Assembly: GCF_024749285.1 (NCBI RefSeq)
Contig: NZ_CP087196.1
Location: 2,418,001 to 2,482,000 of the forward strand
Length of the DNA: 64,000 nt
Direction: 5' to 3'
DNA from: Pseudomonas sp. B21-015
Lineage (GTDB): Bacteria > Pseudomonadota > Gammaproteobacteria > Pseudomonadales > Pseudomonadaceae
Each line of letters opens with the position of its first letter. Within the stretch, counting starts at the first letter, position 1. The notes under the pieces are model-generated. The model ran no database searches, was not told where the DNA came from, and saw only the letters and a program-made list of their open reading frames with translations. Both the position numbers and the translations under genes were made by a program. Shown piece by piece: positions 1 to 64,000 of the stretch.

Positions 1-27
1 TTTTGCAGTGATCGAAAAATCGCAGGC

Positions 28-55
28 AAAAAAACGCCCCGAACCAGTTGGGGCG
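28..55 (-). terminator. Intrinsic terminator of aceA
   Basis: A perfect 6-bp GC stem (CGCCCC/GGGGCG) with a 9-nt loop is followed on the reverse strand by seven T residues. It lies about 70 bases after the aceA stop codon, so it most likely ends the aceA transcript. Confidence 0.85.
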
Positions 56-123
56 TCAGATGGGCGGCTTTGCGGTTAGCTTTTTATTCGGTCCGCAAGG
101 GCCGTTTGCTCATGTACAGCCAA

Positions 124-1449
124 TCAGTGGAACTGTTCTTCTTCGGTCGAACCGGTCAGCGCGGTCACCGAGGACGAGCCACCTTGAATCACGGTGGTCA
201 TGTCGTCGAAGTAGCCGGTGCCCACTTCCTGCTGGTGAGCCACGAAGGTGTAACCCTTGGCAGCGTCAGCGAACTCTTGCTCTTGCAGCTTCACGTAGGC
301 CGTCATGTCGTTGCGGGCATAGTCGTGCGCCAGGTTGAACATGCTGTGCCACATGTTGTGAATGCCGGCCAGGGTGATGAACTGATGCTTGTAGCCCATG
401 GCGGACAGTTCGCGCTGGAACTTGGCGATGGTCGCGTCGTCCAGGTTTTTCTTCCAGTTGAAGGAAGGCGAGCAGTTGTACGACAGCAGTTGGTCCGGGT
501 ATTCCTTTTTGATCGCTTCCGCGAAGCGACGTGCTTCATCCAGATCCGGCTTGGCGGTTTCGCACCAGATCAGGTCGGCGTACGGCGCGTAAGCCAGGCC
601 GCGAGCGATGGCTTGGTCGAGGCCGGCGCGCACTTTGTAGAAGCCTTCCTGGGTACGTTCGCCAGTCACGAACGGCTGGTCGTACGGGTCGCAATCGGAA
701 GTCAGCAAATCAGCCGCGTTAGCGTCGGTACGAGCCAGGATGATGGTCGGCGTACCGGCGACGTCAGCTGCCAGACGGGCAGCGGTCAGCTTCTGTACGG
801 CTTCCTGGGTCGGAACCAGTACTTTGCCGCCCATGTGGCCGCATTTTTTCACGGAGGCCAGTTGGTCTTCGAAGTGAACGCCGGCGGCGCCTGCTTCGAT
901 CATGCTCTTCATCAGCTCGTAAGCGTTCAGTACGCCACCGAAACCGGCTTCAGCGTCAGCCACGATCGGTGCGAAGTAGTCGATGTAACCTTCGTCGCCC
1001 GGGTTCTTGCCGGCTTTCCACTGGATCTGGTCGGCACGACGGAACGAGTTGTTGATGCGCTTGACCACGGTTGGAACCGAATCCACCGGGTACAGCGACT
1101 GGTCCGGGTACATCGACTCGGCGGAGTTGTTGTCCGCAGCCACTTGCCAGCCCGACAGGTAGATCGCCTGGATGCCGGCCTTGACTTGTTGCACAGCCTG
1201 GCCGCCGGTCAGGGCGCCCATGCAGTTGACGAAATCTTTCTCAGGGCGGAAGGACGGTTTGGCACCCTGGGTGACCAGGTTCCAAAGCTTCTCGGCGCCC
1301 ATTTTTGCAAAGGTGTGCTCAGGTTGAACCGAGCCACGCAGACGGACGACGTCAGCAGCGGAGTAATTGCGTGTCACGCCTTTCCAGCGCGGGTTTTCAG
1401 CCCAATCTTTTTCGAGGGCTGCAATTTGCTGTTCGCGTGTCAGTGCCAT
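124..1449 (-). CDS. aceA: Isocitrate lyase
   Basis: Cleaves isocitrate to glyoxylate and succinate, the first step of the glyoxylate shunt, in the cytoplasm. The 441-residue protein has the family length and carries the catalytic KKCGH motif (Cys203) followed by MGGKVLVPT. The [10 protein letters not shown] and IWCETAKPD segments are also typical. The ATG at 1449 was chosen over an in-frame start 24 codons upstream: [16 protein letters not shown] is the usual N-terminus and a GAGG ribosome site lies nearby. The gene is monocistronic, with a terminator behind it and about 510 bases of leader and promoter DNA in front. Regulation by a dyad operator is suggested by the upstream site at 1895-1920. 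Confidence 0.97.
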
Positions 1450-1852
1450 GGAGATAAACCTCGTCGCGTCTTTAATCGAAAGTGGTTCTGGGTGGACAAC
1501 TCCTGCGTGCCAAGTACGCAACTCAAAGGGCGTACAAGGCTGCTCGCTGACCAGAAGCTTAGGTGGTCAAGTCGGGTTCGGCGGGGAAGACGACGGGATG
1601 AACGATGGGCTCGAGGGGAAAGTGAGCAGGTAAGGGCGAACTGGCGAGCGCATTCGGGCGTCGTGGGCCTTGGTGCGAACTTCAGTGTGGTGCCGGGTTA
1701 CCTAATTACGCTTCCGTCCCTCGGGACAACTTCGTTCCAGTCGGCAACCTCGTCAAACGCACCTTGTGGGCGGTACAGACACGAATCGGCTCGCGGGGTA
1801 GGGTGCGAACGGCGATTCGAAAGCCCTTGCCAGGGCCTCTGATTAGCGGGAG
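1450..1852 (-). other. Long 5' leader of aceA
   Basis: If the promoter at 1860-1888 is used, the aceA messenger starts near 1853 and carries about 400 untranslated bases. I see no convincing gene in this stretch. The reading frames that cross it on the forward strand are antisense extensions of aceA. No clear riboswitch or attenuator was recognised. Confidence 0.4.
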
Positions 1853-1859
1853 CGAGGCC

Positions 1860-1888
1860 ATCATGCCTTTGCTTTTTTGGCTCGTCAA
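1860..1888 (-). promoter_or_regulatory. Candidate sigma-70 promoter of aceA
   Basis: On the reverse strand TTGACG (positions 1888-1883, five of six consensus bases) is followed after exactly 17 bases by CATGAT (1865-1860, four of six). It points toward aceA and sits directly next to the 11-bp inverted repeat at 1895-1920. This is a sequence match only; no start site is known. Confidence 0.5.
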
Positions 1889-1894
1889 ACGTTT

Positions 1895-1920
1895 TGTAGT
1901 GCTTTTTTTAAAGCACTACA
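1895..1920. promoter_or_regulatory. 11-bp inverted repeat, candidate RccR-type operator
   Basis: TGTAGTGCTTT and AAAGCACTACA form a perfect 11-bp inverted repeat around four T residues. The outer TGTAGT and ACTACA half-sites, 14 bases apart, match what I recall of sites bound by RccR, the RpiR-family regulator that controls aceA, glcB and related central-carbon genes in pseudomonads. The repeat lies just upstream of the -35 box. The repeat is directly visible; the regulator assignment is inference. Confidence 0.6.
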
Positions 1921-1960
1921 TCTTTGGTCTAATACGACTAATCAGTCAGTTTTTGGTGCT

Positions 1961-2722
1961 TTAGTCCAACGTATCGACTTTCACCCGCAGAGTCATGTCA
2001 TCCCGGCCCTGAGTCGAGTAGCTGCGGGTCAGGCCCTGTTTGTCGGCCTGAGTCTGGCGATTCATGCCGGCCAGGGTGATCCATTCGCCCAGTCGGCCGC
2101 TGACTGTTGTGTCGGTACTTTGCACGTTCACTACATCGGGACGTTCCTGGCTCATCCGGTCACGGTTAGTACTGATCGCCAGATGAACGATGTTTCCGGT
2201 GACGCTGGCGGTGACGTAGAAGCCCTGGGTGACATTGCGGTATTCGGTCTGGCTGCGCAGGTCGCCATAACTGTCGGTCTGGGTGCTGGTGAGCGGCACG
2301 CTTTGGCCGACCTGGATCAGCGCCGGTGCGCCTTCGCTGGCTTGAACCTGCTGGATGCCGCCGTCGCGGCTGTCGGTGCTGCGGTTGATGATGCGAGTCT
2401 GACTCGGTGCGGCGCCGTTCACCGAGTAGCCCTGATCGCCCTGAAAGTTGTTTTCGTTGGTATCTACGGTGATTAACAGGCGTTTGGGCGCGGTGTCCAG
2501 TTGTGCGAGGAAGGCCTTGAGTTCGTCGATCTTGCCGGGTTCGGCATTGACGATCAGTTGGTTGCCATAGGCGCTGACTTTGCCGTCCTTGCCGATGAAG
2601 TTTTGCGCCACCGGCAGCAGGTCGGCGCTGGTGCGGTAGTTCAGGGGCACGATCTCGGTGGCGGCCATGACCGTAAAACTGCAGGTCAGCAGCAGCGTGG
2701 TGAGCAGGGTGCGTAGGGACAT
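1961..2722 (-). CDS. Exported secretin-domain (NolW-like) protein
   Basis: A 253-residue protein with an N-terminal signal peptide (MSLRTLLTTLLLTCSFTVMA, likely cleaved after AMA/ATE). The following ~90 residues (EIVPLNYRTSADLLP ... NAEPGKIDELKAFLAQLD) have the repeated beta-alpha layout of the short N1/NolW domain of type II/III secretins. The C-terminal half resembles the start of a secretin core (VGQSVPLTSTQ..., GEWITLAGM). It is too short to make an outer-membrane ring. It is a conserved gene next to aceA in pseudomonads as far as I recall, with unknown role. The ATG was chosen because it begins the signal peptide; upstream codons run into a REP element. Confidence 0.75.
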   Translation of the reverse strand: MSLRTLLTTLLLTCSFTVMAATEIVPLNYRTSADLLPVAQNFIGKDGKVSAYGNQLIVNAEPGKIDELKAFLAQLDTAPKRLLITVDTNENNFQGDQGYSVNGAAPSQTRIINRSTDSRDGGIQQVQASEGAPALIQVGQSVPLTSTQTDSYGDLRSQTEYRNVTQGFYVTASVTGNIVHLAISTNRDRMSQERPDVVNVQSTDTTVSGRLGEWITLAGMNRQTQADKQGLTRSYSTQGRDDMTLRVKVDTLD

Positions 2723-2799
2723 ATCCGTTATCTCCGCAATCAAAGGTTTGATATTGCCAGTTTGTCGGCCCGGCGTGGTGCGAGTTGAATCACAGACAG

Positions 2800-2837
2800 C
2801 AAAACGCCCCGGCATCCGAGAATGCCGGGGCGTTTTG
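2800..2837. terminator. Bidirectional-looking terminator hairpin
   Basis: A perfect 16-bp stem CAAAACGCCCCGGCAT / ATGCCGGGGCGTTTTG with a 6-nt loop. Read on the reverse strand, the GC stem is followed by TTTTG, so it can terminate the roxA-acetyltransferase transcript. The gene that follows on the same strand, at 2722, would then have its own promoter. Confidence 0.8.
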
Positions 2838-2857
2838 TGGTGTTCCTGATGTGCATT

Positions 2858-2951
2858 TGTGGCGAGGGAGCTTGCTCCCGTTGGGCTGCGCAGCGGCCCT
2901 GAAAATTTGGGGCCGCTTCGCGACCCAGCGGGAGCAAGCTCCCTCGCCACA
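2858..2951. repeat. REP palindrome (GTGGCGAGGGAGCTTGCTCCC type)
   Basis: Two inverted copies of TGTGGCGAGGGAGCTTGCTCCCG flank a second inner GC-rich stem (GCTGCGCAGCGGCC ... GGCCGCTTCGCGACCCAGC). This is the paired-REP arrangement of fluorescent pseudomonads. A second element of the same subtype is at 34725-34859. Confidence 0.85.
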
Positions 2952-2955
2952 GGTC

Positions 2956-3381
2956 TCAGGCGGAGTGACGCACCATGTCCACATGCGGAATCCCGGCTTC
3001 CAGGAATTCCTCACTGACCATGCTAAAGCCCAATCGCTCATAGAACGCCGTGGCCTGCACTTGCGCACTCAGCATCTGCTGCTTCAGCCCGCGCTTCTCG
3101 GCTTCACCGATCACCGCTTGCATCAGCGCATCGCCAACCTTCAAACCGCGCCAGTCTTTCAGCACCGACACCCGGCCGATGTGACCATCGGGCAGCAGGC
3201 GGGCGGTGCCGATCGGAAAGTCGCCTTCGAGTGCGAGGAAATGCACCGCGCCCTCGTCATCGGCATCCCATTCCAGTTCAGGCGGAACGGATTGCTCGGC
3301 GACGAATACCGCTTCACGAATGCGCCGGATCTCGGCGTTATCCTTTTGCCAGTCTGCGACACGAACGTGAATTTTATTCAT
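2956..3381 (-). CDS. GNAT N-acetyltransferase (ElaA/YjcF-like)
   Basis: About 141 residues with a complete GNAT fold. The acetyl-CoA pyrophosphate loop region is IGRVSVLKDWRGLKVGDALM, and the C-terminal ATAFYERLGF motif is present. The N-terminus VRVADWQKDNAEIRRIREAVFVAEQSVPPELEWD resembles ElaA/YjcF proteins, whose substrate is unknown. The ATG at 3381 is chosen because it overlaps the roxA stop in ATGAATAA, a translational-coupling arrangement; a TTG two codons upstream is possible. It lies in a two-gene unit with roxA, and terminator 2800-2837 follows. Confidence 0.85.
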   Translation of the reverse strand: MNKIHVRVADWQKDNAEIRRIREAVFVAEQSVPPELEWDADDEGAVHFLALEGDFPIGTARLLPDGHIGRVSVLKDWRGLKVGDALMQAVIGEAEKRGLKQQMLSAQVQATAFYERLGFSMVSEEFLEAGIPHVDMVRHSA

Positions 3382-4543
3382 CGGCAAACCCCAGGCTTCC
3401 CTGTTTGATCAGTTCACACAGCAGGCCGCGACCGTCTTCATCGCTCAGCCAGTCGCCGAGATTGTCGACGTGCAGCGCATCGGCGGCGCAGATCATTTTC
3501 AGCAGCTCGCGCAACTTGCCCGGCAGATAACGGCTCTGGCCGCTGGCGAACAGCAGCAGGTCGTCATCGACTTCCGACCAGGCCAGACGCGCGCTCGGGT
3601 TGCGGATCAGCACCGCGCCTTGCTCGAGGCTGGCGAGCAGGTCGTCTTCTTCGATCTCTTCCGGGCCAACCACCAGTTCCGGGTAGCGCGGCTCGGTCAT
3701 GAACTGGCCGAACCAGGTCAGCAGCAGGCGCTCGTCGCTCATGTGCTCGGCCAGCAGGCTTTTCAGGCGATCGAGGGCGTCGTGCTGGATCTGATGAGGA
3801 TCAACCGCCGGCAGGGCGTCGGCGTCGGTGTAACGCTCTTCGTCCGACAGGAACTGGCTGAGGAAGTCGGTGAAGTGGGTCAGCACTTCAGCGGCGCTCG
3901 GGGCGCGGAAGCCGACCGAGTAGGTCATGCAATCATCGACAGCCACACCGCAGTGAGCCAGGCGCGGCGGCAGGTAGAGCATGTCGCCCGGTTCCAGCAC
4001 CCACTCATCGGTGGCTTCGAAATCGGCGAGGATGCGCAGATCGGCGTGTTGCAGCAGCGGGCTCTCGGAATCGCACATCTGGCCGATTTTCCAGTTGCGC
4101 TTGCCGTGGCCTTGCAGCAGGAACACGTCGTAGTTATCGAAGTGCGGACCGACGCTGCCACCCGGGGCGGCAAAGCTGATCATCACGTCGTCGACGCGCC
4201 AGCTCGGCAGGAAACGGAAGTTTTCCAGCAGTTCGGCAACTTCCGGCACGAATTGGTCGACGGCTTGCACCAGCAAGGTCCATTCGCGTTCTGGCAGTTT
4301 GCTGAATTCGTCTTCGGCGAACGGGCCACGGCGCAATTCCCAAGGGCGCTCGCCGTGTTCGATCACCAGGCGCGATTCGACTTCTTCTTCCAGCGCCAGG
4401 CCGGCCAGCTCGTCGGCGTCGATCGGGCTTTCGAAATCAGGAATCGCCTGACGGATCAGCAGTGGTTTTTTCTGCCAGTAGTCGCGCAGGAATTCCCGTG
4501 CCGTGATGCCGCCCAGAAGTTGAAGAGGAGTATCAGGATTCAT
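3374..4543 (-). CDS. roxA: Ribosomal protein uL16 arginine 3-hydroxylase (RoxA/YcfD)
   Basis: An Fe(II)/2-oxoglutarate-dependent JmjC-type cupin oxygenase of 389 residues, expected to hydroxylate an arginine of ribosomal protein L16. The metal triad is visible as HFD (His134, Asp136) and a distal His197 in LPPRLAHCGV. The flanking GGSVGPHFDNYDVFLLQGHGKR and GDMLYLPP motifs match E. coli YcfD. The C-terminal ~180 residues form the dimerisation/winged-helix part. The ATG at MNPDTPLQLL was preferred to a start eight codons upstream. Its stop codon overlaps the start of the downstream acetyltransferase. Confidence 0.93.
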   Translation of the reverse strand: MNPDTPLQLLGGITAREFLRDYWQKKPLLIRQAIPDFESPIDADELAGLALEEEVESRLVIEHGERPWELRRGPFAEDEFSKLPEREWTLLVQAVDQFVPEVAELLENFRFLPSWRVDDVMISFAAPGGSVGPHFDNYDVFLLQGHGKRNWKIGQMCDSESPLLQHADLRILADFEATDEWVLEPGDMLYLPPRLAHCGVAVDDCMTYSVGFRAPSAAEVLTHFTDFLSQFLSDEERYTDADALPAVDPHQIQHDALDRLKSLLAEHMSDERLLLTWFGQFMTEPRYPELVVGPEEIEEDDLLASLEQGAVLIRNPSARLAWSEVDDDLLLFASGQSRYLPGKLRELLKMICAADALHVDNLGDWLSDEDGRGLLCELIKQGSLGFADE

Positions 4544-4581
4544 GTGTAACCTATTGAAAATAAGCACTTTTCAGACGGGAA

Positions 4582-4607
4582 TAAAAACGCCCGGCGCTGC
4601 CGGGCGT
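4582..4607 (-). terminator. Intrinsic terminator of purB
   Basis: A 9-bp stem ACGCCCGGC/GCCGGGCGT with a 3-nt loop is followed on the reverse strand by a T run. It lies just after the purB stop codon and before roxA. Confidence 0.85.
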
Positions 4608-4629
4608 CTCAAACGGGTAAAGCGGTCGA

Positions 4630-6087
<1,458 letters not shown>

Positions 6088-6127
6088 TTACGCGTTACTG
6101 ACTACAAAGCGGTATTGCGGGCGCGGT

Positions 6128-6751
6128 TCAGCTGCTGCGCATCAGCGGGTAAAGCTCTTTAAGCAGTTTGCGACGGCTGATCACCAACTGCCAGCGATGA
6201 CCGCCCAACTGCCGCCACAGGCGTGCCGAACGAATCCCGGCCAGCAACAGCGCGCGGATTTTCGAGGCATTGCTCGGTTGCTGCAGGTTGCGCATGTCAC
6301 CATGCACCTGAATCCGTTGGCGCAAGGTGCTCAGGGTGTCCTGGTACAACGCACCGCAGGCGGCGATCACGTTTTCGTGAGCCGGGCCGAAGTGCTCGAC
6401 CTGGGACTGAATCTGCGGCAGGCGCTTGCCGATCACGTCCAGCATGTCATTGCGCTTGGCCAGTTGACGCTCCAGCCCCAGCATCGCGAGGGCATAGCGC
6501 AGCGGTTCGCGCTGAAGGGTGCTGGGGTCGCGCTCCAGGGCGCCGATCAGGGCGCGGTAACCGTCACGCAGGTTGATGTCGTCACCGCCATAGACTTCCA
6601 GCGTGTCCTTGGGGTCGCGAATCAACAGGCTGCCGAGCATGCAGGTCAGGCCGGCTTCGTTGGTCTGGCCGGTTTTGGCGATCTTGTCGACCAGCACGGC
6701 GGCGAGAAACACACCGCCCAGGGCTGTCAGTTGCTCCTGAGTCGGGCTCAT
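6128..6751 (-). CDS. hflD: High-frequency lysogenization protein HflD homologue
   Basis: A 207-residue, mostly alpha-helical protein. The segment [11 protein letters not shown]...[18 protein letters not shown] is characteristic of HflD (formerly YcfC), which lies next to mnmA and purB in many gammaproteobacteria. In E. coli it was linked to phage lambda CII stability and membrane association; its core cellular role is unclear. Its start overlaps the mnmA stop by four bases (ATGA), so the two genes are translationally coupled. Confidence 0.93.
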
Positions 6752-7881
6752 GAGCGCTGACCCTTGCTGGTCCAGGGTTCGGCCACTTCGATCACGCCGC
6801 CGCCGAGGCAGATTTCGCCGTCGTAGAACACCACGGATTGGCCTGGGGTGACTGCGCGTTGCGGGTCATCGAAGGTCGCGCGGTAGCCGGAGGCAGTCTT
6901 TTCCAGCGTGCAAGGCTGGTCGCTCTGGCGATAACGCACTTTGGCGGTCAGCTTGCGCGGCTCGGTCAAATCGATCGGGTTGACCCAATAGATGTCCGAG
7001 GCGAGCAGGGCGCGGGAGAACAAATAAGGGTGATCATTGCCTTGGCCAACGATCAGTTCGTTGTGTTCCAGGTCTTTGATCAGCACGTACCACGGCTCGT
7101 CGCTGGCGTCTTTCAAGCCGCCGATTCCCAGGCCCTGACGCTGGCCAATGGTGTGATACATCAAGCCATGGTGACGGCCGATGACTTCGCCTTCGGTGGT
7201 CTTGATCTCGCCGGGCTGGGCCGGCAGGTATTGCTTGAGGAAGTCGCTGAAGCGGCGCTCGCCGATAAAGCAGATTCCTGTGGAATCCTTTTTCTTTGCG
7301 GTGGCCAGGTCGTGTTTCTCGGCAATCGCGCGCACTTCGGGTTTTTCCAGCTCGCCGACCGGGAACAGCGTCTTGGCGATCTGTTCGCCGCCGACGGCGT
7401 GCAGGAAGTAGCTCTGGTCCTTGTTCGGATCCAGGCCCTTGAGCAATTCGGTGCGACCATCGATGTCGCGGCGGCGCACGTAGTGGCCGGTAGCAATCAG
7501 GTCGGCGCCGAGCATCATGGCGTAATCGAGGAACGCCTTGAACTTGATTTCGCGGTTGCACAGGATGTCCGGGTTCGGCGTGCGACCGGCCTTGTATTCG
7601 GCCAGGAAATGCTCGAACACGTTATCCCAGTACTCGGCGGCGAAGTTGGCGGTGTGCAGCTTGATGCCAATCTTGTCGCACACGGCCTGAGCGTCCGCCA
7701 GGTCATCCATGGCGGTGCAGTACTCCGTTCCATCGTCTTCTTCCCAGTTCTTCATGAACAGGCCTTCCACCTCATAGCCCTGCTCGATCAGCAGGAGAGC
7801 GGAAACGGAAGAGTCCACGCCGCCGGACATACCGACAATGACGCGCTTCTTTTGTGTGTCAGAAGGGGCTGGATCACGCAT
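6748..7881 (-). CDS. mnmA: tRNA-specific 2-thiouridylase MnmA
   Basis: Adenylates and then thiolates U34 of tRNAs for Lys, Glu and Gln. The 377-residue protein carries the PP-loop [12 protein letters not shown] near its N-terminus and the two catalytic cysteines, Cys108 in NPDILCN and Cys204 in [10 protein letters not shown]. Sulfur reaches it through the TusBCD-TusE relay, whose genes lie at 29-30.5 kb in this window. It overlaps hflD by 4 bp and follows the Nudix gene by about 60 bases. Confidence 0.97.
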
Positions 7882-7940
7882 AGGGATTCAATGAGTGTCT
7901 TGAAAAAGGACGCGATTCTAGCAGGCCGAAGCCCGCAAGG

Positions 7941-8387
7941 CTAAAGAGAAGGGCGGATCAGTTCGAGACCGAAGTGTTTGCCGTCCAGATAATCATCGAT
8001 ACAGCGGATGATCAGCTCACTGCGCCAGTTTGCGCGCTGTTGCAGCAGTTCGTCACGCGTCAGCCATTTTGCGCCGACGATGCCGTCGTCCAGCTGATAG
8101 TTCGGGCGGTGTTTGAGCGGCTTTGCGGTGAAGCAGACCCGCTGGTAGGTCACGCCGTTGCTCGGGGCGGTGTAGAGATAAATGCCCACCACGCCTGTCG
8201 GCTCGACGTCCCAGCCGGTTTCCTCGAGGGTTTCGCGCACGGCGGCTTCGATTAGGGTTTCGTCCGGGTCCAGATGGCCGGCCGGTTGGTTGAGCACCGT
8301 TTGTCCGTGCTTGAGTTCTTCGACCATCAGGAAGCGACCATTGTCTTCGACGATGGTGGCGACGGTGATGTGGGGTAGCCAATCCAT
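7941..8387 (-). CDS. nudJ: Nudix hydrolase, NudJ-like
   Basis: A 148-residue Nudix protein with the box GHLDPDETLIEAAVRETLEETGWDVE matching GX5EX7REUXEEXGU. The N-terminus PHITVATIVEDNGRFLMVEE is like NudJ (YmfB), a phosphatase of thiamine pyrophosphates and nucleoside di/triphosphates that neighbours mnmA in enterobacteria as well. Substrate specificity is inferred from context. It is the first gene of a nudix-mnmA-hflD run on the reverse strand. Confidence 0.88.
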   Translation of the reverse strand: MDWLPHITVATIVEDNGRFLMVEELKHGQTVLNQPAGHLDPDETLIEAAVRETLEETGWDVEPTGVVGIYLYTAPSNGVTYQRVCFTAKPLKHRPNYQLDDGIVGAKWLTRDELLQQRANWRSELIIRCIDDYLDGKHFGLELIRPSL

Positions 8388-8424
8388 GAAGCTTCCTCGA
8401 ATCTTGAATATTGAAATACGGTTA

Positions 8425-8531
8425 CTGTGGGAGCTGGCTTGCCTGCGATTGCGGTGGGTCAGTCGAAATCAATGGTGAATGATAAACCGCTATCGCAGCG
8501 GTGCGGCGATCCGACAAGCCAGCTCCCACAG
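8425..8531. repeat. REP palindrome (GTGGGAGCTGGCTTG variant)
   Basis: CTGTGGGAGCTGGCTTG and its inverted copy CAAGCCAGCTCCCACAG enclose about 70 bases with an inner GCGATTGCGG / CCGCTATCGC pairing. It lies between the Nudix gene and idh and accounts for most of this 230-base gap. Confidence 0.85.
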
Positions 8532-8573
8532 GCTCGGGTTCTGACCGATAAATATGTGTGACCGCCAGAAACA

Positions 8574-8597
8574 GAAACCCCGGCACTGGGCCGGGGC
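8574..8597 (-). terminator. Intrinsic terminator of idh
   Basis: CCCCGGC/GCCGGGG with a 5-nt loop, followed on the reverse strand by TTTCTGTTTC. It lies about 20 bases downstream of the idh stop codon. Confidence 0.75.
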
Positions 8598-8617
8598 TTC
8601 CTTGCATCCTTACAACC

Positions 8618-11337
<2,720 letters not shown>

Positions 11338-12594
11338 ATGGGATACAAGAAGATTCAGGTTCCAGCCGTCGGCGACAAAATCACCGTCAACGCGGACCAT
11401 TCTCTCAATGTTCCTAACAACCCGATCATTCCCTTCATCGAAGGCGATGGTATTGGCGTTGATATCAGCCCGGTCATGATCAAGGTTGTCGATGCTGCTG
11501 TTAAGAAGGCTTACGGTGGCGAGCGCAAAATTTCCTGGATGGAAGTCTACGCCGGGGAGAAAGCGACTCAGGTTTACGATCAGGACACCTGGCTGCCTCA
11601 GGAAACTCTGGACGCGGTCAAGGATTACGTGGTTTCCATCAAGGGTCCTCTGACCACCCCGGTTGGCGGTGGCATCCGTTCCCTGAACGTGGCCCTGCGT
11701 CAGCAGCTCGACCTGTATGTCTGCCTGCGCCCGGTGCGCTGGTTCGAAGGCGTACCGAGCCCGGTCAAAAAGCCAGGCGACGTCGACATGACCATCTTCC
11801 GCGAAAACTCGGAAGACATTTATGCCGGTATCGAATGGAAAGCTGGTTCGCCGGAAGCGACCAAGGTCATCAAGTTCCTAAAAGAAGAAATGGGCGTCAC
11901 CAAGATCCGTTTCGACGAAAACTGCGGTATCGGCGTCAAGCCGGTCTCCCTGGAAGGCACCAAGCGTCTGGCGCGCAAGGCCCTGCAGTATGTGGTCGAC
12001 AACGATCGCGACTCGCTGACCATCGTGCACAAAGGCAACATCATGAAGTTCACCGAAGGTGCCTTCAAGGAATGGGCCTACGAAGTGGCCGCTGAAGAAT
12101 TCGGCGCGACCCTGCTCGACGGCGGTCCATGGATGCAGTTCAAGAACCCGAAAACCGGCAAGAATGTCATCGTCAAGGATGCCATTGCCGACGCCATGCT
12201 CCAGCAGATCCTGCTGCGCCCGGCAGAATACGATGTGATCGCGACCCTGAACCTCAACGGCGACTACCTCTCCGACGCCCTGGCGGCCGAAGTGGGCGGT
12301 ATCGGTATTGCGCCGGGTGCGAACCTGTCCGACACCGTGGCCATGTTCGAAGCGACCCACGGCACCGCGCCGAAGTACGCCGGCAAGGACCAGGTCAACC
12401 CGGGTTCGTTGATCCTGTCCGCTGAAATGATGTTGCGTCACATGGGCTGGACCGAAGCGGCCGATCTGATTATCAAGGGCACCAATGGTGCAATTTCGGC
12501 CAAAACCGTGACCTATGACTTCGAACGTCTGATGGAGGGCGCGAAACTGCTGTCGTCTTCTGCGTTTGGTGATGCGCTCATCTCGCATATGTAA
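11338..12594 (+). CDS. icd: Isocitrate dehydrogenase (NADP+), dimeric, phosphorylatable type
   Basis: A 418-residue TCA-cycle enzyme of the E. coli Icd family. [13 protein letters not shown] holds Ser115, the equivalent of the serine phosphorylated by AceK, and [19 protein letters not shown] is the metal-binding region. The start [15 protein letters not shown] is preceded by GGAG and preferred to a start 23 codons upstream. Phosphorylation at this site diverts isocitrate into the glyoxylate shunt encoded by aceA at the left of the window. It is monocistronic, with a terminator at 12623-12664. Confidence 0.97.
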
Positions 12595-12622
12595 GTCGCA
12601 CATGTAAGCAGATTCATGCAAC

Positions 12623-12664
12623 AAAAAACCGCCCGACTCAAGTGATTGAATCGGGCGGTTTTTT
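12623..12664. terminator. Bidirectional terminator between icd and cspD
   Basis: CCGCCCGA/TCGGGCGG stem with a 14-nt loop, flanked by six A residues on the left and eight T residues on the right. It can stop the converging icd and cspD transcripts. Confidence 0.88.
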
Positions 12665-12687
12665 TTGACTGGATGGCAGGTGCGAAC

Positions 12688-12978
12688 TTATGCCGTAACG
12701 GTCTGTTGTCCGGCGGGGGCGACGACGCTGTGAATGTCCTGAGCTGCGCCGATATTGACCGCGTGAAGGCCCTTGGGGCCCTGAGTGATGTCAAAGACGA
12801 CGGGTTGGCCGGCTTTCAGGGTTTTATAACCGTCCATCTGGATGGCCGAATAATGGGCGAACAGATCGTCGTTCTTGCCATCCTCAATGATGAAGCCGTA
12901 ACCCTTGGCATTATTGAACCATTTGACCTTGCCTTTGTACGTGCCCTTGACCGTCTCGTTGTCCTTGACGCCTGACAT
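12688..12978 (-). CDS. cspD: Cold-shock-domain protein CspD
   Basis: A 96-residue single-stranded nucleic-acid-binding protein. The cold-shock domain begins at [16 protein letters not shown] with the RNP1 motif KGYGFI and RNP2-like DLFAHYS. Upstream of the domain there are about 14 extra residues ([14 protein letters not shown]), longer than the usual CspD N-terminus. The ATG at 12978 fits an AGAGGG ribosome site eight bases upstream better than the alternatives at 12984 or 12996. Placement next to clpS-clpA is the usual one. In E. coli CspD is a stationary-phase replication inhibitor. Confidence 0.9.
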
Positions 12979-12999
12979 ACCCATATCCCTCTGCAACAG

Positions 13000-13015
13000 A
13001 CTCCATCACTGGAGT
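13000..13015. repeat. Short inverted repeat in cspD leader
   Basis: ACTCCA-TCAC-TGGAGT, a perfect 6-bp hairpin about 20 bases upstream of the cspD start. It could be a leader hairpin or operator; nothing more can be said from sequence. Confidence 0.35.
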
Positions 13016-13203
13016 ATCATCCAGTTCATCCGCAGTCTAATCTTGCAAACAGGATTGACTCCGCGGACCTTTTTTACCCACTGTGGGCTCTATTGTTTGT
13101 AACACCGTTTTCCCGATAGTCAAGGTGACCGGGTAGTCGGAGTTGAAATCGTCGATGGGCGCCCCCACCACTGTATTCGCACAACTGACGAACCTTTCTT
13201 TCC

Positions 13204-13566
13204 ATGCATGCAATTAGCCAGATTCGACTAACATTCAATCAGGATCGCCCTGATTTACACGACGACGATTCCGCAGGCATTGCTGTTCAGGAGGCTAAGC
13301 CTGCTTTACAGGCGCCACCGATGTACAAGGTGGTTTTGTTCAACGATGACTACACACCGATGGATTTCGTCGTCGAAGTGCTCGAGGTGTTTTTTAACCT
13401 GAATCGCGAGCTGGCGACCAAGGTCATGCTGGCCGTCCACACAGAAGGACGGGCAGTATGTGGAGTGTTTACCCGCGACATCGCGGAGACCAAGGCCATG
13501 CAGGTCAACCAGTACGCCAGGGAAAGCCAGCATCCGCTACTCTGTGAAATCGAGAAGGACGGTTAA
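13204..13566 (+). CDS. clpS: ClpS, ClpAP adaptor
   Basis: A 120-residue N-degron adaptor that delivers proteins with bulky N-terminal residues to ClpA. The signature [21 protein letters not shown] and the [20 protein letters not shown] segment are present; the disordered N-terminal ~38 residues are normal for ClpS. It precedes clpA by 30 bases in the same direction. The ate and aat genes downstream produce the N-terminal residues ClpS recognises, so the whole pathway is clustered here. Confidence 0.96.
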
Positions 13567-13596
13567 TCGCCGACCACTTGGGTATGAGGTGAAGCT

Positions 13597-15867
13597 ATGT
13601 TAAACCGCGAGCTCGAAGTCACCCTCAATCTAGCCTTCAAGGAGGCTCGTTCGAAGCGTCATGAATTCATGACCGTCGAACACCTGCTGCTGGCCCTATT
13701 GGACAATGAGGCTGCCGCCACCGTTTTGCGTGCCTGCGGCGCAAACCTCGACAAACTCAAGCATGATCTGCAGGAGTTCATCGACTCCACCACGCCATTG
13801 ATCCCTCTTCATGACGAGGATCGTGAAACCCAGCCAACCCTGGGCTTTCAGCGTGTACTGCAACGTGCTGTCTTCCATGTACAGAGCTCGGGCAAACGCG
13901 AAGTGACTGGCGCCAACGTGCTGGTCGCGATCTTCAGTGAGCAAGAGAGTCAGGCAGTGTTTCTGCTGAAACAGCAGAGCGTTGCGCGCATCGATGTCGT
14001 CAACTACATCGCCCATGGCATTTCCAAAGTGCCGGGGCATGGCGATCACTCTGAAGGTGAACAAGATATGCAGGACGACGAGGGCGGTGAGTCTTCTTCC
14101 TCAGGCAATCCTCTGGATGCTTATGCCAGCAACCTCAACGAACTCGCGCGCCAGGGTCGTATCGATCCGTTGGTAGGCCGTGAGCTGGAAGTCGAGCGCG
14201 TCGCGCAGATCCTGGCGCGTCGTCGCAAAAACAATCCGCTGCTGGTGGGCGAGGCGGGCGTGGGTAAAACCGCGATTGCCGAAGGCCTGGCCAAACGCAT
14301 TGTCGACAACCAGGTGCCGGACCTGCTGGCCAACAGCGTGGTGTATTCCCTCGATCTGGGGGCCTTGCTGGCCGGGACCAAATACCGCGGCGATTTCGAG
14401 AAGCGCTTCAAGGCGCTGCTCAATGAGCTGAAAAAGCGTCCGCAGGCGATCCTGTTCATCGACGAGATCCACACCATCATCGGTGCGGGCGCTGCGTCGG
14501 GTGGCGTCATGGATGCCTCGAACCTGCTCAAGCCATTGCTGTCGTCCGGCGATATTCGCTGCATCGGTTCGACCACGTTCCAGGAGTTCCGCGGAATCTT
14601 CGAGAAGGACCGTGCTCTGGCCCGGCGCTTCCAGAAGGTCGATGTGTCGGAACCTTCGGTGGAAGACACCATTGGCATCCTGCGCGGCCTGAAAGGGCGT
14701 TTCGAAGCGCACCACAACATCGAATACAGCGATGAAGCCCTGCGCGCCGCTGCTGAACTGGCCTCGCGTTACATCAATGACCGGCACATGCCGGACAAGG
14801 CCATCGACGTCATCGACGAGGCGGGCGCCTATCAGCGTCTGCAACCGATCGAGAAGCGCGTGAAACGCATCGAAGTGCCTCAGGTCGAGGACATCGTCGC
14901 GAAGATCGCGCGAATTCCGCCAAAACACGTCACCAGTTCCGACAAAGAACTGCTGCGTAACCTTGAGCGTGACCTGAAACTCACGGTATTTGGCCAGGAT
15001 GCCGCGATCGACTCGCTGTCGACCGCGATCAAACTGTCCCGTGCCGGCCTCAAGTCACCTGACAAGCCCGTCGGTTCGTTCCTGTTCGCAGGGCCGACCG
15101 GTGTCGGTAAAACCGAGGCTGCGCGGCAACTGGCCAAGGCGTTGGGAGTCGAACTGGTTCGCTTCGACATGTCCGAGTACATGGAGCGCCACACCGTATC
15201 GCGTCTGATCGGTGCGCCTCCAGGCTATGTCGGGTTCGATCAGGGCGGTCTGCTGACCGAGGCCATCACCAAGCAGCCTCACTGCGTGCTGTTGCTCGAT
15301 GAAATCGAGAAGGCGCACCCGGAAGTCTTCAACCTGCTGTTGCAGGTCATGGACCACGGTACGCTAACCGATAACAACGGGCGCAAGGCGGACTTCCGTA
15401 ACGTGATCGTCATCATGACGACCAACGCCGGTGCCGAGACGGCAGCGCGTGCTTCGATCGGTTTCACCTATCAGGATCACTCGTCCGATGCGATGGAAGT
15501 GATCAAGAAGAGCTTCACGCCGGAGTTCCGTAACCGTCTGGACACCATTATCCAGTTTGGTCGCCTCAGTCATGAGGTCATCAAAAGCGTGGTGGACAAG
15601 TTCCTTACCGAACTGCAGGCGCAACTGGAAGACAAGCGTGTGCAGCTGGAAGTGACCGATGCGGCGCGTAGTTGGCTGGCTGCGGGTGGCTACGATACGG
15701 CGATGGGTGCTCGACCAATGGCGCGTTTGATCCAGGACAAAATCAAGCGTCCGCTGGCGGAAGAGATCCTCTTTGGCGAACTGGCCGACCATGGCGGTGT
15801 AGTACACATCGACATCAAGGACGGCGAGCTGACCTTCGAGTTCGAGACCACGGCTGAAATGGCCTGA
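13597..15867 (+). CDS. clpA: ClpA, ATP-dependent Clp protease ATPase subunit
   Basis: A 756-residue AAA+ unfoldase partnering ClpP. An N-terminal Clp_N repeat domain (MLNRELEVTLNLAFKEARSKRHEFMTVEHLLLALLD) is followed by a first ATPase module (GEAGVGKTAIAEG, Walker B ILFIDEIHTIIGAG) and a second one (GPTGVGKTEAARQL, VLLLDEIEKAHPEV). It ends with the D2-small domain. A GAGGTGA ribosome site precedes the ATG. It is cotranscribed with clpS and ends at the terminator at 15884. Confidence 0.97.
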   Translation: MLNRELEVTLNLAFKEARSKRHEFMTVEHLLLALLDNEAAATVLRACGANLDKLKHDLQEFIDSTTPLIPLHDEDRETQPTLGFQRVLQRAVFHVQSSGKREVTGANVLVAIFSEQESQAVFLLKQQSVARIDVVNYIAHGISKVPGHGDHSEGEQDMQDDEGGESSSSGNPLDAYASNLNELARQGRIDPLVGRELEVERVAQILARRRKNNPLLVGEAGVGKTAIAEGLAKRIVDNQVPDLLANSVVYSLDLGALLAGTKYRGDFEKRFKALLNELKKRPQAILFIDEIHTIIGAGAASGGVMDASNLLKPLLSSGDIRCIGSTTFQEFRGIFEKDRALARRFQKVDVSEPSVEDTIGILRGLKGRFEAHHNIEYSDEALRAAAELASRYINDRHMPDKAIDVIDEAGAYQRLQPIEKRVKRIEVPQVEDIVAKIARIPPKHVTSSDKELLRNLERDLKLTVFGQDAAIDSLSTAIKLSRAGLKSPDKPVGSFLFAGPTGVGKTEAARQLAKALGVELVRFDMSEYMERHTVSRLIGAPPGYVGFDQGGLLTEAITKQPHCVLLLDEIEKAHPEVFNLLLQVMDHGTLTDNNGRKADFRNVIVIMTTNAGAETAARASIGFTYQDHSSDAMEVIKKSFTPEFRNRLDTIIQFGRLSHEVIKSVVDKFLTELQAQLEDKRVQLEVTDAARSWLAAGGYDTAMGARPMARLIQDKIKRPLAEEILFGELADHGGVVHIDIKDGELTFEFETTAEMA

Positions 15868-15883
15868 CGTTAACCGCAACAAA

Positions 15884-15911
15884 GCAAAAGGCGCCGAGAG
15901 GCGCCTTTTGC
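15884..15911 (+). terminator. Intrinsic terminator of clpSA
   Basis: A perfect 12-bp stem GCAAAAGGCGCC/GGCGCCTTTTGC with a GAGA tetraloop, 17 bases after the clpA stop codon. Confidence 0.85.
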
Positions 15912-15946
15912 TGTCTGGTCGATTTCAAGCGATAAACACCAAACCT

Positions 15947-16036
15947 TGTGGGAGCGGGCTTGCCCGCGAAGGCGGCGGCACATTCAGTATCCAGGCAAGC
16001 AGATCCACCGCTATCGCGGGCAAGCCCGCTCCCACA
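15947..16036. repeat. REP palindrome (GTGGGAGCGGGCTTGCCCGCG type)
   Basis: TGTGGGAGCGGGCTTGCCCGCGA and its inverted copy flank about 45 bases. It is one of the major REP subtype also seen at 22361, 26923, 30584, 35759, 44798, 45705 and 49534. Confidence 0.87.
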
Positions 16037-16082
16037 GGATCGGTGCAGCGGCTCGAAATGTGGCAGCTAATTCACGCGCAAA

Positions 16083-16112
16083 CAAAAACGCCCGGCATAG
16101 CCGGGCGTTTTG
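16083..16112 (-). terminator. Intrinsic terminator of infA
   Basis: CAAAAACGCCCGGC/GCCGGGCGTTTTG hairpin with an ATA loop. On the reverse strand it lies 11 bases after the infA stop and ends in a T run. Confidence 0.85.
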
Positions 16113-16123
16113 TATTGACTTGA

Positions 16124-16342
16124 TTAGCGAGCGCGGTAGGTGATGCGCCCTTTGCTCAAGTCATAGGGCGTCAGCTCGACGCGCACTTTGTCGCCGGTAA
16201 GAATACGAATGTAGTTCTTGCGCATCTTGCCGGAGATATGCGCGGTTACGACGTGCCCATTTTCCAACTCCACACGAAACATGGTGTTGGGCAGGGTGTC
16301 GACGACAGTGCCTTCCATTTCGAAGCTGTCTTCTTTCGACAT
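16124..16342 (-). CDS. infA: Translation initiation factor IF-1
   Basis: A 72-residue S1/OB-fold protein that binds the ribosomal A site during initiation. [32 protein letters not shown] is nearly identical to other proteobacterial IF-1 proteins, and the [32 protein letters not shown] segment completes the fold. The ATG was chosen by family length; in-frame codons upstream are not conserved in character. It has its own terminator. Confidence 0.96.
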
Positions 16343-16442
16343 GCAGTAAAGCCCTCGGTGTCCAATGAATGGCCCGGTGCAACTGCGCCAGGCAAAAGCG
16401 GCGTGCATTGTGCCCGAAAAATGGGGTTTAAGCCAAGGGGTT

Positions 16443-17150
16443 CTAGCTCAGGATGACCCAACGTTGATTAATCAGCAGTTCGATTGGGCGATATTGGGTC
16501 TTGTAGCTCATTTTTTTGCAGTTTTTGATCCAGTAGCCGAGGTAGACCGCTTCCAGCCCCAGGCGCCGGGCTTCGGCGATCTGCCAGAGGATCGCGTAAC
16601 GCCCCAGGCTGCGGCGTTCTTCGCAGGGTTCGTAGAAGGTGTAGACCGCCGACAGGCCATTGGGCAGCAAATCGGTGACAGCCACTGCCAGCAGTCGGCC
16701 TTCGAGACGAAATTCGTAGAAGCGGGAGAACGGCAGGTCACGCACCAGGAAGGTTGAAAACTGGTCGCGGCTCGGCGGATACATGTCGCCATCGGCATGA
16801 CGTTGTTCGATGTAGCGCTGATAGAGGTCGAAGTACTCTTCGCTGAATTTTGGCCTGGCCGGACGCACCTGCAAGTCGGCATTGCGTTTGAGAATGCGTT
16901 TTTGCTGACGGTTGGGGATGAATTGCGCCACAGGGATGCGCGCCGGTACGCACGCATTGCAGTGCTGGCAATGGGGTCGATAGAGATGATCGCCACTGCG
17001 ACGAAAACCCATTTCCGACAGATCTGCATAGACATGCACATCCATGGGCTGACTAGGGTCGAGGAACAGCGTCGTGGCCTGCTCCTCGGGCAGATAACTG
17101 CAAGAGTGAGGCTGAGTGGCATAGAACTTCAAGCGCGCCAACTCGGTCAT
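16443..17150 (-). CDS. bpt: Aspartate/glutamate leucyltransferase (Bpt/Ate)
   Basis: Transfers leucine from Leu-tRNA to proteins with N-terminal Asp or Glu, creating a ClpS-recognised degron. The 235-residue protein has the ATE N-terminal domain with the Cys-rich patch [15 protein letters not shown] and the C-terminal GNAT-like ATE domain ([33 protein letters not shown]). The ATG at 17150 was preferred to a TTG two codons upstream. The neighbouring aat gene on the same strand encodes the sister enzyme. Confidence 0.94.
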
Positions 17151-17238
17151 GATCAACCCTCGGGATAAGCTTTTGGTTAGGGGGCGTTCTCAATTCGTTT
17201 CCCCCGCATTAAGTGTAAGCCACGCGCGCAAAAGTCGC

Positions 17239-17919
17239 TCAGCAAACCCAGGTGGCGTGACCGGGTTGATCCAGGTGCCGCGCAAGGTAGCCGGCAAACT
17301 CGCTGCGGGGAATCGCTCGGGCGCCCAGGCTGTGCAGATGGTCGGTGGGCATCTGGCAATCGATCAGCACAAAGCCTGAGTCTTTCAGATGTCGCACCAG
17401 TGTGGCAAAGCCATATTTGGAGGCGTTGTCGGCGCGACTGAACATCGACTCACCGAAAAACAGTTGCCCCATGGCCAGGCCGTAGAGCCCGCCGACCAGC
17501 ACGCCATCGTCCCAGACCTCCACTGAATGGGCGTAACCGCGCTTGTGCAGTTCCACGTAGGCGTTCTGCATCGCTTGGGTGATCCAGGTGCCGTCGGCGT
17601 ACTCGCGCGGCTCGGCGCAGGCGCGGATGACCGAGGCAAAATCCCGATCGAAGGTCACTTGATAGCGTTGTTGGCGCAGCAATTTATTCAGGCTGCGAGA
17701 GACATGCAGTTCGTCGGGAAACAGTACCGTGCGCGGATCCGGCGACCACCAGAGAATCGGCTGACCCTCCGAAAACCACGGAAAGCAGCCGTGGCGATAG
17801 GCCTGAATCAGGCGGTCGGCGGACAGATCGCCGCCCGCGGCCAGCAACCCGTTGGGGTCGCGCATGGCTTTTTCCAGCGGCGGGAAGGTCAGGGTGTTGC
17901 GTTGTAACCAAGTCAGCAT
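17239..17919 (-). CDS. aat: Leucyl/phenylalanyl-tRNA-protein transferase
   Basis: Adds Leu or Phe to N-terminal Lys or Arg of proteins. The 226-residue protein shows [50 protein letters not shown] and the C-terminal [17 protein letters not shown] and [14 protein letters not shown] motifs. It lies upstream of bpt in the same direction with an 88-base gap. With clpS, clpA and bpt it forms the bacterial N-degron pathway. Confidence 0.96.
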
Positions 17920-17950
17920 GGCATCCGGGCTTGCAGAAGGGGAGGGCGGT

Positions 17951-17970
17951 GGCGGGCCGGTGAGCCCGCC
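17951..17970 (-). terminator. Possible trxB terminator hairpin
   Basis: GGCGGGC-CGGTGA-GCCCGCC is a perfect 7-bp GC stem downstream of trxB on the reverse strand. No T run follows, so it may be only a weak or Rho-assisted stop. Confidence 0.3.
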
Positions 17971-17987
17971 TTGAAGGAGGTTAACCG

Positions 17988-19253
<1,266 letters not shown>

Positions 19254-21659
19254 TTGAAGAAATCCACCGCAGCACCTAAAACAGTCGTTCCGCTCTGGCG
19301 CCAGCAATTGCACTACCGGCTCAAGGAAGGTGCATTGATCGCCATCGGTGCCTTGTGCCTGTTCCTGATGATGGCCTTGTTGACCTATGGCAAGGACGAT
19401 CCGGGCTGGAGTCATAACAGCAAGATCGACGATGTGCAGAACTTCGGCGGGCCTGCGGGCTCTTACAGCGCCGACATCCTGTTCATGGTCCTGGGTTACT
19501 TCGCCTACATTTTCCCGCTGTTGCTGGCGATCAAGGCTTATCAGATTTTCCGCCAGCGCCACGAGCCGTGGCAGTGGAGCGGCTGGCTGTTCTCCTGGCG
19601 CCTGATCGGCCTGGTATTTCTGGTGCTGTCGGGCGCGGCGCTGGCCCACATCCACTTCCATGCGGCGACCGGTCTGCCGGCCGGCGCGGGCGGCGCCTTG
19701 GGTGAAAGCCTCGGCGATCTGGCGAAAAATGCGCTGAACATCCAGGGCAGCACGTTGTTGTTTATTGCACTGTTCCTGTTCGGCCTGACGGTGTTCACTG
19801 ACCTGTCGTGGTTCAAGGTGATGGACGTCACCGGCAAGATCACCCTCGATCTGTTCGAACTGTTTCAGGGCGCGGCCAATCGCTGGTGGGCAGCCCGTAC
19901 CGAACGCAAGCAACTGGTCGCCCAATTGCGTGAAGTCGACGATCGCGTGCATGACGTGGTGGCGCCGACAGTTACCGATAAGCGTGAGCAAGCCAAGGTC
20001 AAGGAACGCCTGATCGAACGCGAGCAGGCCCTGAGCAAGCACATGTCCGAGCGCGAAAAGCAGGTGCCGCCGGTGATTGCTCCCGCGCCGCCCAAACCGG
20101 CTGCTCCGAGCAAACGCGTGGAAAAAGAGAAACAGGCGCCGTTGTTCGTCGACAGCGCCGTGGAAGGCACCTTGCCGCCGATCTCGATTCTCGACCCGGC
20201 GGAAAAGAAACAACTCAATTATTCGCCCGAATCCCTGGCGGCCGTCGGCCACTTGCTGGAAATCAAGCTCAAGGAATTCGGCGTCGAAGTCTCGGTGGAT
20301 TCGATTCACCCGGGCCCGGTCATTACCCGTTACGAAATCCAGCCAGCAGCCGGCGTCAAAGTCAGCCGCATCTCCAACCTGGCGAAAGACCTGGCCCGTT
20401 CCCTTGCCGTGACCAGTGTGCGCGTCGTGGAAGTGATTCCGGGCAAAACCACGGTGGGTATCGAGATCCCTAACGAAGACCGGCAGATCGTGCGCTTCTC
20501 CGAGGTCTTGTCGACTCCCGAGTACGATAACTTCAAGTCCCCGGTCACCCTGGCCCTGGGTCATGATATCGGCGGCAAACCGGTCATCACCGACCTGGCG
20601 AAAATGCCCCACTTGCTGGTGGCCGGTACGACCGGTTCCGGTAAGTCGGTGGGTGTGAACGCGATGATCCTGTCGATTCTGTTCAAGTCTGGCCCGGAAG
20701 ACGCCAAGCTGATCATGATCGACCCGAAAATGCTTGAGCTGTCGATCTACGAAGGCATTCCGCACCTGCTGTGCCCGGTGGTCACCGACATGAAGGACGC
20801 CGCCAACGCCTTGCGCTGGAGCGTCGCCGAAATGGAGCGGCGCTACAAGCTGATGGCGAAGATGGGCGTGCGTAACCTGTCGGGCTTCAACGCCAAGGTC
20901 AAGGAAGCCCAGGACGCCGGTGAGCCATTGAGCGATCCGCTGTACAAGCGCGAAAGCATCCACGACGAAGCACCGCTGCTGCAAAAGCTGCCGACCATCG
21001 TCGTGGTCGTCGACGAATTCGCCGACATGATGATGATCGTCGGCAAGAAGGTTGAAGAGCTGATCGCCCGTATCGCCCAGAAGGCCCGTGCGGCCGGTAT
21101 CCACTTGATTCTCGCGACCCAGCGGCCGTCGGTGGACGTGATCACAGGTCTGATCAAGGCGAACATTCCGACCCGCATGGCGTTCCAGGTGTCGAGCAAG
21201 ATCGATTCGCGGACCATCATCGACCAGGGCGGTGCCGAACAGTTGCTGGGCCACGGTGACATGCTCTACATGCCGCCCGGCACCAGCCTGCCGATTCGTG
21301 TTCACGGCGCGTTCGTGTCCGATGACGAGGTACACCGGGTGGTTGAAGCCTGGAAACTGCGCGGCGCGCCGGAATACAACGATGACATCCTCGCCGGTGT
21401 CGAAGAGGCCGGTAGCGGCTTTGAAAACGGCGGCGGTGGCGGTGAAGATGATGCTGAAACCGACGCGCTCTACGATGAAGCGGTGCAGTTCGTCCTGGAA
21501 AGCCGGCGCGCGTCCATCTCCGCGGTTCAGCGTAAGCTGAAAATTGGCTACAACCGCGCGGCGCGCATGATCGAAGCCATGGAAATGGCCGGGGTCGTGA
21601 CGTCCATGAACACCAACGGCTCGCGTGAAGTCCTGGCCCCTGGCCCGGTGCGCGACTGA
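19254..21659 (+). CDS. ftsK: DNA translocase FtsK
   Basis: An 801-residue septum-associated DNA pump that aligns chromosome ends with XerCD. Four N-terminal membrane segments (roughly residues 22-45, 72-95, 108-130, 158-180) are followed by a charged linker. The RecA-like motor has the P-loop [12 protein letters not shown] and Walker [15 protein letters not shown]. The C-terminal gamma winged helix ([38 protein letters not shown]) reads KOPS-type sequences. The start is TTG, behind an AGGAAAAG ribosome site; the only nearby upstream ATG frame stops at the start codon itself. Confidence 0.95.
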
Positions 21660-21726
21660 TCCGGTTTTGAAAGGGGTGGCGTCTGAGGCGCCGCCCGCAC
21701 TCCCACGAATGTTTATGAGGACTCCC

Positions 21727-22350
21727 ATGCGTCTTATCCGCATGCTGTTGCTGCCGGTACTGGCTTTGACCACGCTCTCGGCCCACGCCGATGACAAGGA
21801 CGTGGCGCGTCTGACCCAACTGCTGGAAAAATCCCAGACCCTGACCGCGCGCTTCTCCCAGCTGACCCTCGATGGCAGCGGCACCCAGTTGCAGGAAACC
21901 GCCGGTCAGATGTCCTTGCAGCGCCCGGGCCTGTTCTACTGGCACACCGATGCGCCGCAGGAGCAACTGATGGTGTCCGACGGCAAGAAAGTTTCCCTGT
22001 GGGACCCGGACCTGGAGCAGGTCACTATCAAGACCCTCGACCAGCGCCTGACCCAGACGCCGGCACTGTTGCTGTCCGGTGACGTGTCCAAGATCAGCCA
22101 GAGCTTCGACATCAGCGCCAAGGAAGCCGGTGGCGTGATCGACTTCACCCTGAAGCCGAAAACCAAAGACACCCTGTTCGACAGCCTGCGCCTGTCGTTC
22201 CGCAACGGTCTGGTCAATGACATGCAGATGATCGACAGTGTCGGCCAGCGCACCAATATCCTGTTTACCGGTGTAAAGGCCAACGAGCCGATTCCGGCAT
22301 CCAAGTTCAAGTTCGACATCCCGAAGGGTGCGGACGTGATCCAGGAATAA
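21727..22350 (+). CDS. lolA: Outer-membrane lipoprotein carrier protein LolA
   Basis: Periplasmic chaperone that ferries lipoproteins from LolCDE to LolB. The 207-residue precursor has a Sec signal peptide ending SAHA and a mature part with the LolA pattern [46 protein letters not shown] and [14 protein letters not shown]. The ATG was chosen because it begins the signal peptide. It lies 67 bases downstream of ftsK in the conserved ftsK-lolA-rarA order. Confidence 0.95.
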
Positions 22351-22360
22351 AACGCAGGAC

Positions 22361-22452
22361 CTGTGTGAGCGGGCTTGCCCGCGATGGCGGCATTGCATTC
22401 AATATCAATGTTGACTGACCTGACGCTATCGCGGGCAAGCCCGCTCCCACAG
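22361..22452. repeat. REP palindrome (GTGGGAGCGGGCTTGCCCGCG type)
   Basis: CTGTGTGAGCGGGCTTGCCCGCGATGGCG pairs with CGCTATCGCGGGCAAGCCCGCTCCCACAG. One arm has TGTGTGAG instead of TGTGGGAG. It fills the lolA-rarA gap. Confidence 0.85.
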
Positions 22453-22519
22453 GAACTGCGGTGTTCAATGCCTTAACTGATCGGCATCAGATCCAGTAAA
22501 GAGGTTTCAAACGTACGTG

Positions 22520-23842
22520 ATGGACCTGTTTCGCAGTGCCCCGATTGCTCAGCCCTTGGCCGCCCGCCTGCGCGCGGCCAATCTGGACGAGTACGTCGGT
22601 CAGGAACACGTGCTCGCTCGCGGCAAGCCTTTGCGCGAAGCCCTGGAGCAGGGGGCCCTGCATTCGATGATTTTCTGGGGCCCGCCGGGAGTGGGTAAAA
22701 CCACCCTGGCGCGGCTGCTGGCGGAAGTCTCGGATGCGCACTTCGAAACGGTTTCGGCGGTACTGGCCGGGGTCAAAGAGATTCGTCAGGCGGTGGAAGT
22801 CGCCAAGCAGCAGGCCGGGCAGTACGGTAAACGCACCATCCTGTTCGTCGACGAAGTGCACCGCTTCAACAAGTCGCAGCAGGATGCGTTCCTGCCGTAC
22901 GTTGAAGACGGCACGCTGATTTTCATCGGCGCGACCACGGAAAACCCCTCGTTCGAACTCAATAACGCGCTCCTGTCCCGGGCCCGCGTCTATGTACTCA
23001 AAAGCCTCGACGAAGCGGCCCTGCGCAAGCTGGTGCATCGTGCGTTGACCGAAGAGCGCGGGTTGGGCAAGCGGCAACTGACCCTCAACGACGAAGGCTT
23101 CCAGATGCTGCTGTCCGCCGCCGATGGCGATGGCCGGCGTTTGCTCAACCTGTTGGAAAACGCCTCGGACCTGGCCGAAGACAACAGCGAAATCGGCGTC
23201 GACCTGCTGCAAAGCCTGCTGGGCGATACCCGTCGGCGCTTCGACAAGGGCGGCGAAGCTTTCTACGACCAGATTTCCGCGCTGCATAAATCGGTGCGCG
23301 GTTCCAACCCCGATGGCGCGTTGTATTGGTTCGCGCGGATGATCGACGGCGGTTGCGATCCGCTGTACCTGGCCCGGCGCGTGGTGCGCATGGCCAGCGA
23401 AGACATCGGCAACGCCGACCCCCGCGCCCTCAGCCTGTGCCTGGCGGCGTGGGAAGTGCAGGAGCGCCTCGGCAGCCCCGAAGGTGAATTGGCGGTGGCC
23501 CAGGCCATTACGTATCTGGCTTGTGCGCCGAAAAGCAATGCGGTGTACATGGGCTTCAAGGCCGCGATGCGCAGCGCCACCGAACACGGTTCGCTGGAAG
23601 TGCCGCTGCACCTGCGCAACGCACCGACCAAGTTGATGAAGCAATTGGGTTATGGCGACGAATACCGCTATGCCCACGATGAACCGGACGCCTATGCCGC
23701 CGGCGAAGACTACTTCCCGGAAGAGCTTGAGCCGCAACCGTTCTATCAGCCCGTGCCACGTGGCCTGGAGCTGAAGATCGGCGAAAAGCTCAACCACCTC
23801 GCGCAACTTGACCGTTTAAGCCCCCGACAGCGGAGAAAATAG
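22520..23842 (+). CDS. rarA: Replication-associated recombination protein RarA
   Basis: A 440-residue AAA+ clamp-loader-like ATPase (also MgsA) acting at stalled forks. Walker A is [11 protein letters not shown], Walker B is [25 protein letters not shown] and sensor 1 is [12 protein letters not shown]. The C-terminal MgsA_C part ([25 protein letters not shown]) is complete. ATG at 22520 is preferred to an overlapping GTG one codon earlier. The last base of its stop codon is the first base of the crcB GTG start. Confidence 0.95.
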
Positions 23843-24216
23843 TGATTCCCTTGATTGTTGCGGTCTCTGTCGGCGGTGTCGCCGGTACGCTGTTGCGCTT
23901 CGCCACCGGTAACTGGATCAACGCGAATTGGCCGCGGCACTTCTATACCGCGACGCTGGCCGTTAATATCGTGGGCTGTTTGCTGATCGGCGTTCTATAC
24001 GGCCTGTTTTTGATTCGCCCGGAGGTATCGTTTGCGGTGCGCGCCGGGTTGATCGTCGGCTTCCTCGGGGGGCTGACGACTTTTTCATCCTTTTCACTGG
24101 ATACGGTGCGCCTGCTGGAAACCGGGCAGGTGCCGCTGGCCCTGGGCTATGCGGCCATCAGCGTATTCGGCGGGCTGCTCGCCACCTGGGCTGGCCTGTC
24201 CTTGACCAAACTTTGA
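23842..24216 (+). CDS. crcB: Fluoride ion exporter CrcB/Fluc
   Basis: A 124-residue, four-helix membrane protein that exports fluoride as an antiparallel dimer. The signature [23 protein letters not shown] and [15 protein letters not shown] (the TTFSSF fluoride-pathway motif) are all present. The start is GTG overlapping the rarA stop by one base, and serS follows after 15 bases. No fluoride riboswitch is seen, consistent with its place inside an operon. Confidence 0.94.
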
Positions 24217-24219
24217 TAA

Positions 24220-25512
<1,293 letters not shown>

Positions 25513-26907
25513 ATGGACTATCTGCCGCTGTTTCATAACCTTCGCGGCAGTCGTGTGTTGGTCGTCGGTGGAGGGGAGATTGCCTTGCGCAAATCCCGCC
25601 TGCTGGCCGAGGCCGGTGCGCTGCTGCGAGTGGTCGCGCCTGAAATCGAACCGCAACTGCGCGAGCTAGTGGTTGGCAGCGGCGGCGAGTGCCTGGTGCG
25701 TGGCTACGCCGAAACGGATCTGGACGGTTGCGGGCTGATCATCGCCGCCACCGACGACGAGCCGCTGAACGCGCAAGTCTCCGTCGATGCTCATCGGCGT
25801 TGCGTGCCGGTCAACGTGGTAGACGCGCCGGCCCTGTGCAGCGTGATCTTCCCGGCGATCGTCGACCGTTCGCCGCTGATCATCGCCGTGTCCAGTGGCG
25901 GCGATGCACCGGTGCTGGCGCGGTTGATTCGCGCCAAGCTGGAAACCTGGATTCCTTCCACCTACGGTCAGCTGGCCGGTCTGGCGGCGCGTTTCCGCAA
26001 CCAGGTCAAAGGCCTGTTCCCGGATGTGCAGCAGCGCCGGGCGTTCTGGGAGGATGTATTCCAGGGCCCGATTGCCGACCGGCAACTGGCCGGGCAGGGC
26101 GCCGAGGCCGAGCGCTTGATGCTGGCGAAAATCAATGGCGAAGCCCCTGTAGCCACCGGCGAAGTTTATCTGGTGGGCGCCGGGCCGGGTGATCCCGACC
26201 TGTTGACCTTCCGTGCCTTGCGCCTGATGCAGCAAGCTGACGTGGTGTTGTATGACCGTCTGGTGGCGCCGGCGATTCTGGATTTGTGCCGTCGCGATGC
26301 CGAGCGGGTTTACGTCGGCAAGCGCCGCGCCGATCACGCCGTGCCTCAGGAACAGATCAACCAGCATCTGGTGGATCTGGCCAAGGCCGGCAAGCGTGTG
26401 GTGCGGTTGAAGGGTGGCGATCCGTTCATTTTCGGGCGTGGCGGTGAAGAGATCGAAGAACTGGCGGCCCATGGCATCCCGTTCCAGGTCGTACCGGGCA
26501 TCACCGCCGCCAGCGGTTGCGCGGCGTATGCCGGGATTCCGCTGACTCACCGCGATTACGCGCAGTCGGTGCGGTTCGTCACCGGGCACCTCAAGGACGG
26601 TTCCACCGATTTGCCGTGGGCCGACCTGGTCGCGCCGGCGCAAACCCTGGTGTTTTACATGGGGCTGGTGGGCTTGCCGATCATCTGCGAGCAGTTGATC
26701 AAGCACGGTCGCGCGGCCGATACCCCGGCGGCGTTGATCCAGCAGGGCACCACGGTCAATCAGCGGGTGTTTACCGGCACCCTGGCCGACCTTCCACGGC
26801 TGGTGGCGGAACATGAAGTGCATGCGCCGACGCTGGTGATTGTTGGGGAAGTGGTGCAACTGCGCGAGAAACTGGCGTGGTTTGAAGGGGCTCAGGCGCA
26901 GGTCTGA
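25513..26907 (+). CDS. cysG: Siroheme synthase CysG (fused methyltransferase/dehydrogenase/ferrochelatase)
   Basis: A 464-residue bifunctional enzyme converting uroporphyrinogen III to siroheme, needed by sulfite and nitrite reductases. The N-terminal ~200 residues are the NAD-binding dehydrogenase/chelatase ([38 protein letters not shown]). The rest is the SAM-dependent uroporphyrinogen methyltransferase ([59 protein letters not shown]). There are no bases between the serS stop and this ATG. Confidence 0.96.
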
Positions 26908-26922
26908 ATACCGAGTCGCCCC

Positions 26923-26995
26923 CATCGCGGGCAAGCCCGCTCCCACAGGATTTGCGTCAAATGCAAAACCTGTGGGAGCGGGCTTGCCCGCGATG
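26923..26995. repeat. REP palindrome, arms inverted relative to most others
   Basis: CATCGCGGGCAAGCCCGCTCCCACAGG and its inverted copy face outward, with only about 19 bases between the GTGGGAG ends. Most other copies have GTGGGAG at the outside. It lies between the converging cysG and glutathionyl-hydroquinone reductase genes. Confidence 0.85.
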
Positions 26996-27023
26996 AGGCC
27001 CTCAAAATCACCCTTGCTTCAGA

Positions 27024-28028
27024 TCAGAGCTCGGCCTTACGCCAAACCCCTTTCCCCTTCAACCGCGCCCGATCATGAGCCGCACTGAAATCCTGCGCCG
27101 GCCCTTTAGGCACGATCCCGGTCGGGTTGATGGTCTTGTGGCTGCCGTAGTAGTGATTCTTGATGTGCTCAAAACTCACCGTTTCGGCTATCCCCGGCCA
27201 CTGATAAATCTCCCGTAGCCAGTTCGACAGATTCGGATAATCGGCAATTCGCCGCAGGTTGCACTTGAAGTGCCCGAAGTACACCGCATCAAAGCGAATC
27301 ATCGTAGTGAACAACCGAATATCCGCTTCCGTCAGGTATTCACCCGTGAGGTAACGATTGGCGCCCAGCAGCTGCTCCAGCCGATCCAGCTCACCAAACA
27401 ACTCATCGAACGCCTCTTCATAAGCCTGCTGCGACGTAGCAAACCCGGCGCGATAGACGCCGTTGTTCACCGCTGGATAAATCCGCTCGTTCAGCGCATC
27501 GATCTCGGCCCGCAATGGCGCCGGGTAGAAATCCAGGTCGTTGCCGGTCAATTCATCAAAAGCGCTGTTGAACATGCGGATGATCTCCGCCGACTCATTG
27601 TTAACGATGCGTTCAAGATGTTTGTCCCAGAGCACCGGCACAGTGACGCGGCCGGTGTAGTCGGCGGTATCGGCGGTATAGCGCTGGTGCATGAAATTGA
27701 AGTGATCGAGTTTGTCGCCGGTTGATCCGAGGTTTTTATCGAAGGTCCAGCCGTTTTCCAGCATCAACCAACTGACCACCGACACGTCGATCAGACTTTC
27801 GAGGCCTTTGAGTTTGCGCAGGATCAGCGTGCGATGAGCCCACGGGCAGGCGAGGGATACGTAGAGATGGTAGCGACCGGCTTCGGCGGCAAAACCACCG
27901 ACGCCGGTCGGGCCTGGCTTGCCGTCGGCGGTTAGCCAGTGGCGACGCTGTGCCTGTTCACGCTGGAACGTGCCGTCCTTGCTTTCATACCACTGATCTT
28001 GCCAGCGGCCTTCGACTAACAAACCCAT
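27024..28028 (-). CDS. yqjG: Glutathionyl-hydroquinone reductase (YqjG/Xi-class GST)
   Basis: A 334-residue member of the omega-like Xi glutathione-transferase class, which reduces glutathionyl-(hydro)quinones. The catalytic cysteine is Cys61 in YVSLACPWAHRTLI. The Xi-class features PVLWDK...IVNNESAEIIRMFN, YPAVNNGVYRAGFATSQQAYE and the C-terminal TINPTGIVPKGP are all present. The ATG at 28028 follows GAGGAG at eight bases and is preferred to a TTG two codons earlier. It stands alone, divergent from nothing close. Confidence 0.93.
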   Translation of the reverse strand: MGLLVEGRWQDQWYESKDGTFQREQAQRRHWLTADGKPGPTGVGGFAAEAGRYHLYVSLACPWAHRTLILRKLKGLESLIDVSVVSWLMLENGWTFDKNLGSTGDKLDHFNFMHQRYTADTADYTGRVTVPVLWDKHLERIVNNESAEIIRMFNSAFDELTGNDLDFYPAPLRAEIDALNERIYPAVNNGVYRAGFATSQQAYEEAFDELFGELDRLEQLLGANRYLTGEYLTEADIRLFTTMIRFDAVYFGHFKCNLRRIADYPNLSNWLREIYQWPGIAETVSFEHIKNHYYGSHKTINPTGIVPKGPAQDFSAAHDRARLKGKGVWRKAEL

Positions 28029-28118
28029 GTTCAAAACTCCTCAACCGATAAGCGTTGGAGAGGAGTCTATGCGCATAGGTTCGAACAAAAAGCGCAAAGG
28101 TTGGGCGGTTATGATCGG

Positions 28119-29120
28119 TTAAATCGATCTGTCCCGGGCATCCCAGTACTGCTGGGCGGTTTCGAAGGCTTGCTCGCGGGGCTGGCCGAGGCCGCGCAAG
28201 GACAGGGCCATGGTCGAGATCAACGCCATTTGCGGGTAGCTGTCGACCACGTCGCCACGCCACACCGCTTTCAAATGCTCGGGATCCAGGCTCGCCGGTT
28301 TGACGTGGCGCTGGGTCGACAGCTGCGGCCATTCTTCATCCCAACTTTCGCCGCCGGTGGTGCCATACAGGTGACTGTCGGCATCCGGGTTGATCTCGAT
28401 TTCACCACCATCGCCCTTGATGACGATGGCGGTGTCGCCCAGCAAGCCGCTGGCATCGCGATGCACGGCCTGATAGCCGGGGTGGAAAATGCTTTGCAGG
28501 CCGCAACGGGCGCCCAGCGGGTTGAGAATCCGCGCCAGGGAATGGATCGGCGAGCGCAGGCCCAGGGTGTTGCGCAGGTCGATCATCCGCTGAAGTTGCG
28601 GGGCCCAATCCACCAATGGCATGAACGCCAGACCGCCCTGATCGAGCGCCACACCGGTCTGCTGCCAGTTGCGGCACAGCGGAATATTCAGCGTCTCGAG
28701 CAGTTGTTCGCTGTACAGCCGGCCCGCCGTGTGCGCGCCGCCGCCGTGCATGAAGATGCGCACGCCGTTTTGCGCCAGGCACTTGGCCGCCAGCAGATAC
28801 CATGGCAGGTGACGCTTTTTGCCGGCGTAAGTCGGCCAGTCCAGATCGACCGCCAGCGCCGGTGGATTCAGGCGTTCACGCAAGGCTTCGGTGAACCCCG
28901 CCATTTCCTCGGCGCTTTCTTCCTTGTGCCGCAACAGCATCAGGAACGCGCCGAGCTGGGTGTCCTCGACCTTGTCGTCGAGCAACAGGCCCATGGCCTC
29001 GCGGGCTTCTTCACGGGTCAGGTTGCGGGCGCCGCGTTTGCCTTTGCCAAGGATCCGCACGAACTGGGCGAACGGGTGCTCGGCGGGCGTTTCGAGGGTC
29101 AGTGCTGGAGAGTCGGTCAT
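28119..29120 (-). CDS. ybiB: TrpD2/YbiB-like glycosyltransferase-family-3 protein
   Basis: A 333-residue protein with the anthranilate phosphoribosyltransferase fold (N-terminal helical domain LTREEAREAMGLLLDDKVEDTQLGAFLMLLRHK, then a ribosyl-binding domain). The PRPP loop found in TrpD is not preserved; the position reads RIFMHGGGAHTAGRL. That fits the YbiB/TrpD2 subgroup, described as a nucleic-acid-binding, LexA-regulated protein in E. coli. Its ATG overlaps the tusE stop by four bases, so it is the last gene of the tusDCBE operon. Confidence 0.85.
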   Translation of the reverse strand: MTDSPALTLETPAEHPFAQFVRILGKGKRGARNLTREEAREAMGLLLDDKVEDTQLGAFLMLLRHKEESAEEMAGFTEALRERLNPPALAVDLDWPTYAGKKRHLPWYLLAAKCLAQNGVRIFMHGGGAHTAGRLYSEQLLETLNIPLCRNWQQTGVALDQGGLAFMPLVDWAPQLQRMIDLRNTLGLRSPIHSLARILNPLGARCGLQSIFHPGYQAVHRDASGLLGDTAIVIKGDGGEIEINPDADSHLYGTTGGESWDEEWPQLSTQRHVKPASLDPEHLKAVWRGDVVDSYPQMALISTMALSLRGLGQPREQAFETAQQYWDARDRSI

Positions 29121-29452
29121 AAGCAATTCGTCGGTTTGGGCAGGCCCGCCAGTTTCGCGGCGAGTTTGGCAGGGGTGCCTTTGAACAGTCGGTTCAGGTG
29201 CAGGCTGTTGCCCTTGTCGGGGCCGAGTTTCAATGCGGTGTACTTGATCAGCGGGCGAGTCGCGGGGGACAGCTGGAATTCGTCGTAGAAACTGCGCAGC
29301 AGTTCAAGGATCTCCCAGTGTTCCGGGCTCAACTCGATGTCTTCGGCAGCGGCCAGGGCGGCGGCCACCTCGGCAGACCAGTCGCTCAGTTCGACCAGGA
29401 AACCGTCCTTGTCCAGTTCAATGGCGCGGGTGCCCACCGTCAGGGATTTCAT
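29117..29452 (-). CDS. tusE: TusE/DsrC-family sulfur carrier
   Basis: A 111-residue sulfur carrier accepting persulfide from TusBCD and handing it to MnmA for tRNA 2-thiolation. The penultimate Cys110 in KPTNCL is the DsrC-family reactive cysteine. The second conserved cysteine of true dissimilatory DsrC is absent, as expected for TusE. The ATG overlaps the tusB stop (ATGA), and ATG 29452 is preferred to a TTG two codons upstream. Confidence 0.95.
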   Translation of the reverse strand: MKSLTVGTRAIELDKDGFLVELSDWSAEVAAALAAAEDIELSPEHWEILELLRSFYDEFQLSPATRPLIKYTALKLGPDKGNSLHLNRLFKGTPAKLAAKLAGLPKPTNCL

Positions 29453-29742
29453 AGCCAACTGTTGACCTTGTCGTAGTGAATCGACAACTCGACGAAGGCC
29501 GGGTAATCGATGGCCTTGGCCCAGTCCGGGACTTGCAGAGCCCGCGCCTGAGCATCTTCGGCCAGTATGAACAGTTTCAGGTTGCGGGCGTGCAGCACGC
29601 TGAACGGTGCGGTGCCTGGCTGCAAGGCATAGGCCGCGTCGCCACTCAGCAACAGCGCATCATCGGCGCCAATCACGCGCAGGCAACTGCTCAGGCGGTC
29701 GTCGCCGAAAGGGGAATGAGACAACACATGCAAAGTCGACAT
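29449..29742 (-). CDS. tusB: TusB/DsrH-family sulfurtransferase subunit
   Basis: A 97-residue subunit of the TusBCD heterohexamer. MSTLHVLSHSPFGDDRLSSCLRVIGADDALLLSGDAAYAL is the usual start of DsrH-like proteins. The C-terminus DYPAFVELSIHYDKVNSWL is also characteristic. Its ATG overlaps the tusC stop in TGATG and its stop overlaps the tusE start. Confidence 0.93.
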   Translation of the reverse strand: MSTLHVLSHSPFGDDRLSSCLRVIGADDALLLSGDAAYALQPGTAPFSVLHARNLKLFILAEDAQARALQVPDWAKAIDYPAFVELSIHYDKVNSWL

Positions 29743-30104
29743 CAGAGGGTGATCACCTGGTCGTAACGGTCTATAAGGGCGGTGATTTCCCGGGCGGCCA
29801 GCACCTGGGCTTCTTCAAGCGACAGACCTTTAGGGTCCAGACCACGGGCAGCAGCGCTTTCACCGCACACGAACAGGTCTTCGACACCAAACATCGGCAA
29901 GGCTTGCAGGTTGGCGCTCAGGTCTTTCTGTTGCAACGCCTTGGCGTCCTGTTTCGCGGCGAGCTGGAACACGCCGTCATCGAGGAACAGCAGGCCGATC
30001 GGCAGATCGAAGGCGCCACCGGCCAACACGATATCCAGCGCTTCCCGCGAGCTCGGCCCGGACCACGGCGCCTGACGACTGATAATCAGCAAGGATTTAG
30101 CCAT
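29742..30104 (-). CDS. tusC: TusC/DsrF-family sulfurtransferase subunit
   Basis: A 120-residue DsrE/F-fold subunit of TusBCD, with KSLLIISRQAPWSGPSSREALDIVLAGGAFDLPIGLLFLDDGVFQL typical of TusC. It lies one base after tusD and overlaps tusB by one base. No catalytic cysteine is required in this subunit. Confidence 0.93.
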   Translation of the reverse strand: MAKSLLIISRQAPWSGPSSREALDIVLAGGAFDLPIGLLFLDDGVFQLAAKQDAKALQQKDLSANLQALPMFGVEDLFVCGESAAARGLDPKGLSLEEAQVLAAREITALIDRYDQVITL

Positions 30105-30105
30105 C

Positions 30106-30498
30106 TCACGCGCCTCCGAAACAGATCAGGCGGTCCGCGTCCTGCACCGCGTCATGCAACTGGCCGAGGCCGGACAATTCCCACGGTGCACCCACCGCGA
30201 CCGCTTCACGCTGATAACGCTGGGCTTCTTCCTCGTTCAACACCCCACGGCGCAAGGCGGCGGCGATGCAGATCACGCCATCGAGTTGATGCTCGGTGAC
30301 AAAGGTGCGCCATTGCTTGGGCAAGTCCTGCTCATCCTGAGGCGTGACCACGCTGCCAGACGCGTTGTAGACGCCATCCTGATAGAAAAACAGCCGGACA
30401 ATCTCATGCCCGCCGGCCAGCGCGGCCTGGGCGAACAGCAAGGCACGGCGCGAGGAGGGTGCATGGGCGGCGGAAAACAGCGCAATGGCGAACTTCAT
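30106..30498 (-). CDS. tusD: TusD/DsrE-family sulfurtransferase subunit
   Basis: A 130-residue catalytic subunit of TusBCD. Cys77 in DGVICIAAALRRGV corresponds to the persulfide-carrying Cys78 of E. coli TusD. The start MKFAIALFSAAHAPSSRRALLFAQA matches the family; ten in-frame codons upstream were excluded. It is the first gene of the operon tusD-C-B-E-ybiB. Confidence 0.95.
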   Translation of the reverse strand: MKFAIALFSAAHAPSSRRALLFAQAALAGGHEIVRLFFYQDGVYNASGSVVTPQDEQDLPKQWRTFVTEHQLDGVICIAAALRRGVLNEEEAQRYQREAVAVGAPWELSGLGQLHDAVQDADRLICFGGA

Positions 30499-30583
30499 GA
30501 CGGACTCGATCAGCAAAACTGCGGCCATGATAAAGCTTTATCGTCGGGGCGGCGAAGGGCGTTTACTCGTAGACCGAGTCGCT

Positions 30584-30681
30584 GCTATCGCGAGCAGGCT
30601 CGCTCCCACAAGGGATTTGTGTCGTACATAACATTGAAATCCACCACAGACCCCTGTGGGAGCGAGCCTGCTCGCGATAGC
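30584..30681. repeat. REP palindrome (GAGCAGGCTCGCTCCCAC type, inverted)
   Basis: GCTATCGCGAGCAGGCTCGCTCCCACAAGG and its inverted copy CCTGTGGGAGCGAGCCTGCTCGCGATAGC, with about 40 bases between. Its orientation matches the element at 26923. Confidence 0.85.
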
Positions 30682-30720
30682 GGAGTGTCAGGCAACACAA
30701 TGCTGAATGTGATAACCCGC

Positions 30721-30846
30721 TCAGCGCGGCATATACCCCAACTGCCAACGCCGCGGAATCTTCAGCGACAGCACCCCCAGCGCCCCGGCCAGCAGCCCGC
30801 TGACAAACAGCGCCTTGAGCCCCAGATGATGTTCCGGCTCCCTTGA
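30721..30846 (-). pseudogene. Possible C-terminal remnant of a membrane transporter
   Basis: On the reverse strand an open frame ends with about 40 residues, EPEHHLGLKALFVSGLLAGA followed by LGVLSLKIPRRWQLGYMPR and a stop. One hydrophobic helix followed by a positively charged tail looks like the last segment of a multi-pass permease. There is no start and no upstream homologous part; the neighbouring 30857 gene begins right after it. I could not name the family. Confidence 0.35.
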
Positions 30847-30856
30847 GCAGCGACGG

Positions 30857-31186
30857 TTACTTGGTCAACCCATATAACTCGCAATACTCCAGCCAGTCCA
30901 TGCCGGCCATTTCCGCGACCTCCTTGTGCACCTCCATGCGTTGGGCCTGGTAGTCCTCAGGTGTGGCGGCGGTCAGTTGCAGCGTCAGCTCCCAGGCAAA
31001 CAAACCCAGGCGCTCCGCCTCGGCTTCGAACGCTTCATGCAAGCGCTCGTCGCGGTACTGCGTTACTGTCTGGCCCTTGGCCTGGGCCAACAGTGGATTC
31101 AGGTTGTCCAGTTCGACGCGCAGCTCAGGCCGCTCATCGAGAAATTTTCTCAGTGCCTGCTCGTGTTGCTGTTCGGTTGCCGCCAT
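30857..31186 (-). CDS. Small DUF6388-like protein
   Basis: A 109-residue, acidic, helical protein (QALRKFLDERPELRVELDNLNPLLAQAKGQTVTQYRDERLHEAFEAEAERLGLFAWELTLQL). I recall similar Pseudomonas proteins grouped as DUF6388, without known function; the family name is from memory. A perfect AAGGAG ribosome site precedes the ATG at 31186. It lies 19 bases downstream of the small HTH gene, so they probably form a two-gene operon. Confidence 0.7.
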   Translation of the reverse strand: MAATEQQHEQALRKFLDERPELRVELDNLNPLLAQAKGQTVTQYRDERLHEAFEAEAERLGLFAWELTLQLTAATPEDYQAQRMEVHKEVAEMAGMDWLEYCELYGLTK

Positions 31187-31205
31187 GGTCACTCCTTGAG
31201 GGGGA

Positions 31206-31454
31206 TTACGAAGACTGCTTTTTGCTTGCCTTGGCAGCCGCGGCCAGACACTCGAGAGCAAATTGCTCGGGGTAGGTCATCTGGATCGGTGTGGTTTCGC
31301 CTTTGACGGTTCTTTCACCGTCGAGAATGTAACGAATCCGCTTGTCGGTGACGCCAATTCGCTTGGCGATCCAGGCCGGCGTCTGACCGATCTGGCTGAT
31401 CAGTTTGTCGGCGTAGTCGGTGGAGGGTTTGTAGAATTCGGCGTTGGGTGTCAT
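31206..31454 (-). CDS. Small helix-turn-helix-like protein
   Basis: An 82-residue protein. Residues 20-46 (ISQIGQTPAWIAKRIGVTDKRIRYILDGER) read like a Cro/XRE-type helix-turn-helix, with the second helix preceded by IGVTDK. A C-terminal lysine/serine tail follows. The family was not recognised. It is cotranscribed with the 30857 gene and divergent from the lipoprotein gene at 31617. It could be a small transcriptional regulator of its own operon. Confidence 0.65.
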   Translation of the reverse strand: MTPNAEFYKPSTDYADKLISQIGQTPAWIAKRIGVTDKRIRYILDGERTVKGETTPIQMTYPEQFALECLAAAAKASKKQSS

Positions 31455-31616
31455 GGCCTTTCCAGAAAAATGGGCCCGGAAAAACGGGCGATGCGGCGAG
31501 AGAAACGCGACAGGGTGCGCGAATCGATGCGCGGTGTCGCGTTATAAATGAAGTAAAGCAGAACGATACGCCGCACCACGGTGATACAGTCCGCTTTTTC
31601 CTGATGAGCGAACGCA

Positions 31617-31967
31617 ATGCGAATTCTGATGGTGGCGCTGGCCGCAACCTTGCTGGCGGGCTGCGCCGGATCGGCGATGAACGACGCCCGCACCAAAACC
31701 CCGTACAGAACCCTGACCTCGGACAAACCGGAAAAAGTCGTCGCCCAGTGCGTGCAGTTTGCCTGGCAGGACGAGGCGGTGTTCGGCGTCGATGCGGGCG
31801 CGTATTTGCAGCCGGGCAAGAAGGGCGGTTCGACGGTCTACACCCGTTCGGCCGAGTCTTTCGTGGACGTGACCAGCGATGCCTCGGGCACCGCGTTGAG
31901 CTACTACGCGCAGCATGATGATTTTGTCGCCAAGCGCCGATTGGCGGCGTTGGCTACCTGTTTGTAA
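31617..31967 (+). CDS. Small lipoprotein
   Basis: A 116-residue precursor with a type II signal peptide (MRILMVALAATLLAGC; lipobox LLAGC with Cys16). The mature part is about 100 residues (TPYRTLTSDKPEKVVAQCVQFAWQDEAVFG...) with two further cysteines, one near the C-terminus. Residue +2 is Ala, so outer-membrane sorting is expected. Function unknown; it resembles small conserved Pseudomonas lipoproteins. Confidence 0.8.
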   Translation: MRILMVALAATLLAGCAGSAMNDARTKTPYRTLTSDKPEKVVAQCVQFAWQDEAVFGVDAGAYLQPGKKGGSTVYTRSAESFVDVTSDASGTALSYYAQHDDFVAKRRLAALATCL

Positions 31968-32003
31968 ACAAGATCTTTTGGTGGCACCCCCGAAAATCGA
32001 AGG

Positions 32004-32432
32004 TTACAAATCCACCAAACGCTTCTGAAAAAAGAAGCGTTTGTGGCCCGGCGGGTAATCGGCAATGTGCCCTAGCTCGCTGTAGCCGTGTTTTTTGTAG
32101 AACTCCGGCGCCTGGAAGTCGAAGGTGTCCAGCCAGATCCCGATGCACTCCTTCTCCCGCGCCAGGTCTTCGGCCATCAGCATCAGCTTCGAGCCCAGGC
32201 CTTGTCCCCGTGCCTGGTCCGGCACTGACAACAACTCAATGAAAAACCATTGGTAAAACACCCGGCCATAAAGCCCGCCGAGAATCTCGTCGTTGTCATC
32301 GCGTACCAACAAGGCAATCTGCTCTGAAACCGTGGGCCCAGCCTTTGAGGCGTTGTAGGCGCGCAAAGGGGTAAGGATCGCTTCGCGCTCTTCCTGAGTG
32401 GCGTTTGTCGACAGTTCAATTCGCAGGGTCAT
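32004..32432 (-). CDS. GNAT N-acetyltransferase
   Basis: A 142-residue single-domain acetyltransferase. The acetyl-CoA loop is seen in LLSVPDQARGQGLGSKLMLMAE, and IWLDTFDFQAPEFYKKHGYSELGHI is the conserved C-terminal strand-helix part. Such proteins are usually annotated as GNAT family of unknown substrate. It converges with the lipoprotein gene and is divergent from nudK by 129 bases. Confidence 0.85.
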   Translation of the reverse strand: MTLRIELSTNATQEEREAILTPLRAYNASKAGPTVSEQIALLVRDDNDEILGGLYGRVFYQWFFIELLSVPDQARGQGLGSKLMLMAEDLAREKECIGIWLDTFDFQAPEFYKKHGYSELGHIADYPPGHKRFFFQKRLVDL

Positions 32433-32561
32433 GGGCTACATCCTTATGGCGGTGAATGCGGAGCCTATCCCGGTCGCCACGATTGTTCTATCCCTCCAAA
32501 CCATAGAAATCTGTTTTCGCCTAACATGTACGCCTTCCGACGAAAATAGGGATGGATTGTC

Positions 32562-33155
32562 ATGTCGAACACAGCCGAGCGGGTCAACATCGTCGAGTCC
32601 CAGGTGTTGTCCCACGACTGGTACCTGCTGAAGAAAATCACGTTCGATTACCTGCGCAACAACGGCGACTGGCAGCGTCAGACCCGTGAGGTGTATGACC
32701 GTGGCAACGGCGCGGCGATTCTGCTGTTCAACCGCGAGAAGAAAACCGTCGTGCTGACCCGCCAGTTTCGCTTGCCGGTGTTCGTCAATGGCCATGATGG
32801 TTTGCTGATTGAAGTAGCGGCGGGCCTGCTGGAAGGCGCTGCGCCTGAAGAGCGCATTCGCGCTGAAGCCGAAGAAGAAACCGGCTATCGCGTCCACCAT
32901 GTGCAGAAGGTGTTCGAGGCGTACATGAGCCCCGGGTCGGTCACGGAGAAACTGCATTTCTTTATTGCCGAGTACGACGCGTCTTCGAAAGTCAGCGAGG
33001 GCGGTGGGCTGGAAGCAGAAACCGAAGAACTGGAAGTGCTGGAGTGGACGTTCGACGACGCCCTTGCGGCGTTCTATCGCGGGGAGATTTGCGATGCCAA
33101 GACCATCATGCTGCTGCAGTATGCGGCGATGAAGGATATTTTCGGACCGGTTTGA
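32562..33155 (+). CDS. nudK: GDP-mannose pyrophosphatase NudK
   Basis: A 197-residue Nudix hydrolase. The Nudix box GLLEGAAPEERIRAEAEEETGYRV and the ADP-ribose pyrophosphatase-like VVLTRQFRLPVFVNGHDGLLIEVAAG match NudK, which cleaves GDP-mannose. MSPGSVTEKLHFFIAEYD carries the downstream metal/loop region. It is a lone gene. A role in keeping GDP-mannose low would connect it loosely to polysaccharide synthesis, but that is inference. Confidence 0.85.
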   Translation: MSNTAERVNIVESQVLSHDWYLLKKITFDYLRNNGDWQRQTREVYDRGNGAAILLFNREKKTVVLTRQFRLPVFVNGHDGLLIEVAAGLLEGAAPEERIRAEAEEETGYRVHHVQKVFEAYMSPGSVTEKLHFFIAEYDASSKVSEGGGLEAETEELEVLEWTFDDALAAFYRGEICDAKTIMLLQYAAMKDIFGPV

Positions 33156-33277
33156 GCCGGCGGGGATTGCCTGGATCGAGAGAGCGTTCAGGCACAATGG
33201 TCGAGCATTTCGGCACAGTAATCAGCCTTTGCTCTCTCTAGACTCGTGCTTCATGCCAAGACACCGATGAGGTCACG

Positions 33278-33817
33278 ATGAACATCCGAATTATCCTATC
33301 CGCATTGTCCATGGGGGTTGTCCTCACTGGGCACGCTGCCGACTTCTCGCTGAGCAGCCAGGATATTGCTGAAAATCGCCCGCTCACCAGTCGAGAGGTG
33401 TTCCAGGGCTTCGGTTGCGAAGGGGGTAATACGTCTCCAGAATTGTCCTGGTCCAACGCCCCGGCCGGCACTAAAAGTTACGCGATCACGGTCTACGATC
33501 CTGATGCGCCGACCGGCAGCGGCTGGTGGCATTGGACCGTGGTCAACTTACCGGCTTCCACCCGCAGTTTGCCAAGCGGAGTCGGTTCGAACCTGCCTGC
33601 CGGCGCAGTACAAGGGCGAACCGATTATGGCCAACCGGGATTTGGCGGCGCTTGCCCTCCTGTAGGGGATAAGCCCCATCGCTATCAATTCACCGTATGG
33701 GCGTTGAAAGTCGATAAGCTACCACTCGATAACCAGGCCAGCGGCGCCTTGGTGGGCTACATGCTCAATGCCAACGCCTTGGCCAAAGCGACCATCACTT
33801 CAACTTACGGACGTTAA
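33278..33817 (+). CDS. Exported PEBP-family (YbhB/YbcL) protein
   Basis: A 179-residue protein with a signal peptide ending near GHAA and a phosphatidylethanolamine-binding-protein fold. The family signature YDPDAPTGSGWWHWTVVNLPAST and the later YGQPGFGGACPPVGDKPHRYQFTVWAL are complete. The ligand is unknown. It lies five bases upstream of an AraC-type regulator and is likely cotranscribed with it. Confidence 0.9.
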   Translation: MNIRIILSALSMGVVLTGHAADFSLSSQDIAENRPLTSREVFQGFGCEGGNTSPELSWSNAPAGTKSYAITVYDPDAPTGSGWWHWTVVNLPASTRSLPSGVGSNLPAGAVQGRTDYGQPGFGGACPPVGDKPHRYQFTVWALKVDKLPLDNQASGALVGYMLNANALAKATITSTYGR

Positions 33818-33822
33818 GAGCA

Positions 33823-34641
33823 ATGCGCCCTTGTGACGGCATCCAGCACCGGGAAAACATTATCGATGCGTGTGTCATACGGGCGCGGCAGCCTCACACC
33901 TTGCAACGGGTGCCGATATTCGCAACCACCCTGTGTCGAGTGCGACAGGGGGAAAAGCTGCTGCAATGGGATGACCGGGAGATGCGCGCAGGGCCGCAAC
34001 ATCTGATTCTGATGCCGGCCGGGCGCGAGCTTGGCCTCTCGAACTTCCCCGGCCTTCATGGTCACTATATCGCTGATGTCGTGACCTTTCCCGGTTCGAC
34101 ACTGCGCAACTTCAGCAGCCGATATGGCCGCCAGATCATGAGTGGTCACCGTGCCCCGACCACAGATCTGTGTGTGCCTCTGGACAGGCACACGACGCAG
34201 GCATGGGATCAGTTATTGGCCGCCATCAATGCGAACGCTCCGGATGCATTACGCACCCACTATGGGGAAGCGGTTCTGCTCAGCCTGGGCCTCAACGGCC
34301 AGGCCGGACCGCTGCTGATGGGGCGCAATGATCCACTGTGCGAACGTGTGGAGCAATTGCTGATGGGCAGCCCTGAGAGCGACTGGACCGTTGCGAGCGT
34401 CGCACAACACCTGAACCTGGGTGAATCGACGTTGCGTCGCCAACTGGCCAATGAGGGGAGCAGTTTCAGGACTATTCTGGAAAGTGTTCGACTGGCGACG
34501 GCGCTGCAATGGTTGCAAACCACTTCTCGGCCCATCGGTGAAATTGCCGGTGCCAGCGGCTACGCCTCGGCCTCACGTTTTGCCGTGCGCTTTCGCTCAC
34601 ACTATGGCCTGTCGCCACGGGAATTGCGGGCGGCGATTTAG
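33823..34641 (+). CDS. AraC-family transcriptional regulator
   Basis: A 272-residue protein. The N-terminal ~165 residues are a cupin-like sensor (WDDREMRAGPQHLILMPAGRELGLSNFPG). The C-terminal ~100 residues hold two helix-turn-helix units (WTVASVAQHLNLGESTLRRQLANEGSSF and PIGEIAGASGYASASRFAVRFRSHYGLSPRELR). It follows the PEBP gene by five bases; control of that gene is a reasonable guess. A terminator follows at 34671. Confidence 0.9.
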   Translation: MRPCDGIQHRENIIDACVIRARQPHTLQRVPIFATTLCRVRQGEKLLQWDDREMRAGPQHLILMPAGRELGLSNFPGLHGHYIADVVTFPGSTLRNFSSRYGRQIMSGHRAPTTDLCVPLDRHTTQAWDQLLAAINANAPDALRTHYGEAVLLSLGLNGQAGPLLMGRNDPLCERVEQLLMGSPESDWTVASVAQHLNLGESTLRRQLANEGSSFRTILESVRLATALQWLQTTSRPIGEIAGASGYASASRFAVRFRSHYGLSPRELRAAI

Positions 34642-34670
34642 GCATTCCTGTACTTAATTTGATCCGAGTG

Positions 34671-34694
34671 AAAACGGCCAGTGGGCCGTTTTTT
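34671..34694 (+). terminator. Intrinsic terminator of the PEBP-AraC operon
   Basis: AAAACGGCC-AGTG-GGCCGTTTT stem followed by T residues, 30 bases after the regulator's stop codon. Confidence 0.85.
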
Positions 34695-34724
34695 GTGCCT
34701 AGCGAAAACCTTAATCGCCGGCCC

Positions 34725-34859
34725 CTGTGGCGAGGGAGCTTGCTCCCGCTCGGCTGCGAAGCAGTCGCAAATACGGCGGATGCGGTGTGCCAGGAAAGCT
34801 CCCTATACCGGTTTTGGGGCCGCTGCGCAGCCCAGCGGGAGCAAGCTCCCTCGCCACAA
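34725..34859. repeat. REP palindrome (GTGGCGAGGGAGCTTGCTCCC type)
   Basis: CTGTGGCGAGGGAGCTTGCTCCCGCT pairs with AGCGGGAGCAAGCTCCCTCGCCACAAG. The interior is unusually long (about 85 bases) and includes GGCTGCGAAGCAGTCGC and GGGGCCGCTGCGCAGCCC. It is the same subtype as the element at 2858. Confidence 0.85.
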
Positions 34860-34861
34860 GG

Positions 34862-35584
34862 TCATGGCATTTCCGGCAACTCCTGCGGCCGCAAATCAAA
34901 CACCAGCACCTCGGCGTCCACGCCATTGCTCAAGGTCAGCACCTGTTCTTCGCGAACCCGTACGCCATCGCCTTCCTGCAACTGCATGCCGTTCAGCTCG
35001 ACACTGCCCCGCGCCACATGCACATAAGCGTAGCGATCGGCAGCCAGTTCCAGCGTGGCGCTTTCCTTGCCGTCGATCAGCCCGGCATACACTCGCGCAT
35101 CCTGCCGGACGTTCAGCGAACCGTTGGCCCCGTCAGGGGAAATGATCAGCTGCAAGCGGCCGCGTTTTTTCTGGGTGCTGAAATGCTCTTGCTGATAACG
35201 CGGTTTGGCGCCGCTGACGTCAGGCACGATCCAGATTTGCAGGAAGTGCACCGGGCGTGTCGATGAGTGATTGTATTCGCTGTGCGCCACGCCACTGCCG
35301 GCGCTCATCAGTTGTACGTCACCGGGGCGGATCACCGAACCGGTGCCTAAAGTGTCCTTGTGTTCCAGCGCGCCTTCGAGCACGTAGGAGAAAATCTCCA
35401 TGTCGCGGTGAGGGTGCTGGCCAAAGCCTTTGCCGGCGGCCACACGGTCGTCGTTGATCACCAACAGGTCGGAAAAACCCTGTTCCCGTGGGTTGCGGTA
35501 GTTGGCAAAGGAAAAGGTATGGAACGACTTCAACCAACCGTGATTGGCCGCGCCGCGATCCGAGGCTTTACGAAGGGTCAGCAT
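34862..35584 (-). CDS. Pirin-family protein (YhaK-like)
   Basis: A 240-residue bicupin. The metal site is visible as GFGQHPHRDMEIFSYVLEGALEHKD and SGVAHSEYN, giving a His-rich set as in quercetinase-type pirins. E. coli YhaK and YhhW are the nearest named relatives; quercetin 2,3-dioxygenase activity is possible but not certain. The stop is only two bases from a REP element. A 16-bp dyad lies at 35629-35644 upstream. Confidence 0.88.
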   Translation of the reverse strand: MLTLRKASDRGAANHGWLKSFHTFSFANYRNPREQGFSDLLVINDDRVAAGKGFGQHPHRDMEIFSYVLEGALEHKDTLGTGSVIRPGDVQLMSAGSGVAHSEYNHSSTRPVHFLQIWIVPDVSGAKPRYQQEHFSTQKKRGRLQLIISPDGANGSLNVRQDARVYAGLIDGKESATLELAADRYAYVHVARGSVELNGMQLQEGDGVRVREEQVLTLSNGVDAEVLVFDLRPQELPEMP

Positions 35585-35628
35585 GATGAAATCTCCTGTC
35601 AGGACGTGAATTCGTCCGAGTGAGGAGA

Positions 35629-35644
35629 AGGTTAATGTTTACCT
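35629..35644. promoter_or_regulatory. 16-bp dyad upstream of the pirin gene
   Basis: AGGTTAATGTTTACCT pairs at seven of its eight outer positions apart from one T-T mismatch. It lies 45 bases upstream of the pirin ATG and about 260 bases upstream of the divergent AraC gene. It is a candidate operator only. Confidence 0.35.
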
Positions 35645-35758
35645 TGATGTGCAATAAGTAGATGAAAATTGAAATACTGTCTCGTGCAGGTTGACAGTTG
35701 TGTGAGCAGGTTCACGTATCCTTGTTGTTACACTCGGCCATAATGTCGGGAGGGATAC

Positions 35759-35850
35759 CTGTGGGAGCGAGCCTGCTCGCGATGGCGGTTTTTCATTCAA
35801 CATCGATGTCGACCGGCCCGCCGCTATCGCGAGCAGGCTCGCTCCCACAA
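35759..35850. repeat. REP palindrome (GTGGGAGCGAGCCTGCTCGCG type)
   Basis: CTGTGGGAGCGAGCCTGCTCGCGATGGCGG pairs with CCGCTATCGCGAGCAGGCTCGCTCCCACAAG. It lies only about 57 bases upstream of the AraC/PfpI regulator start, so within or near its promoter. Confidence 0.87.
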
Positions 35851-35907
35851 GGGTTTGGTGTTTGGCGCAGTGATATTAATCCGTACTCTTTTAGTGACCT
35901 TGAACCC

Positions 35908-36858
35908 ATGAAAACCGTGGCAATGGTGTTGTTCCCAGACTTTCTCCTGCTCGACATGGCCGGCCCCATGGAGGTGTTTTCCATCGCCAATCGTTATCTG
36001 CAACCGGCAGACCGATACGAGCTGTTGACCATCGGCACCGAGCAGGGCGCATTGCGGGCCTCCAACGGCGTCAGTGTCCAGGCCGATCTGCACATCGATC
36101 AGGCGAGCGCGCACTACGATGTGTTGCTGGTGCCGGGCGGGCCGGGGGCCTACAACGAAAAGCATCCGCCGCTGCTCAACTGGCTTCAGGCTGCGGTCAG
36201 CCGTGCGAACCGATACGGGTCGATCTGCACCGGCGCGTTCGTGCTCGGGCATGCCGGGTTGCTGGACGGCTTTCGCGCGACCACTCACTGGCATTACACC
36301 GAACGGCTGATCAAAGGCTTTCCCAAGGCCATCGTCGAGACTGATCAGATTTTCGTGCAGGACCGCAACCTCATCACTTCCGGTGGTGTCACTGCCGGTA
36401 TCGACTTGGCGCTGGCGGTGGTTGCCCAGGACCACGGCAAGAAAGTCGCCCAGGATGTCGCCAAAGTGTTGTTGGTGGTGATGAAACGCCAGGGCGGGCA
36501 GGCGCAGTTCAGTCCGTTGATGGCGGCGGTGGCGCCACAGGAAACGCCGATTACCCGGGTGCAGAACCATGTGCTCGAACACCTCGACGAAGCGTTCGGC
36601 ATCGAACGTATGGCCAGTCTGGTGAACATGAGTGCGCGGCACTTCGCCAGGGTTTTCGCCCGGGAAGTGAACATGACACCGATGGAGTTCCTGCAAAGCG
36701 CGCGCATCGATCACGCCCGTAATCTGCTGGAAACCAGCGACCTGCCGCTCAAGACCGTGGCCTATAAAAGTGGCTTCGGCAGCGTGCGCCATATGCGCTT
36801 TCTGTTTAGTGAAAAGCTCGGCCTGACCCCCACCCAGTACCGCGAGCAGTTCAGTTAG
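35908..36858 (+). CDS. GlxA/FtrA-type AraC regulator with DJ-1/PfpI domain
   Basis: A 316-residue regulator. The N-terminal ~180 residues are a class I glutamine-amidotransferase-like domain (MKTVAMVLFPDFLLLDMAGPMEVF, LLVPGGPGAYNE and GSICTGAFVLGHAGLLDG, with the nucleophile-elbow Cys kept). The C-terminal ~100 residues are an AraC DNA-binding domain (FGIERMASLVNMSARHFARVFAREVNMTP). The ATG was placed at the start of the domain; the upstream open frame is REP sequence. It is divergent from the pirin gene, whose expression it may control. Confidence 0.92.
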   Translation: MKTVAMVLFPDFLLLDMAGPMEVFSIANRYLQPADRYELLTIGTEQGALRASNGVSVQADLHIDQASAHYDVLLVPGGPGAYNEKHPPLLNWLQAAVSRANRYGSICTGAFVLGHAGLLDGFRATTHWHYTERLIKGFPKAIVETDQIFVQDRNLITSGGVTAGIDLALAVVAQDHGKKVAQDVAKVLLVVMKRQGGQAQFSPLMAAVAPQETPITRVQNHVLEHLDEAFGIERMASLVNMSARHFARVFAREVNMTPMEFLQSARIDHARNLLETSDLPLKTVAYKSGFGSVRHMRFLFSEKLGLTPTQYREQFS

Positions 36859-37044
36859 CGCGTTGTTGTCCGTCGTGCGCACCGCGTTGGCGGTGATGCT
36901 CCTCCCGTGGCCGTTGTACGGTCATCCATGCCTGCCAAGATACCCGTGAACTCTTTTTCAAGGAGGTGCGGGAGCCTGGATAGGCGGGGGCGAGGGACCT
37001 TGCAGTTCCTTGAACCGGGCCAGGTTTTCAGCGCATGAACGTGC

Positions 37045-38523
37045 ATGAACAGCCTCAGAAATATAAACAACGACACGGTACTGCGGTTCGGGCCCTACGC
37101 GTTCCACCTGCATCAGCGGCTGATCCTGGACGGTGATCGGCCGTTGCGTATGGGGGGGCGAGCCCTGGAAATTTTGCAGGTGCTGGTCGAGCACGCCGGT
37201 GCGGTGGTCAGCAAAGAGGCGCTGATTGCTCACGTCTGGCCGACCTCGGTGGTCGAGGAAATCAACCTGCGCGTACACATTGCCGCCCTGCGTCGAGCGC
37301 TCGGCGATGGGCCGAACGGGCAGCCCTACATCGTTAATATTCCCCAACGCGGTTATAGCTTCATCGCCCCGGTGCAGCACGACCGGACGGGCACTCCTGT
37401 GCTGGTCGAAACCTTGCACAAGCCTCAACACAACTTGCCTGCGCGGCTGACAGCGGTCACCGGTCGCGACTCTATCGTCGGCAGCGTGGTCAGGCAGTTA
37501 CCGGTTCGACGCTTCATGACCCTGGTCGGCCCTGCTGGCATTGGCAAGACCACCGTGGCATTGCGCGTGGCCGAGTTGCTGTTGCAGCACTATCGGGATG
37601 GTGTCTGGATGGTTGATCTGGCAGCCATCGATGCCCCGTCGCAGCTTGTCGATCATCTGTCACGCACTCTGGAACTGGACGTCGGCGCAAAGGCGTTGGC
37701 GCAACGGCATGCCTTGGTGGTGCTCGACAATTGTGAACATCTGCTCGAACGTTGTCGGACAGTGGTGGACGATCTGCTGGCTTCGGCGCCTCGGTTGTCG
37801 ATCCTCGCCACCAGTCGCGAACCGCTGCGAGCGGCAGGGGAAACGCTGCTGCGGTTACCACCCCTGACGGTGCCTCCAGCCTCGGCGATTTATAGCGTGG
37901 CCGAGGCCATGGGGTATTCAGCGGTGCAGCTGTTGGTCAGCCGCGCCCGAGCCCGTCAGCAAGGGTTTGCCCTGCGCCAACAGGATCTCAAGGCCGTGTG
38001 CAATATTTGTCGGCGGCTGGATGGCTTGCCCCTGGCCATTGAGCTGGCGGCGGCGCAGATCGATGCACTGGCGCTGGTGGGGTTACAAGCGCAACTGGGC
38101 AACTGTTTTCAGCTGTTGAGCCAAGGTCGACGCACCGCCGTGCCACGGCATCAGAATCTCAAAGCCGCACTGGACTGGAGCTATGAACGGCTGAGCCCGT
38201 TGGAGCAGATGGTGTTGCAGCGGCTGGCGGTGTTCAAGATGGCGTTCACCCTGGACGCGGCGATTGGCGTGATCAGTGGCGCGATGTTGCTGCCCGCGAG
38301 TCTGGTCAACGTGGTGGAGAGTCTGGTGAATAAATCGCTGCTCTCGGTGGAGCAGGGTAACGGTGTGACCCGCTACCGTTTCCTCAATACCACGCGCACC
38401 TACGCCCTGGAGAAGCTCGAACACAGCGGATATTTACACGCCTTCGAACTGCGTTATGAACGCTACACCAGTCCGGCTCACCGGACTTCAGGCAGGCAGG
38501 TCGCGCTGCAGCTCGTCGAGTAG
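37045..38523 (+). CDS. Winged-helix/STAND-ATPase regulator, C-terminally truncated
   Basis: A 492-residue protein. Residues about 12-108 are an OmpR-type winged helix (RFGPYAFHLHQRLILDG...RALEILQVLVEHAGAVVSKEALIAHVWP...IPQRGYSFIAPV). Residues about 135-460 are an NB-ARC-like ATPase with P-loop GPAGIGKTT (162-170), Walker B-like ALVVLDNCEHLLE and the GLPLAIELAAAQ motif. It closely resembles the 934-residue protein encoded tail-to-tail at 38488, but stops where that protein's ~430-residue helical/TPR-like C-terminal domain would begin. The last 36 bases overlap the opposite gene. It may be a functional short form or a degraded paralogue. Confidence 0.85.
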   Translation: MNSLRNINNDTVLRFGPYAFHLHQRLILDGDRPLRMGGRALEILQVLVEHAGAVVSKEALIAHVWPTSVVEEINLRVHIAALRRALGDGPNGQPYIVNIPQRGYSFIAPVQHDRTGTPVLVETLHKPQHNLPARLTAVTGRDSIVGSVVRQLPVRRFMTLVGPAGIGKTTVALRVAELLLQHYRDGVWMVDLAAIDAPSQLVDHLSRTLELDVGAKALAQRHALVVLDNCEHLLERCRTVVDDLLASAPRLSILATSREPLRAAGETLLRLPPLTVPPASAIYSVAEAMGYSAVQLLVSRARARQQGFALRQQDLKAVCNICRRLDGLPLAIELAAAQIDALALVGLQAQLGNCFQLLSQGRRTAVPRHQNLKAALDWSYERLSPLEQMVLQRLAVFKMAFTLDAAIGVISGAMLLPASLVNVVESLVNKSLLSVEQGNGVTRYRFLNTTRTYALEKLEHSGYLHAFELRYERYTSPAHRTSGRQVALQLVE

Positions 38524-41292
38524 CCGCCGGACTTTGATCAGGTCCGGTGTGGCGAAGCCTTCGGTGAAACGCTGGTAAATCGGCGCCAGCAGCTCATGGG
38601 CTTGTCGCAAGTGGCCCTGACGTTGCCACAGCTGAGCCAGTGATGTGGCGCTGCGCAGTTCCCAGGCCAGCGCTCCCTGGGTTTTCGCCACGGCTAAAGC
38701 CTTGAGCAGCACCGCCTCGGCCGCGTCGACGCTGTTCGGGCAATTCTCTGCCAGTAACGCGTCGGCCCTGGCCCGCAGAATCTCCGCCGTGCTCCAGCCC
38801 GCCGCGCCGTTTTCGGCCCGTTCCAGCAACGCATCATCGATGAAACGGCTGTCCAGCGTGACCATGATTTCCTTGACCAACCCGGTGTCTGGTCGCGGGG
38901 ACGAGGGCGTATCGGCAACGTCGATCACCTGCGCGTAATGTTTGGCCCAGGTGTAGAACAGCAACACCGAGTGTTTCTTCGCCTGCTCAAGCAGCAAGGC
39001 CAGGAGTTCGCGGGCGACCGGCGCGTTGCCGTTGTAATGGGCCATCAGGCAACCGGACAGCGCCAGGGTGTAGCAGATGGACGTGCCATGATTGATCTGC
39101 ATCGCGATGTCGAGCGCCTGTCGTGCGGTGTGCCAGGCTTTCTCCGGGAGCCCTTGCAACCAGAGAATGCGCGCCAGAATCGTCAGGGCCGCCACGCTCT
39201 GGTCGTACTGCACGCCAAAGCCATGGGTGAAGCGGTTGAGGTGGCCGCTCTGGGCCAGGCGTTGAATGACCTGCTCGGCACTCTCCCGCGCCAGTGCCTG
39301 ATCCCCGGCAAAATGCAGGGCCAAGACCCGCAAGCGGTGAGTGCTCAGGGATAACACTGCGTCGCCGTGCAGTCCCAAACAGTCAAATTGTCGGCTCTGC
39401 TCCAGGGCCATTTGGTACTGGCCACAACTGAGGTTGACCGCCATGTGCCCCGAGATTGCCCTGAGCTGACCGGCCATATCGTTACAGTGTTCGGCCAGTC
39501 GTTTGGCACTGACGAACGCTTCGATGGTTTCAGCGGTACCGCCCTGGGTGTGGTAGCAGGAGCTGCCGAGGGCGAGCTTCAAGGTCATTTTCAAACGCGG
39601 GCAGGGATGGTCTGTCGCCTTGAGCAACGCCAAGGCCTTGCGCACATACACACCGTGCTCCTTGAGCAGCGACAGTTCCTGCCAGAGCGGTGTTGAGGTC
39701 GCGGCAAGGCGGATGGCCAACGCTTGCGACCCTTGAGTATTCAAGGCCCAATCGAGCGCCGCACGAATGTCTTCCAGGTTGCGGGCGTAACGCTCGGTCC
39801 AGCGCTCGCTCGGGGTGTGTTCCCAATCGCTCTGCGCCTGCTGCATCAAGGCCAGGCAGCATTCGGCATGGCGCTCCCGGATGTCCGCCAGCTCTTGGGC
39901 CTGGTCGAGTTTTTCCAGCGCATAGCCACGTGTGGTGTCGAGCAGACGGTAGAACACTTCTTCCTCGCCGACTTCCACGTTCAGCAATGACTTGGCCACC
40001 AATTGGGTAATCGAGCCAAATACCACGTCGGGCTCGATGTACTGGCCGACAATCACGGCGGCCGCCGATTCCAGGGTAAAACCGCCCCGGAATATCCCCA
40101 ATCGGCGCAGGCAGGTTTGCTCGCAGGCATTGAGCAGTTCGAAGCTCCAGTCCAGTGTGGCGCGCAGGGTTTGATGGCGGCCCATGGTCGTCGGGCAGCC
40201 TTGGGCGAGCAGACGAAAACTGCCTTGCAGTTGTGACAGCAAGCCACTCAAACCCAGGTTGCCGACTTGCGCCGCCGCCAGTTCGATCGCCAGCGGTATA
40301 CCGTCCAGGCGACGGCAGATTTCAATTGCCAGCGGCAGCTCGGCTTCGCTCAGTTCGAAGCTGTCGTGGCTGGCCATCGCCCGCTCGACAAACAATTGCA
40401 GCGCCGAAAACGTCAGGGCCTGAGCGCGGTCGAGGACCGCGATGGGCGGTGGGCAGTCCAGCGATTCCAGGCGCTGCACGCATTCGCCTTCGGCCCGCAG
40501 GCTTTCGCGACTGGTGGCCAGAATATGCACTTGGGGCGCTGTGCGCAGGATACTTTCGCTGAGCAACGCAATGGCATCGATCAAGTGTTCGCAGTTATCG
40601 ATGACCAGCAGCATCTGCCGGTCGCGCAAGCACGTGGCGAGCCCGTTCATGGGTTCGGCGTCATGCAACGACAGGCCTAGCGCTGTCGCCAGGTGTGCGC
40701 CGATCATCAAGGGGTCGTTGATCGGTGCCAGGTCCAGCAGGCGAATGCCGTCTCGATAGCGACCGATCAGTTGCTCGGCGACGCGCAGCGCCACGGTCGT
40801 CTTGCCGATCCCGCCGGGGCCCACGAGGGTGATGAAACGCTGCCGCGAGAGTTGCGCCAACAGGCTGTCGACCAGGGCCTGACGGCCGATCATGCGGGTC
40901 CGGCGGATCGGCAGGTTATGGCCGCCTGGTTCATTGGCGTCGTTTTGCGGGCGTTGTTCGATGGGCTCCAGGGAAAACGGAGCGACAAAACTGTAGCCGC
41001 GCTGGGCGACGGTGACGATGTAACGCTGGCCGGCCTGACCGTCACCGAGGGCTTTGCGCAGTGCCGCCATGTGCACGCGCAGGTTGATGTCTTCCACCAC
41101 GCTTTTCGGCCAGACCCGGGCGATCAGGTGCTGCTTGCTCACCACCTGGCCTGCGTGCTCCAGCAGGATCAACAGAATGTCCATGGCCCGCCGGCCCAGG
41201 CGCAGGGGCTGGTCGGCCTCCATCACCAGGCGTTGTCCGGGGTAGATCCGGTAGGGGCCGAAATGGATGGCCTGTTCGGGGGAAAGGGTCAA
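38488..41292 (-). CDS. Full-length winged-helix/STAND-ATPase transcriptional regulator
   Basis: A 934-residue protein: OmpR-type winged helix (residues ~8-106, AIHFGPYRIYPGQRLVMEA...VAQRGYSFVAPF), then an NB-ARC-like ATPase (P-loop GPGGIGKTT at 158-166, QMLLVIDNCEHLIDAI, GIPLAIELAAAQ). The remaining ~450 residues are alpha-helical with TPR-like periodicity (ALAIRLAATSTPLWQEL..., ALDIAMQINHGTSICYTLALSG). The layout is that of signal-integrating STAND regulators such as MalT and AfsR, but with an N-terminal DNA-binding domain. It is divergent from the flavodoxin-haloperoxidase operon, a plausible target. Confidence 0.9.
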   Translation of the reverse strand: MTLSPEQAIHFGPYRIYPGQRLVMEADQPLRLGRRAMDILLILLEHAGQVVSKQHLIARVWPKSVVEDINLRVHMAALRKALGDGQAGQRYIVTVAQRGYSFVAPFSLEPIEQRPQNDANEPGGHNLPIRRTRMIGRQALVDSLLAQLSRQRFITLVGPGGIGKTTVALRVAEQLIGRYRDGIRLLDLAPINDPLMIGAHLATALGLSLHDAEPMNGLATCLRDRQMLLVIDNCEHLIDAIALLSESILRTAPQVHILATSRESLRAEGECVQRLESLDCPPPIAVLDRAQALTFSALQLFVERAMASHDSFELSEAELPLAIEICRRLDGIPLAIELAAAQVGNLGLSGLLSQLQGSFRLLAQGCPTTMGRHQTLRATLDWSFELLNACEQTCLRRLGIFRGGFTLESAAAVIVGQYIEPDVVFGSITQLVAKSLLNVEVGEEEVFYRLLDTTRGYALEKLDQAQELADIRERHAECCLALMQQAQSDWEHTPSERWTERYARNLEDIRAALDWALNTQGSQALAIRLAATSTPLWQELSLLKEHGVYVRKALALLKATDHPCPRLKMTLKLALGSSCYHTQGGTAETIEAFVSAKRLAEHCNDMAGQLRAISGHMAVNLSCGQYQMALEQSRQFDCLGLHGDAVLSLSTHRLRVLALHFAGDQALARESAEQVIQRLAQSGHLNRFTHGFGVQYDQSVAALTILARILWLQGLPEKAWHTARQALDIAMQINHGTSICYTLALSGCLMAHYNGNAPVARELLALLLEQAKKHSVLLFYTWAKHYAQVIDVADTPSSPRPDTGLVKEIMVTLDSRFIDDALLERAENGAAGWSTAEILRARADALLAENCPNSVDAAEAVLLKALAVAKTQGALAWELRSATSLAQLWQRQGHLRQAHELLAPIYQRFTEGFATPDLIKVRRLLDELQRDLPA

Positions 41293-41635
41293 CGGGTCAC
41301 TCCTGCTTGCATCCGTCTATCACGCGCTATTCAGGCATATTCCTCAGGTTTTTTCGGCAACGCAACGCAGCGTCAGGCGCGTTCTCGGCGTGTGCATCGG
41401 TTGTTGCCTTGCCGTCATTACCCAGTGGTCCCGTATTTATTGGGCACAGTGCGGGTAGAGGGCGCGCCGGGGTCATGGGTGCACGGTGAAAAATTAACAA
41501 CGTTTAACTCGTACCGAGTCCGGTCTACGCTCAAAAATCCATTTCTTCAAGTAGCCGAAGGTATCGGCCTTTTTGCAACAGAAAGTGCAACAAAAAGCGT
41601 GCCGCAAAAGGACGAACACTTCTGGAGGAGCCGGA
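41293..41635. other. Divergent regulator-flavodoxin promoter region
   Basis: A 343-base gap between the STAND regulator and the flavodoxin gene. I see no gene in it. Its one clear signal is the 20-base site at 41492-41511 that is repeated, inverted, at 43699-43718. Confidence 0.5.
41492..41511 (+). promoter_or_regulatory. Shared 20-bp operator candidate, copy 1
   Basis: The sequence, core TTAACAACGTTTAA, is exactly the reverse complement of 43699-43718. It contains a T-N11-A LysR-type box and TTAA half-sites six bases apart. It lies 125 bases upstream of the flavodoxin start codon. An exact 20-base match at two promoters of one cluster is unlikely by chance. Confidence 0.7.
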
Positions 41636-42211
41636 ATGAGCAACGTGGTGGTGGTCTATCACAGTGGTTACGGGCACACCCGGGTCATGGCCGAAGCCGT
41701 GGGCCTGGGAGTGGAACGGCACCTGGGCAGCACCAGTCGGCTGATTCCGGTGGAGGAAGTGGACGAGCACTGGGAACGCTTGCACCGTGCCGATGCAATC
41801 ATCTTCGGCGCCCCGACCTACATGGGCAGCGCCTCGGCGGCGTTCAAGGGCTTCATGGAAGCCACCGCGTCGTTCTACCTGGCGCAACCCTGGCGCGACA
41901 AACTCGCTGCCGGGTTTACCAACTCCGGTTGCCTGTGCGGCGACAAGCTCAACACCTTGCTGCAGATGGCGGTGTTCGCCGCCCAGCACTCGATGATCTG
42001 GGTCGGCCTCGACCTGTTGCCGGCGCGCAGCAGCATCGGCGTGTTCGACGGGCAGTTGAATCGACTCGGCAGTTCGCTGGGGGCGATGGCCCAATCGAAC
42101 GTCGAGCAATCCCCAGAATTTGCACCCCCCCAGGAAGACCGCCGTACCGCCGCACATTTGGGCGAGCGGGTGGCGCGCCTGGCCGAGCGAATGGCCCATA
42201 CCTCTGATTAA
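41636..42211 (+). CDS. Flavodoxin-family NAD(P)H:quinone/FMN reductase-like protein
   Basis: A 191-residue flavodoxin-fold protein. The FMN phosphate loop is VVVYHSGYGHTRVMAEAV and the second flavin loop is AIIFGAPTYMGSASAAFKGFME. The third loop TNSGCLCGDKLNTLLQMAVFAAQHSMIWVG is like WrbA/flavodoxin-type quinone reductases, though shorter. A strong GGAGGAG ribosome site precedes the ATG. It is followed after 30 bases by the haloperoxidase-like hydrolase and is probably cotranscribed with it. Confidence 0.85.
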   Translation: MSNVVVVYHSGYGHTRVMAEAVGLGVERHLGSTSRLIPVEEVDEHWERLHRADAIIFGAPTYMGSASAAFKGFMEATASFYLAQPWRDKLAAGFTNSGCLCGDKLNTLLQMAVFAAQHSMIWVGLDLLPARSSIGVFDGQLNRLGSSLGAMAQSNVEQSPEFAPPQEDRRTAAHLGERVARLAERMAHTSD

Positions 42212-42241
42212 CCGTCGTAAACCCCATGCATCAGGAGAATC

Positions 42242-43069
42242 ATGATGAGCACCTTTACCACCCGAGACGGCACCGAGATTTACTACAAGGACTGGGGCAC
42301 CGGTCAGCCGATCGTCTTCAGCCACGGTTGGCCGTTGAATGCCGACAGTTGGGAGTCGCAGATGATCTTCCTGGCCTCCAAAGGCTACCGGGTCATCGCC
42401 CATGACCGTCGTGGTCACGGTCGTTCGAGCCAGCCATGGTTCGGCAACGAAATGGACACCTACGCCGATGACCTCGCGCAGCTGATCGAGCATTTGGATC
42501 TGCAAAACACCGTGCTGTTCGGCTTCTCCACCGGCGGTGGCGAAGTGGCGCGCTACATCGGTCGCTACGGCACTGGTCGCGTGGCCAAGGCCGGGCTGAT
42601 TTCATCGGTGCCGCCGCTGATGCTCAAGACCGAGGCCAACCCGGGTGGCCTGCCGTTGGAAGTGTTCGACGGTATTCGTCAGGCATCGTTGGTCGACCGT
42701 TCGCAACTGTACAAGGATCTGGCCAGCGGTCCGTTCTTCGGTTTCAACCGGCCGGGCGCCAAACCCTCGCAAGGCATGATCGACTGGTTCTGGTTGCAGG
42801 GCATGGCCTCCGGTCACAAGAACGCGTACGACTGCATCAAGGCGTTCTCTGAAACCGACTTCACCGAAGACCTGAAGAAGTTCGACGTGCCAACCCTCGT
42901 GGTGCATGGCGACGATGATCAGGTGGTGCCGATTGAAGCCTCGGGCATCGCCTCGGCAAAACTGGTCAAGGGCTCCACATTGAAGGTCTACCCAGGAGCC
43001 CCGCACGGCCTGACCGATACCCACAAGGATCAACTCAACGAAGATCTGCTGGCGTTTATCAAAGGCTGA
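42242..43069 (+). CDS. Non-heme haloperoxidase/arylesterase-type alpha/beta hydrolase
   Basis: A 275-residue alpha/beta hydrolase (274 if the second of two tandem ATG codons is used). The nucleophile elbow is [17 protein letters not shown], where most relatives have GFSMGGG. The acid is in [16 protein letters not shown] and the catalytic His is in [25 protein letters not shown]. It is very like Pseudomonas arylesterase/chloroperoxidase enzymes that use acetate to make peracid. It is second gene of the flavodoxin operon. Confidence 0.92.
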
Positions 43070-43074
43070 TCAAA

Positions 43075-43156
43075 ATCAAAAGATCGCAGGCTGCGCCAGC
43101 TCCTACAGGGTTATGTGAACACCCGTAGGAGCTGCCGAAGGCTGCGATCTTTTGAT
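43075..43156. repeat. REP-like palindrome (GTAGGAGCTGCCGAAGGCTGCGATC type)
   Basis: ATCAAAAGATCGCAGGCTGCG...AGCTCCTAC is paired with GTAGGAGCTGCCGAAGGCTGCGATCTTTTGAT around about 18 bases. This is a second REP family, distinct from the GTGGGAGCG type. Its right arm and loop form the last codons of the AraC gene at 43103. Confidence 0.85.
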
Positions 43157-43567
43157 CTTGAGAGAGGGAAGAACACGAACGGTCCGGCAGCGCCAGGCAA
43201 ACGGTGTGATGCCTTCGCTGCGAGTAAAGATATGAGAGAAATGTGCCTGATCGCAGAAGCCACATTCCAGGCTGATTTGCGTCAGGGTCAGGTCCGTGTC
43301 CTGGATCAACTGCTTGGCCCGTGCGATGCGTTGCTGACGTATCCACTCTTGCGGCGAGAGGCCGGTACTGCACTTGAACGCACGGGAAAAATGACTGCGC
43401 GACAGGGCACAGGCCCGTGCCAGTTCGGTCACTTCCAGGGTTTCACCGAGGTGGTCGAGGATCAGTTGTTTGACCCGTGTTTCGCGCCAGGGGCTAAGGC
43501 CGCCCGTGGGTTTTTTTTGCGTTTCAATGGCACACGCCTTGATCGCGTTTTGCTGAATGTGAGCCAT
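43103..43567 (-). CDS. Short AraC-family regulator ending in a REP element
   Basis: A 154-residue protein, little more than the AraC DNA-binding domain: LEVTELARACALSRSHFSRAFKCSTGLSPQEWIRQQRI and TLTQISLECGFCDQAHFSHIFTRSEGITPFAWR, with about 40 residues in front and no sensor domain. The final ~18 residues (IKRSQPSAAPTGVHITL) are encoded by the REP-like palindrome and look unrelated to the family. The ATG at 43567 begins MAHIQQNAIKACA. It is divergent from the LysR gene with the shared 20-bp site between. Confidence 0.85.
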   Translation of the reverse strand: MAHIQQNAIKACAIETQKKPTGGLSPWRETRVKQLILDHLGETLEVTELARACALSRSHFSRAFKCSTGLSPQEWIRQQRIARAKQLIQDTDLTLTQISLECGFCDQAHFSHIFTRSEGITPFAWRCRTVRVLPSLKIKRSQPSAAPTGVHITL

Positions 43568-43698
43568 GGCCAATGTCCGTGTCGGTGGGCGCGCGCGGGT
43601 GCACTGCACGGTGGGTCAGCACGTTTCTTTTTCTAAAAATTCTAAAAAAAGAGGCCTGCGCAGAAGGCTTCATTCTTGGTCGCGAGGGCTTTGGCTTG

Positions 43699-43718
43699 CG
43701 AGTTAAACGTTGTTAATT
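43699..43718 (-). promoter_or_regulatory. Shared 20-bp operator candidate, copy 2
   Basis: Exact reverse complement of 41492-41511. It sits in the 237-base AraC/LysR divergent gap, 87 bases upstream of the LysR start and 132 bases upstream of the AraC start. LysR proteins typically bind such a site in their own divergent promoter, so the LysR protein encoded here is the first candidate. Confidence 0.7.
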
Positions 43719-43804
43719 CCTCGAACGGGACGGGCGTCTCGAGTAAAGTCAGACGACGCTCGTCTGCCCTCGTGCCTGGCCCAAAACACAATGGGATTGT
43801 GCTT

Positions 43805-44728
43805 ATGAACCGTAATGATCTGCGCCGCGTCGACATGAACCTGCTGGTGATTTTCGAAGCGCTGATGTTCGAAAAGAACCTGACCCGGGTCGCCGAAAAA
43901 CTGTTCATGGGTCAACCGGCGGTGAGCGCCGCGCTTGGGCGGTTGCGTGATTTGTTCGACGATCCGTTGTTGCTGCGTAACGGTCGTGGAATGGAGCCGA
44001 CGGCGCGGGCGTTGGCGATTCTCACGGAACTGCAACAGGCGATGGACACCATCTCGGGGGCGGTCAGCCGGGCCAAGGAGTTCGACCCGGCCAGCAGCTG
44101 CGATGTGTTCCGCATCGGGCTATCGGACGATGCCGAGTTCGGCCTGTTTCCGCCATTGCTGCGGCAGTTGCAGGAAGAGGCGCCGGGGATCGTGGTCGTG
44201 GTGCGCCGCGCCAACTATCTGTTGATGCCGGCGTTGCTGGCGTCGGGGGAGATCTCGGTGGGGGTGAGCTACACCACGGATCTGCCGGCCAATGCCAAGC
44301 GCAAGAAGCTGCGGGACATTCCCTGCAAAGTCCTGCGCGGCGATGAGCGCCCGGGGCCGTTGACGCTGGACGAATACTGCGCCCGTCCGCATGCGATGGT
44401 GTCGTTCTCCGGCGACCTGAGCGGCAACATCGACCTCGACCTGGCCAAGGTCGGCCGCACCCGTCGCGTGGTGCTCGGCGTGCCGCAATTCAGTGGTTTG
44501 CGCGCGTTGCTCGCTGGCACGGAAATGATCGCCACTGTCCCGGACTATGCCGCGTGCGCGTTGGTCGAAGGCTGTGCGTTGCGCGCCGAAGATCCGCCGT
44601 TCCCCATTGATGCCGCGCAACTGTCGATGGCCTGGAGCGGGGTGCATGACAACGATCCGGCAGAGCGCTGGTTGAGGTCGCGGATCAGCCAGTTCATGTC
44701 CGAACCCCTGAAAATACCGGCACCGTAG
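43805..44728 (+). CDS. LysR-family transcriptional regulator
   Basis: A 307-residue LTTR of the NodD/LeuO-like branch. The helix-turn-helix is MNLLVIFEALMFEKNLTRVAEKLFMGQPAVSAALGRLRDLFDDPLLLRNGRGMEPT, followed by an effector-binding domain with two Rossmann-like lobes. The ATG at 43805 begins MNRNDLRRVDMNLL; upstream codons lie over the operator. Its TAG stop is part of a GTAGGAGCTGCCG REP half-element. Confidence 0.92.
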   Translation: MNRNDLRRVDMNLLVIFEALMFEKNLTRVAEKLFMGQPAVSAALGRLRDLFDDPLLLRNGRGMEPTARALAILTELQQAMDTISGAVSRAKEFDPASSCDVFRIGLSDDAEFGLFPPLLRQLQEEAPGIVVVVRRANYLLMPALLASGEISVGVSYTTDLPANAKRKKLRDIPCKVLRGDERPGPLTLDEYCARPHAMVSFSGDLSGNIDLDLAKVGRTRRVVLGVPQFSGLRALLAGTEMIATVPDYAACALVEGCALRAEDPPFPIDAAQLSMAWSGVHDNDPAERWLRSRISQFMSEPLKIPAP

Positions 44729-44756
44729 GAGCTGCCGAAGGCTGCGATCTTTTGAT
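44725..44756. repeat. Single REP-like half-element (GTAGGAGCTGCCG type)
   Basis: GTAGGAGCTGCCGAAGGCTG...CTTTTGAT without a nearby inverted partner, matching the right arm of 43075-43156. It supplies the LysR stop codon. Confidence 0.75.
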
Positions 44757-44797
44757 CCTGACGGTCGACCCGATTTTGCGGATATACCCGAAATCCC

Positions 44798-44889
44798 CTG
44801 TGGGAGCGAGCCTGCTCGCGATAATGGAGTGTCAGACGACATCATTGTTGACTGGAAGGCCGCCATCGCGAGCAGGCTCGCTCCCACAG
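44798..44889. repeat. REP palindrome (GTGGGAGCGAGCCTGCTCGCG type)
   Basis: CTGTGGGAGCGAGCCTGCTCGCGATAATGG pairs with CCGCCATCGCGAGCAGGCTCGCTCCCACAG. The interior shares GTGTCAG-CA-CATCATTGTTGAC with the element at 45705. Confidence 0.87.
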
Positions 44890-45053
44890 GGGAATGTGTG
44901 TTGATTCGAAGGCTGTGTTTAATAGTGTTTAGCGTTACTTCCTGAAAGCTACAGATCCTTGCGCCGTTGCCTACGACTGCGCCAGAATCCGCCGGCTTGT
45001 GCGCTTTGGGCCTGGTCTTTATCGTTTCCGCATCGCTGCCAATCAGCGATCGG

Positions 45054-45252
45054 GTTTAGCGACTTGAACAGGTATAAGCGCAACAACGCTCCGTCATATT
45101 GCAGGCATTCCATGTCTGCAGTTTCGATATGGTGGCTGTGCGCGGGAGGCCCTCGGGTCTGCCGGGTCTTATACCTCTCGGTTCGCTAACCTGCGTACAG
45201 CCGCCACCCTTACTTGTTTAGCGACAGGTACTGGTGGTTCCATCAGGTATAA
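45054..45252 (+). ncRNA. Structured leader upstream of the DUF6124 gene
   Basis: Positions 45132-45146 (GTGGCTGTGCGCGGG) pair with 45190-45207 (CCTGCGTACAGCCGCCAC) in about 15 pairs with one 3-nt bulge. Two inner hairpins lie between: 45147-45160 (AGGCC/GGTCT-like) and 45162-45181 (CCGGGT...ACC...CGG), giving a three-way-junction layout. Short direct repeats flank it: GTTTAGCGAC at 45054 and 45216, CAGGTATAA at 45069 and 45244. The second CAGGTATAA ends at the gene's ribosome site. I recall similar CTGCGTACAGC-GCCACC leaders before DUF6124/DUF3077-type genes in other pseudomonads. A regulatory RNA is inferred, not proven. Confidence 0.55.
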
Positions 45253-45265
45253 CGGAGACATCACC

Positions 45266-45634
45266 ATGTTCAAAGCCACACCTAACCCGCCAGAAACCGA
45301 CGGCGTTTCCCCCTACGATCCCCTCGATCCCAAAAAACTCCACGAAGCTGCCGAACGCGCCCTCGATCACTACCTCAAACCGTCCGACCCCAAGACCCCG
45401 CGCAAACCGAGCACGATTTACACCGTCGCCCCGGACATCGACATCGAAGAGCTACTGGCCAATGCCTGCGAATCCTTTGCCTCGGCCAAGGTGATCGCCA
45501 GTGACTGCGCCGGGTTTCTGGAGGGGCCGCAGCGCAATACGATACTGGGCGTCGCGCAGCTCATCATGATAGGTGAACTGGCTGTGAGTCGGGCGCTGGA
45601 TAGTCTGGAATTGAAGGCAGCCCCGGCCGTCTGA
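45266..45634 (+). CDS. DUF6124-family small protein
   Basis: A 122-residue protein of a family that I know only as multi-copy, Pseudomonas-restricted DUF6124. MFKATPNPPETDGVSPYDPLDPKKLHEAAERALDHYLKP is the standard N-terminus. The C-terminal half is helical (DIEELLANACESFASAKVIASDCAGFLEGPQRNTILGVAQLIMIGELAVSRALDSLE). The function is unknown; no signal peptide or membrane segment is visible. It is monocistronic, with a GGAG ribosome site, an elaborate folded leader and a UUCG-loop terminator. Confidence 0.85.
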   Translation: MFKATPNPPETDGVSPYDPLDPKKLHEAAERALDHYLKPSDPKTPRKPSTIYTVAPDIDIEELLANACESFASAKVIASDCAGFLEGPQRNTILGVAQLIMIGELAVSRALDSLELKAAPAV

Positions 45635-45648
45635 CCGGATTCAATACG

Positions 45649-45671
45649 AAACGGCCTTCGGGCCGTTTTTT
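45649..45671 (+). terminator. Intrinsic terminator of the DUF6124 gene
   Basis: AAACGGCC-TTCG-GGCCGTTT, a perfect 8-bp stem with a stable UUCG loop, followed by T residues 15 bases after the stop codon. Confidence 0.88.
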
Positions 45672-45704
45672 GTTGCCTGAGCAGTAGTGAACACGCACAA
45701 AACC

Positions 45705-45796
45705 CTGTGGGAGCGAGCCTGCTCGCGATGACGGAGTGTCAGGCAACATCATTGTTGACCGGAAGGCCGCCATCGCGAGCAGGCTCGCTCCCACAG
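45705..45796. repeat. REP palindrome (GTGGGAGCGAGCCTGCTCGCG type)
   Basis: CTGTGGGAGCGAGCCTGCTCGCGATGACGG and its inverted partner; the interior is nearly the same as that of 44798-44889. It separates the DUF6124 gene from the DoxX operon. Confidence 0.87.
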
Positions 45797-45908
45797 GGGA
45801 TGTGTTGTTTGGGCGATCAGTGTGTTGGGGCAAAGAGAGCACGTACATCCAATTTTTCCCTACCCCTTGGCGGCACTATTCAGGCCAGTGATTGAACAAG
45901 GGTGAGCC

Positions 45909-46325
45909 ATGAACGCTTCGCAACGGGATGAACAGGCGCGGGATGTCGGGCTGCTGTTTCTGCGGGTCAGCGGTGGTCTGTTTCTGCTGTGGGTGCACGG
46001 CTTGCCCAAGCTGCTGGACTTCAGTGCGCAGCTGCAACTGATCGAAGACCCGTTCCACCTCGGTGCCCACCTCACCCTGAGCCTGGCGATTTTCGCCGAA
46101 GTGCTGTGCCCGTTGCTGATTGTCGCCGGGGTGCTGGTGCGCCTGGCGTGCTTGCCTATTCTGTTTGTGCTGCTGGTGGCGCTGCTGGTCGTGCACCCGC
46201 AATGGAGTGTGGCCGAAGGGCAGTTCGGCTGGCTGCTGTTGATCCTCTTTACCAGTGTGTTTATCGCCGGGCCGGGACGGCTGGCGCTCAATGTCCGTTT
46301 GCCCGGAGTGCTCCGTTATGCCTGA
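45909..46325 (+). CDS. DoxX-family membrane protein
   Basis: A 138-residue protein with four predicted membrane segments (about 15-33, 55-75, 78-98, 108-125). The DoxX pattern FLRVSGGLFLLWVHGLPKLLDF and FAEVLCPLLIVAGVLVRLACLPI are present. Family members are tied to redox or quinone-linked stress proteins. It is the first gene of a four-gene operon; its stop overlaps the start of the monooxygenase gene by eight bases. Confidence 0.87.
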   Translation: MNASQRDEQARDVGLLFLRVSGGLFLLWVHGLPKLLDFSAQLQLIEDPFHLGAHLTLSLAIFAEVLCPLLIVAGVLVRLACLPILFVLLVALLVVHPQWSVAEGQFGWLLLILFTSVFIAGPGRLALNVRLPGVLRYA

Positions 46326-46944
46326 AGCCCGAACTCAAAAAGCGCCGGGGTCCGATGAGATCGTGACGCTGATCGTCAAGCACCGGGTCAAGGCCGGTTT
46401 CGAAGCAGCCTATGAAGCCTGGCTGCGCAACATCGTCAGCGTAGCGGGGCGCACGGAAGGACATCTGGGCGTGGACGTGATCCGCGGCAAGAACGGTGGC
46501 CTGGACATGTTCACCTGCGTGTTGCGCTTTTGCTCCACCGAGGCCATGCAGCACTGGCTCGATTCGCCGCAACGTCAGTCGTTGATCGATGAAGCCGCGT
46601 CGATGCTGGCCGACGGCGACCAGACCGAGGTCAACCCGGTCAACGAATTCTGGTTCGCGCCGCTGGCCGATGCCGCGTCGCCGCCACCGCGCTGGAAGCA
46701 GGCCGTGGTGTCGTTGCTGGTGATTCTGCCGCACACCTTGCTGGTGCCGCTGCTCTGGGGGCCGCTGCTCAAATTCAACGCTTTTCTCTCCAACTACGTG
46801 GTCGCCACGTTCCTGATCACCCTGACCATCGTGGTGTCGGTGGTGTACGTGTGCATGCCGGCCGCGACTCGCTTGTTTGCGCCGTGGCTGACGGCCAGTC
46901 AGCCACGGGAGCACCTCGAATCCAACGCAAATTCGCCGCGCTGA
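46318..46944 (+). CDS. Antibiotic-biosynthesis-monooxygenase-domain protein with C-terminal membrane helices
   Basis: A 208-residue protein. Residues about 15-115 form an ABM ferredoxin-like domain (VTLIVKHRVKAGFEAAYEAWLRNIVSVAGRTEGHLGVDVIRGKNGGLDMFTCVLRF), the fold of small cofactor-free quinol oxygenases such as YgiN. The C-terminal ~70 residues hold two hydrophobic helices (AVVSLLVILPHTLLVPLLWGPLL and YVVATFLITLTIVVSVVYVCMPA). It is therefore an ABM domain anchored to the inner membrane. The ATG overlaps the doxX-like stop, so coupling is expected. Confidence 0.82.
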   Translation: MPEARTQKAPGSDEIVTLIVKHRVKAGFEAAYEAWLRNIVSVAGRTEGHLGVDVIRGKNGGLDMFTCVLRFCSTEAMQHWLDSPQRQSLIDEAASMLADGDQTEVNPVNEFWFAPLADAASPPPRWKQAVVSLLVILPHTLLVPLLWGPLLKFNAFLSNYVVATFLITLTIVVSVVYVCMPAATRLFAPWLTASQPREHLESNANSPR

Positions 46945-46989
46945 GCTGGCGCTTTTTTGCTTCATTTCACTGATGACGAAGGAACTGCG

Positions 46990-48828
46990 ATGAACGCCGA
47001 TCTGATTCTGTTCAATGGCCAATTTCATACCGTAGACCGGGAAAAACCGCTGGCCAGTGCCGTTGCGATCAAGGACGGGCGCTTTGTCGCTGTCGGCAAC
47101 GATGCAGAGGCGATGGCCCTGCGCGGCTCGGGCACCCAGGTCATCGACCTCAAGGGCCGTTGCGTCATCCCCGGCCTCAACGACTCGCACCTGCACCTGA
47201 TCCGTGGCGGCTTGAACTACAACCTCGAACTGCGCTGGGAAGGCGTGCCGTCCCTGGCCGATGCGTTGCGCATGCTCAAGGAGCAAGCCGACCGCACACC
47301 GACACCGCAATGGGTACGGGTGGTGGGTGGCTGGAACGAATTCCAGTTTGCCGAGAAGCGCATGCCGACTCTGGAAGAGCTCAATCAGGCGGCGCCGGAT
47401 ACGCCGGTGTTTGTCCTGCATTTATACGACCGCGCGCTGCTTAACCGTGCCGCGCTGCGAGTGGCCGGTTACACCCGCGACACGCCGAACCCGCCGGGCG
47501 GTGAAATCGTGCGTGATGCCAACGGCAACCCGACCGGCATGCTGGTCGCGCGGCCCAACGCGATGATCCTGTATTCGACCCTGGCCAAGGGGCCGAAGCT
47601 GCCGCTGGAATATCAGGTCAACTCGACCCGCCAGTTCATGCGCGAACTCAACCGCCTCGGGCTGACCAGTGCGATCGATGCCGGCGGTGGTTTCCAGAAT
47701 TACCCGGACGATTATCAGGTGATCGAGCAGCTGGCCAAGGACCAGCAACTGACCATCCGCATTGCCTACAACCTGTTCACCCAGAAGCCCAAAGAAGAGC
47801 TGAGCGATTTCCAGAACTGGACCGGCAGCGTCAAGTTGCATCAGGGCGACGACTTCCTGCGGCACAACGGTGCTGGGGAAATGCTGGTGTTCTCGGCGGC
47901 GGACTTCGAGGACTTCCTCGAGCCGCGTCCGGACCTGCCGCAGACCATGGAGCAGGAGCTGGAGCCGGTGGTTCGCCACCTGGTCGAGCAGCGCTGGCCG
48001 TTCCGTTTGCACGCCACTTACAACGAATCCATCAGCCGCATGCTCGACGTGTTCGAGAAGGTCAACCGCGATATTCCGTTCAACGGTTTGCCATGGTTTT
48101 TCGACCATGCTGAAACCATCACCCCGCACAACATCGAGCGGGTGAGGGCGCTGGGTGGCGGCATTGCGATCCAGGACCGGATGGCGTTCCAGGGCGAATA
48201 TTTCGTCGAACGTTATGGCAGCAAGGCGGCTGAAAGCACGCCGCCGATCAAGCGCATGTTGGCCGAGGGTGTGCCGGTCGGTGCTGGCACCGATGCCACG
48301 CGGGTTTCCAGCTACAACCCATGGACGTCGCTGTACTGGATGGTCAGCGGCCGCACTGTCGGTGGCCTGGCGCTGTATGAAGAAGGCCTGACGCGGCAGA
48401 CCGCACTGGAACTGTTCACCCACGGCAGTGCCTGGTTCTCGTCGGAGCAAGGCAAGAAAGGCCAGATCAAGGTCGGACAACTGGCGGATCTGGCGACGCT
48501 GAGCGCGGACTTTTTCAGCGTCGAGGAAGAAGCCATCAAGTGGATCGAATCGGTGTTGACCGTAGTCGGCGGCAAGGTGGTGTACGCCGCCGGCGATTTC
48601 GAAAAACTCGGACCTGCCAGCGTGCCGGTGCTGCCGGACTGGTCGCCGGTGGTCAAGGTGCCAGGGCACTGGCGTCCGGCTTCACCGATGCAGGCGCAGG
48701 TTCACCATTGCAGCGGACCGTGCGCGGTGCATTCCCACAGCCATGAACGAGCGCGTCTGTCGAATGCGCCGGTCAGCGATTTCCAGGGGTTCTGGGGCGC
48801 ATTTGGCTGTTCATGTTTTGCTTTTTAG
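46990..48828 (+). CDS. YtcJ-type amidohydrolase (amidohydrolase family 3)
   Basis: A 612-residue metal-dependent hydrolase. The metal-binding NDSHLHLIRGGLNYN (HxH) is near residue 65. HATYNES and FDHAETI supply later histidines, and GTDATRVSSYNPW holds the catalytic Asp. The substrate is unknown; relatives act on amides, formamides or cyclic imides. The last ~50 residues are an unusual Cys/His-rich tail (VHHCSGPCAVHSHSHERAR ... FGCSCFAF). It is third gene of the doxX operon. Confidence 0.87.
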   Translation: MNADLILFNGQFHTVDREKPLASAVAIKDGRFVAVGNDAEAMALRGSGTQVIDLKGRCVIPGLNDSHLHLIRGGLNYNLELRWEGVPSLADALRMLKEQADRTPTPQWVRVVGGWNEFQFAEKRMPTLEELNQAAPDTPVFVLHLYDRALLNRAALRVAGYTRDTPNPPGGEIVRDANGNPTGMLVARPNAMILYSTLAKGPKLPLEYQVNSTRQFMRELNRLGLTSAIDAGGGFQNYPDDYQVIEQLAKDQQLTIRIAYNLFTQKPKEELSDFQNWTGSVKLHQGDDFLRHNGAGEMLVFSAADFEDFLEPRPDLPQTMEQELEPVVRHLVEQRWPFRLHATYNESISRMLDVFEKVNRDIPFNGLPWFFDHAETITPHNIERVRALGGGIAIQDRMAFQGEYFVERYGSKAAESTPPIKRMLAEGVPVGAGTDATRVSSYNPWTSLYWMVSGRTVGGLALYEEGLTRQTALELFTHGSAWFSSEQGKKGQIKVGQLADLATLSADFFSVEEEAIKWIESVLTVVGGKVVYAAGDFEKLGPASVPVLPDWSPVVKVPGHWRPASPMQAQVHHCSGPCAVHSHSHERARLSNAPVSDFQGFWGAFGCSCFAF

Positions 48829-48897
48829 TGATTACAAAAAAGCGCTGGCCTGTCGTGTCGGCGCCCTGAGCAACGTCCATCCTCCGAGGAGTTTCAC

Positions 48898-49524
48898 ATG
48901 AGCAATGTTCCATACAAACGCCTGAACAAAGACGACGCCGTTGTGTTGCTGGTCGATCACCAGACCGGCCTGATCTCGCTGGTGCAGGATTTCTCGCCCA
49001 ACGAATTCAAGAACAACGTGCTGGCCTTGGGCGACATCGCCAAGTTCTTCAACCTGCCGACCATCCTCACCACCAGTTTCGACAGCGGCCCGAATGGCCC
49101 GATCGTACCGGAGCTCAAAGAGCAGTTCCCGGACGCGCCGTTCATTGCGCGCCCAGGCCAGATCAACGCCTGGGACAACGAGGATTTCGTCAAGGCGATC
49201 AAGGCTACCGGCCGCAAGCAACTGATCATCGCTGGCGTGGTGACCGACGTCTGCGTGGCGTTCCCGACCTTGTCGGCCCTGGCCGAAGGTTTTGAAGTGT
49301 TCGTGGTGACCGACGCTTCCGGCACCTTCAACACCACCGTGCAACAAGCGGCGTGGGCGCGGATGTCGGCGGCGGGTGCACACCTGCTGAACTGGTTCTC
49401 CGTGGCCTGCGAGCTGCAAGGCGACTGGCGCAACGACATGGAAGGCCTGGCCAACCTGCTGTCCCAGCGTCTGCCGAACTACCGCAACCTGATCAACAGC
49501 TACACGAAATTTACCGCCAAATAA
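48898..49524 (+). CDS. YcaC-like isochorismatase-superfamily hydrolase
   Basis: A 208-residue cysteine hydrolase. Asp20 (VVLLVDHQTGL) and Cys119 (GVVTDVCVAFPTLSALAEGFEVFVV) are the catalytic pair of the isochorismatase fold. The overall sequence is like E. coli YcaC, whose substrate is unknown. A GAGGAG ribosome site precedes the ATG. It is the last gene of the DoxX-ABM-amidohydrolase operon (69-base gap) and is followed by a REP element. Confidence 0.92.
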   Translation: MSNVPYKRLNKDDAVVLLVDHQTGLISLVQDFSPNEFKNNVLALGDIAKFFNLPTILTTSFDSGPNGPIVPELKEQFPDAPFIARPGQINAWDNEDFVKAIKATGRKQLIIAGVVTDVCVAFPTLSALAEGFEVFVVTDASGTFNTTVQQAAWARMSAAGAHLLNWFSVACELQGDWRNDMEGLANLLSQRLPNYRNLINSYTKFTAK

Positions 49525-49533
49525 GTGCAAAAC

Positions 49534-49623
49534 CTGTGGGAGCGAGCCTGCTCGCGAAAGCGGTGTGTCAGATGACATTAATGTCACTGATATTCCCTCT
49601 TCGCGAGCAGGCTCGCTCCCACA
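49534..49623. repeat. REP palindrome (GTGGGAGCGAGCCTGCTCGCG type)
   Basis: CTGTGGGAGCGAGCCTGCTCGCGAA pairs with TTCGCGAGCAGGCTCGCTCCCACAAG around about 40 bases. It is between the YcaC gene and the decayed channel gene. Confidence 0.87.
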
Positions 49624-49644
49624 AGGTCGGTACCTGACAGTTGT

Positions 49645-50173
49645 TTAACGACTCTGCAACCATCCCAAAAATCCACCTTTCCTGATCGGCGCCGGTTTGG
49701 CCATCAACGCCAGCCGACTATTCTGCTGCCGCACGGCCTGCAACTTGTTCAACGCCCATGACTTCGCTCGGCCCCATGCGACCGGTCTCGGTGAAACCAT
49801 CGCCGTCCGGCACGCTGGCGCTGACGACGCCGGTGGCGATCACGAACAGGCTGTCCGGCACTTCATCCAGATCCAGCATCACCTGGCCTGCAGCGTATTG
49901 TTGCGCGACCATCGATTCGGCGAGGCGGTCACGTTCCTCATGGCTCAGCGAGTGGAAAATTTTCACTTCATCGAGCAGCGCGCGAGCGCGGGTCGAGGGT
50001 TCGATCACGCCGTCGGGGTGTCGCGAGATGCCGGCCGCTTCCAAGTGGCGATGGGCGAGGTCGAACAGTTGATTGCGCACGTCGTTTGGCAGCGCCAGAC
50101 CGATCACGATGGCGAACACGCCGGAAGTCGCGAGCAGACCTTTGACCGGCAGTTCCAGCACAGGGTGCTCCAA
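49645..50173 (-). pseudogene. Decayed MscS-type channel with cyclic-nucleotide-binding domain
   Basis: The longest frame starts with LELPVKGLLATSGVFAIVIGLAL, the pore-helix region of MscS channels. It jumps directly to PNDVRNQLFDLAHRHLEAAGI, the end of the MscS C-terminal domain, so about 100 residues of the beta domain are missing in frame. A cNMP-binding domain follows (FHSLSHEERDRLAESMVAQQYAAGQVMLDLDEVPDSLFVIATGVVS) and is cut at SEVMGVEQV. The natural C-terminus (LNKLQAVRQQNSRLALMAKP...GGFLGWLQSR, stop) continues in another frame. The N-terminal helices are also absent. Non-functional as a channel. Confidence 0.8.
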
Positions 50174-50223
50174 GGCAACAGGTGGGCAGAGAAAAGGCTC
50201 ATGGATTGCACCCCGACGGGCAC

Positions 50224-50256
50224 AAAAAAACTCGCCACACCTTGGGGTGTGGCGAG
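50224..50256 (-). terminator. Intrinsic terminator of the exported alpha/beta hydrolase gene
   Basis: A perfect 11-bp stem CTCGCCACACC/GGTGTGGCGAG with a TTGG loop, followed by seven T residues on the reverse strand, about ten bases after the hydrolase stop codon. Confidence 0.9.
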
Positions 50257-50265
50257 CGGTTGGAC

Positions 50266-51282
50266 TTAGTTCAGATGCGTCTTGAGCTCGGCCGCGGCCT
50301 GACGTACCGCCGCTTTGACTTCCGGAATCCGATTCAACGGATTGAGCAGGCCAAAGTCATGAATCATCCCGTTGTAGCGCACCGAGGTCACCGGCACACC
50401 GGCCGCATCGAGGTGGCGGGCGTAGCCTTCGCCTTCGTCACGCAGCACGTCGAATTCGGCGGTCTGCACCAGTGCGGCAGGCAGGCCCTTGAGTTGTTCG
50501 GCGCTGGCGTTGAGCGGCGAGGCATGAATCTGCGCACGCTCGGCCGGGTTGGTGGTGTAGTTGTCCCAGAACCACTGCATCATCCCTTTGGTGAGGAAGT
50601 GCCCCTCGGCGAATTGCTGGTACGAGCCGTCGTCGAACTGCGCGTTGGTCACCGGCCACATCAACAGCTGGAAGCGCAGGGCAGGGGTATTCTGCTCCTT
50701 GGCCATCAGCGCCACGACCGCCGCCATGTTGCCGCCGACACTGTTGCCGGCCACCGCCAGACGCTTGCCGTCGACACCGATCTCTTTGCCATGCTCGGCC
50801 ACCCATTTCGTCGCGGTGTAGGCCTGGTTGATGGCGGTCGGGTAGTGCGCTTCCGGCGATGGCGTGTAGTCGACGTATACCGCGACTGCGCCGGAGCCCA
50901 CTACCAGGTCTCGGATCAGGCGCTGGTGAGTCGGGAAGTCGCCCAATACCCAGCCGCCACCGTGGAAGAACATGAACACTGGCAACTCGCCCTTGACCTT
51001 GGCCGGACGCACCACTTTCAGGTTGATGGTCTGGCCATCGACCTTGATCGCCTTGTCGCTGATTTCAACACCCGACAGATCAACCTTCACCGAAGCCTGG
51101 GCGCCGGTCAGCACCGCGCGGGCGTCTTTCGGGCTCAGCTGTTCCAGCGGTTTGCCACCGCCGGCGGCGAGGGCATCGAGGAAGGCCTGGGTGCTGTGTT
51201 CGACACCGGGGCTGCCGGCGGCGAATGCGTTGCCGATGGACAGGGCGAGGACGGAAGTGGCGAGGGTTTTCTTGATGTTCAT
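50266..51282 (-). CDS. Exported alpha/beta hydrolase (hormone-sensitive-lipase family)
   Basis: A 338-residue precursor with a Sec signal peptide (MNIKKTLATSVLALSIGNAFA). The oxyanion motif FFHGGGWVLGDFPTHQRL and nucleophile AVAGNSVGGNMAAVVALMAKE are those of the HSL/family IV esterases. The acid is in AEFDVLRDEGEGYARHLDAAG and the His is in MIHDFGLLNPL. The substrate is probably a short-chain ester. It is divergent from a LysR gene, 160 bases away, likely its regulator. The ATG at 51282 is preferred to a TTG two codons earlier. Confidence 0.93.
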   Translation of the reverse strand: MNIKKTLATSVLALSIGNAFAAGSPGVEHSTQAFLDALAAGGGKPLEQLSPKDARAVLTGAQASVKVDLSGVEISDKAIKVDGQTINLKVVRPAKVKGELPVFMFFHGGGWVLGDFPTHQRLIRDLVVGSGAVAVYVDYTPSPEAHYPTAINQAYTATKWVAEHGKEIGVDGKRLAVAGNSVGGNMAAVVALMAKEQNTPALRFQLLMWPVTNAQFDDGSYQQFAEGHFLTKGMMQWFWDNYTTNPAERAQIHASPLNASAEQLKGLPAALVQTAEFDVLRDEGEGYARHLDAAGVPVTSVRYNGMIHDFGLLNPLNRIPEVKAAVRQAAAELKTHLN

Positions 51283-51442
51283 GTGCAAATCCTTTTTAGA
51301 TCGTTTGAGTTTTTATGCCTTGGGATCGGGCTGCTGTGGCGCTGGGGTTCAGGCCTCAGCAACACCGTGAGCACAGATTAATGAGGTGCCGGAAAGTGAA
51401 AAAGCGGCTATAAAGCGATTAACTGTCAATCAGGGAGTGACA

Positions 51443-52327
51443 ATGAACCCGTTCGAAGACATGCGTATTTTTTGTCAGGTCATGGACTCCGGCAGCTTCA
51501 CGGCGGCGGCCGATCAGTTGGGCCTGTCCAAGCAATTCGTCAGCCGCCGCCTGATGCAACTCGAAGAGCGCCTCGGCGTGCGCCTGCTCAATCGCTCCAC
51601 CCGGCGGCTGGACGTCACCCCGTTGGGGCAGAGTTATTACGAATCGGCCCTGCGCCTGCTCAGTGAAGTCGAGCAAGTGGAACAGGGCATCGCCGGCCAG
51701 ACCATCGAGCCTCGCGGCACCATTCGCCTGAGTGCGCCGTTGTCGTTTGCCGTGGCACATTTGGGCTGTTTGCTGCCGGTATTTTTGCAGCGTTATCGCG
51801 ACGTCGTCGTCGAGGTCGACCTGAGCGATCGGCCGGTGGACTTGCTCGGCGAGGGTTACGATTTGGCATTGCGCATCGGCGTGCTGGAAGACTCGACCCT
51901 GATAGCGCGCCGCATCGCTGTCATCGAGCGGGTGTACTGCGCCAGCCCGGCGTATCTGGCCGAGCGTGGCACGCCGCTTGAACCCGAAGACTTGCACACC
52001 CACGATTGCCTGCCCTACGGCCATGGTCGCCAGGTGCAATGGCGGTTCGAAGGGCGGGGCAAACCGCTGACGGTCAACGTCACCGGGCGCATGCGGGTCA
52101 ACAACGGTGAACTGCTCAAGGATGCGGCCATCGCCGGCATGGGCATCACATACTTGCCGACCTTCATCGTCGGCTCGGCTCTGGAGGACGGTCGGCTGGT
52201 GTCGGTACTGGACGAATTTCGCCCCGAGCCGCTGACCTTATCAGCGGTCTACCCGCAGCACCGTCAGGCCTCGCGACCGGTGCAGGCGCTGATCGAGTTC
52301 TTGCGTGAGCGGCTGAATCAACAATAA
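51443..52327 (+). CDS. LysR-family transcriptional regulator
   Basis: A 294-residue LTTR of the large CrgA/DsdC-like group. The helix-turn-helix is MRIFCQVMDSGSFTAAADQLGLSKQFVSRRLMQLEERLGVRLLNRSTRRLDVTPLG, followed by the usual effector domain (GTIRLSAPLSFAVAHLGCLLPVFLQRY...GYDLALRIG). It lies divergent from the exported hydrolase gene at 51282. The ATG at 51443 was preferred to one 19 codons upstream. Confidence 0.92.
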   Translation: MNPFEDMRIFCQVMDSGSFTAAADQLGLSKQFVSRRLMQLEERLGVRLLNRSTRRLDVTPLGQSYYESALRLLSEVEQVEQGIAGQTIEPRGTIRLSAPLSFAVAHLGCLLPVFLQRYRDVVVEVDLSDRPVDLLGEGYDLALRIGVLEDSTLIARRIAVIERVYCASPAYLAERGTPLEPEDLHTHDCLPYGHGRQVQWRFEGRGKPLTVNVTGRMRVNNGELLKDAAIAGMGITYLPTFIVGSALEDGRLVSVLDEFRPEPLTLSAVYPQHRQASRPVQALIEFLRERLNQQ

Positions 52328-52441
52328 GAGGGCTCGCGTCATCGCTGATTACAAGATCGCAACAAACCCCTGATGTGGTTTTTCCTGACGCTGATCTAGA
52401 CTCGTGCCGGTCAATCGAAGACCCGGAATCTGGAGCATGCA

Positions 52442-53248
52442 ATGGAAGTGCCGACAAAAGAAAAAGCCATCGCCAGCAATCGCGATGCGTGGAATGACTC
52501 CGCCCAACACCACAAAGACACACCCGAATGGCGGGCGCGCCTGGATGCCGTGAGCCATGGCGATTTTTCCTGCCTGGATGACACCCTCACCGGGTTGCTC
52601 CAACAGGTCGGTGTCGATGGCAAGGATGTGGTGCAACTGGGCTGCAACAATGGCCGGGAAAGCCTTTCGCTGTTTGCGCTGGGTGCCCGCAGCGTAGTGG
52701 GCGTCGACCAGTCCGGGGCCTTTCTTGATCAGGCCCGGGAGCTGGCATCCCGTTCGCCTCATCAGCCCGAATTCATCGAGGCTGACATCCATCACCTGCC
52801 GACGGAGCTTCACCAGCGCTTCGACGTGGCGCTGATCACCATCGGCGTATTGAACTGGATGCCGGACATTGGCGAGTTCTTGCGCCATGTCGCGCAAACC
52901 CTCAAGCCCGGCGGCAGCCTGGTGATATACGAAACCCACCCGTTCCTGGAGATGTTCGACCCCGAGTCAGCCGATCCCTATCGCCCGGACAGCTCGTATT
53001 TTCGCCGTGAGCCTTTCGTCCAGGACCAACCGATCGTCTACGAAGGCAAAGTCGAACAGCAGGCCTCGGTGTCCTACTGGTTCGTCCATACCTTGGGCGC
53101 GATCTTCACCGGTGCCGTGGAGGCGGGGTTGCAGATCAGCCACTTCAAGGAATACCCGCATTCCAATCGCGAAGAACTCTACGACAAGTATCAGCAGCAA
53201 AAAGCGCAGTTGCCGCTGTGTTACACGTTGGTGGCGGTGAAACGCTGA
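52442..53248 (+). CDS. Class I SAM-dependent methyltransferase
   Basis: A 268-residue methyltransferase. Motif I is VVQLGCNNGRESLSLFALGA, motif II includes VVGVDQSGAFLDQARELA, then FIEADIHHLP and FDVALITIGVLNWMPDIGEFLRHVAQTLKPGGSLVIYE. The substrate is unknown; a small molecule is more likely than protein or DNA given the layout. It is a lone gene, followed by a REP element. Confidence 0.88.
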   Translation: MEVPTKEKAIASNRDAWNDSAQHHKDTPEWRARLDAVSHGDFSCLDDTLTGLLQQVGVDGKDVVQLGCNNGRESLSLFALGARSVVGVDQSGAFLDQARELASRSPHQPEFIEADIHHLPTELHQRFDVALITIGVLNWMPDIGEFLRHVAQTLKPGGSLVIYETHPFLEMFDPESADPYRPDSSYFRREPFVQDQPIVYEGKVEQQASVSYWFVHTLGAIFTGAVEAGLQISHFKEYPHSNREELYDKYQQQKAQLPLCYTLVAVKR

Positions 53249-53282
53249 GTGTCAGATCGGAGGAATGAGTTGCACTGACTGA

Positions 53283-53383
53283 CGCCATCGCGTGCAGGCT
53301 CGCTCCCACAGTTGATCTTCAGTGAACACAAAATAGGTGGGCACCCTCAATCCAATGTGGGAGCGAGCTTGCTCGCGATGGCG
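53283..53383. repeat. Divergent REP palindrome
   Basis: CGCCATCGCGTGCAGGCTCGCTCCCACAG pairs with TGTGGGAGCGAGCTTGCTCGCGATGGCG, with arms less well matched than in other copies. It marks the left boundary of the polysaccharide operon. Confidence 0.8.
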
Positions 53384-53420
53384 GCGACACGGTCCTCAGT
53401 CAAGTAACGCCATCGGCCAC

Positions 53421-54110
53421 TCACGCCTGCGCCGCGGTCGCTGGCTGCGGCTCCGGTTTACGCAGCGCGGTCAGCCGCGAGCCGGTGTAGTAGGTTTCGC
53501 GAAAGAAGCGCCAGCGGCCGAACAGGTCGTAGACATGGGTGATGTGCCCTTGCTCCTGGTAGTCCATGCGGATGTGCATTTTCATGGCCTGGATGTTGCG
53601 GGTATCGCAGACGTCCACGATCTTGTTGCACCCTTTGGCCCGCATCGCATCCCAGAGTTTGAACTGGGCGTCCACCGACAGGCTGGTGCCAAAGTAGAGC
53701 GGGATCATTTCACCGCCGAACTCGAAAAATTCACCGGGATTGACCCGGAACCAGCAGCCGTAATAGTGCCGGTCAAAGTAGTCCCTGGCGCTGCCCCAGA
53801 TAAATCCGATGGCATCACCTTCTTCGTTCACGTACATGTGCCCGGTGTGACCTTCGGCGGCGATTTCGGCCATGGCCTTGACGCGGTTACCGTAATACTT
53901 GGTGAAAGCCGTGGCGTTTTCCGGGGTGATGGTCACCAGACGCAAGCCCGTATAGGGCCGCAGATTGTGCGGCGCCACCGGGGTCACCAGATCGCGCCCC
54001 AGCCATAGCAGCTCTCGATGGAAGTACACATAGCGTTTCCAGAGCGTCTGGAGTGTTTGGAGCAGGCCTTTTTGTTTGATGCGTTCGCGAAGCTTGTCGA
54101 TGACGCTCAT
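53421..54110 (-). CDS. GNAT-like protein of the polysaccharide operon
   Basis: A 229-residue protein. The central part (LRLVTITPENATAFTKYYGNRVKAMAEIAAEGHTGHMYVNEEGDAIGFIWGSARDYFDRHYYG) has the strand order of a GNAT domain. CNKIVDVCDTRNIQAMKMHIRMDYQEQGHI is a plausible acetyl-CoA/peptidoglycan-type acyltransferase C-terminus. It is probably a sugar or lipid acyltransferase acting on the polymer. It is the last gene of the operon, 57 bases after the ChbG-like deacetylase gene. Confidence 0.65.
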   Translation of the reverse strand: MSVIDKLRERIKQKGLLQTLQTLWKRYVYFHRELLWLGRDLVTPVAPHNLRPYTGLRLVTITPENATAFTKYYGNRVKAMAEIAAEGHTGHMYVNEEGDAIGFIWGSARDYFDRHYYGCWFRVNPGEFFEFGGEMIPLYFGTSLSVDAQFKLWDAMRAKGCNKIVDVCDTRNIQAMKMHIRMDYQEQGHITHVYDLFGRWRFFRETYYTGSRLTALRKPEPQPATAAQA

Positions 54111-54167
54111 GAAGTCCTCCGAGGCCGAAGCCAGGGTGTGGTGGGTAAGGTTTTCGATGGCAATGAA

Positions 54168-54980
54168 TCAGGATTTCAACGGGTACAGTTCGGTTGAGTA
54201 TTGCGGTTCCTCTTTGAACGCCCTCGGCACAACGGCGTAGGACACCCTCGGAACACCGCCAAGACGCTGATCCAGCACATGGCTCAGCGACTCGCCCGGG
54301 TCCAGATAGGCATCGCCAAAGTCGGCGCCGATATGGATCGGATGGACGACGATTTCCAGCAGGCCGTCGATTGGCATCACCACGTTGCGCAAATCGACCG
54401 GGGTGCATACGTTCTGGGCGCTCGCTCCGGCCAGGCTGTTCAATCGATGGTTGAGCAACGTCTTGAACACTCGCTTGGACACACTCAGGTTACTGCCCAG
54501 GTCGCGTGCCAGTCGCACGGGCACCCCTTGGCTGGCGGCGAAACGCGCGACGATATCGCCAATGGGCCAAATGTTGTGCACATGCTGATGGGAATCGAGG
54601 TGGCTGGGGTGCAGGCCGTTGTCCAGGCAGCGTTGCCATTGGGCTTCGAGTTCCTCCAGCACCGCGTCGCGATCCTGGCGGTTGAGCCGGAGACTGTGGC
54701 GGGGCAGGCTGAGGTCGAACTCGCCCTGGCTGTCGCAGAACGTCGAACGCGCGAGAATCGACAGGCTCAACGGCCGGCCATACGTGAGGTTGAAATGCAG
54801 CCCGATCCGCCCCTTGAGCAATGGTTGCCGGGCCAGGGCGCAGGCGGCTTCGAAGGCCGGCATGTTGGCCATGGCGGTCGCGGAGCTGATGACCCCGGCG
54901 TGAAAGGCACCCAGTATCACCGCGTTTTCGCTCGGGCTGAGGCCGAAATCGTCAGCGTTGACTATGACTTGGCGAGGCAT
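54168..54980 (-). CDS. ChbG/HpnK-family carbohydrate deacetylase
   Basis: A 270-residue YdjC-fold deacetylase. VIVNADDFGLSPSENAVILGAFHAG carries the metal-binding Asp residues. HPSHLDSHQHVHNIWPIGDIVARFAA supplies the two metal-binding histidines. Relatives remove acetyl groups from chitobiose-type N-acetyl sugars or hopanoids. The ATG at 54980 overlaps the end of the preceding GNAT-6/FemAB-like gene by 29 bases. A role in trimming or recycling the N-acetylated polymer is inferred. Confidence 0.88.
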   Translation of the reverse strand: MPRQVIVNADDFGLSPSENAVILGAFHAGVISSATAMANMPAFEAACALARQPLLKGRIGLHFNLTYGRPLSLSILARSTFCDSQGEFDLSLPRHSLRLNRQDRDAVLEELEAQWQRCLDNGLHPSHLDSHQHVHNIWPIGDIVARFAASQGVPVRLARDLGSNLSVSKRVFKTLLNHRLNSLAGASAQNVCTPVDLRNVVMPIDGLLEIVVHPIHIGADFGDAYLDPGESLSHVLDQRLGGVPRVSYAVVPRAFKEEPQYSTELYPLKS

Positions 54981-56172
54981 GTTCGCCCTCTCTGTCTTTT
55001 TCGGTGGGTGCAGGGCTTTTGACGACGGGAGCCTGCATAGCAGTAAGCGTAGGAGTAACCAGCGCCGCTGCACGCCAGGCCTGCCATTTTTTTAACCAGG
55101 GTTTGAGCCGGTGCCAGAGCCGCAGAGCCAGCCCCAGGACGAGGCCGCTGGGACGCCAGGAATAGAAACTCCAGCGCCAGTGCTCCAGTTGCCCGGTCAT
55201 GCGCTCCAGGAGTTGATGGCTGGAGTTTTCCAGGCTGACCCGCGAGGCGTCGACCCAATGCCAGTTGTCATCCAGCCCCCAGCGGATCCACTCTTCGAGC
55301 AGCACGCGACCGCTGCCCAGGTCTGCGTGTTGCGGCAGGAACGCCAGGTTGTAGTCGTACAGCCGGCCCTGTTCCAGCAACCCGATGCGGTAACTGATGC
55401 AGCGCCCGCCCAGTTCCAGCAGCACCACCCGCACCAGTCCCTGTTCGGCGAGGGCGCTGAAGGCCCGTTCGATCCATTGTCGGCTGCGGTCGCTGGTGAA
55501 AATCCCCACACCTTGAAGGCCTTTCCAGCTCTGTGCTTCGACTTCGCCGAGGGCCTGCAACAGCGGCCCGATGGTGGAAGCGTCGGGGGTTATCCGTCGG
55601 ACCTCGGCACCGCAAGCCGCGATGCGTTTACGCGCCCGGCGCAGTTTGTAGCGCGGGTCGCCGGACACTTCCTGGCGGTCGGCATCGCTGATCAGGTGCA
55701 CCGGCACCCGACAACTGAGGCGGCGCTCGCCGGTCGAGCTGTGGGCCATCCAGGTGGTCAGCGCACTTTCTTCGCCGATGGGTTCGGACAATTCATTGAG
55801 TTGCAGCATCGCATGGGGCACGCGACGGCGGATGATCACCAGTGCCTTGCGCATGCTGTCGGCATCCAGGCAGCTGAGTAGGGCCAGGCGATCGGTGAAG
55901 GGATAACCGAGGTGATGCAGCACCCGAAACGGTAGCCCGCCAAAGCGCTCCACGGATACCACCAGTGGCAGGCACAAGGCCAATTCATCGCCTTGCCAGC
56001 CCAGCAGAACGTGCAAGCGTTCCCCAGCGGTCAGTGCCTGTTCCGATGCACGCAGCCAGGCGAGGGTGTTGAACGGCGTGTGGTCCGTCACGCGCCAGCA
56101 CAACCCCTCATAGGCGGCTGTTGGAAAGTCTGGAGCGCACAGCGACGTGCGCCATTCGAATCGAGCCATCAT
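54952..56172 (-). CDS. BcsL/CelD-type GNAT (FemAB-like) acyltransferase
   Basis: A 406-residue protein whose central region (DPRYKLRRARKRIAACGAEVRRITPDASTIGPLLQALGEVEAQSWKGLQGVGIF followed by LVRVVLLELGGRCISYRIGLLEQGRLYDYNLAFLPQHADLGSGRVLLEEWIRW) matches the GNAT_6 domain. That domain is found in cellulose- and exopolysaccharide-biosynthesis acyltransferases. The start is uncertain: two tandem ATGs at 56172/56169, or an ATG at 56190. It lies just after the glycoside hydrolase gene. Confidence 0.8.
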   Translation of the reverse strand: MMARFEWRTSLCAPDFPTAAYEGLCWRVTDHTPFNTLAWLRASEQALTAGERLHVLLGWQGDELALCLPLVVSVERFGGLPFRVLHHLGYPFTDRLALLSCLDADSMRKALVIIRRRVPHAMLQLNELSEPIGEESALTTWMAHSSTGERRLSCRVPVHLISDADRQEVSGDPRYKLRRARKRIAACGAEVRRITPDASTIGPLLQALGEVEAQSWKGLQGVGIFTSDRSRQWIERAFSALAEQGLVRVVLLELGGRCISYRIGLLEQGRLYDYNLAFLPQHADLGSGRVLLEEWIRWGLDDNWHWVDASRVSLENSSHQLLERMTGQLEHWRWSFYSWRPSGLVLGLALRLWHRLKPWLKKWQAWRAAALVTPTLTAMQAPVVKSPAPTEKDREGEHASPSHSQR

Positions 56173-56203
56173 AGGTTCAGGCCGCCGCATAACTCATGGA
56201 CGT

Positions 56204-58123
56204 TCATGAGGCGCTCCAGCTCAGGGCAAACAGGGTTTGCCCAGGCAGATCGAAGCTGACGCGACCGTTCTGACAGTTGAATGTGCCTTCGCGACTGCGA
56301 CTGTCGGCACCGAAATACACCAGCGCTCCCTTGGTCAGCGGGCAGGTCGCCCCGGCCAGATCGACGCGTTGCGCGCGGGTGCCCTTATTGACGCCCAACA
56401 GGCTGCGTTGGCGCTCGGTGGCCATGGCCAGCACGTCGACTTCGAAGGCGTCATTGTCCAGGCGCATGACGTTTTTCAGCCAATGCTGCTGGATGAATTG
56501 CTGGGCCAGGCCCACCGGTTTGAGTTCGAAACGATCGCCACCCAGCACCCGCACCATGCCTTTGGGGTAGTTCGGTTCGTCGGCGGCCTGGAACCAGTTG
56601 AGCATGTCCAGCAACCCGTCCTGCGCCGAGTTGATGACCACCGAGGCCCACCACAGCGAAGCGAAATGGGTTTCCTGATCGTAGGGGCTCAGGCTTGAGC
56701 CGCTGGACAGGTTGGTCTGGTCCAGCAGCAAGGCCTTGCGTGGCCGGCCTTGGGCATCGAGGCCCACCAGTTCGGCGGCGCGGCGCACGCTGTCGCGGTA
56801 GACGCGGGTTGCCAGCAGGTCGCGAACCATCCATTCGTGCCAGGCGAGGGCGTCGATCTGCCCGCCGGATTCGGCCAGCAGGCGCCGTGCCCAGTCGATA
56901 CCGCGCTTGTCGGCGGCATCGTCGGCGAACGGGCCATTGACGAAGCGCGAACTGGCGGGCATGGCAATGCGTATGCCGGCCCTGGCGTTGGCCGGGTCGC
57001 TGCGCACCTGCCGGGCCATGCTGTTGAAGATCGCCTGATAGTTGGCGTAGCTCGGGTAATTGAGGTTCGGCTCGTCGGCGAACGCGATGTAGTGGACGCC
57101 CTTGCCGCCGAGGGCGCGGGTCGCGGCGAGCCAGGCGTCGAGGCCGGCGTTGCTCTGGGGGTCGGCTCGCAGATCGGCCTGGCGCTGGCTGCCGGCCAAC
57201 AGCGTGATGTCCTGCGTGATACCGAAGCGGTTCTGATAAAGCTGGCGGAACGCATCTTCGTGGTGCGGATTCTGCGCGGTGACGTCGACGAAACTGTAAT
57301 AGGAGCCCGCCTGGGGTTTGAGGGCGTCGAGCGCCGCGAAACTGGATTGCGGCGGCAGTACGTAGGGCAAGTAAATGCCCAGATTCGGGGTCGGGCCGAG
57401 CGTCTCTTTATGCAAGGTCAGCCGGGTCTGGCCATCGTCCTCGCGCAGCGGCTTGAGTTGTTGCGGGTTCTGGGCGAACAGGTTTGCCGTGCCATCGAGC
57501 CAGAACGCGACCTTGCCGCTGCCTTGCAGGCGCAGGCGCCAGACTTGTTCGTCCTGAGTGACGGGCAGTTCAAGCTGATCGAATTGCCAATAGGCGCGAT
57601 AGGGTTTCAGCGCCAGCGTCACTTGTTTGTTATCGCCCACACGCTGGGCCAGCAGGGCACCGACACCACCGTGAAACTTGCCGGCCAGCACCGCGTGTTC
57701 CCCCGGTGCGACTTTGAAATACAGTTCATCGCCGCCACGGGTTTCGGCGCTGAAATGCACCTTGGCCGGGGCGAACAACGCCACGGTGCGTTCGTCGTGT
57801 TCGACCGTGTAGCGGCGGAAGCTGTAGCCCGGAATTTCCAGTCGATAACTGGCGGCACCGGGCGCCAACGGCCAGCTCTGTCTGCCTTGGGTTTCACTGG
57901 CGGCGATCAGGCGATCACCTTTCAGGTTGCCGTTGCCGTCGAGCAGGTACAGGTGTTCTTCGTTGGCATCCGCCTGCCACGCCGGGACCCAGCGAATGGT
58001 CAGCGTGTCGGGGCGGTCCGCTTGCAGGTACAGGCTGCCGTCGCGAATGTCGGCCCAGCGCATCGGCGCCGCCTGGGCGCTCAAACCGAGGCCCAGGCTC
58101 AACAGCAGCACGAGGCGTTTCAT
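56204..58123 (-). CDS. Secreted clan-A-like glycoside hydrolase of the polysaccharide operon
   Basis: A 639-residue precursor with a clear signal peptide (MKRLVLLLSLGLGLSAQAA). Residues ~25-240 are beta-rich; ~245-560 look like a TIM barrel. IAFADEPNLNYPSYANYQAIFN has Glu351 in a (D/N)EP motif at the expected acid/base position, and KALLLDQTNLSSGS and WWASVVINSAQDGLLDMLNWFQ resemble later barrel strands. A beta domain closes the protein. PslG-like hydrolases play this role in other EPS systems, but this protein is not obviously PslG. It overlaps the flippase gene by ATGA. Confidence 0.75.
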   Translation of the reverse strand: MKRLVLLLSLGLGLSAQAAPMRWADIRDGSLYLQADRPDTLTIRWVPAWQADANEEHLYLLDGNGNLKGDRLIAASETQGRQSWPLAPGAASYRLEIPGYSFRRYTVEHDERTVALFAPAKVHFSAETRGGDELYFKVAPGEHAVLAGKFHGGVGALLAQRVGDNKQVTLALKPYRAYWQFDQLELPVTQDEQVWRLRLQGSGKVAFWLDGTANLFAQNPQQLKPLREDDGQTRLTLHKETLGPTPNLGIYLPYVLPPQSSFAALDALKPQAGSYYSFVDVTAQNPHHEDAFRQLYQNRFGITQDITLLAGSQRQADLRADPQSNAGLDAWLAATRALGGKGVHYIAFADEPNLNYPSYANYQAIFNSMARQVRSDPANARAGIRIAMPASSRFVNGPFADDAADKRGIDWARRLLAESGGQIDALAWHEWMVRDLLATRVYRDSVRRAAELVGLDAQGRPRKALLLDQTNLSSGSSLSPYDQETHFASLWWASVVINSAQDGLLDMLNWFQAADEPNYPKGMVRVLGGDRFELKPVGLAQQFIQQHWLKNVMRLDNDAFEVDVLAMATERQRSLLGVNKGTRAQRVDLAGATCPLTKGALVYFGADSRSREGTFNCQNGRVSFDLPGQTLFALSWSAS

Positions 58124-59424
58124 GCCGATTTCCGTTGCAGCATCTGAAGCATCGGTGCCACATCGCTGGGCAGGATGATCAGGGTTTGCCAGACCGGTAC
58201 GCCGCTCAACCGGCAGTACATCACCAGCAGCGCGACGGTCACGGCCAGGTAGGCGATGGACGATGCCGCTGCGGCGCCGACGATGCCATACATCGGGATC
58301 AGCAGCAGGTTCAGGGCCAGGTTCAGCAACGCGCCGAGACCCATCAACAGCGAAATCGTGCCGGGGCGATTTTTACCCAGCAAGTCCAGGCGCAGGATGC
58401 TCGCATAGCAAAGGCCGAGCAGCCCCGGCAGCAGCGCCAGTAACGCTGGGTAGGCCGGCTGATAGGCAATGCCGAACAGCGTGACGATCAGCCATTCACC
58501 GATCACCGCCATGGTCAGGCAGGCGCCGAGCATCACCGTGGCGGTCAGGCGCAGGGCCAACGGCGTCAGGCGATCCATGCCTTCGTCCTGTTGCAGCAGG
58601 CGTTTCATCAGCGGCGTGGTCACCGCCTCCGGGACGATCAGCAACAGCTCGGCGGCAGCGCTGGCCATGGCGTAATGACCCAACGCGGTGCTGCCGAGCA
58701 GGGCGCCGATGAACAGGTAATCGGAGCGCAGAATCACTTGCTGGAACAACAGGTCCGGATGGCTGCGGGCGCTGTAGCGCAACAGTTCTTTCTGGCTGGC
58801 GCGGTCCCATTGCAACGTCAAGGGTTGCGCACGTTTGAGCCAGACCCAACCGGCCAGCACCACCAGGCTGATGCCGGCCAGCCAACTGATCAGCGCCGCT
58901 TCCAGCGCGGCGTCTTTCCACATCCAGAACAAGGCGATAAACAGCAACAGGGGCGCCAGGGATTCCACCAGCCGCAAGGCATTGAACGCCACCACACCGC
59001 CCGACGCGTTGTGCAAGGTCAGCAGGCCGCTCTTGAGTACAGTCAGCGGCACCGCCAGCAGCAACAGCCAGGCGAGCAGTCCCAGTTGCGTGGTGATGTC
59101 GAGTTCGCTGCCGAACTCCCGCACCAGCGCCACCACCAGCAACGTCAGCAAACCCGCCAGCAGGCAACCGAACACCAGCACCTGGCTCAGCAGCAAACCC
59201 ATGGGCCGTTGCTTGGCCGCCTGATACCCCACCGCCGAATTCAGCCCGCCGCTGGTGGCGGCGCTGATCAAATCGGGCAGGGTACTGAGTAGCGCAAACA
59301 GGCCGCGTTCGCTGGGGCCCAGAATCCGCGCCAGCAACACATTGCGCAGCAGCCGCAGGCCGATCATCGCCAGTTTGGTGCCCATGCTCAGGGCCAGGTG
59401 TTTGAGGTAGTGGCTGCGACTCAT
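58120..59424 (-). CDS. Wzx/MATE-like polysaccharide flippase
   Basis: A 434-residue integral membrane protein with about 12-14 segments. It belongs to the polysaccharide-biosynthesis/oligosaccharidyl-lipid flippase group: LLRNVLLARILGPSERGLFALLSTLPDLISAATSGGLNSAVGYQ and the later RSDYLFIGALLGSTALGHYAMASAAAELLLIVPEAVTTPLMKRLL are diagnostic in style. It moves the lipid-linked repeat across the inner membrane. The ATG at 59424 overlaps the upstream deacetylase stop (ATGA). Confidence 0.88.
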   Translation of the reverse strand: MSRSHYLKHLALSMGTKLAMIGLRLLRNVLLARILGPSERGLFALLSTLPDLISAATSGGLNSAVGYQAAKQRPMGLLLSQVLVFGCLLAGLLTLLVVALVREFGSELDITTQLGLLAWLLLLAVPLTVLKSGLLTLHNASGGVVAFNALRLVESLAPLLLFIALFWMWKDAALEAALISWLAGISLVVLAGWVWLKRAQPLTLQWDRASQKELLRYSARSHPDLLFQQVILRSDYLFIGALLGSTALGHYAMASAAAELLLIVPEAVTTPLMKRLLQQDEGMDRLTPLALRLTATVMLGACLTMAVIGEWLIVTLFGIAYQPAYPALLALLPGLLGLCYASILRLDLLGKNRPGTISLLMGLGALLNLALNLLLIPMYGIVGAAAASSIAYLAVTVALLVMYCRLSGVPVWQTLIILPSDVAPMLQMLQRKSA

Positions 59425-60422
59425 GGCCGGGCTCCGCGGTAGATGCGCCACGACAGCAATTCCGGATTGCGCGCCGTGCGCTGGCTGATGCCGATCCGTG
59501 GCAAGGCCAATGGGTCGTCGACGCCACGATAAATCCCGGTGGCGGTGCCCAGGGCAAACGGGAAGTCGTGTTCGGCCACATGTTCGCGCACCCGCGCATC
59601 GTGGTCGCCGTTGGGGTAGCAGTAGACCGGCAGCGGCCGGTTGCAGCCTTTCAAAAGTGCATTGCGGCTGCGGCTCAGTTCTTCATCCAGGTGTTGATCG
59701 TCAAGGCCGGTGAGGATCGCGTGGCTGGCGCCGTGAGGGCCGAAGCGAATCAACCCGCTGGCTTCCAGCACGCGCACTTGATGCCAGTCCAGCGCCTGGG
59801 GCAACGACTCTTCGGGGCATTGATCGGTGAGCCGGCTCAGTTCGCCCGGTGGCAGACTTTTCAGGCTTTGCAGAAAATGCAAAAGCGCCAGGCTACGACG
59901 CTGTACATCCAGATCATCGAGCAGCACCGGTAGCGGTCGCCCGACCTGTCGCAGGCATTCAATCAAGTGTGTCCGGGCTTTTTCGCCGTGGCTGTGCCAC
60001 AGGGTTTCCCCCAGGCTTTCCCACCAGAAGCGTTGCCGGCTGCCGATGAAGTCGGTGGAGAGAAAAATGCTCGCCGGCATCTGATGCTTTTTCAGCAACG
60101 GGAAGGCATTCAGTGCGTTGTCGCGCCAGCCATCGTCGAAGGTCAGCGCGACTTTGGGCCGCTCCGACCTGAAGGTGTCGGGTTGCAAGATCTCCATCAA
60201 TGGCACGCAATCGAAGTGTTTCTTCAACCAGAGCAGCAGATGGGCAAAGGCCTTCGGCCCGACGCACAGTTCATTGCGATGGGGCAGGTCGGCGGCGCGG
60301 TCATTGGCCAGCACCCGGTGCAGCATCAGGATCACCCCGGCACCTTGCAGTTGGTGACGGCCTACCGGCGAGTTGAGATAAAGCCAGCCACTGGTGCGTT
60401 TTAATAATTGTCTGATCGCCAT
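59421..60422 (-). CDS. Polysaccharide deacetylase (NodB/CE4 type)
   Basis: A 333-residue protein. VALTFDDGWRDNALNAFPLLKKHQMPASIFLSTDFIG is CE4 motif 1 with the catalytic TFDD. GPHGASHAILTGLDDQHLDEELSRSRNALL is motif 2 (H-x3-H), and YCYPNGDHDARVREHV is the later Tyr-Pro motif. No signal peptide is evident, so it may act on lipid-linked intermediates at the inner face or be exported by another route. It overlaps the flippase gene by four bases. Confidence 0.88.
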   Translation of the reverse strand: MAIRQLLKRTSGWLYLNSPVGRHQLQGAGVILMLHRVLANDRAADLPHRNELCVGPKAFAHLLLWLKKHFDCVPLMEILQPDTFRSERPKVALTFDDGWRDNALNAFPLLKKHQMPASIFLSTDFIGSRQRFWWESLGETLWHSHGEKARTHLIECLRQVGRPLPVLLDDLDVQRRSLALLHFLQSLKSLPPGELSRLTDQCPEESLPQALDWHQVRVLEASGLIRFGPHGASHAILTGLDDQHLDEELSRSRNALLKGCNRPLPVYCYPNGDHDARVREHVAEHDFPFALGTATGIYRGVDDPLALPRIGISQRTARNPELLSWRIYRGARP

Positions 60423-60434
60423 GGCGCGGTCCTG

Positions 60435-61571
60435 TCAACGATTTTGCTCGGGGTTCCACTGCGCGTACCGCTGGCCACGCAGGAACTGCCACAGACCGAT
60501 ACTCATCCCGGCAAGGGTCACCAGAAAGAACGCGGCGAGGCGAAAGGGTTTGGGCAAACGGTGTTGCACATCCAACAGGCCGGCGATGGCCACCACATAA
60601 CCGAGCAGTTGCGCGATCAGGCTCAGGCGATAGAAGCCATGGACATTCCACAGCCAGCAATTGCTCAGCAACAACGGCAGCAACAGGACTGGTGCCAGGC
60701 GTCGAATCAGTTTGTGGCTGATCAGCGCAATCGCATACAGGCCATGGCGCCAGGGGTTCAACAGTTCCCGGCGCTGGGCCAGGCTTTGCAGGCCGCCGAC
60801 GGTGACGCGCTGGCGACGACGCCATTGCTTGGCGATTTCGTCGACGCCTTGATCGCTCACTTGTGCTTCGGGCACATAGACGATGCGTTTGAACGCCACC
60901 GGCGCGCAGGTACTGATAAAGAAATCATCGTTGACCTCCGCCGGCACGTTCTGGAACAACTCGCGGCGCAGGGCGAGCAGGGCGCCGTCGGCGGAGACCA
61001 TGCAGCCGGTGCGATTTTCCATCTTGCGCAACCAGCCTTCGTAATGCCGATAAAGGCTGTCGCCCAGGCTCAGGCCCTTGCCCGGCACCGGGATCAGCAT
61101 GTGCCCGGCACAGGCCCCGACCTCAGGATCGGCCAGGGGCGCGAGCAACTGGCCGAGGGTGTCGGTCGACCATTGGTTGTCGGCATCGGTGAACACCAGA
61201 ATCTCGCCCGTGCTCAGGGCGACGCCGGCATTCAAGGTGGCCGCCTTGCCCTGACGGGGCAGGTCGAGCACGCTGATGCGCGGGTCAATGACCTTGTGGG
61301 CGCAGGCCACGGTATCGTCCGTGGAGCCATCGCTGGCCAGAATGATTTGTAGTGAGTGCGCCTGATAATCCTGAGCGAGCAGGGTGCGCAGTTTGTCTTC
61401 GATATGCCGGGCCTCGTTGTGCGCGGCGATGATAATGCTCACGTTCATTGGTGGCGCCGACACATGACGCCGCGCAGGAAACAATGGCGCGATCAGCGTC
61501 AGCAGCAGCGGATAGCCAAGCCAGGCATACACCGGCAATAGCAGGCACAACCAGAAAATGAATTCAGCCAC
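60435..61571 (-). CDS. Membrane-bound family-2 glycosyltransferase
   Basis: A 378-residue inner-membrane processive-type GT2. One N-terminal segment (FIFWLCLLLPVYAWLGYPLLLTLI) precedes the catalytic domain: VSIIIAAHNEARHIEDKL, SDGSTDDTV, FTDADNQWS (DXD) and the QWRRRQR motif (Q-x2-RW relative). Two to three C-terminal helices follow. The GTG at 61571 is chosen because AGGAGG lies seven bases upstream and GTGGCTGA overlaps the preceding stop; an ATG six codons earlier lacks a ribosome site. Confidence 0.87.
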   Translation of the reverse strand: MAEFIFWLCLLLPVYAWLGYPLLLTLIAPLFPARRHVSAPPMNVSIIIAAHNEARHIEDKLRTLLAQDYQAHSLQIILASDGSTDDTVACAHKVIDPRISVLDLPRQGKAATLNAGVALSTGEILVFTDADNQWSTDTLGQLLAPLADPEVGACAGHMLIPVPGKGLSLGDSLYRHYEGWLRKMENRTGCMVSADGALLALRRELFQNVPAEVNDDFFISTCAPVAFKRIVYVPEAQVSDQGVDEIAKQWRRRQRVTVGGLQSLAQRRELLNPWRHGLYAIALISHKLIRRLAPVLLLPLLLSNCWLWNVHGFYRLSLIAQLLGYVVAIAGLLDVQHRLPKPFRLAAFFLVTLAGMSIGLWQFLRGQRYAQWNPEQNR

Positions 61572-62532
61572 GGGCCGGCCTCCTGGCATTCCAATGACAA
61601 AGACTCAAAATGAGCGCTGCACCAGCCAGGTGCAGACGCACCCAATGCAGGCCCCACAGTTGCAGCGTCAGGCGCAGGTCGTGGTGTTTCAGGCTTTGCC
61701 GCAGGCTCTGGGCGAGCGCTGGCAGGCTGGTGACGAACAGCATGAATAGCGCCAGTGGGGCGGAACCGTTGAGCAGGGCGGATAGCGCCATGAAATCCAA
61801 CACCCAGGCGATGATCGACAGCATCGGGAAACGCAGTAAACGCAGATTCATGCCGTGGCTGCGCAGTAGTTGCAGGTGACTGCCCTGACGCCAGAACTCC
61901 TTGCCCATCCATTCGCGCCAACTGCTCTCGTAACCCCAATGCAGGGCAACGCTCTGGTTGACGGACAGCAGGCGTGCGCCAGAGTGGGAAAGGCGCATGG
62001 TGAAATCTTTGTCTTCGCCGGTGCGCAGGTTTTCGTTGAAGCCGCCGACCTTGTCGAACCATGGACGACGCATCAACAGGTTGGAGCTGGGCAGCCATCG
62101 CACTGTTTTCAGCGTTTCATCGTTCGGGCGCAACGTGCGGCGTTGCCAGGCATTGGCATACCACGGGGCTTCGGCCGGGGTGTGCAGGTCCAGTCCCAGG
62201 ACGTCGACCTGAGCCGCGGGTTGGATGCTCAACAACAGCGTGAGCCAGTCCTCGGGCATCTCGATATCGGCATCGATGAAGCCCAGCCATTCGCCTGTCG
62301 CCATCGCCGCCCCGCGATTGCGCAGGGCGCCGATCAGCAGCCCGGGCAGCACCAGCACCTGCGCCCCGAGCTGGCGAGCGATGTGCGGGCCCTGATCGTC
62401 GGAGCCGTTATCGGCCACGATCAGCTCGCATTCCAGCCTGGCGGCTTCGGCGGCTTTTTTCGCGGCGAGCAAGGTGCGGCCGATGTGTCGGGCTTCGTTG
62501 TACATCGGGATGACGAGGCTGATGCGGCTCAT
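61564..62532 (-). CDS. Family-2 glycosyltransferase
   Basis: A 322-residue GT-A protein. ISLVIPMYNEARHIGRTL, VADNGSDDQGP, GFIDADIEMPEDW (DXD) and the RRPWFDKVGGFNENLRTGEDKDFTMRL motif are all present. The C-terminus carries two hydrophobic helices (FPMLSIIAWVLDFMALSALL and LALFMLFVTSLPALA). It adds one sugar of the lipid-linked repeat. It overlaps the upstream Wzy-like gene by ATGA and the downstream GT gene by eight bases. Confidence 0.9.
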   Translation of the reverse strand: MSRISLVIPMYNEARHIGRTLLAAKKAAEAARLECELIVADNGSDDQGPHIARQLGAQVLVLPGLLIGALRNRGAAMATGEWLGFIDADIEMPEDWLTLLLSIQPAAQVDVLGLDLHTPAEAPWYANAWQRRTLRPNDETLKTVRWLPSSNLLMRRPWFDKVGGFNENLRTGEDKDFTMRLSHSGARLLSVNQSVALHWGYESSWREWMGKEFWRQGSHLQLLRSHGMNLRLLRFPMLSIIAWVLDFMALSALLNGSAPLALFMLFVTSLPALAQSLRQSLKHHDLRLTLQLWGLHWVRLHLAGAALILSLCHWNARRPARG

Positions 62533-63896
62533 GCCCTTGCCTCCGTCGGCGGATGTTCTTCAGCCTTGAGGCGCAGCACGCAAGTCAGCGCGAGCATGAT
62601 CCACAGGTATTTGTGATTCGGTGCGCTGAGGAACATCAAGAACAGCAGCAGCGACAGATAGCTGATACCCAGGTGCGTGATCATGTCGGCCTGTTCCCAG
62701 TTGCGTCGCAGCAACCAGGCGTGTCGGGCGCGGATCAGGTTGTACATCCCCAGGCCCAGCATGCCGACGAACAACAGCCCGGCGGGAATCCCCACTTCGC
62801 TGAAGATTTCCAGATAAGTGTTGTGAGCGCGGCGATACAGGTCGCCCGGCTTGCGGTTGGCGGAAAACGCTTTGGCGTAACCGGTGGTGGCGTACTGCAG
62901 CGGGAAGGTGCCGGGGCCGGAACCGAGTAACGGGTGCTCACGAATGACCTGGCTGCCGACCACAAGGTATGACGCGCGGCGGCCAAGGGATTCGTCCTGG
63001 CTCTTGGCGCCGGCCTTCAAGATGCTCAAGGACTGGATGCGCGCGACGTAACCGGCCGGCATCGAATAAATGGCCAGCGGAATCACGAGCACCAGGCCGA
63101 GCATGGCAAAACCCAGATGGCGCGGACGGATGCGTGGCAACTGAGCGCGGTAGTGCCAGGCACCGATCATCAAACTGAGGAACAGCACCACCAACCCGGA
63201 ACGGGATTCGGTCTTGGTCATGCCGCCCAGCAGCAAAATGCAGCAGGCGCCCCAGAATAATCGGTGCAACAGGTTCGGGCCACGGATCACCAGCAGCAGG
63301 CCCAACGGCACGGCGAAGGCGATCAGCAGGGCAAACGAGTTCGGGTCTTCCAGCAACCCGGCGGCGCGGCCCTGGTCCTGATACTTGATGGAAAACATGG
63401 CCAGCACGCAGGTCGCGCTGACGCTGAGGGTCACCAGCCGGGCGAACAGATCGAGGTTCAGCTCACGGCCGATCAGCAAGGTAATCACAAACAGAATCAA
63501 GCCGACAGACAGTTCCCGCAGATGACTCTGGGACATGTCCAGGTTGTCGGTATTGATCATGCTCAACCCGTACAACACCATGAAGCCGATCAGGAAGCGC
63601 CAGATGTTGCTGCGCAGGCGCTCGGACGGAATCTGGTGCATGGCCAGTTGCAACATCAGGATCAGTGCCAGTGACGCCCCGATGAACTTGGTGCCCGACA
63701 GTGCGCTGCCCTTGAAGAAACCTTCGAACGGCACCAGCGCCGCGATGCCCAACAAACCCCAGGCGGGTTTTCGGTACAGCACCGCGACAGCCACCAGGCC
63801 GAGCACTGCGCCCGGCGCCAGAAATGGATAAGGACTGGCCAGCAAACCGAGGCAGACCAGGGCGAGCAGACTGACGATCGAGAGCGGAAAGATCAC
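62529..63896 (-). CDS. O-antigen ligase/polymerase (Wzy-like) family protein
   Basis: A 455-residue, 11-12-segment membrane protein. The Wzy_C/O-antigen-ligase region is visible as SRSGLVVLFLSLMIGAW and the large periplasmic loop with HPLLGSGPGTFPLQYATTGYAKAF and YRRAHNTYLEIFSEVGIPAGLLF (conserved HN and GS-G motifs). It is expected to polymerise or ligate the repeat unit in the periplasm. The start is GTG, behind GGAGG, overlapping the preceding stop as GTGA. Confidence 0.87.
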   Translation of the reverse strand: MIFPLSIVSLLALVCLGLLASPYPFLAPGAVLGLVAVAVLYRKPAWGLLGIAALVPFEGFFKGSALSGTKFIGASLALILMLQLAMHQIPSERLRSNIWRFLIGFMVLYGLSMINTDNLDMSQSHLRELSVGLILFVITLLIGRELNLDLFARLVTLSVSATCVLAMFSIKYQDQGRAAGLLEDPNSFALLIAFAVPLGLLLVIRGPNLLHRLFWGACCILLLGGMTKTESRSGLVVLFLSLMIGAWHYRAQLPRIRPRHLGFAMLGLVLVIPLAIYSMPAGYVARIQSLSILKAGAKSQDESLGRRASYLVVGSQVIREHPLLGSGPGTFPLQYATTGYAKAFSANRKPGDLYRRAHNTYLEIFSEVGIPAGLLFVGMLGLGMYNLIRARHAWLLRRNWEQADMITHLGISYLSLLLFLMFLSAPNHKYLWIMLALTCVLRLKAEEHPPTEARA

Positions 63897-64000
63897 GCGC
63901 GTGCCTCCCGTGCAGTACGGATATAAAGCTGCGACCAGCGTTCAGCCAAAGCCTTCAGGTCGTAACGGTCCAATTGCGTACGTTTTGCGTTGTCGATCAA
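63893..64000 (-). CDS. C-terminal end of a polysaccharide-operon protein (partial)
   Basis: Only the last 35 codons are present (LIDNAKRTQLDRYDLKALAERWSQLYI... then a stop), running off the right edge. The pattern resembles the last helix of a GT-B glycosyltransferase (family 4), but the fragment is too short to be sure. It overlaps the Wzy-like gene start by GTGA and so belongs to the same operon. Confidence 0.55.
   Translation of the reverse strand: MIDNAKRTQLDRYDLKALAERWSQLYIRTAREARA

Follow-up and report, generated by a model that had tools for sequence, protein, structure and literature searches.

The folded leader in front of a DUF6124 gene of Pseudomonas sp. B21-015 is a C4 antisense RNA with matching target sites on both sides. 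With high confidence we regard it as a C4 antisense-RNA switch, laid out like that of phage P1 and apparently blocking the translation of DUF6124, and the genome as a whole is best read as holding a chromosomal, expanded and self-addressed set of C4 translational switches. Analysis of the window, i.e., the whole stretch of 64,000 nucleotides in which the leader lies, and of related loci in this and other genomes revealed the C4 fold, two pairs of target sites, co-variation across loci and species, and a preference of C4s for their own leader.

Anatomy and folding of the leader

All features of the leader and its gene lie on the + strand. A promoter-like sequence (TTGTGC, 17 nt, TATCGT; 44997..45025), a weak match to the consensus, is located directly upstream of the a1 hairpin and is partly conserved in the alignment of the regions upstream of the genome's C4 loci; since the consensus scan found no sigma-70 site, it is regarded as a putative promoter. 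Together with the a1 hairpin it places the start of the feature at about 44997-45019, further upstream than the preliminary description had given. The c4-a1b1 element (RF03163; 45019..45070) consists of a hairpin followed by a small hairpin presenting a1, and barely exceeds its gathering score in cmscan (46.8 vs 46.7 bits). The a1 target site GTTTAGCGAC (45054..45063), with the core TTAGCGA, is complementary to the linker a' of the C4 RNA at 45183-45189, and the b1 target site CAGGTATAA (45069..45077) is complementary to the C4 P3 loop, the b1 region containing a 9-nt complement to this loop, AGGTATAAG (45070-45078).

The C4 antisense RNA itself (RF01695; 45125..45211) was matched by cmscan with 71.7 bits (gathering score 45, E 5.2e-12) and comprises the P1 stem (45130-45146 with 45190-45206) and the P2 and P3 hairpins, so that the three-way-junction layout recognized earlier is the C4 fold. 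The closing stem had been rightly located in the preliminary description and wrongly counted: instead of 15 pairs with one bulge and two G-U pairs, the fold gives 17 pairs without a bulge and three G-U pairs. At the 5' end of the P1 stem, GGT (45131-45133) fits GGW, the RNase P processing motif reported in the available part of PMC5320573. The P3 loop b' (GTCTTATACCTC, 45166..45177) is complementary to b1 and b2, and the 7-nt linker a' (TCGCTAA, 45183..45189), which joins P3 to the 3' arm of P1, complements the core of both a1 and a2. Downstream, a2 (45216..45225) carries the same word as a1, GTTTAGCGAC, and b2 (45244..45252) repeats CAGGTATAA with an 8-nt complement to b'. As had been noticed from the letters, this second CAGGTATAA lies at the ribosome site: it ends one base before the Shine-Dalgarno sequence GGAG (45254-45257), and the ATG follows at 45266, 54 nt after C4. 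The two words, occurring once on each side of the stem, are thus the target sites of the C4 RNA; in this order and within 30 bases they are found twice in the 6.59 Mb genome, both times here. The earlier proposal of a riboregulator or sRNA is borne out by the Rfam match and by these repeats as its targets.

The gene behind the leader (45266..45634, 122 aa) encodes a DUF6124 protein, as first described (PF19619, 75.5 bits), and its AlphaFold2 model (mean pLDDT 78.7) shows helices at residues 22-37, 60-82 and 88-118, the last two forming a long helical hairpin. At this locus a single DUF6124 gene stands behind C4, and the P1-type arrangement of a short ORF coupled to an anti-repressor gene is absent. 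A T run, as a possible intrinsic terminator, is absent between a1/b1 and C4 at the window locus, and was for this reason left out of our model; such runs occur there in 10 of the genome's 39 C4 loci (shuffled mean 2.1).

The elaborate folding that had drawn attention to the leader exceeds chance. The stretch 45054-45265 folds with -88.5 kcal/mol as compared with -65.98 (sd 4.37) in 200 dinucleotide shuffles (z -5.15), none of which was as stable. The C4 part alone (45125-45211) folds with -45.5 kcal/mol into a closing stem and two hairpins, and for the full leader (45019-45290) a single folded block of -107.3 kcal/mol was obtained. A covariation check, set beforehand as a refutation test, found that the pairs covary among the 39 C4 copies of the genome, aligned by MAFFT and given the Rfam structure by way of the window sequence: 91.3% of the cells are paired, 15 of 27 pairs show double changes, and the covariation score is 0.352 against 0.226 in shuffled alignments, no shuffle of 500 reaching it and all slid controls staying at or below 0.138. 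The weakest helix is P3, with 76.4% of cells paired and a double change in one of five pairs.

Two further features of the window are recorded here. The sRNA SrbA (RF02872) was matched at window positions 1617-1843 on the minus strand (86.6 bits, cut-off 69). Inverted pairs of the repeat GTGGGAGCGAGCCTGCTCGCGAT, which we take to be of REPIN type or REPIN-like, flank the C4-DUF6124 unit on both sides (window 44800-44887 and 45707-45794) and occur twice more in the window, near 30587 and 35761.

Copies of C4 and their addresses

The RF01695 search of the genome returned 39 places, 38 over the cut-off and one below. Among the ORFs picked downstream of them, a few of which are short or doubtful (e.g., L009, L030, L038), 21 encode DUF6124, three DUF3077, one QslA and one Bro-N, and the remaining 13 of 39 gave no match, all at E 0.001; an NCBIfam search with eight products likewise gave no match. 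The link to multi-copy DUF6124 genes suspected at first sight is borne out; the genome totals are 29 DUF6124 and six DUF3077 places. When the DUF6124 profile was compared with that of 13 products, either DUF3077 or unassigned, E was 0.0079 at a probability of 5%, and comparison with QslA gave no usable alignment from either the DUF6124 set or the DUF3077/unassigned set, so that a common origin of the controlled proteins is not evident.

Matching of the C4 RNAs to their targets was strongly biased towards the own leader. A match of at least 7 nt between a' and the own a2 was found in 33 of 39 loci; among foreign pairings such matches numbered 48 of 1482, and shuffled targets gave 0.58 per 39 on average. 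For b' and b2, matches of at least 6 nt numbered 28 of 39 with the own and 128 of 1482 with foreign sites, and for a2 and b2 jointly, with a minimum of 6 nt at each, the numbers were 26 of 39 own and 10 of 1482 foreign pairings; six loci fall below the 7-nt a2 match and 11 below the 6-nt b2 match. The 39 places carry 27 different linker words, 23 loci sharing their word with another and 16 not, and the a-word alone is therefore no private address; as judged from the words, a-word and b-word together would nearly constitute one. No other C4 among the genome's 39 fits both a2 and b2 of the window leader by at least 6 nt. The window C4 in turn matches the leader of L036 by 6 nt at both a2 and b2 when wider search ranges are taken, and by 6 and 5 nt in narrower stretches.

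These numbers rest on exact-word matching, which was used in place of a duplex-energy ranking of a' against the leaders that spoke against specificity: the ranking did not separate own and foreign a2 (own rank 1 to 30 of 39), in our opinion because the stem arms in the query dominate. By exact words the own a2 ranked first, alone or with others, in 29 of 39 loci and strictly first in 14, a number kept low by words that recur at several loci. With a word taken at a fixed position, which overlooks linkers displaced by one or two bases, the own a2 was matched in 26 and the own a1 in 22 of the 39 loci, compared with 4 and 11 of 1456 for the others.

Several copies deviate from the complete unit. 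Locus L030 is without an a target and without a recognizable gene, the C4 of L058 is degenerate (37.2 bits), and L051 and L052 resemble 3' halves of C4. In four leaders of the genome a c4-a1b1 match (L053 and L057 over the cut-off, L056 and L049 below) stands before a gene and C4 is not matched at E 0.01. When these four were compared with the resident a-words, only L057 showed a 7-nt match in the a1 loop, namely to the word of the C4s of L009 and L015, with b matches of at most 5 nt; L053 matches the word of L040 by 7 nt, but in the hairpin before a1. The decayed and C4-less copies may represent natural losses.

How the address changes while the gene remains the same was seen in 12 orthologous leaders, those of the window and of L059-L069, whose genes share 88-96% protein identity. 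The a word is identical in the window and in all of L059-L065 and L067-L069. The window and L059-L062 have one b word common to all three places; L063, L065 and L068 have another, with 6-nt matches at b1 and b2, and L069 has the same b' as these with a b2 match of only 4 nt. A third b word is present in L064 (9 and 6 nt) and a weak one in L067 (4 and 5 nt). At this orthologous gene the b word has changed at all three places in several species. In L066, a second copy in Pseudomonas sp. GM18, both the a word (TTCGCAG) and the b word differ, at all three places. The DNA identity of leader and gene is uncoupled, being 98.4% vs 90.7% in L062 and 82.8% vs 95.9% in L069, which suggests that whole leaders may have been exchanged from one copy to another. 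Of the 11 relatives with a protein identity of at least 88%, eight still lie between LysR and DoxX; L062 and L069 retain one of the two flanks and L066 has none, from which it follows that single copies can duplicate or move.

Distribution of C4 and the genes behind it

To the leaders of this genome we added those of 80 DUF6124 loci, the best 80 of 182 relatives, in named Pseudomonas contigs. C4 ends 46-56 nt before the gene in 65 of these 80 loci, which bears out the conservation expected upstream of other DUF6124 genes. It lies further upstream in 12 of 80, at about 500-590 nt in 11 and at about 1.8 kb in one, and was not detected at E 0.001 in three (L110, L113, L116). The DUF6124 genes with a distant C4 are those of L097-L099, L111, L114, L117 (the one at about 1.8 kb), L119-L123 and L125; each of them may be the second member of a tandem gene pair served by a single C4.

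Among 119 distinct leaders (of 120; 39 from this genome and the rest from the 80 DUF6124 loci), there were 88 in which a1 and a2 share a 7-nt word to which a' is complementary, compared with a mean of 7.7 and a maximum of 13 when the C4s were swapped. A b2 word of at least 6 nt was found in 90 leaders (swapped mean 9.2, maximum 16), a b1 word in 63 (10.2, maximum 19) and both in 48 (2.2, maximum 6). Swapping the C4s keeps the relatedness between loci, but acts on the same set.

C4 was detected in 184 of 199 genomes of the genus Pseudomonas (183 over the cut-off), a search in which the counts per genome are lower bounds and which supports presence only. In 40 single-contig genomes chosen by us from the 199, 807 C4 places were found in 38 genomes, with up to 55 per genome, and 615 DUF6124 places in 32; six of the 40 have one to three C4s and no DUF6124. 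The numbers of C4 and DUF6124 correlate across the 40 genomes (Spearman 0.946), genome size being a partial confounder (0.83 with C4 number). Many Pseudomonas chromosomes appear, from their sequences, to carry dozens of C4 switches with differing addresses. Across the order, C4 was present in 8 of 56 genomes including the window's own, the others having 1 to 6 copies in 14 places. In all 12 loci read outside the genus (of the 14 listed), the 7-nt a1/a'/a2 rule is kept and the start codon lies 48-59 nt after C4.

Genes other than DUF6124 and DUF3077 are preceded by C4 as well. At L015, C4 (1501-1587) precedes a Bro-N gene (927-1445) that matches phage anti-repressor families, a kind of gene that C4 is reported to control in phage P1, and at L011 it precedes a 27-aa ORF overlapping a gene of the QslA family of quorum-sensing anti-activators. 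A search of 99 genus genomes other than P. aeruginosa gave 27 QslA-family matches (26 over the cut-off). In 19 of the 27, including all seven above 130 bits, C4 ends about 400-440 nt upstream of the QslA domain; the eight matches without C4 include L362, which is too near a contig end to tell. The QslA loci with C4 are L339-L345, L349, L352, L353, L355-L361, L363 and L364. Matching a1 and a2 words are present in 18 of these 19 loci, and in all 19 an ORF of 27-31 aa starts 52-58 nt after C4. The short ORF is overlapped in 15 loci by a longer one, which begins 8-11 nt ahead of its end; this longer ORF is the QslA gene itself in some loci, and elsewhere the QslA domain lies in a later ORF. In the icd-ant operon a short ORF is coupled to the anti-repressor gene, and the ORF overlap at the QslA loci resembles that coupling. 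Control of a quorum-sensing anti-activator family by the C4 RNA is thus conceivable from this arrangement; in the accessible parts of the papers on QslA, antisense-RNA control of qslA was not found.

Predicted viral sequences also contain the unit. In IMG/VR, 119 stretches encode a DUF6124 relative, and among the 80 examined, relatives with C4 occur. The loci L246 and L255 hold C4-DUF6124 units in predicted viral contigs with more than one C4 match each. These are two of four units inspected, and the gene beside the unit in both is presumably a phage tail assembly gene. DUF6124 was found in one of 50,697 phage records, at the end of that record, and in none of the plasmid records searched.

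Proposed mode of action and relation to known antisense RNAs

In the reading that we prefer, one transcript would carry a1/b1, the C4 RNA, a2/b2 and the DUF6124 gene. The C4 RNA would be cut from the leader, by RNase P at the 5' end of the P1 stem if phages P1 and P7 are a guide, after which a' would pair with a2, and b' with b2 beside the Shine-Dalgarno sequence. This pairing would close the ribosome site on the DUF6124 mRNA, either within one molecule or between sister transcripts, and a1/b1 would offer a second binding site able to hold or buffer C4. The gene would then be off most of the time and would open once C4 runs short or is sequestered at a1/b1. Both release by RNase P and translational repression are modelled here on P1.

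Other modes of action were weighed against this one. The presence of C4 and its targets within one leader, the folding of 45019-45290 as one block and the T runs that separate a1 from C4 at 10 of the 39 loci would also suit a strictly cis-acting attenuator of the P4 CI kind, in which an unreleased C4 pairs within the nascent transcript and decides on termination or ribosome access, and for which P4 CI and IsrK are precedents (PMC4825925, available part). Such an attenuator is unlikely, given that the window locus has no T run between a1/b1 and C4, that the C4 of P1 is described as trans-acting (PMC8546580) and that the C4-like RNAs of A. baumannii look processed from longer transcripts (PMC5320573). 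Alternatively, a1/b1 could be the active regulator, a short leader RNA that would open translation by binding to C4 or to the long transcript in the manner of IsrK, an activity reported in PMC4825925. The four leaders that keep a c4-a1b1 match without C4 and the retention of a1 with a2 in 88 of 119 leaders speak for this possibility, whereas the isrK model (RF01394) was not matched at the window leader (19.4 bits against a gathering score of 50) and no T run follows a1/b1 there, which leaves it about as doubtful as the attenuator.

Chromosomal C4s might instead serve immunity in trans, acting mainly to silence those genes of incoming phages that are under C4 control, in the way in which a P1 prophage acts on a second P1. 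The occurrence of DUF6124 relatives with C4 in IMG/VR contigs, two of four inspected units of which stand beside the presumed tail assembly gene, and the one genomic C4 before a Bro-N/anti-repressor gene would be in line with it. However, the C4s prefer their own cis leader and this fit is maintained by co-variation, which an immunity against outsiders would not need, and we consider this function improbable, more so than the two modes above. Least credible is the earlier suggestion that the leader marks the boundary of a mobile cassette. Similar units are indeed repeated through the genome, the unit lies between two inverted repeat pairs (44800/44865 and 45707/45772) and one copy (L066) is located elsewhere, but 8 of 11 relatives share the LysR and DoxX neighbours, and the direct repeats represent C4 targets rather than unit ends, so that this proposal has been all but abandoned.

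Returning to the self-addressed C4 switches, we tentatively envisage, as one possibility below even chance, that Pseudomonas turned a phage immunity RNA into genome-wide addressable translational switches, up to 55 C4 units per genome, each fitted far better to its own leader by a 7-nt a-word plus a b-word, controlling small proteins (DUF6124, DUF3077, QslA family, Bro-N) and changing addresses by exchange of whole leaders. Because QslA is named as an anti-activator and Bro-N as an anti-repressor family, DUF6124 and DUF3077 may also be small anti-regulators, silenced by C4. The set would amount to a natural library in which dozens of antisense switches differ in their addresses, and to a first regulatory handle on the DUF6124 and DUF3077 proteins, listed in Pfam as of unknown function, and the C4 before QslA connects this RNA with a family that takes its name from quorum-sensing anti-activation.

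The window leader belongs to the known C4 kind, and the self-addressed chromosomal set was not found in print. A search by title and start of abstract, in which subscription journals are mostly uncovered, returned nothing on such a set in Pseudomonas, and the accessible literature on DUF3077 and DUF6124 held no link to C4. Weinberg et al. 2010 (PMC2864571) list both C4 (RF01695) and c4-a1b1, and PMC5320573 cites a prediction of C4-like RNAs in Pseudomonadales. As a positive control, C4 was recovered in phage P1 at 48337-48422 of AF234172 (68.8 bits), with the first ATG 47 nt after it; by eye, TTGACAG is seen on both sides of C4 with its complement in the linker, and b2 runs into the Shine-Dalgarno sequence. 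The C4 of P1 and P7 has the same fold, the same order a1-b1-C4-a2-b2-ORF, the same complementary linker and loop, and b2 at the Shine-Dalgarno sequence, as the window leader. The P1 ORF behind C4 is taken by us to be icd-ant, in keeping with reference titles in PMC8546580. Unlike in P1 and P7, the window C4 is chromosomal, precedes a DUF6124 gene rather than icd/ant, and is one of 38 copies over the cut-off in a genome with 27 linker words.

Similarity to P4 CI and to IsrK/STnc1160 lies in an antisense or structured RNA within the leader of the operon it controls and, for P4 CI, in complementary sites up- and downstream, a likeness taken from the published descriptions. The difference is that P4 CI is reported to cause termination and the short IsrK of Salmonella Gifsy-1 to activate (PMC4825925, available part), the isrK model staying at 19.4 of 50 bits here. 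Also comparable are the Group 1 C4-like sRNAs of A. baumannii, many of which are carried in one chromosome with variable a' loops, as in our genome. In the available part of PMC5320573 their targets are left open, incoming phage or host transcripts being proposed. For Pseudomonas, the sequences offer an answer to this question of chromosomal C4 targets: most C4s are found within the leader of the very gene whose ribosome site they fit, and a and b co-vary.
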